Positions 1 through 64,000 of a stretch of DNA of 64,000 nt are shown here, piece after piece. The notes below the pieces were generated by a model that was not told the DNA's origin, searched no databases, and worked only from the letters and a program-made list of their open reading frames with translations. Position numbers and translations under genes: made by a program. Each line of letters opens with the position of its first letter. Within the stretch, counting starts at the first letter, position 1. The stretch lies in contig JAPFFF010000003.1 in assembly GCA_039105265.1 (NCBI GenBank), forward strand, positions 1,612,001 through 1,676,000. Reading direction: 5' to 3'. The stretch is from Tritrichomonas musculus. Taxonomy: Eukaryota > Parabasalia > Tritrichomonadida > Tritrichomonadidae.

Positions 1-151
1 CATCAAAAATCTTCAATTTCCAGTTTTTATCATCATGAGGAGTCATCTGCTCTTAATTTGCATTATGTGGCAGCTATCCATTTTAGATTATATTGGAGTT
101 GAAAACGTTTATGACATTATTATTATTTCTATTAAGCAAAAGTGGATTAAG

Positions 152-856
152 CTAGGCATCAAATTCAGATACTTCTGCTGAAATACTTTCTAAATCTTGT
201 TTTGCATGCGCTAATCGCAATTTTGCCAGTTTTAATTCATACAACTTATTATCTAAAAGTTTTTGGAGCGATCTTCTTTCTGTTAAAATTTGATTTCTTT
301 CTTCATTAGCCGCGCTCTCTCTTTCATTAAGATCTCTTAATTGATCTTCAATTTCAATTATAGCATTTTGAAGTTTCAATTTTCGAGCAGTATGAGATTT
401 TTCAGACTCACGCATCTTTTCCTGTAACTCTTGTATTTCCTGTTTGACATTTTTAAGTTTTAAAAGTGTACTGTCTTGCTTGCTTTGAAGGAGATTTTGC
501 TGCTGCCTATTTTCTTCTTCAAGATGATTTTGCATTCGACTTGAAAGAAATAATTGATGCTTGGCTTCAATACTACGACTTTGCTGAAGTTGTTGAAGTT
601 TTCGAATTGTCAAGTTGTATTTCAGAGTTAAACTTTGAAGTGTTTCTTCTCTGTAATGTTCAAGTTTTTCCAATTCTAACTTTAAAAAATGAAATTCATT
701 TGTTTCACTAAGATAGTTTGTCTGAAGGTTATTATGTATTTTGTGATCAATATAGTCAAAGCTATCGCCAATTTCATCAACATCATAAATATTTTTTTCA
801 CTTTCGAGATCATCTAATCCAAGCTCTTCGTAAGCTTTTTTTATTGCAGGATGCAT
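152..856 (-). CDS. coiled-coil protein, function unknown
   Basis: This 234-residue protein starts at a clear ATG. After an acidic N-terminal segment of about 45 residues it is almost entirely predicted coiled coil, rich in Glu, Lys, Gln, Leu and Arg (roughly residues 50-225), and it ends in a short acidic tail. No catalytic motif, signal peptide or membrane segment is visible. I do not recognise a family. Proteins of this size and composition are common as cytoskeletal or flagellar scaffolds in flagellates, but that role is only inference. The downstream neighbour on the same strand is off the window edge, and the upstream neighbour is a transcription factor nearly 1 kb away, so context does not help. 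Confidence 0.75.
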   Translation of the reverse strand: MHPAIKKAYEELGLDDLESEKNIYDVDEIGDSFDYIDHKIHNNLQTNYLSETNEFHFLKLELEKLEHYREETLQSLTLKYNLTIRKLQQLQQSRSIEAKHQLFLSSRMQNHLEEENRQQQNLLQSKQDSTLLKLKNVKQEIQELQEKMRESEKSHTARKLKLQNAIIEIEDQLRDLNERESAANEERNQILTERRSLQKLLDNKLYELKLAKLRLAHAKQDLESISAEVSEFDA

Positions 857-1835
857 TTAATAACTAATCCAAAAAAAATATCAATAAACGTACAATATTC
901 AATCAATTTCAGAAGATTATTTGAAAATGGAATAGAGTATATATACCGATCGATTACGATTTCCCGATATTTTATAAACATAATTCAAACAGAACTTCAG
1001 ATTGCCCTTCGAAGGTTTTAAAAATTACGTTCTATTCAAACTTTTTCAATAAAATAGACCAAGAAAAAAAATCAATTACGTTTTACGATTACGTCTACTT
1101 GAAAATAATTGGAATACGACTTTTTTAGAAAAAGTAAATAAAAAGTTGTATTTGAGAAATAAAGATATTTATCTTTAAATATAAATATATTAACCTTTCA
1201 AATTTGAGAGCTCTAGCTTAGAGGTTAAATTAATTTGAGGCCAAAGTATTGAGTTCGAAACTAAACCTCAATGCTTTTTTTTTATTATTATTATTTTTAT
1301 ATAAATTATGTAATTACGTTTCATATTGGCATTTTTAACATTTTAATACGTCTTTTCATTGAATTTTATAAAATTCCAATTACATCCGAAGGGTAAGCTT
1401 CAGAAATTTAAAAAGTGTATACTCGACTTCTGGTAGGCTTTTGATCAATTGAATTTATTTTTTATTTATAGTTTTTAGTATGCATTTTAACTATATGCTT
1501 TTCAAGGAAATCCTATAGATATTTGATTTTTTATCTCAATTTATTGAAAATTTACACCCCCTATTTTTATTATCAAAAATCTCTATATAGGCGATGCGTA
1601 GCATCATAAAATGAATATTAAATGATATATATATAAATATATATATAAAGCATTCATGAGCAAAAAAAATAATAAGCATTTAAAATCGTTGATCTTTCGA
1701 TTTAATTCAATGTAAATAATTGAAGAATAATAAAATTACAAACATACATGAGTAAATATTTCTTCCCCATTTGGGCCAAAATTTTTTCAAGTCTGATTCA
1801 TGAAAGGGGAAAAAAAAGTAAAAACTGCTAAGATA
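857..1835. other. AT-rich intergenic region with a Pol III-like signal
   Basis: No convincing coding frame is seen. The stretch is AT-rich. One interval near 1203-1285 carries an A-box-like sequence (TAGCTTAGAGG), a B-box-like core (AGTTCGAAACT) about 40 bases later, and then a run of T, which is the order of an internal Pol III promoter and terminator. It does not fold into a good tRNA cloverleaf. A short hairpin GATGC-GTA-GCATC lies near 1593-1605. Confidence 0.5.
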
Positions 1836-3347
1836 CTAAAAGAAATCGTCAAAAGTATCCCAATTATCATAATGAATTTTTGCTGATTTTGATCTTGATA
1901 ATGTTTTTGGTTGATCGGTAAAAAATATAGGCAAAAATGGTGCATTTGGATCAGCATCAATAATATCTTGATTGTCATTTTCAAGGTTACCAATATTAAA
2001 ATTAATATCATTTTCGTTTGGATTTTTATCTTCAATTTGTGGAAATTGATAGTCAACGTCATGAAATTGTGTATTTTTATAACGGTTAACAGAAAAAGAA
2101 TGTGAATTATCTTCATTTCTATTAATATTAAAGCCATTAAGTGTATTAATATTATCTAATTCATCAATGCCATCAGTAGGAATAGTATCAGATTCGGGAG
2201 GCGTATCAAATTCAGAATCAGCACTTTCAAGATCAGAATCGATAACAGTTGGCTTAACTGAAACTGGAAATTGTTGTCCTTGCTCATCTTTGGAGAGAGG
2301 ATAAGGATAAAGTGTTGTGGATCTTGTTGGCATTGAAGATGGTGGAACAAAGGCACCAAAAGAAACAGCATTTTGATTTTGTTTCATTTGAGAAATAAAA
2401 TGAACTTTATTATGCTCACTTGACTGGGATTGATCAAAGGTATGAGATTTACTTTGCTCTTGCTCTTGGTTTTGTGTATTTTGCGATTGATTTTGAAATT
2501 CTTGAAAATGCTGAAGCTGTGGTTTCTGACGATGTTGATGTTGTTGCTGAGAACAAAATTGATTTTGATTATTCAAAAAATTAATTGGTGGAGTCATTTG
2601 GTGCTGGTTATAAAAATTCATGCATGGATTAAATTGTTGCTGTTGTGGTTGCATCGGCATTGGTTGGCAAATACGAAAAGCTTGCAGATTTGGTTGTGAC
2701 AAAGAATTGACCATTGGTGGATTATAATTAAATGGCATATTCATCATATTATATTGTTGCTGTTGATAAAAAGGCATTTGCATAGGAAATTGTCGAGGAG
2801 GTGGCTGAATTGCTGCTGAATCTGTCATGTTTTTTTCAAAAAATAAATCATCTTCTTCTATTTTAACTGGAATTTTTGCATTTGAAAACGATGAGACAAA
2901 GCAAAATTGTGCTTCATCTGATACAACTCTAACAGTCCATTGTCTAAGTATATTCTGATGATTCATTAAAGATGGAAGTACTGCAACAACGCAACTTCGT
3001 GTTTTCGATTTGGTTTTGAGCGCTAAATATCCAAGTTGCTGAAAGCTTCCGTTAATTGATGATTTACAACGGCATAGAAAAGATTTTAATTGTCGAGTAT
3101 TAACGCATACAATTGGCCCTGCAAAGCAAATGCCCGTAAGAATGCAACGTGTTTCAAGATTATCAGGACCACGTTCGAGAAACTGAAGGACGGTCAAAAG
3201 TTCTTTCCGAAAGGTGACAACCCTTCGATCCTTAGATGTAACTTTTTGATTTTGGTGAAATTCCTCTCGGATTCGAATATATTCGTTTTTATCATCCTGT
3301 GAAAGTTGGTTCCAGATGGATGAATTGGCTGGAGGGTCAAGAGCCAT
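1836..3347 (-). CDS. initiator-binding-domain (IBD) transcription factor, IBP39-like
   Basis: The N-terminal 110 residues look like the trichomonad transcription-initiator DNA-binding domain. The recognisable signature is CKSSINGS (residues about 94-101) followed by QQLGY, preceded by a helical segment with an RCILTGI-type core. In Trichomonas vaginalis the prototype IBP39 binds the Inr element at the start site and contacts RNA polymerase II. Here a second folded segment (about 110-165) is followed by a long Gln/Asn/Met/Pro-rich region (about 175-330), a Ser/Asp-rich part, and an acidic aromatic C-terminus ending DDFF, which looks like an activation tail. The maximal open frame begins one codon earlier at GTG, and I use the ATG at 3347 (503 residues). 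It is longer than IBP39 and is probably a paralogue. Family call is firm, exact role is inferred. Confidence 0.82.
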   Translation of the reverse strand: MALDPPANSSIWNQLSQDDKNEYIRIREEFHQNQKVTSKDRRVVTFRKELLTVLQFLERGPDNLETRCILTGICFAGPIVCVNTRQLKSFLCRCKSSINGSFQQLGYLALKTKSKTRSCVVAVLPSLMNHQNILRQWTVRVVSDEAQFCFVSSFSNAKIPVKIEEDDLFFEKNMTDSAAIQPPPRQFPMQMPFYQQQQYNMMNMPFNYNPPMVNSLSQPNLQAFRICQPMPMQPQQQQFNPCMNFYNQHQMTPPINFLNNQNQFCSQQQHQHRQKPQLQHFQEFQNQSQNTQNQEQEQSKSHTFDQSQSSEHNKVHFISQMKQNQNAVSFGAFVPPSSMPTRSTTLYPYPLSKDEQGQQFPVSVKPTVIDSDLESADSEFDTPPESDTIPTDGIDELDNINTLNGFNINRNEDNSHSFSVNRYKNTQFHDVDYQFPQIEDKNPNENDINFNIGNLENDNQDIIDADPNAPFLPIFFTDQPKTLSRSKSAKIHYDNWDTFDDFF

Positions 3348-3868
3348 CACTTTTCTTCTCTAGAGATTTTGTAAGAGGTGATTGAATAAATTAAATGGAA
3401 TCATTTCTACAGTTTTTGTTTGAAAAGGTGTTTTTTTTTTTAATAAAAAGTATTGAAAATTAAACGCAAATAAAAAAGCTTTATCAAATTGTGATTTGAT
3501 ATCAAATAGCATCAAAAAAAAAGTATATAATTTCTTGTCACTTCTATGTATATATAAATATTCAGAAATAATGAAAAATAATAATCATTACAATAGATAT
3601 CCATTTTTTTCATTAGCGTTATGTAGTTATACTTCCAAGAGAGGCTTTTGAAATAGAATTTAATCTAAAATGTATTAAAGTTTGTGCTTTTATTGTTCAT
3701 AAAAAAAAAAAAAAAAATCATATTTAATCGAAAGCATATTTTTGATTTTTGATATCTGTATCATATGCAAACAGCTTTTTTTAAATTAGAATTTCGTCAA
3801 TATTCCATGAGATTCTTGGAGAATTTATTTGAACAAATATGCTTTGAAATATAAATATAAAATAAATT
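3348..3868. other. intergenic, divergent promoter region
   Basis: This AT-rich spacer lies between the divergently transcribed IBD factor (minus strand) and the PP-loop-like gene (plus strand). It has a poly-A run near 3702-3717 and no supported gene. Promoters of both genes must lie here, but I cannot assign a start site. Confidence 0.5.
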
Positions 3869-4585
3869 ATGAAGAAGTTTCCTCGCTTTGGACGCCAGTT
3901 TAGTAAAGCACTTGTAGATTTTCAAATGATAGAAGTAGGTGATAAAATTTTAATTCCAATTGACTCAGATTTTTCGCATTTATCTCTTGTTTCATGTTTA
4001 TTGAAAAAGTCAACAACAATGGAACCGCAAGTACCAATTGTTGTCATATATTTCTTTAGCTCAGAGGATCCTTCAAAAAATACAATTGATTATTTAAATA
4101 CATTTTGTACCAACAAAAAGCTCAAATTAATAACGATAAAAGTAGAAGATCAAAAAAAAACTCAATTTGAATATAAAAAGCTTTTAATTAATGCCGCAAT
4201 TGAATACCAGTGTAATAAAATTGCACTTCCAGATTCCCTTGATTTTTTTGATGCAAATATTATTTCTAATATGGCTTTTCATGGAGTTTTCGATGGCCCT
4301 TCTACTATTGAAACTGTTTCGAATGATAAAAACCAAAATATAACATTTATCAGACCATTTTGCTATATAACTGATGATGAAATAACTAAATTTGGAACCA
4401 TTAATAAGTTTTTGAATAGCTCAACAGGAATACAAATTGAAGATGATGAACTTGTTAAAGTTTCACGAGAAGGAATCTCACTCTTCATAGACGATTTAAC
4501 AAATATTAGGATGAATATATTTAATTCACAATTTAATGTTCAAAAAAAATATATTGGTGGTGGTACCGAACAAGTATCTGAATAA
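3869..4585 (+). CDS. TtcA-like PP-loop protein with lost active-site motifs
   Basis: This 238-residue protein keeps the layout of the TtcA/Ncs6 group of PP-loop tRNA thiolation ATPases. It has an N-terminal helix ending near ALVDFQMI, then a GDKILIPI strand, an alternating alpha/beta core, and near residues 130-175 a block matching the family's region that ends in IRPL (here FIRPF) followed by a D-D-E helix. The catalytic parts are gone. The ATP-binding loop, SGGKDS in active enzymes, reads PIDSDFSH at residues 30-37, and the HH-x-DD segment reads PDSLDFF. No CxxC pair for an iron-sulfur cluster is visible. I infer a pseudoenzyme or partner subunit rather than an active thiolase. The fold assignment rests on my reading of motif order and is moderately sure. 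Confidence 0.55.
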   Translation: MKKFPRFGRQFSKALVDFQMIEVGDKILIPIDSDFSHLSLVSCLLKKSTTMEPQVPIVVIYFFSSEDPSKNTIDYLNTFCTNKKLKLITIKVEDQKKTQFEYKKLLINAAIEYQCNKIALPDSLDFFDANIISNMAFHGVFDGPSTIETVSNDKNQNITFIRPFCYITDDEITKFGTINKFLNSSTGIQIEDDELVKVSREGISLFIDDLTNIRMNIFNSQFNVQKKYIGGGTEQVSE

Positions 4586-4893
4586 TTTTTTTTTTTTTTT
4601 TTGTTATTATTTGTTAATATGTTATCAAACTTCTGTAAAAAAAAAAAAAAAAAGATATAAATGTATATACTCCTTCAGCATTCTATTTTTTTATTTATTT
4701 ATTTATTTTTTATTAATGTCATCATCTCATGAGTCAGAATAATAAAATTTCTTTTGAATAAAGAATTTTATGAATTTTTAAACTTTCACTCAATTTTGAA
4801 TAAATGAAATAACGTAGAAATTCTGACAATTCTGTATTTTTTTTGAAATTTTTATAAAAATTTCACAAAATTTGTTTTAATTAACGTATTTAA
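4586..4893. other. intergenic spacer with poly-T and poly-A runs
   Basis: The spacer has a long T run just after the stop codon of the upstream gene and an A run near 4638-4652. An Inr-like TCACA lies at 4863-4867, about 27 bases before the next ATG, and could be the start site of the large downstream gene. No gene is seen. Confidence 0.4.
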
Positions 4894-7800
4894 ATGTTGA
4901 GGAAGAACTTAATTCAAGTTCTCCCAGATTCAATTGTTTTTCGAGAACTAGCAATTGGTGAGAATGATTTTGCCGATGTTTATATTAGAAATACCGGAAA
5001 TTCATCAGTTCGAGTTCGTTGTTCGATCGATCATAAAAGCCCTTTTCGATTATCAAATGAAGGAACTATTTCAATCGCGCCAGGTTTAGAAACAAAAATA
5101 TCTGTTTCATATGAAGCAACTGATGCAAATGTTTATACAACTGATCTTATTGTTGAAACGCAAGCATCCAAAATAACAATTCCAATAAAAGCAATACCAC
5201 CAGGGATTAATATAACAACGGATGTTAGTATGATTGACATTGGAAAAATTAGCATTAATGACGAAAAAAAATTTATATTCTCAATTTCAAACGTAGGCAT
5301 GAAAGATGGCGAATTTAATATTAAGTGTAATTCATCAAATATATGCATTAATCCAAATTCAGGGAATCTTCTTCCAAATCAAACTCAAGTAATTAATTGC
5401 TCACTTAAGTTAAATCAACCTGGTGATTTCGATATTCCTATAAATATATTATCTCAATCCATTGAAAAATGTAAGCCAGTCGAAGTAAAAGGAACTGCAC
5501 TTCAAAACAGTATTTCTCTTATGTTTGAAGGTAAAGAAATATCAGAATTTGATTTTCAAACTATTTATTATCATCAAAAAAGAATCATACAAGCAAAAAT
5601 TGTTAATAATGGTCTTTTGAAACGATCTTTTGTTGTTTTTCCGACTCAAGATAATCCAACAACTAACCAAGCAGGCAAATCAAATTTAGCAAAAAAGACA
5701 GAAGAAATGGTTGATACAACTTTTTCAGCTTTTCCCTCTGAAGGATTACTTGAACCAAATGCTTCAGAAATAATTAGTTTTATTTTTCAGCCTGAACCTG
5801 AAAAGACCCAAATGATTGACGATCTTGAGAATTTATACAATCAATTTACATTTATTGAAATTGTTGAGACGGGGCAAAAAATTGATATTCAATTTATTGG
5901 AAAAGCCGTATATCACCAAGTTACATTATCATCCGTTGATTTCACATTTGGTAAATGCAATGCTAATACGAAAACTACTAAAAAAGTAACAATTACAAAC
6001 AATTCTCATTTTTTGCCTACCCATTTTGAATTAGAGCAAATAGCTCAATTTAGATTTCATCCATCGAAAGGAGAAATTCTCCCTGGGAAAAGCAAAGAAG
6101 TTTCAATTATATTTTATCCTCGAAATCTTGGTATTTTTGAATCATCTGCAAAAGTTCTTTTCCTGGATGGCCTATTTAATAAAATAATTAACTTAATTGG
6201 TGAATGTGGCAATCCAGATGAAAAGCCATTCAAAAGGATTCCAATATATGAAACAGATGAAAATGCGAAATTTATTGTTCATCATCCTGACAAGCGATAT
6301 TCGTATGGAATTGAAGAGATCAAGCAGAACACGAAGAAACGATTAAAATTTGACTCCTATATAACTGAACAGGCTTCAAAGAGGGCGATTTTAACGGCAA
6401 AATCGCAATTTCTATCAAAAACCGTTAATGAAGCCAAAAGTGAACTCACCAGAACGATAGGTCAATATACTGAAGAAGAGTTAGATGAACTTGTTCGACA
6501 AAAAGTTCAAGAGCATGAATTTCAGCTTCAAGATGATGAAAAAAGCCTCAATTTAACGCATTGTGACGGTTTAAAACCGCCGGAACCGCCAATCAAACGG
6601 AAACCGTCGCCACTTTTTATATTACATCCAGAAAAATTTGGGATTATCAAAGATAATAACCGTTCACAAACCGCTTTTCATTCACGTAAGAAAATGATTG
6701 TCGAAAACCAAGTCTTGACGAAGAAGAAGTACAAAGCAAAGCCTTCAACACCGCAAGAAATCAATGATTGTGCGCGTACGTTAACGCCGGCGCAACAATT
6801 GATGGTTAACGCGTCACATGAAAAGCTAGATTTAGGAACTGTTTCGGTTTTTTCGGTTAATTCGAAACCGTTTTCTATCTCGAACAACTTGCAGCAATAC
6901 GTTCTCGTTAACCTTCAAATTGACTGCGAAGAACTGTCAGAAACGAGTCCGCTGACGCAAGTTATTCCGCCTCACACAGTGACGAACTTTGACATAAAAT
7001 TCACAAGCAAGAAGCCGATGAACTTTTTGTATACCGTTCATTATATTGTAAACGGTCACCACAGCAATACGTTCTCTGTGGCTGCGCAAGTCGTGCCGAT
7101 TGAAGTCCAGCTTTCTCGAAGCATCATTGAGTTCAGATTCGCTCCTGATTCAATCACGCCTGTCATTAAAGAATTCGTGACTGTCACAAATAACAGTATC
7201 GGAGCCGCGCAATTCAATTGGACGGGAATGAATAACTTTTTCAGTATCTCTCAAATTTCAGGGACAATTGAAATTGGAAAGATTCTGAATTTTGAAATAA
7301 CGTACTCACCGACCACTCATTCACACGATGAAACAATCTTGACAATAAACGTCGTGGGCGGACCTTCAAGAATTCTTAGATGTATCGGAGATATCGGGAT
7401 TCCAAAATTGTCGCTTTCAAAGAAAATCGTCGGTTTCGGTTTGATTCCAATTGGAATTACACAAACTCAGTCAATTAGACTAAAAAACTCGGGAGATAAC
7501 GATGCGTTGTTCACTGTTTCGCATGAAAATTTGTCAGAAATTTCGGTGTCCCCCGAAAATGGAAAAGTGACAGCTCATGATGGATTAAATTTTCAAATTA
7601 ATGTGAAAGCTCTTCAGGAACATCAGATTAACGTACCCGTGAAAATTTCAATAGCTGGAGCCCAGCCAATTATCTTCACAATTACGGCGAAGTCTGAATT
7701 TCCTAGCGTCCATCTTCAAAATACAGAATTTGAGTTTGGTCGACATTTCGTTGGATCATCAGCTGCAATGCCTGTAGTCCTTTCTAATGATGGTTCAATC

Positions 7801-10800
7801 CCGGCTATTTTGTATCTGGACTTATCTCCACACCCAGAATTTCATATTGAATTTCCAGCTGAGCTGGCAGAAATGGATGAGCATTCTAATTCGATTACAA
7901 TTGTGTCAGACGCTGTATTTGTCACTAAATCAGATTTGAAACAAATTTCTGATACTTCATCTGCTAATTCAATATCTGAGGAAAATTTAGAAAATGACGG
8001 TAGTAGTGACCAACAGAAAAAATTAGGTCTTGTTTATAAGATTTATGTTCTTGATAATACAACAATCACTTTTAATTTGGTCTTTCAACCAACACATCCT
8101 GCCGATCATTCATTTGAATTACCTTTTACAATGATGAATGTGATTTCTTCTTCTTCTTACCATCTTCAACCAATTGTGAGTGCTGAAGCTATTCAGGCAC
8201 CTCTTTGGGTTTCAGATTCAATTCTTAATTTTGATGTGTCGCCTATATTTGACCTATCAAATCCGCATAGTCGCCCTATTGTTCGACAAATATGGATTCG
8301 AAATGATCATAAAACTTCTCTTGATTGGAGATTTGATACTTCAGATTCATTATTTCAAGATCCTGCAGTATTTAGTATTGAACCATCCAATGGAACAATT
8401 GAATGTAATCAATCTAAGTCTATACATTTATCTTTCATGCCAAAAGAAGCAATTCCTTATTTAACCCATTTATCAATATATGTCAAAATTGGTGATGATG
8501 AAAATGTTATCGGTCAAATTCAATTAACAGGTGTAGGAACAAAGTACTTGTACAGAATGTCAACTAACCATGTTTGTCTCCCAATTGTCCCATTAAATGT
8601 CAAAAGTCAAATGGACATATTTGTATTAAATGACGCTTTCATTGAAACAAACTTAAAAGTCAACACTGCTATTGATGAAAAAAGTTTTCCGCTAAAGATA
8701 AATTTCCCAAATGGTCAGAAACTCGAACATACTACAGATAAGCTTCCAGTTCAGATATCATTTCAATCTTCCAAATCAATCAGTTTTTCAACAATGGTTG
8801 CATTAATTGATGATTTTGGAGGAGTCACAACTTTTGAAGTTTTATGTGCAACTGATAATTCTATGTTCACATTATATCCTTTCTTTTCAGACAAGGAAAT
8901 TACTGTTAAATCGGGAAGTGGAAAGCCAATTTTGTATGAAAATAAATTGCCATATAAACAATTGAATGAATTAACTGCCAGATTTTTAGTAACATCGGAT
9001 ATTACAGAACTTAAAGATCAAATTAAAAATAATTGGAATCCTTCATTTAATGACATGATGGTTCAATTTATTCTTCGATATTTGAATACTTTAGTTATGA
9101 CATCGCAAATTAATTCATTTCCAGCAGATTTCATTCAAAATGATTTTCAATTATTAACAGAAATGATTAGAAATTTGACAAATGGCAAAAAAATTCATAG
9201 TGAAAATGATCGAAGTGAAGGATCCAAAGATGCGATTGGAAAGAGAAGAGATCTGGTTCAGAAAATAATTAAATATCTTGAATCATATGGAGCACTTTTA
9301 TCATCAGTTAAGCCTGAATTCTTATTGTCAAAGGCAGATTTTCTTCAAATAATGCGAACTAGATTAAATAAACAACTTCTTGGTCTCGACTATTATGACT
9401 CTCCTGATATATCAACACTTGATCAAAAAGTTATTAATGAATTTACATCATCAAAAGCTTATTCAGAAGCACTTTTATCAAAAATGAAGATATATGATGA
9501 GATATTTAACAATCTTAGCATGGAAAGTTGGATGATTATCATCATGCAAATATTAAAAATTTTTTCGTTAAGTAAAATTACTCCTGAAAGGTTTTCAAAG
9601 ACAAATGGTGTTGCTAATTCAATTAAAATTTGTCAATCTTTATCAGCTCAAAATTCAAGCGTTGATGAAATGTTATCTGAAGTTCTTAGATCAAAAAAAA
9701 GTATTAATGCTTCCAATATTTTTAGTCCGAGTGAAGGTGTTATCTTGAAATGGATTTCTATTAACTATTGTGGTATGACGAATGATTTAACAAAAGTTGT
9801 GACAACTTTTGATTCACTCAAAGATAGCTTAGCTTTATCATCTTTGATCAAAGCTCATACAACTTCAATAAAGATGTCAATGAATGAAAATCCAACCGAT
9901 AGAACATCACTTTTAAATAATGCGATTGAACTAACAACAGCTTTGAAAGAATTAAAGCTTGGCTTTTCTCCACGAACAAATGAAATTATTGATGGTTCGT
10001 CATGTTTATTGGTTTTAACATCAGCTTATTTATTTGAAACGCTTCCTTACTTTTTGCCACAATCAACCCTTGAGTTTCCTACTACACTTCATAAAGCAAT
10101 AACTAAAAATATTAACGTATCTAATACATCCAAAGCTGAAATATGTTACACAGTAACTCTTGAGAGCGGATCTAATTATACTTTACTTAATGATAGTTTT
10201 GTTGTTGGCCCAAATCAATCGATTGATGTTCCGATTACTTTCAATGCCAGAACAATCAAACCTGTTTCAGGACGTTTAACTTTAACACCTTCAAAGCCAA
10301 GATTTGTTGATAATAGTAATACAGAAGAAACTGGCAATGATAAATCAACAAGTCAAGCTATTTCACCAGAAAGTGGAAGGAAACCACCTCCCCAAATGCC
10401 GTTGTTTTCGGCTCCCATTGTTGTTGATTTAATGTCAAATGTCAGCATTACTCAACTTGATGGTACATATCGAATTGAAGGTTTAGTTTACGAACCAACG
10501 AAGATTGTAATTCCACTGAAAAATCTTCTTGGTGTTCCAAGTACTCTGAGATTAATTTCAAAAATTACACAAATTGCAAATGAAAAAGGTACCAAAATCA
10601 ACCAACAAATGAGTCTTCAAGAGCAAGTTATTGATTTACTTAATAATCCAATTGTAAACGAAGCCAAGGGTGATGAAGAAGAAACGCCAATAGAATCTTA
10701 TATCAGAAAACACAAAATGTTCATTTTCAGTCATAATGTTATTGAATTTCCTTCAAAAGATTCTGAAGTTGAACTAGAGGTTGAATTTGTTCCACTTACT

Positions 10801-13656
10801 ATTGGTGAATTTCGATGTTTAATAATCTTTGAAGATGACAAATCAGGTGAATTTATGATCGAAGTTATTGCAAAATCCACACATCCACCACCAACTGAAG
10901 TTGCCTCTGGCAAGCTGAAAGCAGAAGCCAACAAAACCTGTTCATATTCAATCCAAGTAGATCTCATCAACACCAACTTGATGAAGGCATTATCCTATTC
11001 AATAGAGAAATCGTCAGTTGTTGGTACCAACATTCCTGAGCGTAAGCTCAAAGATATGTTGATTCGACGGCAACATGAATTTGAAGGCTTATATAGACAG
11101 ACTTTTCAGTCTCAATCCTTCACAATTACGAATTCATCTCCAAATTTCTTCGAAGTACCAACAGAACTCACAATATGTAAACAATCTTTTTCATCTACCA
11201 TAACATCTGCAAACAATACTATCAAAACGTCTCCCAATTCCATCCATGTCACATTTAGTCCAATAAAAGCTGGTGATTATCCATGTCGTCTTCTTCTTCT
11301 TTCCCCTCATGATATCAGAATTCTCGCATTCAAAGGGATTGGCATAGCAGCCACCAAAGAGTTCAACATAACCTTTGCCTCAGTTGTTGGGAAGGCGATG
11401 AAGCAAGACATTCCTCTTCAAAACACATCTGACCAAGCGTGGAACTACAAGATCACCTTAACGGGCGACAAATCGTTCACTTCACCGACCAAATTAGTAG
11501 TCAAACCGAAAACCACCTCACCATTACCCGTCACTTTTCTACCGCGCCGAATTGGCACTTTTTCAGGTGAACTGACCATTTTTAACATAACCAAAGAAGC
11601 GACGGTTATTTATCGGCTAACGGGTGAAGTTGAGGAGTGTCCTGCCGAAGAGAAGATTGTTGTCAACTGCCAAGCCCGGCACACAACGAAGAAGACGATA
11701 AATGTCAAAACCGCCCTCATTAAAAGTGGCGAAGTTCAAGTGACGACGACGATTCCGATCATTAATTTTAATTCCGACTTTTCGGTTAGTGGCAGTGATA
11801 CGATGCAACTTTTTGAGTACGAGATTTATGCGCCGCGAAGTGGCATTTCAGCCGGCACGATCACCTTCACCGACACGAAGACGAAGAACTACATCTGGTA
11901 CATTTTGGAGATCCACGTTGATGCTCCTTCGCCCGAAGAGACAATTGAAGTGAAAACAGACGCAAGAAAAAGTGCAACCGTCAAGATACCGATAGCCAAT
12001 CCAAGGGAGGAGGAAGCCCAGTTCACCGTCGTTTTCTCCGACGATGACTTGTTTGGTGAAAAGACGTTCATCGCCGCGCCAAGCAAGACGACTGACTACA
12101 TCCTTGTCGTGTCACCTCTGAAGGCGATGAATCGTCTCTCTTCGGTCTACTTCTACAGCGACAACAACGGCGAGTTCTGGTACAAGATACACATTGAAGC
12201 GGCAGAACCCCCGGCAAATATTTTGGCCCCCCTCACTTCACCACTTGGCAAGTTTTCATCGACTTTCATCTCGCTTGAAAACCCGCTCGATAAAGTTGCC
12301 ACTTTTCGTGTCGATAACGATAACCTAACCGCTTTTCAGGTGATCTCAAAGCGGGTCCTGCAGCTCCTCCCCCTCGAGAAGAGGAAGGTCGAAGTCCGCT
12401 TCATCCCGACGTCGCTCGGCGTGAAGGAGACGGCGACCGTTTCATTCTGCTCGTCCGAAGTCGGCGACTGGATATACAAATTGAATGGTACCGGAAAACC
12501 GCCACAACCGCTTTCGCCAATCATTGTCTCGTCCGCGTTGCACACGATGTCCTCGGCACTCGTCCTCTTCACGAATCCCTTCCCGTATCCGTGCCGGTTT
12601 TCGGTTTCAATGGCGAAAAGTGAGTCCGATGAAGGTGAAATTTTCCGGTTTTTGATCAAAAAGAAGATATTCACGCTCAACTCGTTTGGCGAGGAATACC
12701 AGATACCATTCACCTTCCAACCGCCGTCTATAGGTCAATTCCAGACCAACATTGTGGTGGCCTCACTAGGTGATGTGAAAAAGTGCGAAAATAACGACAC
12801 CCAAATTCAATGGGTCTTTCCAATCATCGGAAATTCGCTCGTCGAGAAGGCAAGCGACGTCAAGGCCATCAAAGGTCGTGCCCAAGAAAGTTTTGAAGCA
12901 GTTTTCAATTTCTCTTTGGTCGGAGAGAAGGAACTTTTTGAATCGAACGATTACAAATTGAATGCAACCTTCTCAAAAGGTTTTGAATTTGTGAACTACG
13001 TCTTCGACGCAAAGGCAAAAAGTGTCACCAGAATTGACAACAAAACCGAAATAACCGTCGTCTTTTATTTGTCCCCACAACGGCCATTCCAAACCGTCGT
13101 TCCTTTCACAATTCAGAACCCGCTCGGCCAAGAATGGCAGTTCCAAATAGACCTTCGAATTGACCGTGGAAAACCAACGGCAACCGTCCAAATTGAAAGC
13201 CTTCTAAATAAGTCGGGATCAGCAACAATATCCGTCCCGGCAGTCTTCAGAGAGCAGACGCCCTTCCACGCCTACTTCGCAAACGGATCAGCGCTCGAGT
13301 TCCAAGTGACGCCAGAGCACGGAATCATTCAGCCTTCCTTCGCAATGACAGAATCGTGGACCGAGTTGCCGATCTCGGTCGTCTTCGCGCCAAAAATGTA
13401 CGGAAAAGTGCTGAAGGGACTCTTGGTGATCGACACAGTGAGCGCGCAGTTCATATTCGAGGTCGAGGGAAAGACGCCCGAGTACATCCCGCCTGTCATA
13501 CCTAACGGATCGAGCCTCGGAAGGCTGGACAACATGATCAAGCAGGAGGACCTGCAGAGAATGCAGCCAAAGAGAGACAAGAGGAAGATCATCAAAGAAA
13601 ATATCGAGTTCGCTAAAAAACCAAAAATCACTTCCCCTCAAATCAACAAGAAGTGA
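4894..13656 (+). CDS. CFAP47: CFAP47-like flagellar axoneme protein (ASH/MSP-type repeats plus CH-like domain)
   Basis: One uninterrupted frame of 2,920 residues. It consists largely of repeated immunoglobulin-like beta modules of the ASPM-SPD2-Hydin/MSP type, with recurring patterns such as VTITNNS, ISIAPG and VSYEAT. These fill about residues 10-450 and 630-1320, and resume from about 1730 to 2870. The middle is helical and includes a calponin-homology-like segment around 1610-1660 (motif ILKWISINYCG). The order ASH repeats, central CH-like domain, more ASH repeats and a length near 3,000 residues match CFAP47, an axonemal central-apparatus-associated protein. Hydin is the alternative but is usually longer. 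A lysine-rich tail ends the protein. Trichomonads have several flagella, so the gene fits. Its base composition is mosaic: the stretches around 6,250-7,600 and 11,400-13,640 are clearly more G+C-rich and C-ending in codon choice than the rest. Confidence 0.75.
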   Translation: MLRKNLIQVLPDSIVFRELAIGENDFADVYIRNTGNSSVRVRCSIDHKSPFRLSNEGTISIAPGLETKISVSYEATDANVYTTDLIVETQASKITIPIKAIPPGINITTDVSMIDIGKISINDEKKFIFSISNVGMKDGEFNIKCNSSNICINPNSGNLLPNQTQVINCSLKLNQPGDFDIPINILSQSIEKCKPVEVKGTALQNSISLMFEGKEISEFDFQTIYYHQKRIIQAKIVNNGLLKRSFVVFPTQDNPTTNQAGKSNLAKKTEEMVDTTFSAFPSEGLLEPNASEIISFIFQPEPEKTQMIDDLENLYNQFTFIEIVETGQKIDIQFIGKAVYHQVTLSSVDFTFGKCNANTKTTKKVTITNNSHFLPTHFELEQIAQFRFHPSKGEILPGKSKEVSIIFYPRNLGIFESSAKVLFLDGLFNKIINLIGECGNPDEKPFKRIPIYETDENAKFIVHHPDKRYSYGIEEIKQNTKKRLKFDSYITEQASKRAILTAKSQFLSKTVNEAKSELTRTIGQYTEEELDELVRQKVQEHEFQLQDDEKSLNLTHCDGLKPPEPPIKRKPSPLFILHPEKFGIIKDNNRSQTAFHSRKKMIVENQVLTKKKYKAKPSTPQEINDCARTLTPAQQLMVNASHEKLDLGTVSVFSVNSKPFSISNNLQQYVLVNLQIDCEELSETSPLTQVIPPHTVTNFDIKFTSKKPMNFLYTVHYIVNGHHSNTFSVAAQVVPIEVQLSRSIIEFRFAPDSITPVIKEFVTVTNNSIGAAQFNWTGMNNFFSISQISGTIEIGKILNFEITYSPTTHSHDETILTINVVGGPSRILRCIGDIGIPKLSLSKKIVGFGLIPIGITQTQSIRLKNSGDNDALFTVSHENLSEISVSPENGKVTAHDGLNFQINVKALQEHQINVPVKISIAGAQPIIFTITAKSEFPSVHLQNTEFEFGRHFVGSSAAMPVVLSNDGSIPAILYLDLSPHPEFHIEFPAELAEMDEHSNSITIVSDAVFVTKSDLKQISDTSSANSISEENLENDGSSDQQKKLGLVYKIYVLDNTTITFNLVFQPTHPADHSFELPFTMMNVISSSSYHLQPIVSAEAIQAPLWVSDSILNFDVSPIFDLSNPHSRPIVRQIWIRNDHKTSLDWRFDTSDSLFQDPAVFSIEPSNGTIECNQSKSIHLSFMPKEAIPYLTHLSIYVKIGDDENVIGQIQLTGVGTKYLYRMSTNHVCLPIVPLNVKSQMDIFVLNDAFIETNLKVNTAIDEKSFPLKINFPNGQKLEHTTDKLPVQISFQSSKSISFSTMVALIDDFGGVTTFEVLCATDNSMFTLYPFFSDKEITVKSGSGKPILYENKLPYKQLNELTARFLVTSDITELKDQIKNNWNPSFNDMMVQFILRYLNTLVMTSQINSFPADFIQNDFQLLTEMIRNLTNGKKIHSENDRSEGSKDAIGKRRDLVQKIIKYLESYGALLSSVKPEFLLSKADFLQIMRTRLNKQLLGLDYYDSPDISTLDQKVINEFTSSKAYSEALLSKMKIYDEIFNNLSMESWMIIIMQILKIFSLSKITPERFSKTNGVANSIKICQSLSAQNSSVDEMLSEVLRSKKSINASNIFSPSEGVILKWISINYCGMTNDLTKVVTTFDSLKDSLALSSLIKAHTTSIKMSMNENPTDRTSLLNNAIELTTALKELKLGFSPRTNEIIDGSSCLLVLTSAYLFETLPYFLPQSTLEFPTTLHKAITKNINVSNTSKAEICYTVTLESGSNYTLLNDSFVVGPNQSIDVPITFNARTIKPVSGRLTLTPSKPRFVDNSNTEETGNDKSTSQAISPESGRKPPPQMPLFSAPIVVDLMSNVSITQLDGTYRIEGLVYEPTKIVIPLKNLLGVPSTLRLISKITQIANEKGTKINQQMSLQEQVIDLLNNPIVNEAKGDEEETPIESYIRKHKMFIFSHNVIEFPSKDSEVELEVEFVPLTIGEFRCLIIFEDDKSGEFMIEVIAKSTHPPPTEVASGKLKAEANKTCSYSIQVDLINTNLMKALSYSIEKSSVVGTNIPERKLKDMLIRRQHEFEGLYRQTFQSQSFTITNSSPNFFEVPTELTICKQSFSSTITSANNTIKTSPNSIHVTFSPIKAGDYPCRLLLLSPHDIRILAFKGIGIAATKEFNITFASVVGKAMKQDIPLQNTSDQAWNYKITLTGDKSFTSPTKLVVKPKTTSPLPVTFLPRRIGTFSGELTIFNITKEATVIYRLTGEVEECPAEEKIVVNCQARHTTKKTINVKTALIKSGEVQVTTTIPIINFNSDFSVSGSDTMQLFEYEIYAPRSGISAGTITFTDTKTKNYIWYILEIHVDAPSPEETIEVKTDARKSATVKIPIANPREEEAQFTVVFSDDDLFGEKTFIAAPSKTTDYILVVSPLKAMNRLSSVYFYSDNNGEFWYKIHIEAAEPPANILAPLTSPLGKFSSTFISLENPLDKVATFRVDNDNLTAFQVISKRVLQLLPLEKRKVEVRFIPTSLGVKETATVSFCSSEVGDWIYKLNGTGKPPQPLSPIIVSSALHTMSSALVLFTNPFPYPCRFSVSMAKSESDEGEIFRFLIKKKIFTLNSFGEEYQIPFTFQPPSIGQFQTNIVVASLGDVKKCENNDTQIQWVFPIIGNSLVEKASDVKAIKGRAQESFEAVFNFSLVGEKELFESNDYKLNATFSKGFEFVNYVFDAKAKSVTRIDNKTEITVVFYLSPQRPFQTVVPFTIQNPLGQEWQFQIDLRIDRGKPTATVQIESLLNKSGSATISVPAVFREQTPFHAYFANGSALEFQVTPEHGIIQPSFAMTESWTELPISVVFAPKMYGKVLKGLLVIDTVSAQFIFEVEGKTPEYIPPVIPNGSSLGRLDNMIKQEDLQRMQPKRDKRKIIKENIEFAKKPKITSPQINKK

Positions 13657-14365
13657 TTCTGTTTTTTTTTTTTTTTATTTATTTATTATTTATTCATGTT
13701 ATAAAATATTATGTATTATATGAATTCTTTCTTCTAATTTTTTTTTTGTTATTTGTCACTTTTTTATGTAAAGTATTCAAAAAATTGTGCTTTGCCTTAC
13801 ACCATAACATCCAAATAGACGTATTTTACAAAACCGCCGAAGGTTGGAGGAACTTTGAGAGGTTATTTTGCTCAATGGAGGAACTTTGAATAGAAAGTTC
13901 CTCCAAACGGTCGCTTTGAGGTATGTTTAGATCAAATCTTTAAATAATTTAAATTGAAATGATCTTTCACGGCAAAGTAATATTAAAGTTTATTTTTATA
14001 TATAATGGGGATTTAGTAGTCCATTCTTTAAATATCTGAACTCCCTTTCAATTGTCCAAGTTTGCATTAAATTTTTATTGAAAAATTCGTTGTATAAGAG
14101 AAACATTCATATTATGAATATGAATCAAATTAATTTTGATGAGTTGTATCCAAAGCGTGAGTAAATATGTTGTATCTTAAAATTATCAAATTAAAATAAA
14201 ATAAAAATGAAACTAAAGAGCCGTTTTTTTATTTAATTTAATTAAGTAATTTAAGAAATGATTAAATTAAAAGTTGAAGAACTTAGAATCGAAAAAAAAA
14301 AGAAGAAAATAATATTTGAAAATAAAAAAAAATAACATGGTATTAAAAAAAAAACTATAAAATAA
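13657..14365. other. convergent intergenic region with hairpin and short repeats
   Basis: The region lies between two convergent genes. It starts with poly-T. A perfect inverted repeat of 12-base arms (TGGAGGAACTTT, 6-base loop) lies at 13876-13905, and a further direct copy of the arm is at 13844-13858. The rest is AT-rich without a supported gene. Confidence 0.55.
13876..13905. repeat. perfect 12-bp inverted repeat (hairpin)
   Basis: TGGAGGAACTTT, then loop GAATAG, then the exact reverse complement. The same arm sequence occurs as a direct copy about 32 bases upstream. It lies in the 3' region of the CFAP47-like gene, between convergent genes, so an RNA hairpin or a small mobile-element scar are both possible. 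Confidence 0.7.
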
Positions 14366-17300
14366 TTAACAATGAGACACAACGATATTGTAGGATGTCA
14401 ATTCTCCTGTTGGTGCTGCGAAAGTGACAAATGGGAAAATAGGATGAAAAGTCACCAATGAATTAGCAGGCACCAAAGGAGAATTCATCTCCATGAACAC
14501 TTTTCCTTGAGTTGAAACGATTGAAGGAGGCTGTGTCTTATTTGAATAAGCGATTAAAGGCAGCATCTGGTGGACGTTAAATGACGAAATTCCATATTTA
14601 CGTGACAAATAGGAAGTCGTTATCATTCCACTTGTAGTGTTCCACACGACAGCGTTACCCTTTGTAGTAGCAGCGTATAAAATATCACCACCATTTGTAT
14701 TTTTGGTGAGACTAATAATTTTTTCACCAGGTAATGAAAAACTCAAAGAAACATTAGAAACAGTGGATGAATAGGAAGTGATGGAACTGTTTAACGTAGA
14801 TGCAGGCGCGCGTGTGTCAAGCGATGTAATTAAACCATTCGAATAACCAACAACAATTACATTGGGATCGCTTGGATGAATGGACATCGCTGATACTTGT
14901 TTGTTATACTCTTTAACAAGACTATTGCTAATGTATTCACAAACAAGACGTTGGGTGGTCAAGTCCCAAACGCATATTTCATCAGAACCTCGACCAGTGA
15001 TAATATGACTTTGATAATTAGTACTACCTTCTTGTTCAAAGTCATTGGAAGTGAACAATAATGGAGTCTTTTCATCATTAAAGGTCGATGAACAACGCCA
15101 TAAAAAGCATGGTTCACTGTTCCTAGAATCCCATAATTTCATGCAGCCATCACAAGTAGCAAATGCACAAAGATACTTGTTAGAAGAACTAGCAGATGAT
15201 GATGATGATGAACCAGTTGAAGCACTAGATTTAATATCAGATAATTGATTTGGAGCTTTTTGGGCTTTTTGATTATCATATTTCGTTGAATCGAATTTTG
15301 TACGATTATTTGCATTATTATTAGTATTGGTGTAAATATTTGTGATAAATTTAAGATCAGATATATCACTCTCACTTGTCTTGATTTTATTGATAATAGA
15401 CAAGTTTTCATCGAATAAATAGACATTTCTGTCTTTGGTGGCAACAGCAAGATTCATCGATTCGTTGTCATGCGCAATAAATGTTGGTGATGAATTTGCT
15501 GATAGTCCACAGAGGTATTTTGATTGAGCACGAAGTTGGATGCTGATTCCAGGTACCTCGACGTTTCCTAGATTGGAAGATCTCATTGATTTCCTTCTTA
15601 TTTTTGAAGTAAACCGAGATTTCTCTATATCGTCGCTTTGAGGAAGAAACCATTGTCCATTCTTCGTCAATCTCTTTAATGATATGTTAAATAAGGCTTG
15701 TGAATCAGATTCAAAGAAAGTTGTTGATAATGATGAATCACATGAATATTCACTCGCATCTTCTTCTTTTGGTCCCAAGTTTGGATTGTGCAATTGGCCT
15801 GTATTGTCTTGTACATAAGATGAACTAGGCCCTATCGTTGTAGCGTTTGTTGTCGGTGATTTAGCACTGGAACTTGATGAATTCGAATTTGGTGGATCTG
15901 AATTGGAGTTGAAACAAGCTGAATTAATCGAGCTAGAGGCTGAATAAATATCCATCATTTGGTTTGGTACAGATGATTGGAAACTAGAAGATGCAGAAGT
16001 TGTACCGAAAGTTTGGTCAATTTGATTTGAAGGAGAAGATTGATTCACATTCAAAGCGTTATTGTTATTATTAGATGTTGTAGAAGCATCTTGTTGCTGT
16101 TGTTGTTGCTTTGCTTGAAACATATTTTTATTAAAATGAAGGAAAAAATTTCCTTTGGTCTTGGCTGTAGCATTTTGCTGTTGTTGTGATTGTTGGTCAC
16201 CTTTTGGTGATTTTGTAGGTTCAGTACTTTTTACATTATCATTATAATTAGTATTAATATTAGTATTGGCGTTTTTGTTTATATCGATTCCGTAATAATG
16301 TCGAGCTTTGATCGCTGTTGAACGAATTGCTGGATGTGGATCATGAGAGAAGTAATCAAGCATGAAAAGTGATAATGCATACATTCTGATTTTTACATCA
16401 TCCCTCTTGCAAACACTGTCAACAATTTTTGCGTAATTCTCGAAATTTGTTATTCCAAAGTCGAAGTTTAAAGAACCGTTACCATCAGACAAAAGTGAAT
16501 CATTACTTGATCCAAAAGTGTTGTTTAAGTTAGAATTCGATGATGAATTCAATAAAGGATGATTAGGAAGTGAGTTAGATGAATTTATTTCAGAAGCTTT
16601 GGCAGCAGCAAGAGCTTGTGCGTTTGCTGTAGATTTAACCAAGCACATCCATTCAGCAATAATATTTTTAAAGGAAAGAGTGTCAATATCCATCATTTCG
16701 TGTATTTTCATATGTAAATCAGTGATGGCTAATGAATCATTCTTATTTGCTTGTTGTGTAGAATTTCCGAGAATTAATTCGTACAGATTTCGACTTGAGG
16801 TTAGAAATCGAATAATGAAAAGAAGATATTGAAAACGAACCAGATAAGAAGCATCAGCAAATGAAGGGAAAGGAATAAAGAAGAGGGTTTTGTTAATCTG
16901 ATTTTCATCTTCAAAATCAAGTGTGCCGCAATTAAATTGTGGTGGTGATAAGTTTCCAAAATTCTCCAAATTATGAGTAATATTTGAAGGGCTTGATGAT
17001 GAATTCTTTGATAATGAATTAAATTTAATATTAATTGATGAAGCTGATGAATTGTTAGAACTGTTATTATTTGAGTTTTTCTTTCCCTTTTGTTGCATGA
17101 AGCAAGATAAAGAAGAAATAGTTGCTGCTCTGCATTGACAATCATTATGAAATATACAAGCAGCAACTTGCATGTGGATGCTGTCTCTACTGAAGTTTTC
17201 TTCATCAATTGAACTGTTATCAAATGTTTTCTTTAACAAAATTAATGACCAAGCAAGTAAATCAGGTGAAAAAGTGGGAATTGATTCCTTCAATTTTAGA

Positions 17301-19564
17301 AGGAAATCCCGACTTGAACAAAGAATCTTAACTGAACTGACATAATAAACAGCTGAAGCAAGAATTGCTGCAATATATGAAAGAGTAACTTGACTGAAAT
17401 TTTTATCAAATAAAAGAGATGGTAATTTTGAAAAGTCAGAATCTGTTTTAACTTCGAAAAATAAGCTCATATCAGTTTGCAATAAGGAAACTATAAGAAA
17501 ACATAAAGAATGAAATTCATCCTTTTTTATAACTCTTGGGTAGGTTGAATTACTAACAATATTCAAGTCAATTGTTGAACTATCATTGAAATATTTAAGG
17601 AGTTTCTTAAAAAGATGACCAAAAATGACCGACTTTTTCAATGATTCCCTGTTTTGAACACTTTTGGAGGCAAATTCAGCAAGACGTTTAATGGCATTAT
17701 AACTGATTTGCTCATCTGTTACTGAATCATAACTTGAAAGAGAATCATCGTCACATTTTAAGCTAGTAGAGCTTGAATTACTGGTCTTGGATTTAGATTT
17801 CAATTTGTTAGATGAAATCAAGTTATATGTGGATTGTTCAAAAGAACTGTAGGCAGAAGAAGAAGTATTGGAAGATGAATTTTGCATTAATGACAAATTT
17901 CTGTTTGAATCTTTTGTCATTTCTCCATTTTTGTTCTTGCCGCCAGTTGCATTCAAAAAAATAGCATGGCACATTAATGTAAGAATGACTTGCGTCATTG
18001 AATTTGTGTCTTGAGTAAGTGCCACTGATGATTTAGAATAATTTTGATTTGTTATTGAATTGAAAATGGTTGATACTCGCCAAAATAAATTTGTTGTAAA
18101 TGATGGTAAAGGTGATAAAGTCGATGTTATTAAGGTATCAATAATCGATGTCCATTCAAGCCAAAGTGGATGATTTCCAACTGCATCAGGAATGACTGGA
18201 AATGAAACTGGATGAATACTATATGGTCTTAGCAAGAACTGAGATAACATAAAGTGATAAAAAAGGGAGCAAACAAATGAATCTCCTCGGAAAATGTGGG
18301 AAAAAGTTGATGGTTTTACTAATTCTGAGGCAATTGAATCAGCAATTGAATGTAAAATATCTACTAATTCGTTTATTTTGCCATTATTAAATTTATTGAA
18401 ATTCTTTTTGACATATTCGAATGGCTCAGTTCCAAATTCTTCTGTTGTACTGTAATATTGTATAATATGGCATAAAATTGAAGTTTGAATTGGAGAAAGT
18501 AAACAAGATGTTAAAAAATCGCGTGGAAGCTTTGAGTTCTGGGGTAATAAATCTTCATTCATTGTAGCGCATAAGCAATACCAATCTTTCCATGATACTT
18601 GATTTGTTGCTTGGGCATCGTTGTTCGGCGTTTTTGGCGCAGTATTAGGATTATTATGAATAGTGCTTTCGTTTAGATGTTGTTTAGCGGTTTTTAAAAG
18701 GGAAGAAAAAAGAGAACCGGCTTTGTTGCAATCAAAAATAAAAATAGAAGGTGGTTTGATGTAATCCATAAGTTTATCAATTCGATATTTGACCATTGAT
18801 GAGCTTTTGCCTTCGCAAGTGTAAATACAACCATCAACTGGATCAGGGTAGCCAAATCCAACATAATGAAAAAGTATTCGTGCGTTTGGAATTTCTTTTC
18901 GTGCGTTTCGAATTGTATCAAGTTTATCGGCTGATGGCGATGCAAAATGAACAAAGCGAATTTGTGTTCTGTAGCTATTGTAAGCATCTTTATAAAAACT
19001 GTGAACAACTAATGGAAAATCACTTACATTAACAGTTGAATCAGATGACGCTGTTGCTACTGGATCTGGTAATTTGGATGAATCTTTTTCATTTTTACTT
19101 GTATTAAACTGTGGAAGCGTTTTTGTGGTATATGGAATTGCATTCCAAGCAATAAATCGTTTATTCGTATTATTATATTCTGAAACAATATCTTTATAGT
19201 GTGCTGCATGAGCAACATTAATTATAGCACATCCAATTGTTTCTTGTTTAACTTGTGATGATGCTGAACTTGGTGGTACAAAAGGTTTATTTAATTTTTC
19301 AAGATAAAAATCCTCGTCGTCAAAAGATGAAATGCTTGAAATTTGAGAGCGATCTGATACTTTTGAATCAATTGTTGAAAGGTGCTGTTGAATTGAAATA
19401 AAAGAAGAAAATGAGTCTGTTTCGCTGCTATTCTTATCTTTTGCCTTAGAATTAGATAAGTTATCATTAATCATATCATCTGAAGTTTCGCCAGCAGAGT
19501 AATAACTGTCATCATCAGATAATTCTGTAAAATCAATTGCGTTTGTTCTCCTTAAGGATCTCAT
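14366..19564 (-). CDS. RPTOR: Raptor-like TORC1 scaffold
   Basis: This 1,732-residue protein has the Raptor layout. An N-terminal caspase-like RNC domain lies at about residues 105-370, with the diagnostic stretch LFHYVGFGYPDP (animal and yeast Raptor have HYNGHGVPKP) and IFIFDCNKAGS (canonical VYDCSNAG). A helical, HEAT-like middle and a C-terminal WD40 propeller (about 1,400-1,732) follow, with repeats such as GRGSDEICVWDL and VVVGYSNGLITSLDTR. Raptor recruits substrates to TOR kinase in TORC1, which couples nutrients to growth. In the RNC region the position of the ancestral protease Cys-His pair is not that of an active enzyme, as in other Raptors. Unusually long Ser/Asn/Gln-rich stretches are inserted (about 560-630, 820-870, 1,040-1,330). 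The start at 19564 is an ATG followed by MRSLRRTN. Confidence 0.85.
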   Translation of the reverse strand: MRSLRRTNAIDFTELSDDDSYYSAGETSDDMINDNLSNSKAKDKNSSETDSFSSFISIQQHLSTIDSKVSDRSQISSISSFDDEDFYLEKLNKPFVPPSSASSQVKQETIGCAIINVAHAAHYKDIVSEYNNTNKRFIAWNAIPYTTKTLPQFNTSKNEKDSSKLPDPVATASSDSTVNVSDFPLVVHSFYKDAYNSYRTQIRFVHFASPSADKLDTIRNARKEIPNARILFHYVGFGYPDPVDGCIYTCEGKSSSMVKYRIDKLMDYIKPPSIFIFDCNKAGSLFSSLLKTAKQHLNESTIHNNPNTAPKTPNNDAQATNQVSWKDWYCLCATMNEDLLPQNSKLPRDFLTSCLLSPIQTSILCHIIQYYSTTEEFGTEPFEYVKKNFNKFNNGKINELVDILHSIADSIASELVKPSTFSHIFRGDSFVCSLFYHFMLSQFLLRPYSIHPVSFPVIPDAVGNHPLWLEWTSIIDTLITSTLSPLPSFTTNLFWRVSTIFNSITNQNYSKSSVALTQDTNSMTQVILTLMCHAIFLNATGGKNKNGEMTKDSNRNLSLMQNSSSNTSSSAYSSFEQSTYNLISSNKLKSKSKTSNSSSTSLKCDDDSLSSYDSVTDEQISYNAIKRLAEFASKSVQNRESLKKSVIFGHLFKKLLKYFNDSSTIDLNIVSNSTYPRVIKKDEFHSLCFLIVSLLQTDMSLFFEVKTDSDFSKLPSLLFDKNFSQVTLSYIAAILASAVYYVSSVKILCSSRDFLLKLKESIPTFSPDLLAWSLILLKKTFDNSSIDEENFSRDSIHMQVAACIFHNDCQCRAATISSLSCFMQQKGKKNSNNNSSNNSSASSINIKFNSLSKNSSSSPSNITHNLENFGNLSPPQFNCGTLDFEDENQINKTLFFIPFPSFADASYLVRFQYLLFIIRFLTSSRNLYELILGNSTQQANKNDSLAITDLHMKIHEMMDIDTLSFKNIIAEWMCLVKSTANAQALAAAKASEINSSNSLPNHPLLNSSSNSNLNNTFGSSNDSLLSDGNGSLNFDFGITNFENYAKIVDSVCKRDDVKIRMYALSLFMLDYFSHDPHPAIRSTAIKARHYYGIDINKNANTNINTNYNDNVKSTEPTKSPKGDQQSQQQQNATAKTKGNFFLHFNKNMFQAKQQQQQQDASTTSNNNNNALNVNQSSPSNQIDQTFGTTSASSSFQSSVPNQMMDIYSASSSINSACFNSNSDPPNSNSSSSSAKSPTTNATTIGPSSSYVQDNTGQLHNPNLGPKEEDASEYSCDSSLSTTFFESDSQALFNISLKRLTKNGQWFLPQSDDIEKSRFTSKIRRKSMRSSNLGNVEVPGISIQLRAQSKYLCGLSANSSPTFIAHDNESMNLAVATKDRNVYLFDENLSIINKIKTSESDISDLKFITNIYTNTNNNANNRTKFDSTKYDNQKAQKAPNQLSDIKSSASTGSSSSSSASSSNKYLCAFATCDGCMKLWDSRNSEPCFLWRCSSTFNDEKTPLLFTSNDFEQEGSTNYQSHIITGRGSDEICVWDLTTQRLVCEYISNSLVKEYNKQVSAMSIHPSDPNVIVVGYSNGLITSLDTRAPASTLNSSITSYSSTVSNVSLSFSLPGEKIISLTKNTNGGDILYAATTKGNAVVWNTTSGMITTSYLSRKYGISSFNVHQMLPLIAYSNKTQPPSIVSTQGKVFMEMNSPLVPANSLVTFHPIFPFVTFAAPTGELTSYNIVVSHC

Positions 19565-20240
19565 TTTTTTAAATTCTTCAATACCGAAAAACGTTTTTAT
19601 GTCAAAAATTAAACTTGTCGATCAAATTTCTGGATTTTTTCAAATTGATTTTCTTTTCAAAAAATGAAAAATTTTTATTTAAAATTGTATTGAATGATGA
19701 TATCAAATGATCTGGAGTTTTTTTGCTCATGTTCATATTAACTTCACTTGTACTGGTAATTATGTGTTGATTCTTTTACAAAAATATAAAAATTAGTACT
19801 AAACGCCATGTATAAGAAAAAAATATTTTTATATTTTGATCACAAAAAAAATTTATTAAATTCAAATCTAAAAATCATTTATAAAAATGTATGAAAATTA
19901 GATTTGAAGCTATATAATAAATAAAATTCAAATTAAATTAATTGATTTCATTTGATTTGATCCATTTTCATATAAAAAGTAATGGTGTGTTGATAAATGA
20001 AGTTAGACCATAAAAGAATGGATTTTTAATGGTTTATTTTATTTTTTTATGTTAAAAAAATGAGCAAAAATAACGGTCGTTTTATTCACAAATAAACGTT
20101 TTTCTCACAAATTTTTTTTTTTTTTGAACTTCATACAAGAAAATTAAATAAAACATTGAATTTTCCTTTTTAATTATCATAAAAAGATGTTAAAATTCAA
20201 TTGGTATTCAAAATAGTTGCTGTAAGGAAAAATTTAAAGA
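19565..20240. other. divergent intergenic promoter region
   Basis: An AT-rich spacer lies between the divergent Raptor (minus) and CK1 kinase (plus) genes. It has T and A runs and no supported gene or RNA. Both promoters must lie here. Confidence 0.5.
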
Positions 20241-21458
20241 ATGTCATCAAGAAGAAATCGAAAAACTTTCAATCCTGGTAAAACCCTCGGAAATTACTCT
20301 GTGATGCGGCTTATTGGCCAAGGAGGTTATGGCGATATCTATGAATGCATTGATCTTACAAACCATCTATTCTATGCAATGAAGGTTGAGTCAACTAGCT
20401 GTAAAAAGCAAGGTTTAAAGCGTGAAATTGAGGTTATTCGTCATCTTCGCTCAAAATATTTCCCTCAGTTCATTTGTTATTCAGAAACGAGCAAATATCG
20501 TTTTCTCATCATGGAACTTTTCGGTCCTTCCTTTTCAGCACTTAGAAAGCATTTGTGGGATCATCGATTCCAAATTTCAACCGTCCTCAGAATGGGAATT
20601 GAAATGCTCAAATGCATAGAAAAAATGCATAGTCTCGGATATATTCATCGTGACATAAAACCTTCGAATTTTCTACTTCGAGCAAGTAGACGCCATCCAA
20701 TCGCCCTTATTGATTATGGTCTAAGTAGACCATACATCGATCCTGACACTCATCTCCCAGTTAAACAAAGGTCTAATCCCGGATTCGTTGGAACAACAAA
20801 ATATGCATCAATAAATGCTCATGAAGGAAAAGAACTCGGAAGAGTTGATGACTTATTTAGCTGGTTTTATTCTCTTATAGAAATGTGGGCTGGTAGACTT
20901 CCTTGGCCATCAACAAATGACAAAGAAGAAGTTTTCAACGCTAAATTATCAGCAGATGTTCCACAGTTCATACGCGGAATGCCAAAACAAATGACAAATA
21001 TTTACAGACTTATATCCAGACTCGGTCATGATGAAAAACCAAATTATCCTCTCATGTATTCATTTATGCTTGATGCAATGAGAGAAATTAATGCCACTTG
21101 GGACGATCCTTACGAGTGGGAAAGATATGATATCTCAGAAATTTCATCAATTTCTTTAACTCCACCTCCAAATGATCGTCCACGTATACCTGAAAATTTA
21201 CCTCCTCCAGAAATGCCTCCTATTGATATACAATCAATTCTTCCAGATAAAAATCAACGAAATGACAAAAACAAAAATGGTTTCAGATCAACTTTAATGA
21301 GTCCAATAAGCTCAAATAGTACTGTTAGTACTAGTACAATTAGTACAAGCACTATCAGCACAAGCACTGTTAGTAGCACTGTAAGCTCAGGAACAGCAAG
21401 TAGCAGTGGAAGACAGAAAAGATATTATGGTTCAGCATATAGATACAGGCCAACATAG
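20241..21458 (+). CDS. casein kinase 1 family protein kinase
   Basis: A 405-residue Ser/Thr kinase. Visible motifs are the glycine loop IGQGGYGDIY (25-34), lysine in YAMKVE (K48), the catalytic loop HRDIKPSN (136-143), DYG in place of DFG (158-160), and VGTTKYAS (183-190), which replaces the APE-type activation segment. These mark the CK1 group, closest in type to the TTBK/CK1-like kinases that are abundant in trichomonads. The catalytic residues are intact, so it should be active. After residue 300 the tail is Pro-rich and then a Ser/Thr repeat (STSTIST units) before a basic, Tyr-rich end (RYYGSAYRYR). Nothing indicates a membrane anchor, in contrast with the second CK1 kinase in this window. 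Substrate unknown. Confidence 0.93.
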   Translation: MSSRRNRKTFNPGKTLGNYSVMRLIGQGGYGDIYECIDLTNHLFYAMKVESTSCKKQGLKREIEVIRHLRSKYFPQFICYSETSKYRFLIMELFGPSFSALRKHLWDHRFQISTVLRMGIEMLKCIEKMHSLGYIHRDIKPSNFLLRASRRHPIALIDYGLSRPYIDPDTHLPVKQRSNPGFVGTTKYASINAHEGKELGRVDDLFSWFYSLIEMWAGRLPWPSTNDKEEVFNAKLSADVPQFIRGMPKQMTNIYRLISRLGHDEKPNYPLMYSFMLDAMREINATWDDPYEWERYDISEISSISLTPPPNDRPRIPENLPPPEMPPIDIQSILPDKNQRNDKNKNGFRSTLMSPISSNSTVSTSTISTSTISTSTVSSTVSSGTASSSGRQKRYYGSAYRYRPT

Positions 21459-21689
21459 AGAATTGATTGTAATATATAATATAAAAAGCTATAATGTGCA
21501 AAAATAGATTTGCAAACATATAGAATTAAAAATTTTTCTAAACATTAGCCTTTAAAATCTGGTTAATATATGTATATATATTCAATTTGATGTTTTGAAT
21601 ATATAATAATATGTAAAGAAGATTCCATTAATAGAATCTTTAGTGGATATTGTATGTGAAATTATGATTCATTATCACTTTAAATGTCA

Positions 21690-21762
21690 GTGCCACTGGC
21701 CCAATGGATAAGGCGTGTGCCTACGGAGCATGAGATTCTAGGTTCGAGTCCTGGGTGGCACG
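21690..21762 (+). tRNA. tRNA-Arg (anticodon ACG)
   Basis: The 73-base sequence folds as a cloverleaf. The 7-bp acceptor GTGCCAC/GTGGCAC is perfect. The D arm contains AATGGATAAGGC, typical of eukaryotic tRNA-Arg. The anticodon loop is CTACGGA with anticodon ACG at 21723-21725, and the T arm has TTCGAGT in its loop. The discriminator base is G and the CCA end is not encoded. There is no intron. It reads CGU codons (and CGC/CGA if A34 is deaminated to inosine). Confidence 0.95.
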
Positions 21763-21770
21763 TTTTTTTT
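21763..21770 (+). terminator. Pol III T-run terminator of tRNA-Arg
   Basis: Eight T residues directly follow the discriminator base of the tRNA, the usual RNA polymerase III stop. Confidence 0.85.
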
Positions 21771-21899
21771 CCATAAAGTTACATTTTTTGTTTATTTGTG
21801 ATATTTTCATAAATATAATAACATAAAATGCGAATGAAATACTTTTTGTTCTTTGAGCATCAATGAAAAAAAATTATTTTTTAATAATTAAAGAGATCA

Positions 21900-22400
21900 T
21901 CAACTTGCTGGAGGATTCTTTCCAGTATCTGGATAAGTATATCTCAGGCTATGAGCGTTTTCGCCATCTGCATAGTATCCTTCTTCAACTTTAACAAATT
22001 TGTATCCCAGCGTTTTCTTATATAAAATCTGACCAGCTCTATTCGTTTCTCTTACATGAAGATTAACATACTGTGCATTGTAGCATTCACGAAGTGTTTT
22101 GTGTGTATATGAGAGAAGTTTTGTTGCAATTCCAAGTTTTCTGTAGCCAGAATAAACTGCAACTGAAGTTATTGATCCATGAGGGCCAGCTTGTTTGTTT
22201 TTCTTATCGTCATCAACTTTTCCAAGAACATATCCAAGAATTTTGCCATGGCTATTTACTGCAACGTGAGCACCTTGTGGAGTTAATAAATAATGATAGA
22301 GCCAAAACCACATATGGTAATTTTCTGCGAGACAGTGAAGATTTGCATTTTGAAGTTGAATAAAATCTCCAATTTTAACGCGACGAAGACTGATAGGCAT
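21900..22400 (-). CDS. NAA10: N-terminal acetyltransferase A catalytic subunit (Naa10/ARD1)
   Basis: This 166-residue GNAT-fold enzyme matches Naa10 along its length. It has ISLRRVKIGDF at the start, the LAENY motif (24-28; LPENY in human), GYVLGKV (56-62), the acetyl-CoA loop RKLGIA (87-92), YVNLHVRETNRA, and KVEEGYYADGENAHSLR near the end. Naa10 with its auxiliary subunit Naa15 acetylates the alpha-amino group of nascent chains after Met removal (Ser, Ala, Thr and similar ends) at the ribosome. The length is that of the compact catalytic core; the long disordered tail of animal Naa10 is missing. The acetyl-CoA-binding and active-site segments look intact. Confidence 0.93.
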   Translation of the reverse strand: MPISLRRVKIGDFIQLQNANLHCLAENYHMWFWLYHYLLTPQGAHVAVNSHGKILGYVLGKVDDDKKNKQAGPHGSITSVAVYSGYRKLGIATKLLSYTHKTLRECYNAQYVNLHVRETNRAGQILYKKTLGYKFVKVEEGYYADGENAHSLRYTYPDTGKNPPAS

Positions 22401-22600
22401 TTTGATGATAATGGCTTATTTAAAAAAAATTCGATGTTTATTTGGCCTATCACGCATAAGAAAAAAAAAAAATAAATAAATAAATCAAAAATCACGAAAT
22501 TTCGTTTTTAAAAATAAAATAAGAAACATCTAAAATGATAATAACCAATTGTATGAATTGAAGTCCTTAATATGTATGATACATTTGCTTATATCACATT

Positions 22601-25600
22601 TCATTGGATATTAGCCATTACCGCATCAGGAGAAATAAGATATGTCATAAACTTGCCTTTACCTTTAAGATAAACTTCACCTCTAGGTTCAATAATATAT
22701 TCGCCTTCGTTTAAATATTTATATGTAGTATCTATGATCTGGATCTTCCCTGGGATATCTGTAGATTGTAATCTAGAAGCCACATTAATTGTATCACCAA
22801 TGATATCGAAAACTGGTTTATCAGTTCCAAGTACTCCTGCGATAAGTGGTCCATCTGTATTAACACCGACTCTCACACTCAAATTTGAATTTAATTTAAC
22901 ATTTATATCGTCTATCGAATTCAAACAATCAATAGCGAATTTAACTGTCTGATTTGCATGTTCATTCGGATTTTCGCCATTATTAAATAATCCAGCAGCA
23001 GCCATATAAACGTCTCCAATTAATTTAATCTTTAAGAGTAAATTATAATCATGAAGAAGACTATCAAAAGCAGAAAACAAAGTAGTTAAAGTGCCCATAA
23101 TTTCCTGAGGCGATAAATTTTTAGCATATTCACTAAATTTAACAACATCAATAAAAATGATTGTCGCATTAGGAACAGTAAAACAAATATCTTTTTCTCC
23201 TTGATTAATTCTCATTACAATATCTTGAGGTAATATATGATAAAGTAAGTTTTCTGATTTCATTTTAGCTTCTTCTGCAGCTTTTTGTCTTTTAATCAGA
23301 TTAGATTCATTTCGTAAAATGAAGACGTAACCACAGCTTGAAGTATTATCCTCGTATTGCATTTGGATTAATGTTAAATGTACTGGTACGAATTCGCCAC
23401 TATCAGTAACGCAAGTAACGTGATCTTCATGAACAGTTCTTTTTTGATTTTCTAAATCGACGATCATTTGGTTCTCAATTTGTTCAGCAACTTCTTCTGT
23501 AAATAATGACAAAATAGATTGACCTAAAACTTGTTCTGGTGTAAAACCAAGAACAGATGTAATTGCTGGATTGACCATTTCTACGTCACCGTTAGATGAT
23601 ACGATAAATGTTGCATCTTCAGATTTATGAATGATATTTCTGGAAACCGTCATAGCGGATGATTTTTCATCATTTTTCGAAAGAAGGAAATTCTTCAAAT
23701 CTTTATCAGCTACCATTGCATACGGAGGTATATGTTTAATTTGAGAGATAATAGCACGATAAGTAGAAGCCGATGAAGTTTTGAGAATAAAGCCGCCCAT
23801 GAATACGATAGCAGCCATAATCAATCCCAAAAGTAAGAACAACAAAGACATTTTTACAAGATCGTCATAATTCTTCTCAGCAAGTTGATCAATTCGTATA
23901 CAAGTATCTACGAATTTGTCAAAAAGATGAGAATTGAAAAGATGAATAAATTCATTCACATCGTCATGTTCTTTAAGGGTTCCATTATAAGCCTTTGGGA
24001 ATTGAGCGATAGGAACCAACAAGTCTTCCATTGATGATACTAAACGATCAGCTGAGCCACAACGATAACTTTCATGAAAGCTTCGAGTGGGACCGTCTAT
24101 AATACATTCTTCTTTAAAATTTATGTCGTCTAAAACAGAGTCAAAGCCATAAAAAGAAGGTACTTCGTCAGTACCTTTTAACAAGATAAGATTAGCACTA
24201 TTTAAAGCGATAGATGAATTAATAATAATATCAATTGCTCTTCTTCTATTAAGAAAAGTAGACATGTTGTCATCATTTAAAATAACAGCATAAAAAATCA
24301 TGTAAAAAAGATCTATTGATGCTGATAATCTATGTGCTGAATAATATGTCCAAACACTTAATAGGTCCATGTCTTTAATACTATTATTTGTATATTCTAG
24401 CATACCATAACAAAGTAATGATTGTGCTAATGCAAAAATGAAAAGTATAATTGTAATCCATACTTTTTCTGTAATACTTATGTGTGGTTGCATTGACTCT
24501 GTCCATGATATTTCTACATCTTTACGAATAGGAAGAATTGCATTCTCTTTAACTTGTCGATCTAATGAAGATAAAATTAAACTAATTCGATCTGCATGAA
24601 ATACGAAAAATACTGAGGATAATAAATAAGGTAAGAATGAAAAAATGAATAAAATTAATGGACAAATGATTTTCAATATATAATTGATATTAGATAAACT
24701 TTTTCCTCGATTTAATGTGTATTCTAAGAAATCATCATAAACGTAAGTCATTGCTTCCATTAATGTCATTTGATTTAAATTACTTTCACAAAATGGATTA
24801 TTTTTTAAGTAGTTTTGCTGATCTTCTGTTTGTTCCATTGTCAAAACATAAATTAAATAAAAAGAATAAGATATAATTTCTTTCATATTAGAAGCATGAC
24901 TCGCGATTTGTCTTCCTTTTCGACAAAATGTAATGTTAAGAGTATTTCCAATTAATCGTTCTACTAACGGATAAATGTTATCCTTAGAAGAATCAATTAA
25001 ATCAGTAACTTGAGTTAAGAATCCATTAAAAAGAACACGTGACCGATTTAAATTATTCAAAGAAACCATATTAAAATCATCAAAAGCAGTAATAAAATTT
25101 GGAATGAAATCATCTTCTTTTTCTTGTTTTTGATTCAACACAAACGGATCAAATTTGTCAATGGAATACAAATATTTAAATAAAACAACAACGTTTGATA
25201 TAATCGAACGAAAATGCGATCGGCAAAGATAATCTGTATATTTAACTGAATTCCTTCTCGTGAAATATTTTGATTCGATATCAAAATAAAGACAAATGTA
25301 AACTAAAAAACTAACTACAAAAGAAACTGCAGCCCAAAAAGGTAATAATGAAAAACTTGGATGTGAACGTTTCTTTAATGCTTGATCAGCAGCTAATCTA
25401 AGTCTTGATTTCGTCAAAATTTGAAAAGCATGTCTTTCTTGGAATTCAAGAGATGTCTCTGATTCAACAATCTCACTAACATTCGATGACTGACCAGTTA
25501 TTGAATATGTACTAGAAGAAGATGATTTAATATTACCTTTGGTTTTTAATATATTGCCCTTTTTGTCAATAAATCCTCGCTTCATATAAGCTGGGTAACT

Positions 25601-27337
25601 CCAAATTAAAGATCGGAAACTTGCGTCAATCGCAAAACTTAAATTACCTTGTTCAATCATTTCTGCTTTTTGCTTCATAACAACGGCATTATGATAATCA
25701 GCTACGCATTCAATTAAAAATGTCGCATACTCATCACATAATTTCGCTGAATTAGGATAATCACGAATAGTCTCAAGCCATAATGAATTAACACGATGTT
25801 CTTCTCGTGCAAGTACTTCAAAAAAGGCTGAATTGGCTTCTTGTGTTCGCCAAAATGAATGAACAAAAGAAATGCAACGTTCCGTTAAACTGCGAAGATT
25901 TGAAAGTCTATCGTTGGCATCTGATGATGATGAAGATTGTCGAAGTGTTTTGATACGATAGACCTGATATATTAGAAAACGATTAGCAAATGAAAGATCA
26001 GTTCGTGATGACAAAAGAGAAAAAAGATTATTTAGTTGTCGAAATTCAGAAGGAAAGAAAGAAATTAGTTGGATAACGGAACAAATGGCCGAGGTGGACT
26101 TATATGTACCGACAATATATCGCGTGAGTGACCAATTAAGAAAATATTCACACATTTCAGTAAATCCAACGTGCATATAAGTAATTGCTTTGGTTTGAGA
26201 GGAATCTAAGCCAAGTCCTTTGTAATATTCATGAAAATCATTTTCCGTAAATATTTGTTCTGGTGGGTTTTCTTGATTTTCTTGATTTTCTGCATTTTCT
26301 GTAACTTCTTTCTCTTGATGAATATGTAGAGCTTCACCGATTATCTTGTAGCGGTGACGAAAAAGAAAATAATTGACAATAACAGAAACTATAAAGAAAA
26401 TTAGTGGCCATGTTAAACCTAATATTATATGTTTATCGTTGGATAAAAACATAAATATAAAGCATATATCTGTAAGAATTTCCGTGGAAACAACGGATGA
26501 ATGAATTATATTGGTCCTTTTATGATGATATGGAAGAGTTATATATAATATGTAATAAACAAATACAAATGATATCAAATGAACAATTATAAATATTACT
26601 AACGTGTATAAAGGGAATCCGTAAAAAATATTAGAAAATAGATTCGCCAGGCAATTAATTGATAGGATACATGTAGGCATTGTCATATCAAACGCGGAAA
26701 ATGCGGTAAATGTTATGCATGAAGAATGCATTATTGTTGCATTGCCATAAATAAAAACTATAAAAAAATAAATGAAAAGTATAAAACTAACAATGATGTA
26801 TGCCCAATAAAATAATTTTTTTGTCTGTATCAGAAAGTATAAAGAAGCATTGAATGAAACTGACGATATATAAGTTAAAATTGGTGTCAAACATTCTATG
26901 AAGAACCTCGCTGTAAATAGTCCCCATTTAAAAAATCTGCGGTTTTTAACATAAAAAAATACTTGAGTAAAATATAATAGAAAAGTTAGAATTCCAAATA
27001 CTATAGTAATCAAAAAAACAGCAAGGAGACCGGAATCTGTTGGTGGAGAATTGATAAACCAAAGTATTGATGATATAATCGATAAAGATTTTGTATTTAT
27101 TCCTATTGATTCGTTATACCACTTATCCAACGATATCCATAAAGATGTTGAAACCAATTGAAAACAGTAAAAAACAGCGAATATTGAGGAAATTATAGAT
27201 GGAATTTTGCAAAGCTGAACCATTTGGTCAAAAAGCGGGAAAAGAAAATCTATTTTAGCGTACTTTCCTTGTATAAGTAGATGTCGAGTCCCAAACCTGT
27301 CGTTATCAGCGACAGATCGAGATAGGGACTGATCCAT
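22601..27337 (-). CDS. multi-pass membrane adenylyl cyclase with PAS domain
   Basis: A 1,578-residue protein. The first ~360 residues contain a cluster of hydrophobic membrane spans. A helical soluble segment, further membrane spans near residues 680-720, 880-920, 980-1010 and 1160-1190, and then cytosolic domains follow. A PAS domain lies at about 1241-1350 (NGDVEMVNPAI, GFTPEQVLG). The linker LLYHILPQDI leads to a class III cyclase domain at about 1391-1570, with both metal-binding Asp (FIDVVKF and LIGDVYMAA). Lys in LKIKLIGD and Asp in FDIIGDTINVASR are the adenine-specifying positions, where guanylyl cyclases have Glu and Cys. I therefore predict cAMP synthesis, with the single domain acting as a homodimer. 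This architecture is expanded in trichomonads. The neighbour on the same strand is a PKA regulatory subunit, the cAMP receptor. Confidence 0.9.
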   Translation of the reverse strand: MDQSLSRSVADNDRFGTRHLLIQGKYAKIDFLFPLFDQMVQLCKIPSIISSIFAVFYCFQLVSTSLWISLDKWYNESIGINTKSLSIISSILWFINSPPTDSGLLAVFLITIVFGILTFLLYFTQVFFYVKNRRFFKWGLFTARFFIECLTPILTYISSVSFNASLYFLIQTKKLFYWAYIIVSFILFIYFFIVFIYGNATIMHSSCITFTAFSAFDMTMPTCILSINCLANLFSNIFYGFPLYTLVIFIIVHLISFVFVYYILYITLPYHHKRTNIIHSSVVSTEILTDICFIFMFLSNDKHIILGLTWPLIFFIVSVIVNYFLFRHRYKIIGEALHIHQEKEVTENAENQENQENPPEQIFTENDFHEYYKGLGLDSSQTKAITYMHVGFTEMCEYFLNWSLTRYIVGTYKSTSAICSVIQLISFFPSEFRQLNNLFSLLSSRTDLSFANRFLIYQVYRIKTLRQSSSSSDANDRLSNLRSLTERCISFVHSFWRTQEANSAFFEVLAREEHRVNSLWLETIRDYPNSAKLCDEYATFLIECVADYHNAVVMKQKAEMIEQGNLSFAIDASFRSLIWSYPAYMKRGFIDKKGNILKTKGNIKSSSSSTYSITGQSSNVSEIVESETSLEFQERHAFQILTKSRLRLAADQALKKRSHPSFSLLPFWAAVSFVVSFLVYICLYFDIESKYFTRRNSVKYTDYLCRSHFRSIISNVVVLFKYLYSIDKFDPFVLNQKQEKEDDFIPNFITAFDDFNMVSLNNLNRSRVLFNGFLTQVTDLIDSSKDNIYPLVERLIGNTLNITFCRKGRQIASHASNMKEIISYSFYLIYVLTMEQTEDQQNYLKNNPFCESNLNQMTLMEAMTYVYDDFLEYTLNRGKSLSNINYILKIICPLILFIFSFLPYLLSSVFFVFHADRISLILSSLDRQVKENAILPIRKDVEISWTESMQPHISITEKVWITIILFIFALAQSLLCYGMLEYTNNSIKDMDLLSVWTYYSAHRLSASIDLFYMIFYAVILNDDNMSTFLNRRRAIDIIINSSIALNSANLILLKGTDEVPSFYGFDSVLDDINFKEECIIDGPTRSFHESYRCGSADRLVSSMEDLLVPIAQFPKAYNGTLKEHDDVNEFIHLFNSHLFDKFVDTCIRIDQLAEKNYDDLVKMSLLFLLLGLIMAAIVFMGGFILKTSSASTYRAIISQIKHIPPYAMVADKDLKNFLLSKNDEKSSAMTVSRNIIHKSEDATFIVSSNGDVEMVNPAITSVLGFTPEQVLGQSILSLFTEEVAEQIENQMIVDLENQKRTVHEDHVTCVTDSGEFVPVHLTLIQMQYEDNTSSCGYVFILRNESNLIKRQKAAEEAKMKSENLLYHILPQDIVMRINQGEKDICFTVPNATIIFIDVVKFSEYAKNLSPQEIMGTLTTLFSAFDSLLHDYNLLLKIKLIGDVYMAAAGLFNNGENPNEHANQTVKFAIDCLNSIDDINVKLNSNLSVRVGVNTDGPLIAGVLGTDKPVFDIIGDTINVASRLQSTDIPGKIQIIDTTYKYLNEGEYIIEPRGEVYLKGKGKFMTYLISPDAVMANIQ

Positions 27338-28014
27338 ACAAGGAAGAAAAAAATAATTGAAAAATTGAGAATTTCTATAATTAAAATTCTACAAGTTTTC
27401 CTCTTCCATTATTTAATATTACTTGATATTACCATATTTTTTGATAAAATAATAATTTTATTGCATTATTTCATTTCAATCTTTTACATTATACCTATAT
27501 TAGAGAATATATTTATAATTTTTTATATCTTATTCAAAAAAAGCGTTGCAAATATCATCAACCATATTTTTTATTTGCTTTTTATTTTATAAATGTATTA
27601 TTAGTATGTTGTCTTTATTCAGTTTTCATTTTTTCTATAGAATTTTATAAATAATATCTGAAAAAATTCAATTTTAAATTGAAATTTTTTGTTTAGATTA
27701 TAGATTTAAAAAATACAGAAAATTAAAAAGAATTGAAAATTTACTTATTTGTATTATATTGAATATATTTATTACCAAATAATTATTATTAATTATGAAG
27801 ATGATAATAAAATAATAATGAATATTTGTAAATTGAAAAATTAAAAAATTTTATGATGAAGTCGTTTAAAATTTCAGAAGAAAAAAACTGAGATTTCCAG
27901 AATTTGAAAATAAAAAAATAAAGGTTAATTCCAAGCTAAAAAAGCAAAGCTTCTATTATGTAAACGTATATTTTATTATTAACTATTTCATAATTTATTT
28001 GTTCTTATTATTTA
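27338..28014. other. AT-rich intergenic region
   Basis: The region lies between the cyclase and the PKA regulatory subunit gene, both on the minus strand. An open frame on the plus strand just upstream of the cyclase codes only a low-complexity Ile/Phe/Leu string and is not credible as a gene. It should hold the cyclase promoter and the 3' end of the upstream transcript. Confidence 0.5.
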
Positions 28015-29193
28015 TTATTTATTATCTGTTTTTGAATTATAATTTTTCATATTCTCCTGGAATATTTGAGAGCATGGGCCGAGTAATCTGTGAAATGATT
28101 TTTGATCTAATTTAATTAGTTTGACAACGCCAATTGCAATAATAGTTGCCTGCCTGGTTGTATTTTCAAGCAGAGCTATTTCGCCAAAGTAACTACCTTG
28201 TTGTAGAATACCAATTTCCTTTTCTTCTGTATCTCCTTCTTCTTTTTTAAATATTTTGCATTCACCCTTTAATATAATAAAGAATTCGTCACCAGGATCA
28301 CCTTGTTTTACAATAACTTCATCTGGTTTTGTAGTAACTTCTTGTAAAGCATCTGCAACAAGAAGAATTTCATAATCCTTAAGTACTTTTAATAATTTAA
28401 TGTTTTTGAGAAGTTGTCGATATAATTGACGTTTCTTTCCATGTTCTTCTTTAAGAAGATAGAGATATGTTGTTTGATCTATTGCCCAGCATACCACATC
28501 ACCATCGGCAATGACAGTGGCTGCTCTTGTAGACCCACTAATTAAAGCTAATTCTCCAAAATATTGTCCAGCAGTTGATTGAGCAACTACTTCATCTACG
28601 CCTTTCTGATTTTTCTTATAAATAATGCAATGGCCTTTTTCTATGATATAAAAATTATCGGGTGCTTCACCTTCTTTAATAATAACATCTTTGTCATGGT
28701 ACTCTTTCTTAAACATTGCAGAAACAAGATTTCTATGTTGATCTTCGGTAAGAAAAGAAAATAAATCAACTTTATGTGTTGCTTCTAGTAAAGCATTAAA
28801 TGTAGATTCATCTTTTGGAACGTGTTTAATTTCAATTTGAGTTGAAGAAGTAAGACGGCTGGATATAACATGGCGTCGTTTGAATCCTTGGCTGGCTTCT
28901 TTGAGGACGTTTGGAGATATTGCGCTTTGTCTTCGGCCAGCACTTTTTGGAGCGATCATAGATGGCATATGGCTAGATGTTCCTGGCTGAGCACCTCTAC
29001 CATAGCTGGGGAAAGATTCTGTTGAATTAATATCTCGACCAAAGGTTGTTAATAAATTAACAATATGTCTTTCGATATTATCAGGGCGAGTTTCGAGAAG
29101 CGACATTACAATGCGATTGAGAACACCTTTGACATTTTTTTGTTCAAGATATTCTTCTGGAGAAAGTAGTTGATTGGGTCTTTTCTGGTACAT
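28015..29193 (-). CDS. cAMP-dependent protein kinase regulatory subunit (RII-like)
   Basis: The first ATG is at 29193 (392 residues); the open frame runs further upstream only through a TTG. Residues about 13-50 resemble the dimerisation/docking helix pair. The pseudosubstrate/inhibitor site is RRQS (87-90), an RRxS of the RII type that can be phosphorylated by the catalytic subunit. Two cyclic-nucleotide-binding domains follow. The first has a full phosphate-binding cassette, FGELALISGSTRAATV; the second has FGEIALLENTTRQATI, which keeps the essential Glu and Arg but has Gln after the Arg. The R subunit holds PKA catalytic subunits inactive until cAMP binds. Its placement beside an adenylyl cyclase suggests shared signalling, though not co-transcription. 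Confidence 0.9.
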   Translation of the reverse strand: MYQKRPNQLLSPEEYLEQKNVKGVLNRIVMSLLETRPDNIERHIVNLLTTFGRDINSTESFPSYGRGAQPGTSSHMPSMIAPKSAGRRQSAISPNVLKEASQGFKRRHVISSRLTSSTQIEIKHVPKDESTFNALLEATHKVDLFSFLTEDQHRNLVSAMFKKEYHDKDVIIKEGEAPDNFYIIEKGHCIIYKKNQKGVDEVVAQSTAGQYFGELALISGSTRAATVIADGDVVCWAIDQTTYLYLLKEEHGKKRQLYRQLLKNIKLLKVLKDYEILLVADALQEVTTKPDEVIVKQGDPGDEFFIILKGECKIFKKEEGDTEEKEIGILQQGSYFGEIALLENTTRQATIIAIGVVKLIKLDQKSFHRLLGPCSQIFQENMKNYNSKTDNK

Positions 29194-30210
29194 ATAATGA
29201 TAGAAATTATTTAAAGTTAAATAATAAAGTAAAGCGTTTAAAAAAGAATTCAGCAAATAGTTAAGAAAATATCATCGTTAAGGTAAATAAATTTTCGTAT
29301 AAGAACGGTTGATTTTTAGAGAAATAAGTATTTTTAAATAATTCTTTTAGTATTGCAATATTCATTATTTTTTGTCATAATATTGTATTATGTTCACTTA
29401 TATATTCAATTGAATAAAAAAACCTTATATTTTAATAAAGCTTTTGAATTATATCATTCAAAAAATATTGAACAGAATTAAACAAAAATTTAAATTCTAC
29501 AATAAAAAGTTGATTTTTATTAAAATAAAAAAATAAATAATTTATTATATTTAATTATATAAAGCAAATATATATTATATAATAATCTTAGACATATCAA
29601 TTTAAAGATAAAAATCATTTATTTTGTAACGATATAATTAAAAAAGTTTTGAAAAAGTTTTATATATTTTAATTAACTTATTCAATTATTTCTATGAATT
29701 CAAAAAAAAGATTTCGGATTAAAAGAATTCAAATTTCTTGGATCTATATCTCTATACACAAATTTAAGAATAATTGATCTTTTTGGAATTATAATTTAAA
29801 TATTAATTTGTACTTTAATGTGAGATAGCTGTTGAATATGTTGTAAAAAATTGGTCCTTGAACGTTTATTTTTGTGAGAAGCTATCCGAAAAAGTTTACA
29901 TTTAAATGAATCTCAGATTTGTAATTCTGAACCTTTATTTTTCATATCAAATTTTACATTTTTATATATATCTGGAATGAGAATATGTCCTTTAATTTTC
30001 ATTTAGTGTTAAAAAAATCTGCACTATGTTTGAACTTTAAATATATGGCATGGATCAGAAATCATTTCTGTTTTGTAAGCGAGATTGAGCTCAATCTCAG
30101 CTTTTGGAGAGAAGTAATCGAAAGATAAAATAAGAAATGTATTGAAAATATTTATTTAAATAAATTGGCACATCATTTTATATTTCTCATAGCTATCAAA
30201 GAGAATAGTG
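29194..30210. other. AT-rich non-coding stretch with a short palindrome
   Basis: No gene is seen. It is very AT-rich. A perfect 18-bp palindrome (GAGATTGAGCTCAATCTC) lies at 30081-30098, and its arms extend by about 4 more pairs if one bulged A is allowed. Confidence 0.5.
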
Positions 30211-30229
30211 TTATTAGGAAATGGTATTT

Positions 30230-30790
30230 TATGACAAGTTTGATATTTATCTCATGTTAAAGATGAATTTATAGCAAATCTCATGAATGATTGTTAAACT
30301 GTTGATGAGATTAACGAAGCTTTATTTAAAAATAAACATGAAGTAGATGTCATTTATAGAAAGAAAAATGATTCTGATAGACAAGATTTGACTAAAACAG
30401 AAAATTAAAGTAATTGTCTCCCAAAAAGGTGGCACTATCCTTTCTTCTACATTTGAATATTATGAAGGAGCTCATTTGAAATGTTTTGTTGAGGATTTTC
30501 AAAAAGAAGTTCGCGCTATATACTATACTGATATAAGTAAAAAAAAAAAATTATATAATATAGCTTTAGATAATTCATATGATTTGATTCATTGTACAGA
30601 AGTTTTTTTGTAGCTCACGGAAACAGGTGAATTACAATTATAACATGGAATCAAGACGACAGATGCTTATTAAGGAGAGGAAGAATAACCATTTCTCATA
30701 AAAGGAATTGAAGAACCTTTTGATGCAGGTAATATTGCAATGAAGAATTATATAAAAGCTTAGATTATTATTTGAATGAGGTTATGCTTT
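30230..30790 (+). pseudogene. decayed protein-coding remnant, family unknown
   Basis: Two adjoining frames carry protein-like sequence broken by stops. The first reads up to about 30407 (contains VDEINEALFKNKHEVD and IYRKKNDSDRQDLTKTE). After a frame change the second continues with IKVIVSQKGGTILSSTFEY and on to LIKGIEEPFDAGNIAM. At least five in-frame TAA/TAG codons interrupt the second part. I do not recognise the family. It sits at the left edge of the mobile-element island. Confidence 0.5.
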
Positions 30791-31246
30791 GAAGTAGCAA
30801 TACTAAGGAGGGTTTCGGATACTACGTATCCTCACCCACGCTGCGCTTCCCTAGCTCTAATTCATTCAGTCTACCAACAATTGACATTTTTGTCATCCTC
30901 GACCAAATTTGTATATATACCCGCCACAGTCGCGTGACAGCTAATTTAATTAACGAAATCCCCCAAAAATCAGCTGTTTTGGTATTTAATTTAGTGCTAC
31001 TTGTGGCGTAGTACTACAGATATATGTCTATATATGACAATACTAATAGCGATAACCTATAATAATGGCTAAATAAACTATTATAATAGGCGAAATCGAC
31101 TATATTAATATGAAACCGTTTCCAAACATTTCTATAGCAAAACTCATATACGACATTATCGAGATCGTGTCCAATAAAGTAGAACTAATAGTGGCATATA
31201 ATGAAGGACTATTGTAGCATATAATGAATGACTAAATGTATAAACA
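30791..31246. other. left flank of helicase element, with short direct repeats
   Basis: This region is less AT-rich than its surroundings. A 23-bp-period direct repeat of GCATATAATGAA(G/T)GACTA lies at 31194-31234, just before the helicase ATG, and weaker ~21-22-bp near-repeats lie at about 31058-31100. A short open frame at 31110-31217 (35 codons) is too small to support. The repeats could be replication or promoter iterons, or simple slippage products. Confidence 0.4.
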
Positions 31247-33015
31247 ATGGGTTTGATATGTGAATTAAATGAAAATTTTATCCGAATGAAACCAATGACA
31301 CTGAACACTATGTTATACGATCACGTATATGAAGGTATGAAATCCATATCTATAAATGATTTCCGTGATGACGATGATCCATTGAAACAACAAGTTGAAC
31401 CAATACCAACACCAGAAGAAGTCCATGATCCGTCATATATTCGATGGCAGATGTTTGATGAGATCCCTGATTGGTTATACACTATACAGTGTGAAGGTTA
31501 CTTCGATAAGAACGGCAAACCATTAGATGATGAAACAACGATTAGACATCTAACTAGTGGTGAACCACCAGTAAATATCGATGCTGCACTAGAAATTCAT
31601 GATGAGAATGGTAATGTAATCAATTATATAGATTATGAAGATTATTATTATTGTATGGATCACAACAAATATGATTTACGTAAGATCACTAAACAAATTC
31701 GAACCAAGACGTTCATCTGTGAAGCTTCAATCGGTTCTGGTAAATCGACAGCGATTCGTAAATGGATTGCATCACATAGTACAGAGAGGTTTATGGTAAT
31801 AGTTCCAACAGTGAATATCGCTGAAGAGTTCTATACCAAGTTGAGTGATATGGATGTTAATTCCATTCGGTTGTGTGTTAACGATAATGCGTTTAAAGAG
31901 TTTCACAAAGCTGTACACAATGAAGTTAATGTGATTATTACTACATACAACACAGCTTCCAAATGTTTAGGGGATTTAATCGAAGAATACTATACGAACG
32001 AACAACGATTAGATTATTTTCTAGTGATTGATGAAGCGCATATGTTACTACAACATATTGGATTGATTGAGATTACTAAAGAGTTCGATAAGGTTGCATT
32101 AATAAGTGCTGACGATATTAAACACTTCGCGTGTTTTAGAGATTACATAATCGAAATATATACGTTAACAAGTTGATACCAGATGCTGATGAACAACGAG
32201 CTGCAATAGTTGATTTGATTGATAAAAATAGAATGAACTACGATAAAGTATTAATTAAGATAGAAGATAAGAAAGAATGTAATCGATTGAAGAATCTATT
32301 AAAAGATAGATACAAGGTTGCTTTATATACAGGTGATAACAAAGAGGTTAAGTTGAATGAAGATGGTTTGTTCGACGAAGACGTTGATGTTATTATATCT
32401 ACCTCATCTATCCAGAATGGACAGTCCATTAAAGAGAATATTCTATCTATATTCGTCCAAACATATATCGATACTGTGTTCAGTGTTAAACAGTTTCTAG
32501 GTCGAAACCGAAATCGAAACTCGGATGTATATGTATATGTTCGATATGGAAAGCATTTGAACAAGAGAAAGTACTCGATACCGAACAACAGATATGAGAG
32601 ATACTTAAACGAACTGCGTGATAGAGCATGGAATTGTATGAGTAAAACAGGTTGGAATGTCGCATTATATGAGTTTGGTCGTGTACGATTCGGTAAATCT
32701 GTTGATGATGACGATTCACAAAGTGAAGTTCTCGAAGAGAATGAAAAACCAGTTGATGATGATGAATCTGTTGATGATGATGAATCTGTTGATGAACCAG
32801 TTAATGAACCTATCGTTAATGAACCTATCGTTGATGATACTGTTGTTGATGAATCTGTCGTTGACGAGCATGTCGTTGATGAACCTAACATTGATATAGA
32901 ATTTACTACCAAATATTTACAGTTTATTTGTGACCAATATCCAGATGACAGGACTGTTCACCTCTTTGCCGATATATATATACCTATACCTCTCATAGGA
33001 CCTAGCTGTTTATAA
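31247..33015 (+). pseudogene. superfamily 2 DExH helicase, broken by a frameshift
   Basis: The first frame, 31247-32176 (309 residues), has the Walker A motif GSGKSTAIRKW, a TYNTASK motif and the DEAH box (VIDEAHML). The second, in another frame from about 32140 to 33015, carries the C-terminal helicase half, with VIISTSSIQNGQ (motif V region) and QFLGRNRNRN (motif VI). Both frames are open only between about 32140 and 32176, so one single-base indel there splits one helicase. The second frame's apparent start is a TTG, so two overlapping genes are unlikely. The arrangement recalls origin-binding/replicative helicases of selfish or virus-like elements, by inference. After the helicase core comes an acidic Val/Asp/Glu/Pro repeat tail. 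The last ~18 codons run over the antisense end of a transposase, so the C-terminus is probably not native. Codon use is more balanced than in neighbouring genes. Confidence 0.6.
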
Positions 33016-34405
33016 ATATTAAAATCACCTTGGAAATGAGTTCCTAGAGTACCAAGATGGACTGCCTTTAGATTAATTAGTACTCTTGTTAACGACAAGG
33101 ATAAGTTCATGTACTTCTTCATCCAAATCAAGTCAAACAAAGTCATATGCTTGTTTTTCCCTCCATCGCGGTTTCTTCGTTGAAGCCCTGTTTCGAAATC
33201 GTAAGATAAATATTTGTTGTAATATATAGCAACGATTGAAAAACCTAAGGATAGTTGTTCCAATCGTTGTTCTCGAGTGAGATTGTTTTCCATAATGGAG
33301 TTAATTAGCAAAAAACAAGGCAAAAGTGCTATTAAGAGATCATATCTGCCCTTCGAAGAGCAAATATCGGACCCACAAACAAGGCGATACCTGTAGCATT
33401 TGACCAAATGCATTGGATCTTCGAAAATATGTATTCCTTTGTAATCTGTAAACGCCGAACTGAGTGGTTTATTTAAATCGATTTGGTCAATTTTATCAAA
33501 TCCTGTACACATGTTATAAACATAATCTAGATATTTGGGATCTCCGTCAAAAGAAATTACTATTACATTTAATCCAGCATCTTTGCGCCTGATTACAATT
33601 TCTTCTATTTCTTGCTTTATATCATCATTGGCTGATCCATTAGTTTTTTTCCTAATTAGAATAGGAAAAGATTTATTTTCTTCACTTAGAGAACATAAAA
33701 AGCAAAGAAATATTTCAATATTTCATTGTGATGTTCTTCACAGAAATTATGAAATTCGTCTAAATTCTCAGAAATTAGATCAGCAAGTTTCTTATCAATT
33801 GTAAGTTCTTCAAATAAGCCTTCAACTTGTCTATTTTGATTAATCGATATTTTTGCTTTGACAGACGCCGCATCAACAGCAACGACGCAGCGTTTGTCAT
33901 CACTTTTCCAAAACAAATAGATCATCTTACAAATTGACTCATATGAACCGTCCAAAATTTCGTCTGTAATGCCATATTTTAACTTATATTTATGCTTCAT
34001 TGTTCTGATTTGCTTTGAACTGGGAAAACCAACATTTCGATGTAATATATCTGTTTAATACTCACCTGTCATACTAAGCAAAATATATAATTGATATGAG
34101 TCTTGATCAAAACGATTGCGGTTTTTCCATTTGCTGTCATTTTCATTGTTTTTTGGCAAATTCAAACTTTTTGTATGGAAATATAAATTAGGATAGTATT
34201 CTAATAATTTGTAAATTCTTGAGTTTGCTTCTATGAAATCTTGGAGTTCTGAACATTTTTTTATATATTTGTTTTTGTAATCATTTACTCTATCATTCAA
34301 TCGAGCATTCTCTTTTTATCAATATTTAATTAAATCATCTTTTTCATTATCAGATCTAACTTTTCTAGCTTTTTTGGCTGTATTAGAAGTAAATCCTCTT
34401 GTACT
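32958..34405 (-). pseudogene. P-element/THAP9-like transposase, decayed
   Basis: Read on the minus strand from about 34405 to 32958, several open pieces in two frames form one protein. The first is a Lys-rich N-terminal segment with two adjacent stops (near 34317-34322). Next is a piece to 34055, then 34000-33686, and after a frame change near 33690-33740 a piece to 32958. Acid motifs appear in transposase order: VAVDAASVKA, ISFDGDPKYLD, and FEDPMHLVKCYRYRL, which resembles the D-P-x-H-L-x-K motif of P-element/THAP9 RNase-H-like transposases. With at least one frameshift and several stops it cannot encode an intact enzyme. The family call is from motif order only; another DDE/D family is possible. 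It meets the helicase remnant tail to tail. Confidence 0.5.
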
Positions 34406-34446
34406 TGATATTTACAAAAAGATTCACCTATTTTTTTTTTTTCTAC

Positions 34447-34842
34447 TATAGTCTACTGGAAAACCCCCTATCATTTTTATTCACCTATTTTTGCCCTTTA
34501 ATAGTTGCAAAAAGTACGGTAGTGGAAAACCCACATACCATTTTCTATTCAATTTTTCTATAAAAATTTGAATAGATTGCATTTTTAAATACTAATATCT
34601 AAATATAAAATAAATATTTTTTAAATAATAATTATTTTATCAAATGAACATTTTATTCTAAAGTTGAACCCTTGTTTAAAAAGTTCAACTTTTTGATAGA
34701 ATTTCTATAAAAACACGTTGGAAAGTGACGTATCGTTTTAAAAATAACTTTATGTGTATATATAATTATGAATCTAACTCTTTTATATAGAGATTTGGTA
34801 GGGTTTTTTCCCATTTGGTAGGAGGTTTTACTCTAGACTATA
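34447..34842. mobile_element. MITE-like element with ~26-bp terminal inverted repeats
   Basis: TATAGTCTACTGGAAAACCC at 34447 onward (to 34472) is matched by the reverse complement of 34817-34842 at 21 of 26 positions. Further inside, GTGGAAAACCCACATACC near 34512-34529 resembles the reverse complement of the stretch near 34798-34820. The interior is AT-rich and non-coding. If the outermost TA is a duplicated target, the ends would be TAGTCTA...TAGACTA, as for Tc1/mariner-type or related elements. It may be a non-autonomous element or the right end of the neighbouring transposon. Confidence 0.55.
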
Positions 34843-35459
34843 TGTATTTTTTTTTTAATTTTCCTGATATATATTAAGATAAATCACTAATTTTTTTTTT
34901 TTTTTTGAATAGTTTATGGATTATTTTTTCTGAAGAAATATGATAAAACAAGATTTTACCATATTACTCGAAAATAATCCTTACGCCTTCGGTGGAAAAT
35001 TTACTATAAATCAATAAGAATCAAGTGAAATGACGTAGTTTACAAAATCACCCAAAGATTATTTTTGTCAAAGAATTGACATTTGCATACAATTTTTTTT
35101 TTTTTTGATAAGATTTAAGAAGTGCTCTCATGTAAAGATGCATAATCATTAAGGAGCTTTTCTTTATACTAATTAAAATGTTTAAGGTGTTTGGGAAAGA
35201 AATTCCTTTGACAAATTTCCATGACTTATTTAAACTCAAAATATGTCATTATAATTACGTTTAATATTTTGATTTCTAAATAAAAAAAATGATTAAAATT
35301 GGATAATTATTGCTTGATTTTTCAGTTTTCGAATTTAAGCATAATTCTTAATGATATGAAGCTCTTATATCAATGACTAAATTTTTCTTTTTGTGTTTTT
35401 TGATGGCCAAATTCATTCATAAAAGAGCCTTATCAAAAATTTGACTAAAAATTTTTAAA
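34843..35459. other. AT-rich intergenic region
   Basis: No supported gene. It contains long T runs and is very AT-rich. The last ~100 bases before 35460 must carry the ankyrin gene promoter. Confidence 0.5.
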
Positions 35460-36738
35460 ATGTCTTCATACCGTCAGTTTGATAAACTCGTTCCATCTGT
35501 TTGCAAAAATAACATTGAAGAATTATCTAAATTATGCGACGAAAAACAAAAGAATGTTTTAACAGGAGCGAACTTTTCTCTTCCGTATTTTTTAATTTTC
35601 TAACTCCAGACTTGAACAATATTCGTTATCAACAATTCATGGCATAGACCAAGGAGCAACAATTACTTTACCTACTTCTTCTTTGACTTTGATGCACATT
35701 GCCGCTTATTGCGATTCACTTGAAGCTTTTATTTTCCTTCAAAATAAAGGACTCCCAATCAATAAACAAAGCGCTAACTCATATTTACCTATACATTATG
35801 CCTGCCTCGCTGGTTCTTACGAAGTTGTTGAATATATTTTATCAGTTGATCCCTCCCAAGCAACAGTTCTTCCCCAAGTAGAATATCATCTTATTTATTT
35901 AGCTACAATGTCTGGCGATCCAGATGTTCTTCGATTATTATTCAAAAATGGAGCAGATATTAACGCAGCGCAAAATAAAAAGAACAAATCTGTTCAACAA
36001 GCTATTAAAACACGTCATGTTGAATGTCTCAGAATATTATTAGAAAAAGGATCTAAAAACGAAGTCGATAAAGAACAATATTCTACTTTAATGTTAGCAA
36101 TTGCAAATAATGAATTTGATGCAGTTCCTCTTTTGGCTGAATCAGGTGAAAACTTAGAATATGTTGTACCAGGCACGGGAGAAACCGCTTTATCTCTTGC
36201 TTGCTTCGTCGGCCATCGACTTACAGTCAAATATTTATGTGATCATATGACCAAAGTTGATATTGATCCCTCTTTTCGAACAAAGGCTGCTGTTCATTGG
36301 GTATGCCAATCAAAAGATCCAGAAATTGTTAAAATGGTTTTAGCTAAAAATATTAATGTTAATCGCCTTGACCAGGATGGGCATACTGGCTTATTTTACT
36401 TATTAGATCTTACTGATGAAGATAATACAATCAAAATCATTGAGCTTCTTTACAATGCTGGTCTTGATCTAAACATTCAAGGCAAATCAGTGACAGGGGC
36501 TGAAGTTAATTCAATTCTAGGTGATTTCGTATCATCAATTCATAGGCCAACAAAAGTTATCGGATATCTTCTTCAGAATGGAGCTAGAGCCGATGCCAAA
36601 CTAATTTCACAAAATAAGCGTATTATAGATTTTGTTCAAAATTCAAGAAACAGAAAATTATCAGAAGTATTTAAGAAATGGGTACCAGAATTGTTCAAAC
36701 AAACTGGACGTAGTGGGAGAACACAAATTAAAAAATAA
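35460..36738 (+). CDS. ankyrin-repeat protein, two exons with a 25-nt intron
   Basis: Exon 1 is 35460-35584 and exon 2 is 35610-36738. Joining them gives a 417-residue protein and restores the frame exactly across the phase-2 junction. Without splicing, exon 1 ends at a stop at the intron and exon 2 has no nearby ATG start. The protein contains about seven to eight ankyrin-type repeats from about residue 75 to 375. Examples are TLMHIAAYCDSLEAFIFL, LPIHYACLAGSYEVVEYIL, LRLLFKNGADIN, TALSLACFVGHRLTVKYL and VIGYLLQNGARAD. The tail is basic. Ankyrin proteins are very numerous in trichomonads and mediate protein-protein contacts; the partner here is unknown. The stop codon TAA overlaps a UAAA motif, the trichomonad poly(A) signal. 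Confidence 0.85.
35585..35609 (+). other. candidate 25-nt spliceosomal intron
   Basis: The interval begins GTATTT and ends CTAACTCCAG, the form of the fused branch-point/3' splice motif of trichomonad introns (ACTAACACACAG). Its removal joins two ankyrin-gene frames that are offset by one base. Confidence 0.75.
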
Positions 36739-37229
36739 AATATGAGTTTTATTATTATTAATTTAATCATTTTTATTTTATCATCTTGCATTATGAACAT
36801 ATTTTATTCTTATTCTTTAATTATGAACATTTTTTATTTAGCACATTGCAACTACAAGGTATATCTTTTACAATTTATATTAATGAAATATTTCTTGGTT
36901 TATACTTTAGTTAAATACATATAATCGCTTTGAAATACGTTTAATCGACCAAATAATCAAAAAGATAGCCCACTTTAAAAATCAGTACTAAAAAGATCAT
37001 TATGATAAATTATTAAAAGAGCAATTGGAAATAGTAGAATACCATTCATTTAACAGATTATATTTACGTTTGAATCTTTGAAAAATAATGATCAAAATTA
37101 AAGAAAAATAAATAATCACAGCAAATTGAACTAAAAATACAGACATAGATAGAGAGGAATTGAAATAATTCAATTTCTGTTTCTAACCTTTTTGAATCTA
37201 TTTATCGCAATTTTAAAATAATTAGTGTA
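36739..37229. other. convergent intergenic region
   Basis: An AT-rich spacer lies between the 3' ends of the ankyrin gene and the Rab gene. No supported gene. Confidence 0.5.
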
Positions 37230-37968
37230 TTAGCAATTGCATTTTTTCTTTTGCAAAGTTTGCATTTTAATATTCTGACTTCCTGACCTTCCTTTTGCAT
37301 ATTTTAAGGAGGAAATATCTATGGTTGAAATAACTTGACAAATTCCTTCTTTCAATTCATTAATCCCCTCTTGAGTCAAACAACTTGTTTCAAAGTATGA
37401 GGCACTTAATGACTCTGCAAGTTGCATTGCAGCATTTTTATCAACTTCTCTAACAGATATACCTGTGCTTTGAATATTTTCATTTTCGTTGTCGTTTTTA
37501 TCTTTTTCTATTACATTTTCCATTACTGGACTTTTTGCAGAAAACTCTGAGCCATAAACAAGGTCAATTTTATTTCCAACGATTATAAAAGATGGATCAG
37601 AATTCTTATGAACAAATTCGTACCATTCATTAATTTTATCAAATGATGATTTATTTGTTACATCATAAACGATTATTGCAATATCAGTATCTCTACAAAA
37701 CATAGGAACGACGGATCGATATTGGGGTGTTCCAGCAGTATCCCAAACATGAACAAGATAATTGGTATCATCAATTTTGAGTTGAATAGGCGTCATTCCA
37801 GCTCCTATCGTGGGTGCTGTTTCATCTGCGTGTTAGTAAATCTGTTCATAAAATAATAAAAATACATGAAAAGGCTTTATTTAGAAATCTATTAATAATA
37901 GATGTTTTCCCTACTGATGCCTCACCTATAAAAATAACTTTAACGATTTGTCCATTTGAAGCTTCCAT
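37230..37968 (-). CDS. Rab-family small GTPase, two exons with a 40-nt intron
   Basis: On the minus strand exon 1 is 37968-37866 and exon 2 is 37825-37230, giving 232 residues. Exon 1 supplies the P-loop GEASVGKTS (15-23). The junction makes FSYETAPTIGAG with the switch I Thr (T40). Exon 2 has WDTAGT (62-67), VGNKIDL and ETSCLT. The C-terminus CNC is a geranylgeranylation signal of Rab proteins, so it should act on membranes in vesicle traffic. Two features are odd. The switch II catalytic Gln is replaced by Thr (T67), which should reduce GTP hydrolysis. An Asn/Asp/Glu/Lys-rich insertion of about 35 residues also follows the NKID motif. The specific Rab subfamily cannot be assigned. Confidence 0.9.
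37826..37865 (-). other. candidate 40-nt spliceosomal intron in the Rab gene
   Basis: On the minus strand the interval begins GTATTT and ends ACTAACACGCAG, which differs at one position from the trichomonad motif ACTAACACACAG. Its removal joins the P-loop exon to the switch exons in frame; unspliced reading meets a TGA inside the interval. Confidence 0.9.
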
Positions 37969-38353
37969 TTTTCTATTCTTTTTGGACCCAATTTATACTT
38001 ATATCAAAAACTCGAAAAATCTCATATTCAAAATTTAAATGATTTATTTCTTTGAACTTTTGTTAATAATTTCTATATCTCAAGTGAAAATTTTCAATAA
38101 CATAAATTAAATGAAATATATTTGAAATCTGCTCTTTATCTTTAAATATAACAAATCTATGAAAGTATATTTATTTTTAAATTTAAATTTATGTTTATAT
38201 TTATATTAGCAATTTAATATTAATCTAACTAAACTTTTTTTAATAAATTGAAGCCAAAAAAATAATTACTTAATATTTGAATGAAATTGAATTATCCCAT
38301 AGAAATTTTAATCGATGATAAATTTAATAACGTGCTATAGCAAAAATTAAATA
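37969..38353. other. divergent intergenic promoter region
   Basis: An AT-rich spacer lies between the divergent Rab (minus) and second CK1 kinase (plus) genes. No gene is seen; both promoters must lie here. Confidence 0.5.
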
Positions 38354-39511
38354 ATGGAAAAAAAAGAGAATCTCGTTACTCCTGATGAAGAAAGAAAGGT
38401 TTTCGAACAAGGTAAAAAAATTGGCGCGTATACAATCATACGGTTAATTGGGCAAGGTGGCTATGGCGATATTTATGAAGTTTCTCATCAAAGAGATGAT
38501 GATGACGAAGAAAGAAATAATAGCAATACGAATATATTTGCAATGAAAGTCGAACATATTTCTTCCCCAAAACAAGCTCTCTCATATGAAAAAAATATTT
38601 TAAAAGAACTCAAAGGCTCCCATTTTTTCCCTCATCTTTATTACTATGGGATTGAAATGTCATTTCATTATTTAGTTATGGATCTTTTAGGCCCATCACT
38701 TTCAAATACAAGACGTGAATTAGCAAAACACCGATTTTCTTTATTTACTACTCTTCGCTTATCTGTTTTTATGCTTCAATGCATCCAAAATTTTCATAAA
38801 CGCGGATATGTTCACTGCGATATAAAGCCAGGGAATTTCCTTCTTCGATCACACTTAGTTCATTATATTGAAGAAAGTGATGAAAAAAATGAGAAGGCTA
38901 AAGCAAAGCGAAAGACAAGCAAATTGAGTTTAATGATGACAGATAGTCCGATTGTATTGATTGATTACGGGTTGTCAAGACAGTTTATTGATCCAAATAC
39001 AAACTCTCCTTTTCCTGACCGCAGATTAGGTGGATTTGTTGGAACAACAAAGTATGCCTCATTAAATATTCACCAAGGCTTTGATACATCCCCACGAGAT
39101 GATCTTGCATCATGGATATATTCTACAGTTGAAATGATTGATGGAAAATTACCATGGAGTAAGACAAATGATTTAAAAAAGACAAAGTTTCTTAAAACCG
39201 TTATTCCAGCAGGAAAATTACTCGAATCGCTTCCTTCACAATTTATTGAAATTTATTCACATGTAAAAGGCTTATCATATGAAGATACCCCCAACTACGA
39301 TTTTATATATAATTTGCTTAATGAAGCTATAATGAAAATTGGAGATCCAAAAACCGAACCTTTTGACTGGGAGCAATTTGATCAAGAAAAAATTCATAGT
39401 TTTTCAGCAATTGATACACTACCAAAAGCATCTGATACTCAATTATTTCCTGAAGAACTTGAAATCTCCAGAGGACCAACTTCGCAAAGCGCATGCTGCC
39501 TTTTAATTTGA
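38354..39511 (+). CDS. casein kinase 1 family kinase with CaaX-like C-terminus
   Basis: A 385-residue kinase related to the CK1 gene at 20241: it shares the glycine loop IGQGGYGDIY (32-41) and the segment VGTTKYAS. The catalytic loop is HCDIKPGN (154-161), so HRD is HCD, with the catalytic Asp kept. DYG (204-206) replaces DFG. About 28 extra charged residues (170-198) are inserted between the catalytic loop and DYG. The protein ends SACCLLI. The last four residues, CLLI, fit a prenylation CaaX box, and the preceding Cys could be palmitoylated, so a membrane-anchored kinase is inferred, comparable in outcome to fungal plasma-membrane CK1s. Substrates unknown. Confidence 0.92.
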   Translation: MEKKENLVTPDEERKVFEQGKKIGAYTIIRLIGQGGYGDIYEVSHQRDDDDEERNNSNTNIFAMKVEHISSPKQALSYEKNILKELKGSHFFPHLYYYGIEMSFHYLVMDLLGPSLSNTRRELAKHRFSLFTTLRLSVFMLQCIQNFHKRGYVHCDIKPGNFLLRSHLVHYIEESDEKNEKAKAKRKTSKLSLMMTDSPIVLIDYGLSRQFIDPNTNSPFPDRRLGGFVGTTKYASLNIHQGFDTSPRDDLASWIYSTVEMIDGKLPWSKTNDLKKTKFLKTVIPAGKLLESLPSQFIEIYSHVKGLSYEDTPNYDFIYNLLNEAIMKIGDPKTEPFDWEQFDQEKIHSFSAIDTLPKASDTQLFPEELEISRGPTSQSACCLLI

Positions 39512-40035
39512 ACTTTGGAAAATATTTTCACTTTTTGTTTGTTTGAAATAAAATTATTTTAGAATATAATCATTAAATATTGATAAACTTTTTTTAAGCG
39601 TGTAAAACAAAGAACAATAATTATAGATGAAAATAAATGAGTATCAGGATGAGATTTTAAATCAGCTTTAGTGATTTATATGGCAATAATATGATGCTTG
39701 ACATCTTGCAAATGGAATAAAAATGAATGAAAATAAGTAATTTGATTTTTGAAATCGAAGATTTATCAATTCAAATTATTTCAATTATTCAAAACAGTAT
39801 TATAAAAAATTAAAAATACTTTTATTTCAATATAGATTTAATATTTCCAATTATTTTTATTTAATATATATTTATTTTGTAATTATATCATTTTTAATAT
39901 TTCATATGCATTTTTTAAATTGATTAATATATATATTTGTGAAAATATTTTAAATCAGTTTAAAAAATATGCCTCAAAAATACAAACAATTTTATTAATT
40001 TATTGAAATAATTGTATATCTTTTGAATTTATTCA
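39512..40035. other. AT-rich intergenic region
   Basis: No supported gene. It lies between two plus-strand genes and holds the 3' end of the CK1 gene and the promoter of the next. Confidence 0.5.
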
Positions 40036-41334
40036 ATGAATGAGCAAATAACTCGTATTTGCGATTCATGCCTACTTCTCAAAATTATTCAAGGCGGCGG
40101 AAGATACTTGCAACACTATGTACCACAGACATATGATATTAATGATCAAATTCAAATTATACTCGTTAATTCATTTCAAAATAATAAAAACTCAAGCTCA
40201 ATTTACGCATTTACAACTCAATCAAATACATGTTACGTATTTAACTTCGTTTATGACTCAATACCATATTCCATAGTTTTACTTTCGTCAATTCGTTGTC
40301 CACTCATCTTTTTAAAATTCCTCCAAGATATGAGAAAAACAATTGAAAATTCCAAAATTAATAATGAAGAAAATAAAATCGAACCTATGGTTAGAATGAC
40401 TTTAATTTGGTCGATTTTACAATCCTGGCATTTTATTGATAAAAACGAAGCAGTTGTAACTTTCTCAAGTACTCCATTTCATGCAATATTGAGTTCAAGT
40501 TATAGTCAATTTTCTCCATTTAATTTTTTTAGTGCTGACACAAACTACTTACAAGTTTGGAGAACACTTTTGACTGGAGGTCGTATATTAATAGTTTCTA
40601 ACGGTGCAACACCAAAACAAATGACATATGCAACTTTTGGGATAGCTTCTTTATCAAGTGAGTTTCCATTCAGTGAAAAAATATTACTATGCCAAAATTC
40701 ACAAGATCCTCGACTTTTTGATAGAGAATTAATTAAAGAATATAAAATTATATGCGCTCCAGAAATGCCAAATTGCTTTAATCCCGATGACTATGATGTA
40801 ACTCTCCAAATTCAAATGAACAAGTTACCAATTGATGCCTTCCAAAAAATAATTCAAGCAAGAAACAAACGACTCTATGATATTGTATCATATCTTATCC
40901 AAACTAATTTAATTTCAGATCCTTACAGCAATTTTCTTGAAAAGGATATTTGTGATGAATACAAAGCTATTATTAATCCAGAAACAATGGAAAAAATTTT
41001 AAATGACAAACAATTTTATGATTTTACCCACTCTGGCACATTCAAATCGTGGAGAAAGGATAACCTTTTTAATGATGAATTTAGAGATGCATTTTTATCA
41101 ACGCAACCTGAAGTCGCACTAGTTAATAAAACAGAAGAAGAACTCCTCAAATGCTCGTCTTTCATTGATATCATCAAAAATCATTATTCATTTGATATAC
41201 ACATGGTGAGTGTTTGTAAAAGACATAAAAAATTAATTAAGCGCCTTTTAAATGGTGAAAAAATAGAAATACAGAAGCCCGAACCAGTTGTTATTTCTTC
41301 ATTTCAATTAAATTGCTCTTCAGATGAGATATAA
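40036..41334 (+). CDS. DENN-domain-like protein (possible DENND6 relative)
   Basis: This 432-residue protein has no signal peptide or membrane span. The pattern of an N-terminal uDENN/longin-like part (about 30-100) fits a divergent DENN module. It is followed by a segment with WRTLLTGGRILIVSNGATP (about 175-193) and a downstream block with FSEKILLCQNSQDPRLFD and a C-A-P-E-M-P turn. In DENND6-type proteins the block runs from the LW-LL-GEPILVIA strand to an RPYFTIHDPDF segment. DENN proteins activate Rab GTPases by nucleotide exchange. The match is by pattern only, and I cannot exclude another longin/DENN family member. The stop TAA overlaps a UAAA poly(A) motif. Confidence 0.5.
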   Translation: MNEQITRICDSCLLLKIIQGGGRYLQHYVPQTYDINDQIQIILVNSFQNNKNSSSIYAFTTQSNTCYVFNFVYDSIPYSIVLLSSIRCPLIFLKFLQDMRKTIENSKINNEENKIEPMVRMTLIWSILQSWHFIDKNEAVVTFSSTPFHAILSSSYSQFSPFNFFSADTNYLQVWRTLLTGGRILIVSNGATPKQMTYATFGIASLSSEFPFSEKILLCQNSQDPRLFDRELIKEYKIICAPEMPNCFNPDDYDVTLQIQMNKLPIDAFQKIIQARNKRLYDIVSYLIQTNLISDPYSNFLEKDICDEYKAIINPETMEKILNDKQFYDFTHSGTFKSWRKDNLFNDEFRDAFLSTQPEVALVNKTEEELLKCSSFIDIIKNHYSFDIHMVSVCKRHKKLIKRLLNGEKIEIQKPEPVVISSFQLNCSSDEI

Positions 41335-41798
41335 ACGGCGAAATGTACGAGGGTTTTAAATTCTTTCTATGTTTCTAGGCTTATATTAATATAATCATTC
41401 CAAGCAATTAACATTATTATTGCCAAATAGACTCTTTCAACTATTGTCTGATGAAGTTTATAATAAATAGTACTAGATTGCGCATTAATATTTTTTTTTT
41501 ATGGAGATCATTTATAATTTAAAGATCATGTTTTATTTTGTTCATTAATTTCATAGATTATTCACCAATTAAACAAGCATTTCATTAAATGAAGTATTAA
41601 AAATGAATTATCTCAATATATAATTAAATTATATTTTTAACTAATAAAATTATGTCAAAAATAATAAATTTGCATTCCACATATCTTCTTATATCATAAA
41701 TTATTCATGTTTATGACACTAAGTCATGTTCGAAAAATATCATAAAATAATGATATTTTATATCATAATTTATAACCAAATGTCATACATATATTTTT

Positions 41799-41834
<36 letters not shown>

Positions 41835-41906
41835 GAATTTTATGCTTTATGATAAAATACAATACATAATATAAGAATGGTAAAACAAAAAATGCTATTG
41901 TGACAT
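41335..41906. other. convergent intergenic region with TA microsatellite
   Basis: The AT-rich region lies between the DENN-like gene and the minus-strand SNF2 gene. A (TA)n microsatellite lies at about 41802-41831. No gene is seen. Confidence 0.6.
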
Positions 41907-44714
41907 TCAATCTCCAAACAGTTTTAAATATTCTGTCTTTAAATGCCAAACATGGGTTCTCTTGTTCAAAACAGAGACTTTCTTTAATGACTCTTTTAAT
42001 TGCTCTTTAGTTGAATAAATTGGATTTTTATTGAAGAAATTCACAATTTGATCTGATGAAAGCTTCCCACCATGAGATATAAAAAGTCTAATTAAATTAT
42101 TGAAAGTTTTCTTTCTTTTGTGTTTATCTGCAGGCGTCTCATTTGCTCTCTTTTGTTGAATTTCAATATTAATCCTCTCTTTTTCTTTTTCTTCTTTACA
42201 ACTTCTTTTTAATTTTTCGAGTGATTCCAAAGCTTCTTTTTCAATCTGGTGCTTTTGTTTTGTAATTTTTTTGTTATCAGAACTCTCTGAAAACAATTCA
42301 TCAATAGGAAAAGCATGTTTTAAATCTCCACTTGTAACCAAATTTTTAACCATTTCTTTTTCATTGTTAGTTTCGTTTTCATCATCAGAAAGGTCAGATA
42401 AATCTATCAAATCATTTTCTGAAATCATTTGTTTTGCATATGATTCATTTTTATCTTCAAAATCACTTCCACTTGTTTCAGACATATCATTTTTACTATA
42501 GTCATCATCTGAGTCCAAATTATCTGTTGAATAATCACTAAAATTCTTTAAATGCTTATGTTTTTCTTTTTTCAATTTAATTTTTTCGTGAACTTCACTT
42601 TTATTTTTATTTTTTCCGTGAACTTCACTTTTATTTTTATTTTTTTCGTGAACTTCACTTTTATTTTTGCTATTTTCTATAGGTAATAAGAACTCTTTTT
42701 CAACTTCCATATCAAGTCTAAAAAGATCTTTTTTAGAGTTAGGTGTAAATAACCGTTTTTGGTTTGGATCTTTCAAAATTTTTTCTGATAAAAATTGCTT
42801 ATAAATCTGCTTTTTATACATTTTCTCTTCTATTGTTCCAACAGTGATTAATCTATAAACAAGTACATCTTTCTTCTGCCCGATTCTCCAAGCACGTTCA
42901 AGTGCCTGGTTGTCTGTTGACGGGTTCCAGTCTGGGTCGACTATAATAACTCTATCTGCGCCAATCAAATTAACGCCTATTCCACCAACTTCAGTAGAGG
43001 CGATACAGGCGAAATTTTCACCAGCGTTAAATCTGTCCATAATTTGAATTCTTTTAGAATGAGCAGTTTCACCGTCAAATCTAAAATAAGATAAATCCAA
43101 CTCATCGCATAAAGTACAAATAAAGTCCAACATTTTCAAATAATGAGAAAAGATAAGGACCCGATGTTTGTTTTTTTTCCAATGGGGCAAGATTTTCCTT
43201 AACAAATTCAATTTTGCACTAAGTGACAGATCTTCAAGGTACATTTCGGGGTAGGCCATTGAAGGGTGGTTACATATTTTCCTCAATTTATCGATGCCTT
43301 TGAAAAGGTCAGCTTTTCCGGATTCTACTTTTTTACAAAAAGAAGAATCGGTAAAATAAAGATAGGCCTCAACTTGTTGAGGTGTCAAATTAGTAAAAAG
43401 AATTTGTTCACTTTTACCTGGCAAATTTGCTTTAACGTCTTTTTTCAATCTTCTTAATAAATAAGGCTTAATTAGGTCCCTGAGGGCCACTGCAAGTGAA
43501 TAGGCACGAAGGACCAAATATGGATTCGAATTACCATAACCACCAGATTGTATCGGCTCTGCAAACTCCTTTTGAAAAACACTTAGGGTGCCCAAAAGGC
43601 CTGGTACCGCGAAGTCAAAAAGGGACCAAAATTCAACAAGTGAATTTTGAATGGGAGAGCCGCTCAAAATCAAGTGAAAGTCACCTTCAATACTTTTCAC
43701 TAGTTTTGTTATGTTTGATTCATGATTCCTGATCTTGTGGCCTTCATCACATATGATAATACCCCAACTGAACTTATTCAGCAACTTCTTCTCTTTTAGA
43801 CGATGAAGTGTCTCGTAATTAGTAACAACAACTGATGGAGAATCTTTGACTGAATCTAATAAATGTTCCTCTGATATTTGTCGGTTTGTTCGAGTCGGAT
43901 GAAGAAGAATTGAACGTAGTTGGGGACACCAAATATGTAGCTCTCGGATCCATTGCTGAGAGACTGTTAGTGGACAAAGAATTAATACAGGCTTTTTTAA
44001 CTGCTTAGATAAAACTAATGAATGGATGAATACACATGCAATGGCAGTTTTACCTAGACCCATTTCATCTCCTTCAATTCCTCCTTTTTGTTCTTTCCAC
44101 CTTTCAAATAGCCATTTAACACCTACTTTTTGGTGGGGGAATAAGGAGTCCCAGATTGCAGTGGGTATACTGAATGTATTATCGATTTTGGTTATATCTG
44201 TATATGGCTCGCAATGATCTTTAATAAATGCATTTCGGAATTTGAATGCACTTTCATCTGAGTCATCAATGGTGAGATTAATTGAGTCGTCACCAGCAAA
44301 TGCTGTATGTAATACTTTGTAATGCCAATATTTGCTTAATTCGTCGTTTTGTTCAGGTAATGGTTCGTTTTCTTCGGTCTTGCCTTGGTCCCCAACCTCA
44401 AGTCCAACTCCTAGATCATTTGGTAACATTTTGATTACGTCTAATTTAGCTTTTTCATCATTAAGTTGATCTTGATATTTTTTTACTAACTTATCTTTAC
44501 CATTTAAAGTAGCTTCTGCGAGTTTCTTTTTAATTTTGTCTATCTTTTTCTCAATATCTTCTCTTGATTCTTTTTTAGTATCGACTGGCGCTTTATATTT
44601 AATTGAATCAATAACATTAGCTTCATATTGATCAGTTCTTTTTACAGATCCCGAACCGATAAATGTTGAAATATCATCATCATCACTGCTACTATTACTA
44701 CTATTACTACTCAT
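41907..44714 (-). CDS. ERCC6: SNF2-family ATPase, CSB/Rad26 (ERCC6) type
   Basis: This 935-residue SWI/SNF2 ATPase has Walker A GDEMGLGKT (215-223) and DEGH (323-326, the CSB form of the DEAH box). It has LSGSPIQNSLVEFWSLFDF, the CSB-like stretch GGYGNSNPY and a C-lobe with QALERAWRIGQ near 605. The last ~75 residues resemble the winged-helix end of CSB. CSB/Rad26 acts on stalled RNA polymerase II in transcription-coupled repair. A Lys/Glu-rich region follows the ATPase and contains three tandem 10-residue repeats (NKSEVHEKNK type, 30-bp units at about 42581-42667). The N-terminal ~130 residues are acidic and coiled. The ATPase motifs are intact. Confidence 0.9.
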   Translation of the reverse strand: MSSNSSNSSSDDDDISTFIGSGSVKRTDQYEANVIDSIKYKAPVDTKKESREDIEKKIDKIKKKLAEATLNGKDKLVKKYQDQLNDEKAKLDVIKMLPNDLGVGLEVGDQGKTEENEPLPEQNDELSKYWHYKVLHTAFAGDDSINLTIDDSDESAFKFRNAFIKDHCEPYTDITKIDNTFSIPTAIWDSLFPHQKVGVKWLFERWKEQKGGIEGDEMGLGKTAIACVFIHSLVLSKQLKKPVLILCPLTVSQQWIRELHIWCPQLRSILLHPTRTNRQISEEHLLDSVKDSPSVVVTNYETLHRLKEKKLLNKFSWGIIICDEGHKIRNHESNITKLVKSIEGDFHLILSGSPIQNSLVEFWSLFDFAVPGLLGTLSVFQKEFAEPIQSGGYGNSNPYLVLRAYSLAVALRDLIKPYLLRRLKKDVKANLPGKSEQILFTNLTPQQVEAYLYFTDSSFCKKVESGKADLFKGIDKLRKICNHPSMAYPEMYLEDLSLSAKLNLLRKILPHWKKNKHRVLIFSHYLKMLDFICTLCDELDLSYFRFDGETAHSKRIQIMDRFNAGENFACIASTEVGGIGVNLIGADRVIIVDPDWNPSTDNQALERAWRIGQKKDVLVYRLITVGTIEEKMYKKQIYKQFLSEKILKDPNQKRLFTPNSKKDLFRLDMEVEKEFLLPIENSKNKSEVHEKNKNKSEVHGKNKNKSEVHEKIKLKKEKHKHLKNFSDYSTDNLDSDDDYSKNDMSETSGSDFEDKNESYAKQMISENDLIDLSDLSDDENETNNEKEMVKNLVTSGDLKHAFPIDELFSESSDNKKITKQKHQIEKEALESLEKLKRSCKEEKEKERINIEIQQKRANETPADKHKRKKTFNNLIRLFISHGGKLSSDQIVNFFNKNPIYSTKEQLKESLKKVSVLNKRTHVWHLKTEYLKLFGD
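42581..42667 (-). repeat. three 30-bp tandem repeats inside the ERCC6-like gene
   Basis: AACTTCACTT recurs every 30 bases (42591, 42621, 42651), encoding 10-residue units around KSEVHEK. It is in frame and adds a charged linker. Confidence 0.8.
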
Positions 44715-45002
44715 ATAAAAATATAATATTGATGTTTAAAATTTACATTGAATTATTTGAAAAAGTCAGAATAATTTTTGAAAAAGTCAGAAATTTGCAT
44801 ATTTCACAACAGCAAGAGAAAGATACTTAACACCCTGCTTAATGTATCGACTCCAGCACATATATACAACACAAATAATTACATAATTAAATATGAAATT
44901 CATACAGCACAAATAATTAAATAATTAAATATGAAGTTCATACAACACAAATATTTATATAACAAAGAAATATATTATTTCAAGAAAAAAGGAAACATAA
45001 AA

Positions 45003-47921
45003 TCAATTATTATTCAATGATTTCAATTTCTGTCCTACCAAATTGATAATCTCCTCGACGCTTTTTTGATCGAAATCAAATCTCATATCTCTAAAGAAAG
45101 GCTTAAACTGATTTCTAATCAAGTCGACCAATCTATTTTTGGAATTCTCCACTTTTTCAATTTGATTCTGATAATCATTCTTCATTGACAGCAGCTGAGT
45201 CGTGAACAACGACTCCTGCGATCTTTTATCACGGTTACTACTTGCTGTTAATTCACTAGATTTGAGTTCCATTTTCTGAATTTTGAGGTTCAGTTCAGTA
45301 ATCATTTTTTCCAAGTTTTCATTATGATCGATCAGATTCAATTTTTCATTATTAAGGCTAGTAATTGTATCTCTACAGTCCGCATTTTGTTTTTTCATTT
45401 GGTTCAACATTTCATCATATCTTTGCTGGGCCTGTTTTTTAATTTCTTTAGATTTTTCTTTATGTTTTTTATTAATTTCTTCAATTTGATTCAACAATTC
45501 TTTAATTTTCTCTTCAAGCAACTTTTTTGAGTCTGTTATGTCATTTATAACGTCGTGAAGATCATTGATTGTTATTCCAAGTTCTTCAACTTTATCTTGG
45601 CTTGAATTGTATTGAGCATTTAAATTTTCGTATTGAATTTTCAAATTTTGAATGGTTTCATTTGCTTTTTGAATTCTCTGTTGATTTTTCTGTTTCGTTT
45701 CATTAAATTTCTCTTCAAGTTGCTTCTTTGAGTCCTCCAACTTTTTCAATTCTTCTTCAGAATTTTTCAATGCTTCTTCACTTTTTGAGATCATATTTGT
45801 CAGTAGCTCATTTTTGCGATTTAATTCATCAATCAATGAATCCTTTGTTTGAATGGTCTGTTCGATACTTTTAATTTCATTCAAGCAATCATCTGTTATT
45901 TTTTTATTTGAACCTTTCAATTTTTGAATGACCTGTTTCAATTTTTTATTTTTTGAATACAACCGCTCAACTTTTTGAATACCGTCTTTTATTTGGTCGA
46001 CTTTCAAGGTCATCAAGAGATCCAGGATTTCTTCGTCCATTTTAGATTTGAGTTCAAAAAGATCGTTGAAACTGTCACTTTTCTTCTGAATGTAATCTTT
46101 GAATAGTTCTTTGGCCGTTGAACTGTTATCGTCAACGATTTCTTGTATCTTTTCTGAACTGAAGTCTGGAAACGTATTTTTCAGAAATTCCTTAACGGTC
46201 TCCAATAAACCATTCAAAGTGAGTGAATTTGTGTTAGTTGAAGAAATTTCATTTTCAAGCCGATCAGTTTTTGTTTGGAACCATTTGCAGATGACCGTTA
46301 AGACGTGTCTCAATTTTGTGGGTAATTCAAGCGTATCGTTCTTGACAATGTCTTCTATAATTATCGTCAAATCTTTGGGTATCTCTGGAACTGACCAACA
46401 CGCTAATGGAATTAGTTTTGTAATGTTAATTGGTCGATTGGCAATTTCAAGTTTCGAACGAGTGGTTTCAAGCTCTGCCGTTGTTTTCGCATATTTTTGC
46501 GAATATTCATGCAATTGGCTCTCTAAACTTGTGCTCATTTCTTTGTTTTGCTTGATTATTTTGGACAGATTTTCATTTTCATTTTTAATCGTTTCCTTTT
46601 CCATTTGTTCTTGCTTATAATCTCGATTTAGCTCGAGCAATTTATTTCTGATCGTTTCATTCTCAAATTTTAATTTCGTATTTTCTGTTTCTTTTTGTGC
46701 AATTTTTTCCATCAATTCATTTGATCTCTTTTCAAACTGTTCATTTAGACTTATATTTTTGTTATTTTCGTCTGTGTAAATTTCTTTCAAATGTGCCATT
46801 TTTTCAGTTAATGCAGTGATCTTTGTTTTCAATGATCTGTTTTTGGCTACAAGATTTGGAATTGTGCTGTTTTTGTATTCCTGATTGACATCTTTCAATG
46901 CAGTCAACTTTTCATTAAGATCTGATATATGATTTGAAAGTTGGATGACTTTTTCTGAATCCGTTTCTGCTGTTTGAATTTTTGAAAGCTGAAGTTGTGA
47001 CTCAAGCTTGGCATTATCTTTATTTAAAGACTCGTTTTTAAGTGAAAGTTCATTATTTAATTTTTTCTGTTGTTCAAGTTGTTCAGAGATTTTTTTAACT
47101 TGAGAAGTAACTTCAATCATCTTTAATTCATTTTGATTTTCTATTGATCGGATTTTATCATTTGCATTATTTTGAATTTCTTGCTCTTTCTTGATTTCTC
47201 CTTGAAGAATCATTTTCAGTTGCTTTATCTTTCGTTTTAATTTAAATACTTCTTCACTTTTACCGCTTTTCTTTTTTGGGCTTGGCTGATTATTATTAAT
47301 TTTAGATATCATATTTATTTCTTCATATTCCTTGGTAGGCTTTATATCGCTAACTGAAGTCATGGTTGTGGTCAAGATATTGGGTTTGATAATATCAATT
47401 TTTTCAAAATGAGAAATTAAATCTCCAATATTCTGGATGTCATCATTAAAATATAATGATGCTTGCTCCAAAATTTGTGACAAACATGCTTCGAATTTTT
47501 CTTTTTCTGCTTGGAGCTGCTCATTTTTCAAAGTTGTTAAAACTAACTTTTCATTTAAATCAGAAATCTGTTTTTTGAAAATATTCTCATTTGCGTCTAC
47601 TTTACTTCCAAATTCTTTGCTTATATTAGTTTGCGAGTTTACGCGCTGAGTCAATTCTTGAATTTGAAGATAATTAATTTGCAACCTTTTTTGCAAATCT
47701 TCTTTTTCACCTGCTGAACGAGTTAATTCTGATCTTAATTTTTCGTTTTCTTTGTAAACATCTTGAATTTTGTTTGTTATTTGTAAAGATTGATCTATTT
47801 GCTTTCTTAAAGAATCATTTTGAGACGAAAGTTCTGCATTTATTGAACGGAGTTTGGTATTTTCAAGCTTTAGAGATTCATCTTGATTTGCTACTATAGC
47901 TGTAGTAGCAGATGAATTCAT
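45003..47921 (-). CDS. long coiled-coil protein
   Basis: From the ATG at 47921 (a longer frame begins at a TTG) this is a 972-residue protein. It is mostly predicted coiled coil, with a short non-coil region near residues 490-560 (includes LIPLACWSVPEIPKDL). The last ~60 residues (FKPFFRDMRFDFDQKSVEE) are not heptad-like and might be a small globular end. No motor, GRIP or other named domain can be seen with confidence. A scaffold, tether or cytoskeletal role is inferred only from composition and length. Confidence 0.85.
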   Translation of the reverse strand: MNSSATTAIVANQDESLKLENTKLRSINAELSSQNDSLRKQIDQSLQITNKIQDVYKENEKLRSELTRSAGEKEDLQKRLQINYLQIQELTQRVNSQTNISKEFGSKVDANENIFKKQISDLNEKLVLTTLKNEQLQAEKEKFEACLSQILEQASLYFNDDIQNIGDLISHFEKIDIIKPNILTTTMTSVSDIKPTKEYEEINMISKINNNQPSPKKKSGKSEEVFKLKRKIKQLKMILQGEIKKEQEIQNNANDKIRSIENQNELKMIEVTSQVKKISEQLEQQKKLNNELSLKNESLNKDNAKLESQLQLSKIQTAETDSEKVIQLSNHISDLNEKLTALKDVNQEYKNSTIPNLVAKNRSLKTKITALTEKMAHLKEIYTDENNKNISLNEQFEKRSNELMEKIAQKETENTKLKFENETIRNKLLELNRDYKQEQMEKETIKNENENLSKIIKQNKEMSTSLESQLHEYSQKYAKTTAELETTRSKLEIANRPINITKLIPLACWSVPEIPKDLTIIIEDIVKNDTLELPTKLRHVLTVICKWFQTKTDRLENEISSTNTNSLTLNGLLETVKEFLKNTFPDFSSEKIQEIVDDNSSTAKELFKDYIQKKSDSFNDLFELKSKMDEEILDLLMTLKVDQIKDGIQKVERLYSKNKKLKQVIQKLKGSNKKITDDCLNEIKSIEQTIQTKDSLIDELNRKNELLTNMISKSEEALKNSEEELKKLEDSKKQLEEKFNETKQKNQQRIQKANETIQNLKIQYENLNAQYNSSQDKVEELGITINDLHDVINDITDSKKLLEEKIKELLNQIEEINKKHKEKSKEIKKQAQQRYDEMLNQMKKQNADCRDTITSLNNEKLNLIDHNENLEKMITELNLKIQKMELKSSELTASSNRDKRSQESLFTTQLLSMKNDYQNQIEKVENSKNRLVDLIRNQFKPFFRDMRFDFDQKSVEEIINLVGQKLKSLNNN

Positions 47922-48135
47922 TTCAGCTTTAACGTACAAATTATATGGATTTTTTTTTGAATGTTTTCTTTCAATTTTTATTTTATATAGAATTTATCGA
48001 TTTTCATTTTTAAAAATGAAGTTCAAACAAGAATCTATCATAAAAAATTCATTTATACAACAAATGAAAATAAAATACATTCAAAGGTATAAAGAAACTC
48101 CTTCTTTGATTTTCTTGCTGCCTTTGCCTGGGCCG

Positions 48136-51100
48136 TTATGCAGCTTCTGGCTGTGGCGCTGCTTCTGAATGCTGCTCTTGTTCAGGTTGTGGCTCTGATT
48201 GTTGAGCAGCTTCAGGCTGAGCTTCTAACTGTGGTGCAGCTTCTGATTGTGATTCAGGTTGTGGCTCTGATGGTGGCGCTGCTTCTGAATGCTGCTCTTG
48301 TTCTGATTGTTGAGCAGCTTCAGGCTGTGATTCTGATTGCAATGCTGCTTCTGGTTGAGATTCTGGTTGTTGAGCAGCTTCAGGCTCTTGTTCTGACTGT
48401 GGCGCTGCTTCTGATTGTGATTCAGGTTGTGGCTCGGACGGTGGCGCTGCTTCTGAATGCTGTTCTTGTTCTGATTGTTGAGCAGCTTCAGGCTGTGGCT
48501 CAGATTGCTGAGCAACTTCTGAATGCTGTTCTTGTTCTGGTTGTTGAGCAGCTTCAGGCTGTGATTCTGATTGCAATGCTGCTTCTGGTTGTTGAGCAGC
48601 TTCAGGCTCTTGCTCTGACTGTGGCGCTGCTTCTGAATGCTGTTCTTGTTCTGACTGCAGAGCTTCAGGCTGTGGCTCAGATTGCTGAGCAACTTCTGAA
48701 TGCTGTTCTTGTTCTGGTTGTTGAGCAGCTTCAGGCTGTGATTCTGATTGCAATGCTGCTTCTGGTTGAGATTCTGGTTGTTGAGCAGCTTCAGGCTCTT
48801 GTTCTGACTGTGGTGCAGCTTCTGATTGTGATTCAGGTTGTGGCTCGGACGGTGGTGCTGCTTCTGAATGCTGTTCTTGTTCTGGTTGTTGAGCAGCTTC
48901 AGGCTGTGATTCTGATTGCAATGCTGCTTCTGGTTGTTGAGCAGTTTCAGGCTCTTGCTCTGACTGTGGTGCTGCTTCTGAATGCTGTTCTTGTTCTGAC
49001 TGCAGAGCTTCAGGCTGTGGCTCAGATTGCTGAGCAACTTCTGAATGCTGTTCTTGTTCTGGTTGTTGAGCAGCTTCAGGCTGTGATTCTGATTGCTGAG
49101 CAACTTCTGAATGCTGCTCTTGTTCTGGTTGTTGAGCAGCATCTGGCTGTGATTCAGGCTGTGGCTCTGATTGCAATGCTGTTTCAGGTTGAGATTCTGA
49201 TTGTTGCTGTGGCTCTGACTGTGGTGCTGCTTCTGAATGCTGTTCTTGCTCTGACTGCAGAGCTTCAGGCTGTGATTCTGATTGCTGTTCGTGTTCTGAT
49301 TGTTGTTGAGCAACTGAGTTGTGATCTTGATCTGATTGTAGATCTTTTTCTGAATGTTGCAGAATCTCTTGCTCTGATTGCTGCCCTTCTTCTTGTTCTG
49401 GCAGAAGTTCTATTCCTCTCTGTTGAATTTGCAGGGGCTCTTGTTCTGACTGCTGAGCAATTTCTGAATGTAATTCTTGCTCTGATTGCTGAACTTCGGG
49501 CTGTGGTTCTTGTTCTGATTGCTGTGCTGCTTCTGAATGTAATTCTTGCTCTGATTGCAGAGCTTCAGGCTGCGGTTCTTGTTCTGATTGTTGGGTTACT
49601 TCTGAATGTAATTCTTGCTCTGATTGCAGAGCTTCAGGCTGTGATTCTGATTGCTGTTCGTGTTCTGATTGTTGTTGAGCAACTGAGTTGTGATCTTGAT
49701 CTGATTGTAGATCTTTTTCTGAATGTTGTAGAATCTCTTGCTCTGATTGCTGCCCTTCTTCTTGTTCTGGCAGAAGTTCTATTCCTCTCTGTTGAATTTG
49801 CAGGGGCTCTTGTTCTGATTGTTGAGCAATTTCTGAATGTAATTCTTGTTCTGATTGCTGAACTTCGGGCTGTGGTTCTTGTTCTGATTGTTGGGTTACT
49901 TCTGAATGTAATTCTTGCTCTGATTGCTGTGCTGCTTCTGAATGTAATTCTTGCTCTGATTGCTGAACTTCGGGCTGTGGTTCTTGTTCTGATTGTTGGG
50001 TTACTTCTGAATGTAATTCTTGCTCTGATTGCTGAACTTCAGGCTGTGGTTCTTGTTCTGATTGTTGGGTTACTTCTGAATGTAATTCTTGCTCTGATTG
50101 CTGTGCTGCTTCTGAATGTAATTCTTGCTCTGATTGCTGAACTTCAGGCTGTGATTCTGATTGCTGTTCGTGTTCTGATTGTTGTTGAGCAACTGAGTTG
50201 TGATCTTGATCTGATTGTAGATCTTTTTCTGAATGTTGTAGAATCTCTTGCTCTGATTGCTGCCCTTCTTCTTGTTCTGGCAGAAGTTCTATTTCTCTCT
50301 GTTGAATTTGCAGAGGTTCTTGTTCCGATTGCTGAGCAACTTCTGAATGCTGTTCTTGCTCTGATTGCAGAGCTTCAGGCTGTGATTCTGATTGCTGTTC
50401 GTGTTCTGATTGTTGTTGAGCAACTGAGTTGTGATCTTGATCTGATTGTAGATCTTTTTCTGAATGTTGTAGAATCTCTTGCTCTGATTGCTGCCCTTCT
50501 TCTTGTTCTGGCAGAAGTTCTATTCCTCTCTGTTGAATTTGCAGGGGCTCTTGTTCTGATTCCTGTTGTCCATGCTCTGATTGAAGCGAAACAGCATGCT
50601 CAGATGCTGGCTCAATTCCGGAATGATCACGCTCTGACTGGAACTGAGCTTCTTGCTGCCATTGTTCCGATTGAATTGAGTGCTCTTGTTGGTCGTGCTC
50701 TGATGTTTGTTCATGTGCTGGTTGTCCATTCTCAGATTTTTGAGAAATTTCTTGTTGGTATTGGTCGGAATGAAATTGAGCTTCGTGTAAATCATGTTCT
50801 GCTTGCTGCGATGGCTCTTGTTCTGCTTGCGGCTTAATATCTTGATTGTGTTCTATTTCATTTTCTTGATGTGATTCAATCTCAGATGGCTGTGTTTGAT
50901 TGATATTGCTTTCATTTTGGTTTTCAAATGAGCTCTCACTATGATAAAACTCTTTTATTGGAATAGTTCCTGTCTTTTGAAATGCCTTTTCTAGATCTGG
51001 GAGTTCAACTTCATCAATCGTTTGAATTTCAACGTCAACAAGCTTTGGCTTCCCTGGCCTTTTTTTCTTAACTATTTTTTTTGGAGATTGTAATCTACTA

Positions 51101-51309
51101 TTTGTTACAATTTCTTCATCTGTATCATTAACAACTCTTCTCCTCTTAACTCTTTTTTTGGGAGTAGGGGTTCTATTAGTTGTTACAATATCTTCATTTT
51201 CTATTTTTTTTTTTCTTGGACTAACAAACTTCTTTTTTATAATAGATTCATTTCCGCTTATATCGATGATAGATTCCGTATCTATGCTGTATTCGCCATT
51301 TTCACTCAT
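48136..51309 (-). CDS. low-complexity Glu/Gln/Ser/Pro/Ala repeat protein with basic N-terminus
   Basis: The 1,057-residue protein has two parts. Residues 1-110 are Lys/Arg- and Ser/Thr-rich, with several nuclear-localisation-like clusters (KKRVKRRR, KKKRPGKPK). The rest is repeats of short units such as QSEQE, QPEAA and EQHSEAAP. Four copies of a block of about 63 residues contain the less degenerate stretch ELLPEQEEGQQSEQ. I recognise no domain. The repeat gives open frames in at least one other minus frame and on the opposite strand over about 2.7 kb, which are shadows. Nuclear location is inferred from the basic N-terminus. Repeat number is expected to vary between isolates. Confidence 0.8.
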   Translation of the reverse strand: MSENGEYSIDTESIIDISGNESIIKKKFVSPRKKKIENEDIVTTNRTPTPKKRVKRRRVVNDTDEEIVTNSRLQSPKKIVKKKRPGKPKLVDVEIQTIDEVELPDLEKAFQKTGTIPIKEFYHSESSFENQNESNINQTQPSEIESHQENEIEHNQDIKPQAEQEPSQQAEHDLHEAQFHSDQYQQEISQKSENGQPAHEQTSEHDQQEHSIQSEQWQQEAQFQSERDHSGIEPASEHAVSLQSEHGQQESEQEPLQIQQRGIELLPEQEEGQQSEQEILQHSEKDLQSDQDHNSVAQQQSEHEQQSESQPEALQSEQEQHSEVAQQSEQEPLQIQQREIELLPEQEEGQQSEQEILQHSEKDLQSDQDHNSVAQQQSEHEQQSESQPEVQQSEQELHSEAAQQSEQELHSEVTQQSEQEPQPEVQQSEQELHSEVTQQSEQEPQPEVQQSEQELHSEAAQQSEQELHSEVTQQSEQEPQPEVQQSEQELHSEIAQQSEQEPLQIQQRGIELLPEQEEGQQSEQEILQHSEKDLQSDQDHNSVAQQQSEHEQQSESQPEALQSEQELHSEVTQQSEQEPQPEALQSEQELHSEAAQQSEQEPQPEVQQSEQELHSEIAQQSEQEPLQIQQRGIELLPEQEEGQQSEQEILQHSEKDLQSDQDHNSVAQQQSEHEQQSESQPEALQSEQEQHSEAAPQSEPQQQSESQPETALQSEPQPESQPDAAQQPEQEQHSEVAQQSESQPEAAQQPEQEQHSEVAQQSEPQPEALQSEQEQHSEAAPQSEQEPETAQQPEAALQSESQPEAAQQPEQEQHSEAAPPSEPQPESQSEAAPQSEQEPEAAQQPESQPEAALQSESQPEAAQQPEQEQHSEVAQQSEPQPEALQSEQEQHSEAAPQSEQEPEAAQQPEAALQSESQPEAAQQPEQEQHSEVAQQSEPQPEAAQQSEQEQHSEAAPPSEPQPESQSEAAPQSEQEPEAAQQPESQPEAALQSESQPEAAQQSEQEQHSEAAPPSEPQPESQSEAAPQLEAQPEAAQQSEPQPEQEQHSEAAPQPEAA
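49261..50560 (-). repeat. four ~190-bp blocks within the repeat protein gene
   Basis: Copies begin near 49261, 49630, 50140 and 50371, each about 190 bp, and share a core that codes ELLPEQEEGQQSEQ. They differ at a few positions (for instance the third has REIELL where others have RGIELL). They are separated by shorter QSEQE-type units. Confidence 0.75.
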
Positions 51310-51438
51310 CAGAATTAAAATAGAATCAAGATTGTTTTTAGTTCTTAACGTCTTTTTTACATTATCTGAAAATTTTCAATGAAATAATAATATAACCATT
51401 TTGTTGTTAATATCGTGATTACATTATAACAAAAGAAA

Positions 51439-52381
51439 TTGCTGACTTCATTAAATCTTACTTTTTCTTTTTTTAATTTTTCAGTAATTTTGGATCATTC
51501 ATTGGATTCATCAATGTTTATTTTCTCAAGATTTTCACTTAATGGCTTAATTCAAAATGTCGATAAACAAAGGTTGCCCATTTTTCATAATTTATTAACA
51601 AAATCAGTTGCATATACTCATTTTTGGCCATTCAAAAGTAACTTAGAATACAAGCATGTAAAACATAAATGACACATTCATATTGAGTATGGCAAAGTTA
51701 AAGTTATTGATTGCTCTTTTTATAAATGCAAATCTAGCGAAGGCAGTGCAATCAATACTTATCAAACAGAAACAATCATTAAAGATTCTCTTTTTTTTTG
51801 AAAATTATGCTAAAAACTCAGGAGCTATTTCTATTCGTGACAGCACAAATGCAGAAATTTTTAATACTCAATTTGCTAAAAACAATGCTAAACGATTTGG
51901 TGCAATGCACGTTGATGGAAATAATATTAATAATACAGAAGATATTCAAAAGACAAATTTCACAAAAAATAAAGCCAAAATCTGGATTGGAGGTGTTCAA
52001 CTTCAACATAATGAAGGTAAACTTTTGGAATGTTTCTTTGATGGTAATTTTGCTCCAGAATATGGAGCTCTTTGGGATTTTGGACACTTGCCAGGGAAAA
52101 GGTCAATTAAATTTAATGTGTTTTTAAATAATACATCTAAAAGAATTGGATCTTGGTTATCTGTTTATCACAATAACTATAATGGTGAAATTTTAGACTC
52201 TGTTTTTATTAGAAATAGAAATGAAAATAAATTTTTAGGCGGTTCAATTTATCTTCTCTTGGATAGTGATATCATTTTCGTTAAAAAATGTAAATTTAAT
52301 CAAGCAGAAAAAGAGTCCATATTGGTTTATTTTGCTGATACAAGTAAAGCAATATTATCAGATAATCAATTTGATTCTTGA
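51439..52381 (+). pseudogene. Pmp-like beta-helix protein, broken
   Basis: Two frames carry one protein. The first reads DCSFYKCKSSEGSAIN near 51695-51745 and runs to a stop at a T9 run (about 51789-51797). The second, one frame over, continues with ENYAKNSGAISI and reaches 52381. The sequence repeats F-x-x-N and G-(G/A)-(A/S) turns (FAKNNAKRFGAM, FDGNFAPEYGAL, FLNNTSKRIGS, FLGGSIYL), as in the polymorphic-membrane-protein-like surface proteins expanded in trichomonads. A TGA at 51670-51672 interrupts the upstream part, no clear start is seen, and no transmembrane anchor follows. Dropping one T from the run would restore the frame. It looks like a truncated gene, or one affected by a homopolymer error. 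Confidence 0.6.
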
Positions 52382-53027
52382 TTCGGGTTCTATGATAGAA
52401 TGGATTTACGGTTATCTTTAATATAAATATTATTGTTTGATATTAATAAATTTTCACTTTTATGAAAATTGATTCTTATTGCTTGTAGATCCTTTTTTTT
52501 CGTTTTATTGATATTGATTTTTTTGTTAAATACATAAATAGCATATTTTATTTTGATTGCAAAATTCGTGCATGAAGCTTTATTTAATTGTTTTTTCAAA
52601 TTTCTTATACCTTATAATAATAGTGACTTATAGTTGAAAATAATTTATTGAATTTTAAATATTATATTCAAATAATAACATTTATTCATAATAATATTGC
52701 GGTAATATTGGATTTTTAAAGAGATATTAAAAATAAAAGAATTTAGCCACTTTTACGGTATTTTATAAAATTCTTCGAAAATGAGAAATCTTATAAAATT
52801 ATATGCATTTAAAGCAATGAAAAAGCTCAAACTCCAAATAAAATAAGACTATTTACACGGTACAAATAGTGTTTGTTTAGATTTATATGTTTTTGCATTT
52901 GAAGAACAGAGATATTTCAACATTTCAAGCTACTTTTGAAACGATTCTTTATAATTTGCTCTAAATTTGATTTTTAACTTTTTAAGTACAATATGTGATA
53001 TGACCATACAACAGCATAAATTAAAAG
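52382..53027. other. AT-rich intergenic region
   Basis: No supported gene. It holds the promoter of the cyclophilin gene. Confidence 0.5.
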
Positions 53028-53591
53028 ATGTTTTGTCTTTTAGCAGCGTTTTGCCTCTGCCGCAAATCTGAGGTTACAAACCGTGTTTTCTTCGACATTG
53101 AAGTTAATGGCGAAAGCATTGGAAGAATTACATTTGGTCTCTTCGGAAATATTGTTCCAAAGACAGTTGAAAACTTCCGCGCTCTTTGCACTGGTGAAAA
53201 AGGTATCGGCAAATCTGGAAAGAAATTATCATATCAAGGAAGTACTTTCCACAGAATCATTCCACAATTCATGATTCAAGGTGGCGATTTCACAAATGGA
53301 AATGGAACTGGTGGTGAATCAATTTATGGATCAAAATTTGATGATGAAAACTTCGAAATTAAGCACACAGGACCAGGTCTTCTTTCAATGGCAAATGCAG
53401 GACCAAACACAAACGGATCTCAATTCTTCATCACAACTGTTCAAACACCATGGCTCGATGGTCATCATGTTGTATTTGGAAAAGTTCTTGAAGGAATGGA
53501 CATTGTTAAGAAGATCGAATCATATGGTTCTAGCAGTGGAAGACCATCTGCAAAAATTGTCATCGCTGACTGTGGTGAATTAACAGATTAA
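53028..53591 (+). CDS. secretory-type cyclophilin (peptidyl-prolyl isomerase)
   Basis: The 187-residue protein starts with a hydrophobic leader ([10 protein letters not shown]) typical of an ER signal peptide, followed by a complete cyclophilin domain (about 18-185). Landmarks are [15 protein letters not shown] with the catalytic Arg (R76), the [16 protein letters not shown] core, and [14 protein letters not shown] with the cyclosporin-binding Trp. Cyclophilins catalyse cis-trans isomerisation of prolyl bonds; the leader suggests the secretory pathway (cyclophilin B-like). No C-terminal KDEL is present (it ends CGELTD), so it may be secreted or lumenal. The stop overlaps a UAAA poly(A) motif. 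Confidence 0.93.
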
Positions 53592-53832
53592 ATAATTTAA
53601 TTTCATTAAAGTATTTTCCTATTTTAAAATTATTTTCTTTATTTATTTTTACATACTACGATTTAAGCAGCATTCTGTCGCTAAGACAGATAAATAAGCA
53701 TGTTTTATATAAAAGATAGTCTACTGTTGAAATGAAACAATAGAAATCTCTAAAGATTTTAATTGAAACAAAAAAGTAACCATATTCATTTGTATTTTTT
53801 GCAATTTCTATAACGTACAAAAACTTTCCCCA

Positions 53833-56800
53833 ATGAATGATTCTCCTTCAGATAAGAAGGGTTTCATATTTAGAGACTTACAATGGGGAGTGTTAAATGA
53901 TGAAGCCCAATTAAAGGCGTTTCCATCTATCAAAGCATTTTGCGAGATAGATTCAGAAACCTTTGCTACATCGGACGGAAGATATGTTACAATTTGGTCA
54001 CCAAAAATGACAATCGCAACAATTAACTTAAGAGCAATTGCACTTCATTATATTCACCGTGTTAATCATATTGTCGCCTTTGTACAGAAAAGCATCGAAC
54101 TTTTTTTTATATCAATGCGTTCCCCATATACGGTTACAAAAAATCCTTTTCCGTTCTCAAACAAAGTTATTACAGTAATTCATTTTTTTGAAAAATCGTC
54201 AATACTAGTTACAGCAGGTCAAGGATTGATGTTTACAAAAATTGTTATTCCTTCTATTTTTAAAACATCATCTCCAATACCAGAAATGCTCAAATTTGAA
54301 AAAGTTGCTGAAATTTATCAAGATCAGCTTTTTGTTAACCACCATAGTCCAGTTTTTGTTGATTCAAAAGAAGTAGTTATTGTTTATTTTGAAACAGCGG
54401 TTAAATTTCATCTTTTAGATGGAACATGCATCCAACAGTTTGATCATTTTACAATGTCACCAATATCATGTATAAATTTTTATGATGAAAAAAATACTCT
54501 TATAGCAGGCGATCAAGAAGGACACATATCTGTTATTACATTGCAATGCAAGCACCCTTTCCAACATGGAGCACACCCCGAAACAGGAACTATGATCAAC
54601 ACGTATCGTCCAGAGGTCTGTCATTTACTTTATACGCAAATATTTGAAAGAGATTTTCTCGTCTCAATAGGACTAAACAGGCAAATAACAGTTTTTTCAT
54701 TAGTATCAGAAAAGATAATTCAACAAGTCAGAATTAATTCAATATATCCACAACTTGTTTTATATTTTGAACCTCGTTTTTTCATTTTTTCTGAAAAAGA
54801 AATCATTTCGTTTACTGTTAACATATTCACAAAACATTTTGCATCACTTTCCGCCGATAGCAATTTTCTTGGCCGATGCCCAAGCCTTACCACAGCAGCT
54901 CGACTTCTCTGTATAACAACTGATTCTATTGTGTCACTTTTCTCTCCAAAAAATGCTAAAATACTTTTTGGCATAAGTGCTGTTGATTATCAGCATGACA
55001 TACAAAATGTTGTTTATCCACGAGACATCATTAATGATGGCATTTCAGTAAAGCCTCTTTTGAGTGCTTTAAAAAATGATTATCAAGATCCATTTAAATT
55101 TCAAACATTGAATCAAAATCAGAACCAAAATCAATTTCAAGCACTCAACAAAAAAGACATTATTATGATGAATTCTAATTTGGAATCTAATAAAAGTATC
55201 AATTTTGATGCTATCATAAATTCAAAAAATCAGAATGATTACGGATTCTTTAGAATGGGAAATGACACACTTTTGATGATCGACTTCAATGTCCAAAAAA
55301 AAATGTTGAGTGATAAAAAAAAGCCGAAACTTTTCACCTCAATTACATTCATGGATGCAAAATATCTGAGTAGTAAAACATTTGAATGGTCATGTAGTAG
55401 TCAATTCGTGTCCCTTTTGAGAATTGAAACAAACCGTTACCCGTCAAGTTTGATAGGAATTTGTAAATCAGGAATTTGTCATATTTTAACCATCAATAAC
55501 AATGAAAATAAGCCTGTTATTGAAACTTTTCCACTAGGATATGGAAGTGTGATATGTGCGGCTTTCTCTTCGGTTCATAAACTTGTTACTTTTTCGTGCC
55601 TTTATCATACAATTGTTTATGATCTCGATAATCGAAAAATTCTCTTTGATATTGAAAGGACTTATTTTAGATCGTTGCTTATTATAAGTGATCGTTCAAT
55701 TGCATGCGGATGCGCAAATGGTGCTCTTGAAATTAGGAATTTTCCTCATATGACGATTCAAGCATCGAGTTCAAAGTACGAAGTTTACCATTCAAATAAT
55801 GGATATCGTCGCGATTTGAGACAAGAACTTGAAAATTATGAACGAATGATGGATATTGATTTTTCAATTACTTCTATTGACTATTGTAGTCCTCGAAATG
55901 CGCTTATAACTTTCTCTCCTAACGGTGAAATTTTTATTTGGACGATTGATTGCTTCCCTATATGTCATATTTTGCTTGATTTTCGTCCAACGGCAGCTTG
56001 TTTTTTGAATGGACATGGAACAGTAGTTATTTCTGCTTTACGAACATTATTCACAATAGATTGGCACTATTTCTTTGATGAAAGACTCCAAAACGACAAA
56101 ACGATACTAGATGACTTTGACATTCTTGATGATAAATTTGATCTGCAAAAATTTGCAGAAACTAGGTTGGAACATGCCGAAGAACTCGAATTTCTTGTTA
56201 AACAAAAACAAACGCCAGGTCACAAATTTAAGAGAGTTCTAGGCCCCGAAAATTTTGAATCATTAACGCCATCAAATTCTCGACCATCTTCAAAAATGAA
56301 TTATAGGCCTTTCAGAATCCGCCGAAACACATCTATTGAAAGTCTAGATGGATCTCAAATTTTTGAAGAACTTGTTGTCGATCAAGAAGAAATACCAAAA
56401 AATTATTTTTATCGTCAAGAAGAATATTTGGCTCCAAAACCAAAAAGGAGGAAAATTCAAAAGCCTGTAAATTTAAATTCTCTTCCTGATACATCACATC
56501 TTTCATTAAGACCCAAAAATTCTGATAATGGAACAAAAAATGACATGAATAGTTCTGATAAAAATAAATCACAGACTCAAAAAGTTTATAAACCAGATAA
56601 AAGCAAAGAAGCTGGAGAAATTAAAGTTAAAAGAAAAAATAAAAGAGAATGTGAAATTGAGAATAATAAAATTTCTTCTTCTACTAAAAAGATGAAATCA
56701 TCATCAACAGCAGCAACAAGTACCAACAGCAAAAAGAAGAAGAAACAAGCCAATAATCCAACATCAGCTTCTGTTTCATCTAAATCAAAAGTATCAAAAA

Positions 56801-57984
56801 ATATCAAAGTCAAAAAAGTTACAAAATCATTAAAAAACAAGTCAAATTTGTCAAATTTATCTGCACGTAGAATAAAGACTCAATCAAGTTCAAATGCACT
56901 TGCTCAAATTGATAATAGCGTAATTCAAATCCCATCAAATGAAATAATTAACGATTTTGAAAGTCGAAATATTGATCATAGATTGAATAACACTCCTTGT
57001 CAGAGTCAGAATCAAATTCGAAGACGAAAAAAGAAACAAAGAAAAGAAAAACAAGACGAAAATGAAAACGAAGAATACGAATATGAAGATGAATACGAAG
57101 ATGTGGATGAAACAGTTAATCACTCACAAATTGGTAATGAAAATAAACAATTGACAGAAATTGTTACAAATGAAAGTAAATTTGATTTCGAACCAGATGA
57201 GATTATTATTAGAGATGATTCAAAAAGGAATTTGAATTCAAGAAGAAACTTGAATTCAAATTCAATCGCTGATGGTGAAACATCCAACGTCTCATGTCAA
57301 ACATTAACTGGATCTGGAAACGCAATCACTGATGATCCTGGTAAATTTGGAGAAGAAGATCAGCAATTTAATAATATAATTCCACTTCCTCTTGAATTTC
57401 CTCCTTTTTCTGATGAATCTTCAATAAATAAGAAAAATGGTTCCAATAATAATAATAATAATAATAATAATAGCAGTGGATTGTCAAAATCACGATCACC
57501 ACGTTTATTCAGGAGGAATTATGTTTTGAAGTCAAAATCAAGGAGAAAGATTCCTGAAAAGCGGCAAGAAAAAAAGGTTATTGAAATTCACATGGAAATA
57601 CCAGGTGAGGGAACTGAATCAATCGATTGGAGATTGCTTTCTGGTGTTGGCAAATCAGCAAATAAGTCAGTATCAAATTCATCAAATAATTACCAAGTAA
57701 AAGAGCCGAATTCCCAATATTTGAAGCATCCTCGAAATAGATATAATAAAAATATAGCAAATGCAGGAAACGAAAATGATCCTTCTTATGAATTCGTCTC
57801 TGATGAAAAATCAATGTTTAGATCACCTCTTCTTTACGTCCAAAACTATGGCGAAAGTTGCTATGAAAGCGGAGATGAAGAGCACTTTTCAGAGCCCTAC
57901 GTAATAGAAGATTTAAACGACCCAAGAATGAAGTTCTCTGCTGATAAAAAAATGAAGTACTTAAAGATGAATCCAATGGAATGA
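53833..57984 (+). CDS. WD40-like propeller protein with basic low-complexity tail
   Basis: The 1,383-residue protein has a first ~780 residues with the rhythm of two beta-propellers. WD-like strands include YVTIWSPKM, LIAGDQEGHISVITL, VSIGLNRQITVFSL, ACGCANGALEIRNF and ITFSPNGEIFIWTI. Classical WD ends are mostly eroded. From about residue 870 the chain is disordered: Lys/Ser-rich, with RRRKKKQRKEK, acidic DEYEDVDE, and a run of nine Asn codons (about 57445-57471). The family is not recognised. Propeller-plus-disordered-tail proteins occur among flagellar, trafficking and chromatin scaffolds, so no role is claimed. Confidence 0.75.
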   Translation: MNDSPSDKKGFIFRDLQWGVLNDEAQLKAFPSIKAFCEIDSETFATSDGRYVTIWSPKMTIATINLRAIALHYIHRVNHIVAFVQKSIELFFISMRSPYTVTKNPFPFSNKVITVIHFFEKSSILVTAGQGLMFTKIVIPSIFKTSSPIPEMLKFEKVAEIYQDQLFVNHHSPVFVDSKEVVIVYFETAVKFHLLDGTCIQQFDHFTMSPISCINFYDEKNTLIAGDQEGHISVITLQCKHPFQHGAHPETGTMINTYRPEVCHLLYTQIFERDFLVSIGLNRQITVFSLVSEKIIQQVRINSIYPQLVLYFEPRFFIFSEKEIISFTVNIFTKHFASLSADSNFLGRCPSLTTAARLLCITTDSIVSLFSPKNAKILFGISAVDYQHDIQNVVYPRDIINDGISVKPLLSALKNDYQDPFKFQTLNQNQNQNQFQALNKKDIIMMNSNLESNKSINFDAIINSKNQNDYGFFRMGNDTLLMIDFNVQKKMLSDKKKPKLFTSITFMDAKYLSSKTFEWSCSSQFVSLLRIETNRYPSSLIGICKSGICHILTINNNENKPVIETFPLGYGSVICAAFSSVHKLVTFSCLYHTIVYDLDNRKILFDIERTYFRSLLIISDRSIACGCANGALEIRNFPHMTIQASSSKYEVYHSNNGYRRDLRQELENYERMMDIDFSITSIDYCSPRNALITFSPNGEIFIWTIDCFPICHILLDFRPTAACFLNGHGTVVISALRTLFTIDWHYFFDERLQNDKTILDDFDILDDKFDLQKFAETRLEHAEELEFLVKQKQTPGHKFKRVLGPENFESLTPSNSRPSSKMNYRPFRIRRNTSIESLDGSQIFEELVVDQEEIPKNYFYRQEEYLAPKPKRRKIQKPVNLNSLPDTSHLSLRPKNSDNGTKNDMNSSDKNKSQTQKVYKPDKSKEAGEIKVKRKNKRECEIENNKISSSTKKMKSSSTAATSTNSKKKKKQANNPTSASVSSKSKVSKNIKVKKVTKSLKNKSNLSNLSARRIKTQSSSNALAQIDNSVIQIPSNEIINDFESRNIDHRLNNTPCQSQNQIRRRKKKQRKEKQDENENEEYEYEDEYEDVDETVNHSQIGNENKQLTEIVTNESKFDFEPDEIIIRDDSKRNLNSRRNLNSNSIADGETSNVSCQTLTGSGNAITDDPGKFGEEDQQFNNIIPLPLEFPPFSDESSINKKNGSNNNNNNNNNSSGLSKSRSPRLFRRNYVLKSKSRRKIPEKRQEKKVIEIHMEIPGEGTESIDWRLLSGVGKSANKSVSNSSNNYQVKEPNSQYLKHPRNRYNKNIANAGNENDPSYEFVSDEKSMFRSPLLYVQNYGESCYESGDEEHFSEPYVIEDLNDPRMKFSADKKMKYLKMNPME

Positions 57985-58599
57985 AAATAATTGTATGTTA
58001 TGATATTAACTATATATATTAATTGTTTTTGTTGTTTATTAAATATAGTATAATCTTAATTGGTTTTTGATTTTATTTTCACACACTCGAAAAAAAGGAA
58101 ATATAGCATTGTTGGTTAAATTTTTAGAATCCAATTTAGCTTTTTAATGCAAAACTTGAATATTAATATTATGATATCTTTATCTTCAGAACTGAAAAGT
58201 GACGGAACTTCACTGAATGCATTTGATGATAAACTTCATATTTATAAACATGAGCTAAATAGAATTAAAATGTTGAAAACTTTGAATAAAAATTAAATTT
58301 ATCAAATTTAAAAAAAAATAAACAGCCAGAGTAAAATTTTACTTAAATCTATAATTATTTACTAATAATTTGAGGCTTTGACAATGATTTTAAAGAATAA
58401 TAACGAATGAGAGAGGAAAAAATTTATGCACATGCGCATAAGTGAATTATTCGTTCCGATTGTATTTGGTAGTTATTTTGACATATTTATATATAATAAT
58501 ATAAGGTTAGTTCTCTTATAATAAACAGAATAAAAAGAAAAAGTTATGTGAAAAAATTTTCATGAAAACCGTTATTGCGGTTATGGCTGACCTTTCATC
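57985..58599. other. intergenic region upstream of the ribosomal protein gene
   Basis: AT-rich, no supported gene. A small inverted repeat, TTATGC-ACATGC-GCATAA, lies near 58425-58442, about 160 bases upstream of the next ATG. Confidence 0.5.
58591..58599 (+). promoter_or_regulatory. CCTTT-plus-Inr core promoter of the uL22 gene
   Basis: CCTTTCATC sits directly before the ATG. TCATC fits the trichomonad Inr (TCA+1-Y-W type), with the start site 3 bases before the ATG, and CCTTT matches the core element reported next to Inr sites in T. vaginalis. Very short 5' leaders are normal in trichomonads. Confidence 0.5.
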
Positions 58600-59088
58600 A
58601 TGGGTAAACATTACACCTACGGCAAAGAAGTTCCATGTCTTAAAGCTTGGGCCAGCCAAGAACGTGTCCATTTCAAGCCAATGTTCGAGACAGGTCGCGC
58701 TATCAAAGGAATGAACGCTAAAAAAGCAATTACATATCTTGAACAAGTTATCGCACACAAAAGAGCTGTTCCATTCTTCCGTTACAATGAAGGTGTCGCA
58801 CACCATGAACAAGGACATGAATTTGGATGCCCACAAGCACGCTGGCCAGAAAAATCATGCAAACTTTACATCAAACTTCTGAAAAACGCTCTCAGCAGTG
58901 CACCACAGAAGCCAGAAATAAACGCAGACAACCTTGTTGTTGCTCATGTTCAGTGCAATCGTGCTAGAATGTATAGATACCGTAGAATCCATCAAGCTCA
59001 TGGCCGTGTTAAGTGCTATGCTTCACCACCAACCAATGTACAAATTGTTTTGGCTGAACCACAAGCACAAACAGCTGCAGCAGAGTAA
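58600..59088 (+). CDS. RPL17: ribosomal protein uL22 (eukaryotic L17)
   Basis: The 162-residue protein matches eukaryotic L17/uL22 throughout: RVHFKPMFETGRAIKGM, FFRYNEGVAHH, ARWPEKSCKLYIKLLKNA, VAHVQCNRARMYRYR and RRIHQAHGRVKCYASPP. uL22 lines the exit tunnel of the large ribosomal subunit. The length is close to the usual (about 160-185). The tail is Ala/Gln-rich (AQTAAAE). Codon use is the more C-ending style expected of a highly expressed gene. The stop TAA is followed by AAA, so it overlaps a UAAA poly(A) motif. Confidence 0.96.
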   Translation: MGKHYTYGKEVPCLKAWASQERVHFKPMFETGRAIKGMNAKKAITYLEQVIAHKRAVPFFRYNEGVAHHEQGHEFGCPQARWPEKSCKLYIKLLKNALSSAPQKPEINADNLVVAHVQCNRARMYRYRRIHQAHGRVKCYASPPTNVQIVLAEPQAQTAAAE

Positions 59089-61145
59089 AAAACGAAACTT
59101 GATCAGGTTCTTTAAAATATTATACTCTTTGTATTTTTTTATTTTATATAATATTAATTTGCTTGTTTTCTTCCATAACGATATCAATTTTTTTTTCCCC
59201 CCCATTTTGCATATTGCATATGGAAAAGCAAAGTAATTTTGTGATGTTTTTTTATAATGATAGTGAGATTTCTATATTGAACAACATGCATATGAAATAC
59301 CCTGTATCAGCTTTAATTCGTAATTTTTTTAAAAGGTCAATTCAATTTTTTCAAAAAAATGCTTTTATCTATTTACATAGTTAAATGAAAAAAGAAAAAA
59401 ATAAAAAAATAGGAATAAAATATATAATATTTATTAAATACAAGAAATAAAAATAGCTTTATAAAATACAATTATTAAAAAAATTTAAAAATTAAGAAAA
59501 AAAGAACTTCTACTTTAAAAAAGCAATGTTTTACCAAATTTTAAACCTATATCAATAGTTGTGGCTATCTAGAAGGCAAAAAATAACAAAAAAAATTTTC
59601 AACAATTATATTTAATTAACTTTTCCTATTTAGTTGAATCATTTTGAGCACTAAAAACTGGTTCAAAATCAATGTTTTCTTGTGTTCTTTTAATTTTTGT
59701 CTATATCTTGATGTGGACAAAATCACTTCACAGACTTTTCCTTTTCCTCGTTTTTTTCATACGTTTAAATTGAAAATTTTCAATTTAAACGGATAAATTC
59801 TGTGAAAACTTTCAATAAATATATGTTTTTCCATTTTTAAAAAAGCAAACTGTTCATTCAGGATGTTGTATTATTCATGAAATATAAGATAAAGTAGATA
59901 TTCTATAAAAATAAATTAAATATTGGAGAATATCTAGTATAGTTGGTTTTCATAATTAATATTTGAAGTACATAATCAAAAATGTCCTATATTTTTTAGC
60001 AAGTTTGAGTATTGATAAAAGATTTTCTTGTATATTCAAGATATTCTAATTTAAAAAATTGAATTCTATTTTTAAAAATTGAATGTCTTGTTTTTAAATC
60101 ATTGAATTAAAAATATAAAGAACTTTTAAAAGTTCTGCTATATTCTCGAATAAACATTATTATTCTATAAAATTATCAATTGAAATTGAGAGGGGGAGAA
60201 AAGAAAAAAAAAAAAAAAAACATCAAATAAAAAATTAGAAAATAACAAAATCTTTATTTCGAAGATAGTAATTTTTTAACTTTACTAATTCGTTTTAATT
60301 CTTTTATTTCTATCGAAATATTTCACAATAAAATTTCGAGGTTTTCAGAATTCTCGCATTTATCTGATTGTCTTTTTTTTTTGATAATTTTCATTGCCAA
60401 TAATTGAAAATTAAGTAGAATTGTTGTTTTGAAAAACTTCTTTGCTTTGTTTTTTGTATCATTTTATATCCTAGAAAATTATGTGAAAAACATTTTTTCT
60501 TAAAAAATCGAAATAACTTTTGCAGTAATCTGTTTCCATGGCTTTGAAATCTATATTAAATAAAGACTATTCTCAAAAAATAATAGAAGCGAATTAAAAT
60601 AATAAATTTGTTCGAAAAAATTCGGAATTAGCTGTGAAATAAATATTTTTCAATTTTTTCTGCTATTGTTCAAAGATCATATTCTAAAGAAAATAAATCT
60701 CTTGCTTCATCATCTTATGAAAACAAAATATCGCCTTTTTCCATATAAAGAAAATGTTCAAGGGACATTGTGAGTTGTTTTTAAACAAATTGAAAGAAAA
60801 CGATTAGAATAACCGAAAAGGTCAAAGGTCAAAATAAATGCAATTTAACCTTAGGATGTATAAGAATTTTGAGATATTTTTATCTCATAAAACAAAAAAG
60901 AATTATATATATTTTTAATTAAATATATCTAATATATATTTTTTGAAATATATTTATTACATTTTAAATGATTTAAACCATTTCTAAAATTTCAAAACCG
61001 TTTAAAATAAAAAAGTACGAATTAATGCTGATACAGGGTATCTCATATATGCTTGAGCTCATTTCCCCTAAATGTTTAAAAAGATAACAAAATGATTCTG
61101 AATAAAAAATAGTTTAAAAGCAAATTGCTCTGGAAAAAATTGGAT
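59089..61145. other. 2-kb AT-rich gene-free region with a 30-bp palindrome
   Basis: No supported coding or RNA gene is seen on either strand. A perfect 30-bp palindrome lies at 59762-59791. Short A and T runs abound. It lies between the uL22 gene and a minus-strand membrane-protein gene. Confidence 0.55.
59762..59791. repeat. perfect 30-bp palindrome
   Basis: CGTTTAAATTGAAAA is followed directly by its exact reverse complement, with no loop. It is suitable for cruciform extrusion or as a two-fold-symmetric binding site; no function is assigned. Confidence 0.9.
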
Positions 61146-61805
61146 TTACTGAACCATAAAACCAAGAACGTTCTTGAAATGGTTAGTTGCATCGCCAGTG
61201 ATAATAACGCCTGGAATAGATGGAATATAACCTCCGATCATTCCTGTTAGAGTGGAGCCATGACGAAGATGGTGAATTGGGAAAGCAAGGCATTTTCCAC
61301 CAATGTTTGCAACGTTAACACAAAAATGATTTCGTACGTATGCTAAAACAGAATTTTTGGGAACTGGAATAATTGATTGGAGTGTTCCATTTGTTGCTGC
61401 AAAACCAATTGAAGAACCGACTTGGTCTGCATAAAATCCGGCAAAACCTTTTGGTGAAAAGGATTGTTTTGCACCTTTTCTGTTCTTTTGAATTGTAGAA
61501 ATTGGATAATTGAGAAGTGTGCAAATTCCAGCACCTAGGGCACCTGCTTCAATATAAACAAGAAGTTTATGACCGTTTGGATCTTCAAAATTTTTCTTGA
61601 AATCTTTTGATGTTTTTTTAAGATATTGGCAAGCAACTGGATAAGCAATAAATGCTGTTCCTGTTTGAAGCCCGCTTAATAAGGTATCTGTAAAATCAAT
61701 TGATCCTGAAGCTCCATTGAGGCCACGAGTAGCTGCTGAAGCAACCATATTGCCAAGAGTTGCGGCAATATATGTCTGTTCCATAGATTTGCAGAAATCG
61801 CACAT
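61146..61805 (-). CDS. small hydrophobic membrane protein, possible carrier relative
   Basis: From the ATG at 61805 (the longer frame starts at a GTG) this is a 219-residue protein rich in Gly, Ala, Ile, Phe and Ser. It has several amphipathic or hydrophobic segments (about residues 10-30, 45-65, 85-110, 125-145 and 155-210). One stretch, YPISTIQKNRKG, loosely resembles the P-x-(D/E)-x-x-(K/R) signature of mitochondrial carriers, and segments of similar length recur three times. The match is weak and the acidic residue is missing. A hydrogenosomal or other organelle membrane protein is possible, but I do not recognise it. The Cys-containing N-terminus (MCDFCKS) shows no clear targeting leader. 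Confidence 0.65.
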   Translation of the reverse strand: MCDFCKSMEQTYIAATLGNMVASAATRGLNGASGSIDFTDTLLSGLQTGTAFIAYPVACQYLKKTSKDFKKNFEDPNGHKLLVYIEAGALGAGICTLLNYPISTIQKNRKGAKQSFSPKGFAGFYADQVGSSIGFAATNGTLQSIIPVPKNSVLAYVRNHFCVNVANIGGKCLAFPIHHLRHGSTLTGMIGGYIPSIPGVIITGDATNHFKNVLGFMVQ

Positions 61806-62084
61806 GATGCAATATATAAGTGGCACTTTTTTCTGATGGAATATTATATAAAAAAAATTTTTTTCAAAACTTTTTTATTAAAAAATTCTGTGAGAAATCA
61901 TTGAAATATATGAATGAAACTTTTGTGATATTAAAAATCCGAAATGAAATAAATGTAGCAAAGGTAGATATCTTGTTAAATATAAAATAGTATATTTGTA
62001 TGAAAAGGCAAAAGGAGAAGTAAAAAAAGTTGAAACATAAGAATTATTTATATATTTATAAACAAAACTGAAGATGTCATTTTA

Positions 62085-63329
62085 TCACTTTATCTTAGAA
62101 ATTACATCAACAATTGTATCATATAGTTTCTTGGCTTTTTCTTCATTTTCAAAAGCAAAAGCTTTTATTTCAAGTTTGCCTTCTGAATTTTGTGCCATAA
62201 ATCGTACAACCTTTTTTGACAAAGTAGGCCTCATTTCCTTAAAAATGCGTGAGTTTAAAACTATATTTTGCAAATCACGCCGCATCGTCATTCTGTAGAT
62301 GTTATTGTTTTTATCATAATTTAAATGGAATTCGCCAACCCCAATTTCACTATAACCAGTTGGTTTACCATTTTCATCCTTTTTGATAACTAGAGCACGA
62401 GATTTTTCATTAAATAATATTTCTTCATCTTCTTCCCCAGTTTTTTCTTCGACAATTTCAAATTCCTTAGAATCATCGTCCTCATCGTTGTTTGATTCAG
62501 ATTTTTGTGTTTGTGGTGGTGGGGTCGGCATTTGAAATGATGAATATTTAATCACATCTTTGTTAAATGGAGTATTAGGATCATGTGTTGTTTGAAATTC
62601 TTTATCTGTACCGAAATTGAAAATAATGGCTGGTTTAGGACGATCAACACCAAAAGCAGCATACATGTCAAACTTTTGTTCTGATGGCTCAGAGTCATCT
62701 TTATGTCTAAATGGATTTACAATTTCAGCACCTTTCCAATTTCCTTGTCCCCATGATGAGCCACTTGATACTTTTCCCCATCCATTTCCACTTGCTTTGG
62801 TCTCGGAATCTTTATTAGATGGAACAGTTGCTGTTCTCTCCCATCCATTTAAAATATTAGGTTTGGATTTATCTTCTGACTTGTTTGAAGTAGCGCTTGA
62901 GGCATCATTACTCAATCCATTTGAACTTGGGTCGCCCCATCCCTTTGAACTTGGAGTGCCCCATTCACTTGAACTTGAGCTACCACAGTCCTTTGAACTT
63001 GAGTCACCCCAGCCCTTTGAACTTAAGTCACCCCAGCCCTTTGAACTTGGAGCACTCCACTCGCTTGATCCTGAGTTACCCCATCCTGATTTACTTGAAT
63101 CCGAGCTGTTCCATCCTGATCCACTTGATCCTGAGTTACCCCATCCTGATTTACTTGAATCCGAGCTGTTCCATCCTGATCCACTTGATCCTGAGTTACC
63201 CCATCCTGATCCACTTGATCCTGAGTTACCCCATCCTGATTTACTTGAATCCGAGCTGTTCCATCCTGATCCACTTGAACCTGAAGCTCCCCATCCTGTT
63301 AAATCTGATTTTAGCCAACTCTCTGCCAT
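62085..63329 (-). CDS. Ran-binding-domain nucleoporin-like protein with Gly-Trp repeats
   Basis: The 414-residue protein has two parts. The first ~210 residues are built of 10-residue units, such as SGSSGSGWGN and SDSSKSGWNS, followed by units around KGWGD. The last ~130 residues form a RanBP1-type domain: KTGEEDEEILF, then IGVGEFHLNY, YRMTMRRDLQNIVLNSRIF and a C-terminal helix with FENEEKAKKLYDTI. RanGTP-binding domains of this kind occur in RanBP1, Nup50/Nup2 and RanBP2. A repeat region plus one Ran domain suggests Nup50/Nup2. Instead of FG repeats, this protein has Gly-Trp repeats, with one FNFG patch near the middle. Role in nucleocytoplasmic transport is inferred. Confidence 0.8.
   Translation of the reverse strand: MAESWLKSDLTGWGASGSSGSGWNSSDSSKSGWGNSGSSGSGWGNSGSSGSGWNSSDSSKSGWGNSGSSGSGWNSSDSSKSGWGNSGSSEWSAPSSKGWGDLSSKGWGDSSSKDCGSSSSSEWGTPSSKGWGDPSSNGLSNDASSATSNKSEDKSKPNILNGWERTATVPSNKDSETKASGNGWGKVSSGSSWGQGNWKGAEIVNPFRHKDDSEPSEQKFDMYAAFGVDRPKPAIIFNFGTDKEFQTTHDPNTPFNKDVIKYSSFQMPTPPPQTQKSESNNDEDDDSKEFEIVEEKTGEEDEEILFNEKSRALVIKKDENGKPTGYSEIGVGEFHLNYDKNNNIYRMTMRRDLQNIVLNSRIFKEMRPTLSKKVVRFMAQNSEGKLEIKAFAFENEEKAKKLYDTIVDVISKIK
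63058..63297 (-). repeat. 30/60-bp tandem repeats coding Gly-Trp units
   Basis: Alternating 30-bp units code SGWN-type and SGWG-type decapeptides. Near-identical 60-bp units begin at 63088 and 63148, a single 30-bp unit at 63208, and another 60-bp unit at 63238. The near identity suggests recent expansion. Confidence 0.85.
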
Positions 63330-63765
63330 TTTTTGTAGAAGAATGCTAAAAAATCCTTTATGAAGATGGTCAAATATTTGAATTTAATGAAAATTTTGAT
63401 GTTTTGAAATAATAAATATATTTATCTTCGTTTGAAAATTATAAAATAGAATTATATTTATTAATTAATATATTTTAACGTTATTAATAAAAAAAATTGT
63501 GAATTATACGCAAAAGTACATTTGGTTTTACCCAATTTTGAGATAGTTAAAATTTTAAGTGGTATCCATTCAAATGATGTCCAAGTGTCAAGCTCATTTA
63601 AATCATTAATGATCACTGGACATTTTCATTCAGGGTGATTTCAATCTCAAAAAAAAAAAAAAAAATTAAAAACCTAATTGAATTAAAATCAATCATTTTG
63701 TATTTAAAAAACACGGATTCTAATAAAATATAGAATATGATTTGAATCATGGCATAAAAACAAAT
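63330..63765. other. AT-rich intergenic region
   Basis: This region holds the promoter of the Ran-binding-domain gene. A 16-base A run lies near 63650. No gene is seen. Confidence 0.5.
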
Positions 63766-64000
63766 TCATTCCTGTGATTTAATAAAAGCAATATAATCAT
63801 CTGCTGTTGCTGTTGGATTATCAAACTGCCATTTTGTTAGATCATTGATGATTGGTTTTAGATTAGCACCAATATTGACGCCATGAAGATCAGCAAGTTC
63901 TTTTCCATTCAAAAGTGGTTTCATATCATAAGCATTTTCTAAATTACTTTCAATAACGAAAGGTTCGAGTATTTTTAAACAAAACTCGAATAATTCATCA
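63766..64000 (-). CDS. CCA-adding tRNA nucleotidyltransferase, C-terminal fragment
   Basis: The coding frame ends with TGA at 63766-63768 on the minus strand and runs off the right edge of the window (78 codons are visible). The motif KPLLNGKELADLHGVNIGA followed by NDLTKWQFDNPTA is the typical C-terminal end of eukaryotic CCA tRNA nucleotidyltransferases, which add CCA to tRNA 3' ends. The encoded tRNA-Arg in this window lacks CCA, consistent with a need for the enzyme. The start and catalytic domain are outside the window. Confidence 0.85.
   Translation of the reverse strand, partial: DELFEFCLKILEPFVIESNLENAYDMKPLLNGKELADLHGVNIGANLKPIINDLTKWQFDNPTATADDYIAFIKSQE

Follow-up and report, generated by a model that had tools for sequence, protein, structure and literature searches.

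The 64,000-nucleotide stretch of DNA that we analyzed (the window; contig C3, 1612001–1676000) comes from Tritrichomonas musculus, a commensal of the mouse gut, and contains an ankyrin-repeat gene on the forward strand and a Rab-type GTPase gene on the reverse strand. Both genes appear to be split by a short intron. The features are as follows.

35460..35584, + strand: first exon of the ankyrin-repeat gene, MSSYRQFDKL...TGANFSL in 41 codons, followed by 2 nt of a proline codon that the interval splits; matched by an N-terminal profile
35585..35609, + strand: candidate 25-nt intron, phase 2, GTATTTTTTAATTTTCTAACTCCAG; indicated by the frames, the motif and a counterpart in the C56 paralogue
35585..35590, + strand: putative 5' splice site GTATTT, as read from the sequence; GTATT is common to the C56 paralogue
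35599..35609, + strand: putative branch site fused to the 3' splice site, TCTAACTCCAG; TCTAACTTCAG in the C56 paralogue
35610..36738, + strand: exon 2 of the ankyrin-repeat gene, 1 nt plus 375 ankyrin-repeat codons and the stop
37230..37825, - strand: exon 2 of the Rab gene; Rab5/Ypt51 match
37826..37865, - strand: second candidate intron, within the Rab-type GTPase gene; GTATTTTTATTATTTTATGAACAGATTTACTAACACGCAG, 40 nt, phase 1
37866..37968, - strand: first exon of the Rab gene (MEASNGQIVKVIFIGEASVGKTSIINRFLNKAFS plus 1 nt); Rab7 N-terminus match

Read without splicing, the frame that starts at ATG 35460 runs to a TAA codon (35601–35603) within CTAAC and, as originally predicted, stops inside the 25-base interval. 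Beyond TAA 35593–35595, which closes it on the upstream side, the downstream frame stays open from 35596 until the stop codon that ends at 36738. Its first ATG comes only at 35692, in agreement with the predicted lack of a nearby start codon. The interval is exactly 25 nt long and begins with GTATTT, and its removal fuses 41 codons, one split codon and 375 codons into the single frame of 417 residues that had been proposed. The junction falls at coding nucleotide 125 of 1254, in phase 2. The interval has a G+C content of 24%, compared to 34% in the exons, and its interior is T-rich, with T-runs. The product of exon 2 matches the Pfam family Ank_2 (E 1.2e-37) and other ankyrin families; a Pfam scan of the exon 1 piece gave no match. 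An alternative intron at 35477–35609 (133 nt) was rejected because it would remove a conserved N-terminal block.

Homology extends to both sides of the join. Exon 2 used alone as the query, with nothing spliced, matched 116 proteins at E <= 0.001; metagenomic relatives are among them, as are two Histomonas meleagridis proteins of 408 and 414 aa. We aligned 13 homologues that have sequence before the repeats and built a profile from the columns preceding the join only. Among the 1688 stop-to-stop pieces of the window (at least 20 aa), this N-terminal profile matched the 41-residue upstream frame with E = 8e-10 (runner-up, 0.71), and the alignment terminates at the proline codon that spans the join. 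The spacing from the FSLP motif to LPTSSLTLMHIAA is 19 residues once the 25 nt are excised and 27 residues with a one-base slip; the linker of 12 aligned homologues (P0004 excluded) spans 5–20 residues when counted by eye. No homologue was confirmed in virus contigs or prokaryote genomes.

The excluded homologue, P0004 (63% identity), has a linker of 23 residues, nine of which (YFLFFSKSR) directly follow the proline (FAIP-YFLFFSKSR-DHYM). Read back into codons, these nine residues fit GTAYTT...TCTAARTCNAG. Judging from the protein, P0004 probably contains an in-frame, 27-nt version of the ankyrin intron that a gene caller translated. Two more proteins carry residues near the homologous position, SNSR in P0005 and FFFFSNLR (SNLR) in P0026, that resemble the translated end of a TCTAAC..CAG intron. 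At a guess, they may have the same cause as the P0004 insert.

We also examined the insert site in paralogues. A search of the genome (193,395,805 bases in 746 contigs) with exon 2 as the query returned 107 matches, counted as pieces; the top identities besides the gene itself were 53–59%, all of them fragments. The site was read at two paralogous loci, L105 on contig C56 and L106 on contig C10. The C56 paralogue has a 47-nt insert (C56:461093–461139) at the same nucleotide and in the same phase as the 25-nt interval. Its layout is ...AACTTTTCACTTCC, then 47 nt (GTATT at the start, TCTAACTTCAG at the end), then ATCTGATCATTATTTGTTTTCAACAATTGG, and that of the ankyrin gene is ...AACTTTTCTCTTCC, 25 nt, ACTTGAACAATATTCGTTATCAACAATTCA. 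The exon sequences on either side can be aligned gap-free, with identities of 62/90 and 45/75, and both inserts share the ends GTATT...TCTAACTYCAG around a T-rich interior. Two inserts that differ in length yet share their ends and their exact position rule out a sequencing error as their cause, and we consider the C56 insert the strongest evidence for a predicted intron at this site. The C56 copy is probably a pseudogene, given a stop in its exon 1 and, farther along, an interrupted match and a shift to another frame. Its pseudogene appearance also means that the C56 intron may no longer be spliced. The more distant L106 paralogue (39% identity) is a single frame without an insert at the site.

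The short motif occurs three times in the window, not above chance when compared to 200 shuffles (mean 2.5; 90 shuffles reached 3). A loose pattern showed no enrichment in the genome (682 + 799 sites versus 4206 + 3592 for a reversed control of different composition). From these 1481 sites we sampled 71 loci among the first listed (8 given by the tool, 9 chosen by look and 54 in list order), most of them with no break in the frame; an automatic rule flagged two, the good L011 and the weak L066, but passed over one Rab1-like locus (L009/L018). Seven of the 71 loci lie inside uninterrupted ORFs. We rejected motif counting as proof of an intron. The case for the intron rests on homology on both sides of the join and on the insert in the paralogue rather than on motif counts.

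The placement of the motif, in contrast, exceeds what chance would give. Within 264 kb, 2 of the 194 CTAAC occurrences have a GT donor no more than 60 nt upstream and break a frame, whereas none of the 13,101 occurrences of 29 permuted versions does so. When the donor may lie as far as 120 nt away, the figures become 2 versus 1. The flanks in this test were an ATG frame of at least 25 codons and a downstream frame of at least 150 codons, thresholds set after both hits had been seen. Looser limits gave 3 for CTAAC and 56 summed over the 29 permutations. A tight motif (GTATTTN{3,14}TCTAACN{2,4}CAG) has 20 sites in the genome, compared to 7 for its reversed control.

Flanks were read at 12 of the 20 tight-motif sites and at none of the control-motif sites. 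The 12 comprise the window site, L018 and ten more; nine of these ten were picked because their interior is T-rich, and the tenth (L104) is not of that sort. At 11 of them, window site included, removing 23–30 nt joins two open frames that are broken when unspliced; gene structure was absent at L104. Among the split frames, L103 has only two codons between ATG and intron, and the short stretches read at L097 and L100 contain no ATG. The distance from the presumed branch adenosine to the exon is 6 nt at 6 of the 11 sites and 7 nt at the other 5, the pattern permitting 6–8. We assessed the homology of these pieces visually; Pfam scans covered only L018 and L019, a kinase gene from the loose pattern. 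For example, the Rab1-like gene L018 (contig C1) has a 23-nt insert (DLLF/K/VLLIGDSG), and a second Rab gene, L100 (contig C12), has a 24-nt insert (DYLL/K/IVLIGDSG) at the same site and in the same phase, just before the P-loop. Arf-like and EF-hand-like genes, recognized by eye, are also among the split frames. The kinase gene L019 is split by a candidate 34-nt phase 0 intron (G000:C1:6025593-6025626, LQY/LKE). Wang et al. (2018, PMC6260720) list, for a CMGC kinase of Trichomonas vaginalis, a phase 0 intron of 93 nt between LAY and IKA, possibly at the same site and of another length. A snRNA search that took in U2 and U6 found six U2 matches well above the Rfam cut-off and two U6 candidates just below it (42.5 and 42.0 versus 44 bits).

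An intronless, continuous gene disrupted by a one-base sequencing or assembly error, or by a recent frameshift mutation, could also account for a broken frame. The region is T-rich, a single slip could in principle join the frames, and the distant paralogue L106 is without an insert. However, stops in both frames confine such a slip to 35596–35600, outside the long T-run. The homopolymer frameshift in a T-run that the original prediction had named as the alternative is likewise excluded for the 6-T run, since TAA 35593–35595 closes the downstream frame. Furthermore, a slip would leave eight extra residues in a linker that is never longer than 20 in the 12 homologues, and would leave unexplained both the 47-nt paralogue insert and the other split frames. 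We regard an error or frameshift as very unlikely.

Counting against the intron is the database prediction P0001 (348 aa), which starts at the internal ATG 35692, as do P0002, P0009, P0020 and P0025 at the corresponding methionine. Were this the true start, exon 1 would be a decayed or unrelated ORF and nothing would be spliced. Yet longer relatives, Histomonas P0010 and P0012 included, have N-termini homologous to exon 1, in the right order and with the right spacing, and gene callers that have no intron model would be expected to truncate the protein at 35692 anyway. An internal start appears exceedingly improbable. The interval could also be a formerly functional intron that is now retained or partly spliced, with translation starting downstream. 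Its branch-to-exon distance of 6 nt, versus the usual 7 nt reported for T. vaginalis (PMC6260720), would fit such a change, but the same distance occurs at 5 of the 10 other intron-like tight-motif sites (6–8 being permitted), and the six shortest T. vaginalis introns have a one-base deletion at position -4 according to Callejas-Hernandez et al. (2025, PMC12316389). A retained or partly spliced intron is very unlikely. We observed here the sequence and frames of the interval, homology on both sides, the insert of a paralogue, sister inserts elsewhere and matches to U2, and we consider it highly probable that the 25 nt at 35585–35609 form a spliceosomal intron, U2-type and belonging to the 'type B' of trichomonads, close to the start of the T. 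musculus ankyrin-repeat gene. Besides the intron itself, its boundaries and its phase, the fused branch point and 3' splice site of the original prediction are supported by the homologues, the C56 paralogue and the other 23–30 nt inserts in the genome.

Type B introns were described in T. vaginalis as 25–26 nt long with TCTAAC fused to the 3' site, from RT-PCR and sequencing (Wang et al., 2018, PMC6260720). Of the 11 T. vaginalis introns newly reported there, both types taken together, 9 fall within the first quarter of their ORF, and 9 have phase 1 or 2. Callejas-Hernandez et al. (2025, PMC12316389) list 24 type B introns in T. vaginalis (23–25 nt) and 52 in T. stableri (23–28 nt), as well as three T. 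vaginalis ankyrin genes with introns of types A and B; by their account, four of Wang's eight type B introns were not found in a newer T. vaginalis assembly. The ankyrin intron resembles these introns in its GT...AG ends (GTATTT...CAG), its length within 23–28 nt, the fused TCTAAC and the T-rich (poly-T), low-G+C interior, and also in its early location (first quarter of the ORF) and its phase 2, which is common in type B. It differs in coming from another genus and in being predicted from sequence. Also, its branch-to-exon distance of 6 nt apparently occurs in T. vaginalis only in the six shortest of the 24. Compared by eye, the ankyrin intron fails the exact T. vaginalis pattern GTWYWDN{7}TCTAACH{1,2}AACAG (PMC6260720), having 8 rather than 7 nt between the two parts and TCCAG after TCTAAC. 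We do not take this pattern as defining type B, given the wider lengths and variation reported in PMC12316389.

The original prediction had also placed 25 nt near the minimum for spliceosomal introns, a claim that does not hold. Shorter introns are reported from Stentor (15 nt) and Bigelowiella (18 nt), both cited in PMC12316389, and from mikrocytids (16–17 nt; PMC10245619), and introns of 23–25 nt have already been reported with PCR support in Trichomonas. These introns and those of about 25 bp in Paramecium and Nyctotherus (PMC5014332) are also very short and spliceosomal, but belong to other lineages, some with shorter minima. The predicted T. musculus intron is thus an addition to a known class and longer than the 15–18 nt records. 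Introns have been reported in 2,500 T. musculus genes (PMC11978803), and automatic prediction in a T. foetus assembly gave a mean intron of 175 bp (range 5–898; PMC11415386). We found no description of the type B class in Tritrichomonas in the literature searched, which covers subscription journals to a limited extent. TvRab1a of T. vaginalis has a 25-nt intron (Deng et al., 2009, via PMC12589397, PMC6260720 and PMC12316389), of the same size class as the ankyrin intron and in a different gene. The 23-nt insert of the Rab1-like L018 is likewise of this kind.

Splicing of the ankyrin transcript would follow the usual steps, with the ordinary U2 spliceosome as the most likely agent. Base pairing would link U1 to GTATTT, and U2 to CTAAC. 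The branch adenosine is presumed to be A35603, the second A of CTAAC and 6 nt 5' of exon 2, by analogy with the introns in PMC6260720. This nucleotide lies 18 nt downstream of the 5' splice site, which it would attack, and the AG ending 6 nt beyond it (CAG to 35609) would serve as the 3' splice site. Excision would join CC^A as one proline codon and yield the 417-residue protein; translation of an RNA that retained the intron would stop at the TAA of the branch site.

The second candidate intron of the window splits the Rab-type gene. Its exon 1 matches Rab7 N-termini (E 2e-4) and its exon 2 matches Rab5/Ypt51 from switch I onward (E 3e-18). Two relatives, P0234 and P0239, have FSFETAPTIGAGM where the 40-nt intron interrupts the gene. 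The intron ends in ACTAACACGCAG, close to the type A motif of T. vaginalis (RCTAACACAYAG) except for G in place of Y at one position, and at 40 nt it is below the 50–196 nt reported for type A (PMC12316389). It is the sole match to GTATNTN{3,30}ACTAACACRCAG that we found in the genome. Seven Rab relatives (P0226–P0232), among them the 150-aa P0232 of Tritrichomonas foetus, start at a methionine about ten residues past the intron site and lack the P-loop. Their first exons are probably missing from the gene models.

The putative ankyrin intron suggests, by sequence evidence, that the class of minimal introns with a fused motif extends from Trichomonas to Tritrichomonas. We lean slightly toward the view that the minimal type B class predates the split of the two genera and that its introns change length in place by slippage in T-runs. 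The slippage reading draws on the lengths at one ankyrin site: 25 nt here, 47 nt in the paralogue and probably 27 nt, in frame and free of stops, in a relative. If this reading is true, the first exon would be missing from many Tritrichomonas gene models. Gene prediction easily loses first exons that precede such introns, as probably in the ankyrin protein P0001 and the Rab proteins P0226–P0232. A pair of paralogues with 25 or 47 nt at one site also provides a handle on how such introns shrink or grow.

Other observations concern the surroundings of the two genes. P0003, an ankyrin relative (80% identity), and P0227, a Rab relative (78%), are both listed with a longest contig of 3427 bases. 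From this common figure, the two genes may adjoin in a related species too. At the gathering threshold, the only Rfam match in the window was a tRNA-Arg. Adjacent open frames on the reverse strand (32958–34315; no Pfam match in the part scanned, 32958–33722) are possibly a decayed gene. In part of the region 45003–51375, each strand carries long open frames; at 48–50 kb the AT skew is strong (to -0.44) and the G+C raised (0.45), and the region is probably a repetitive, low-complexity gene.
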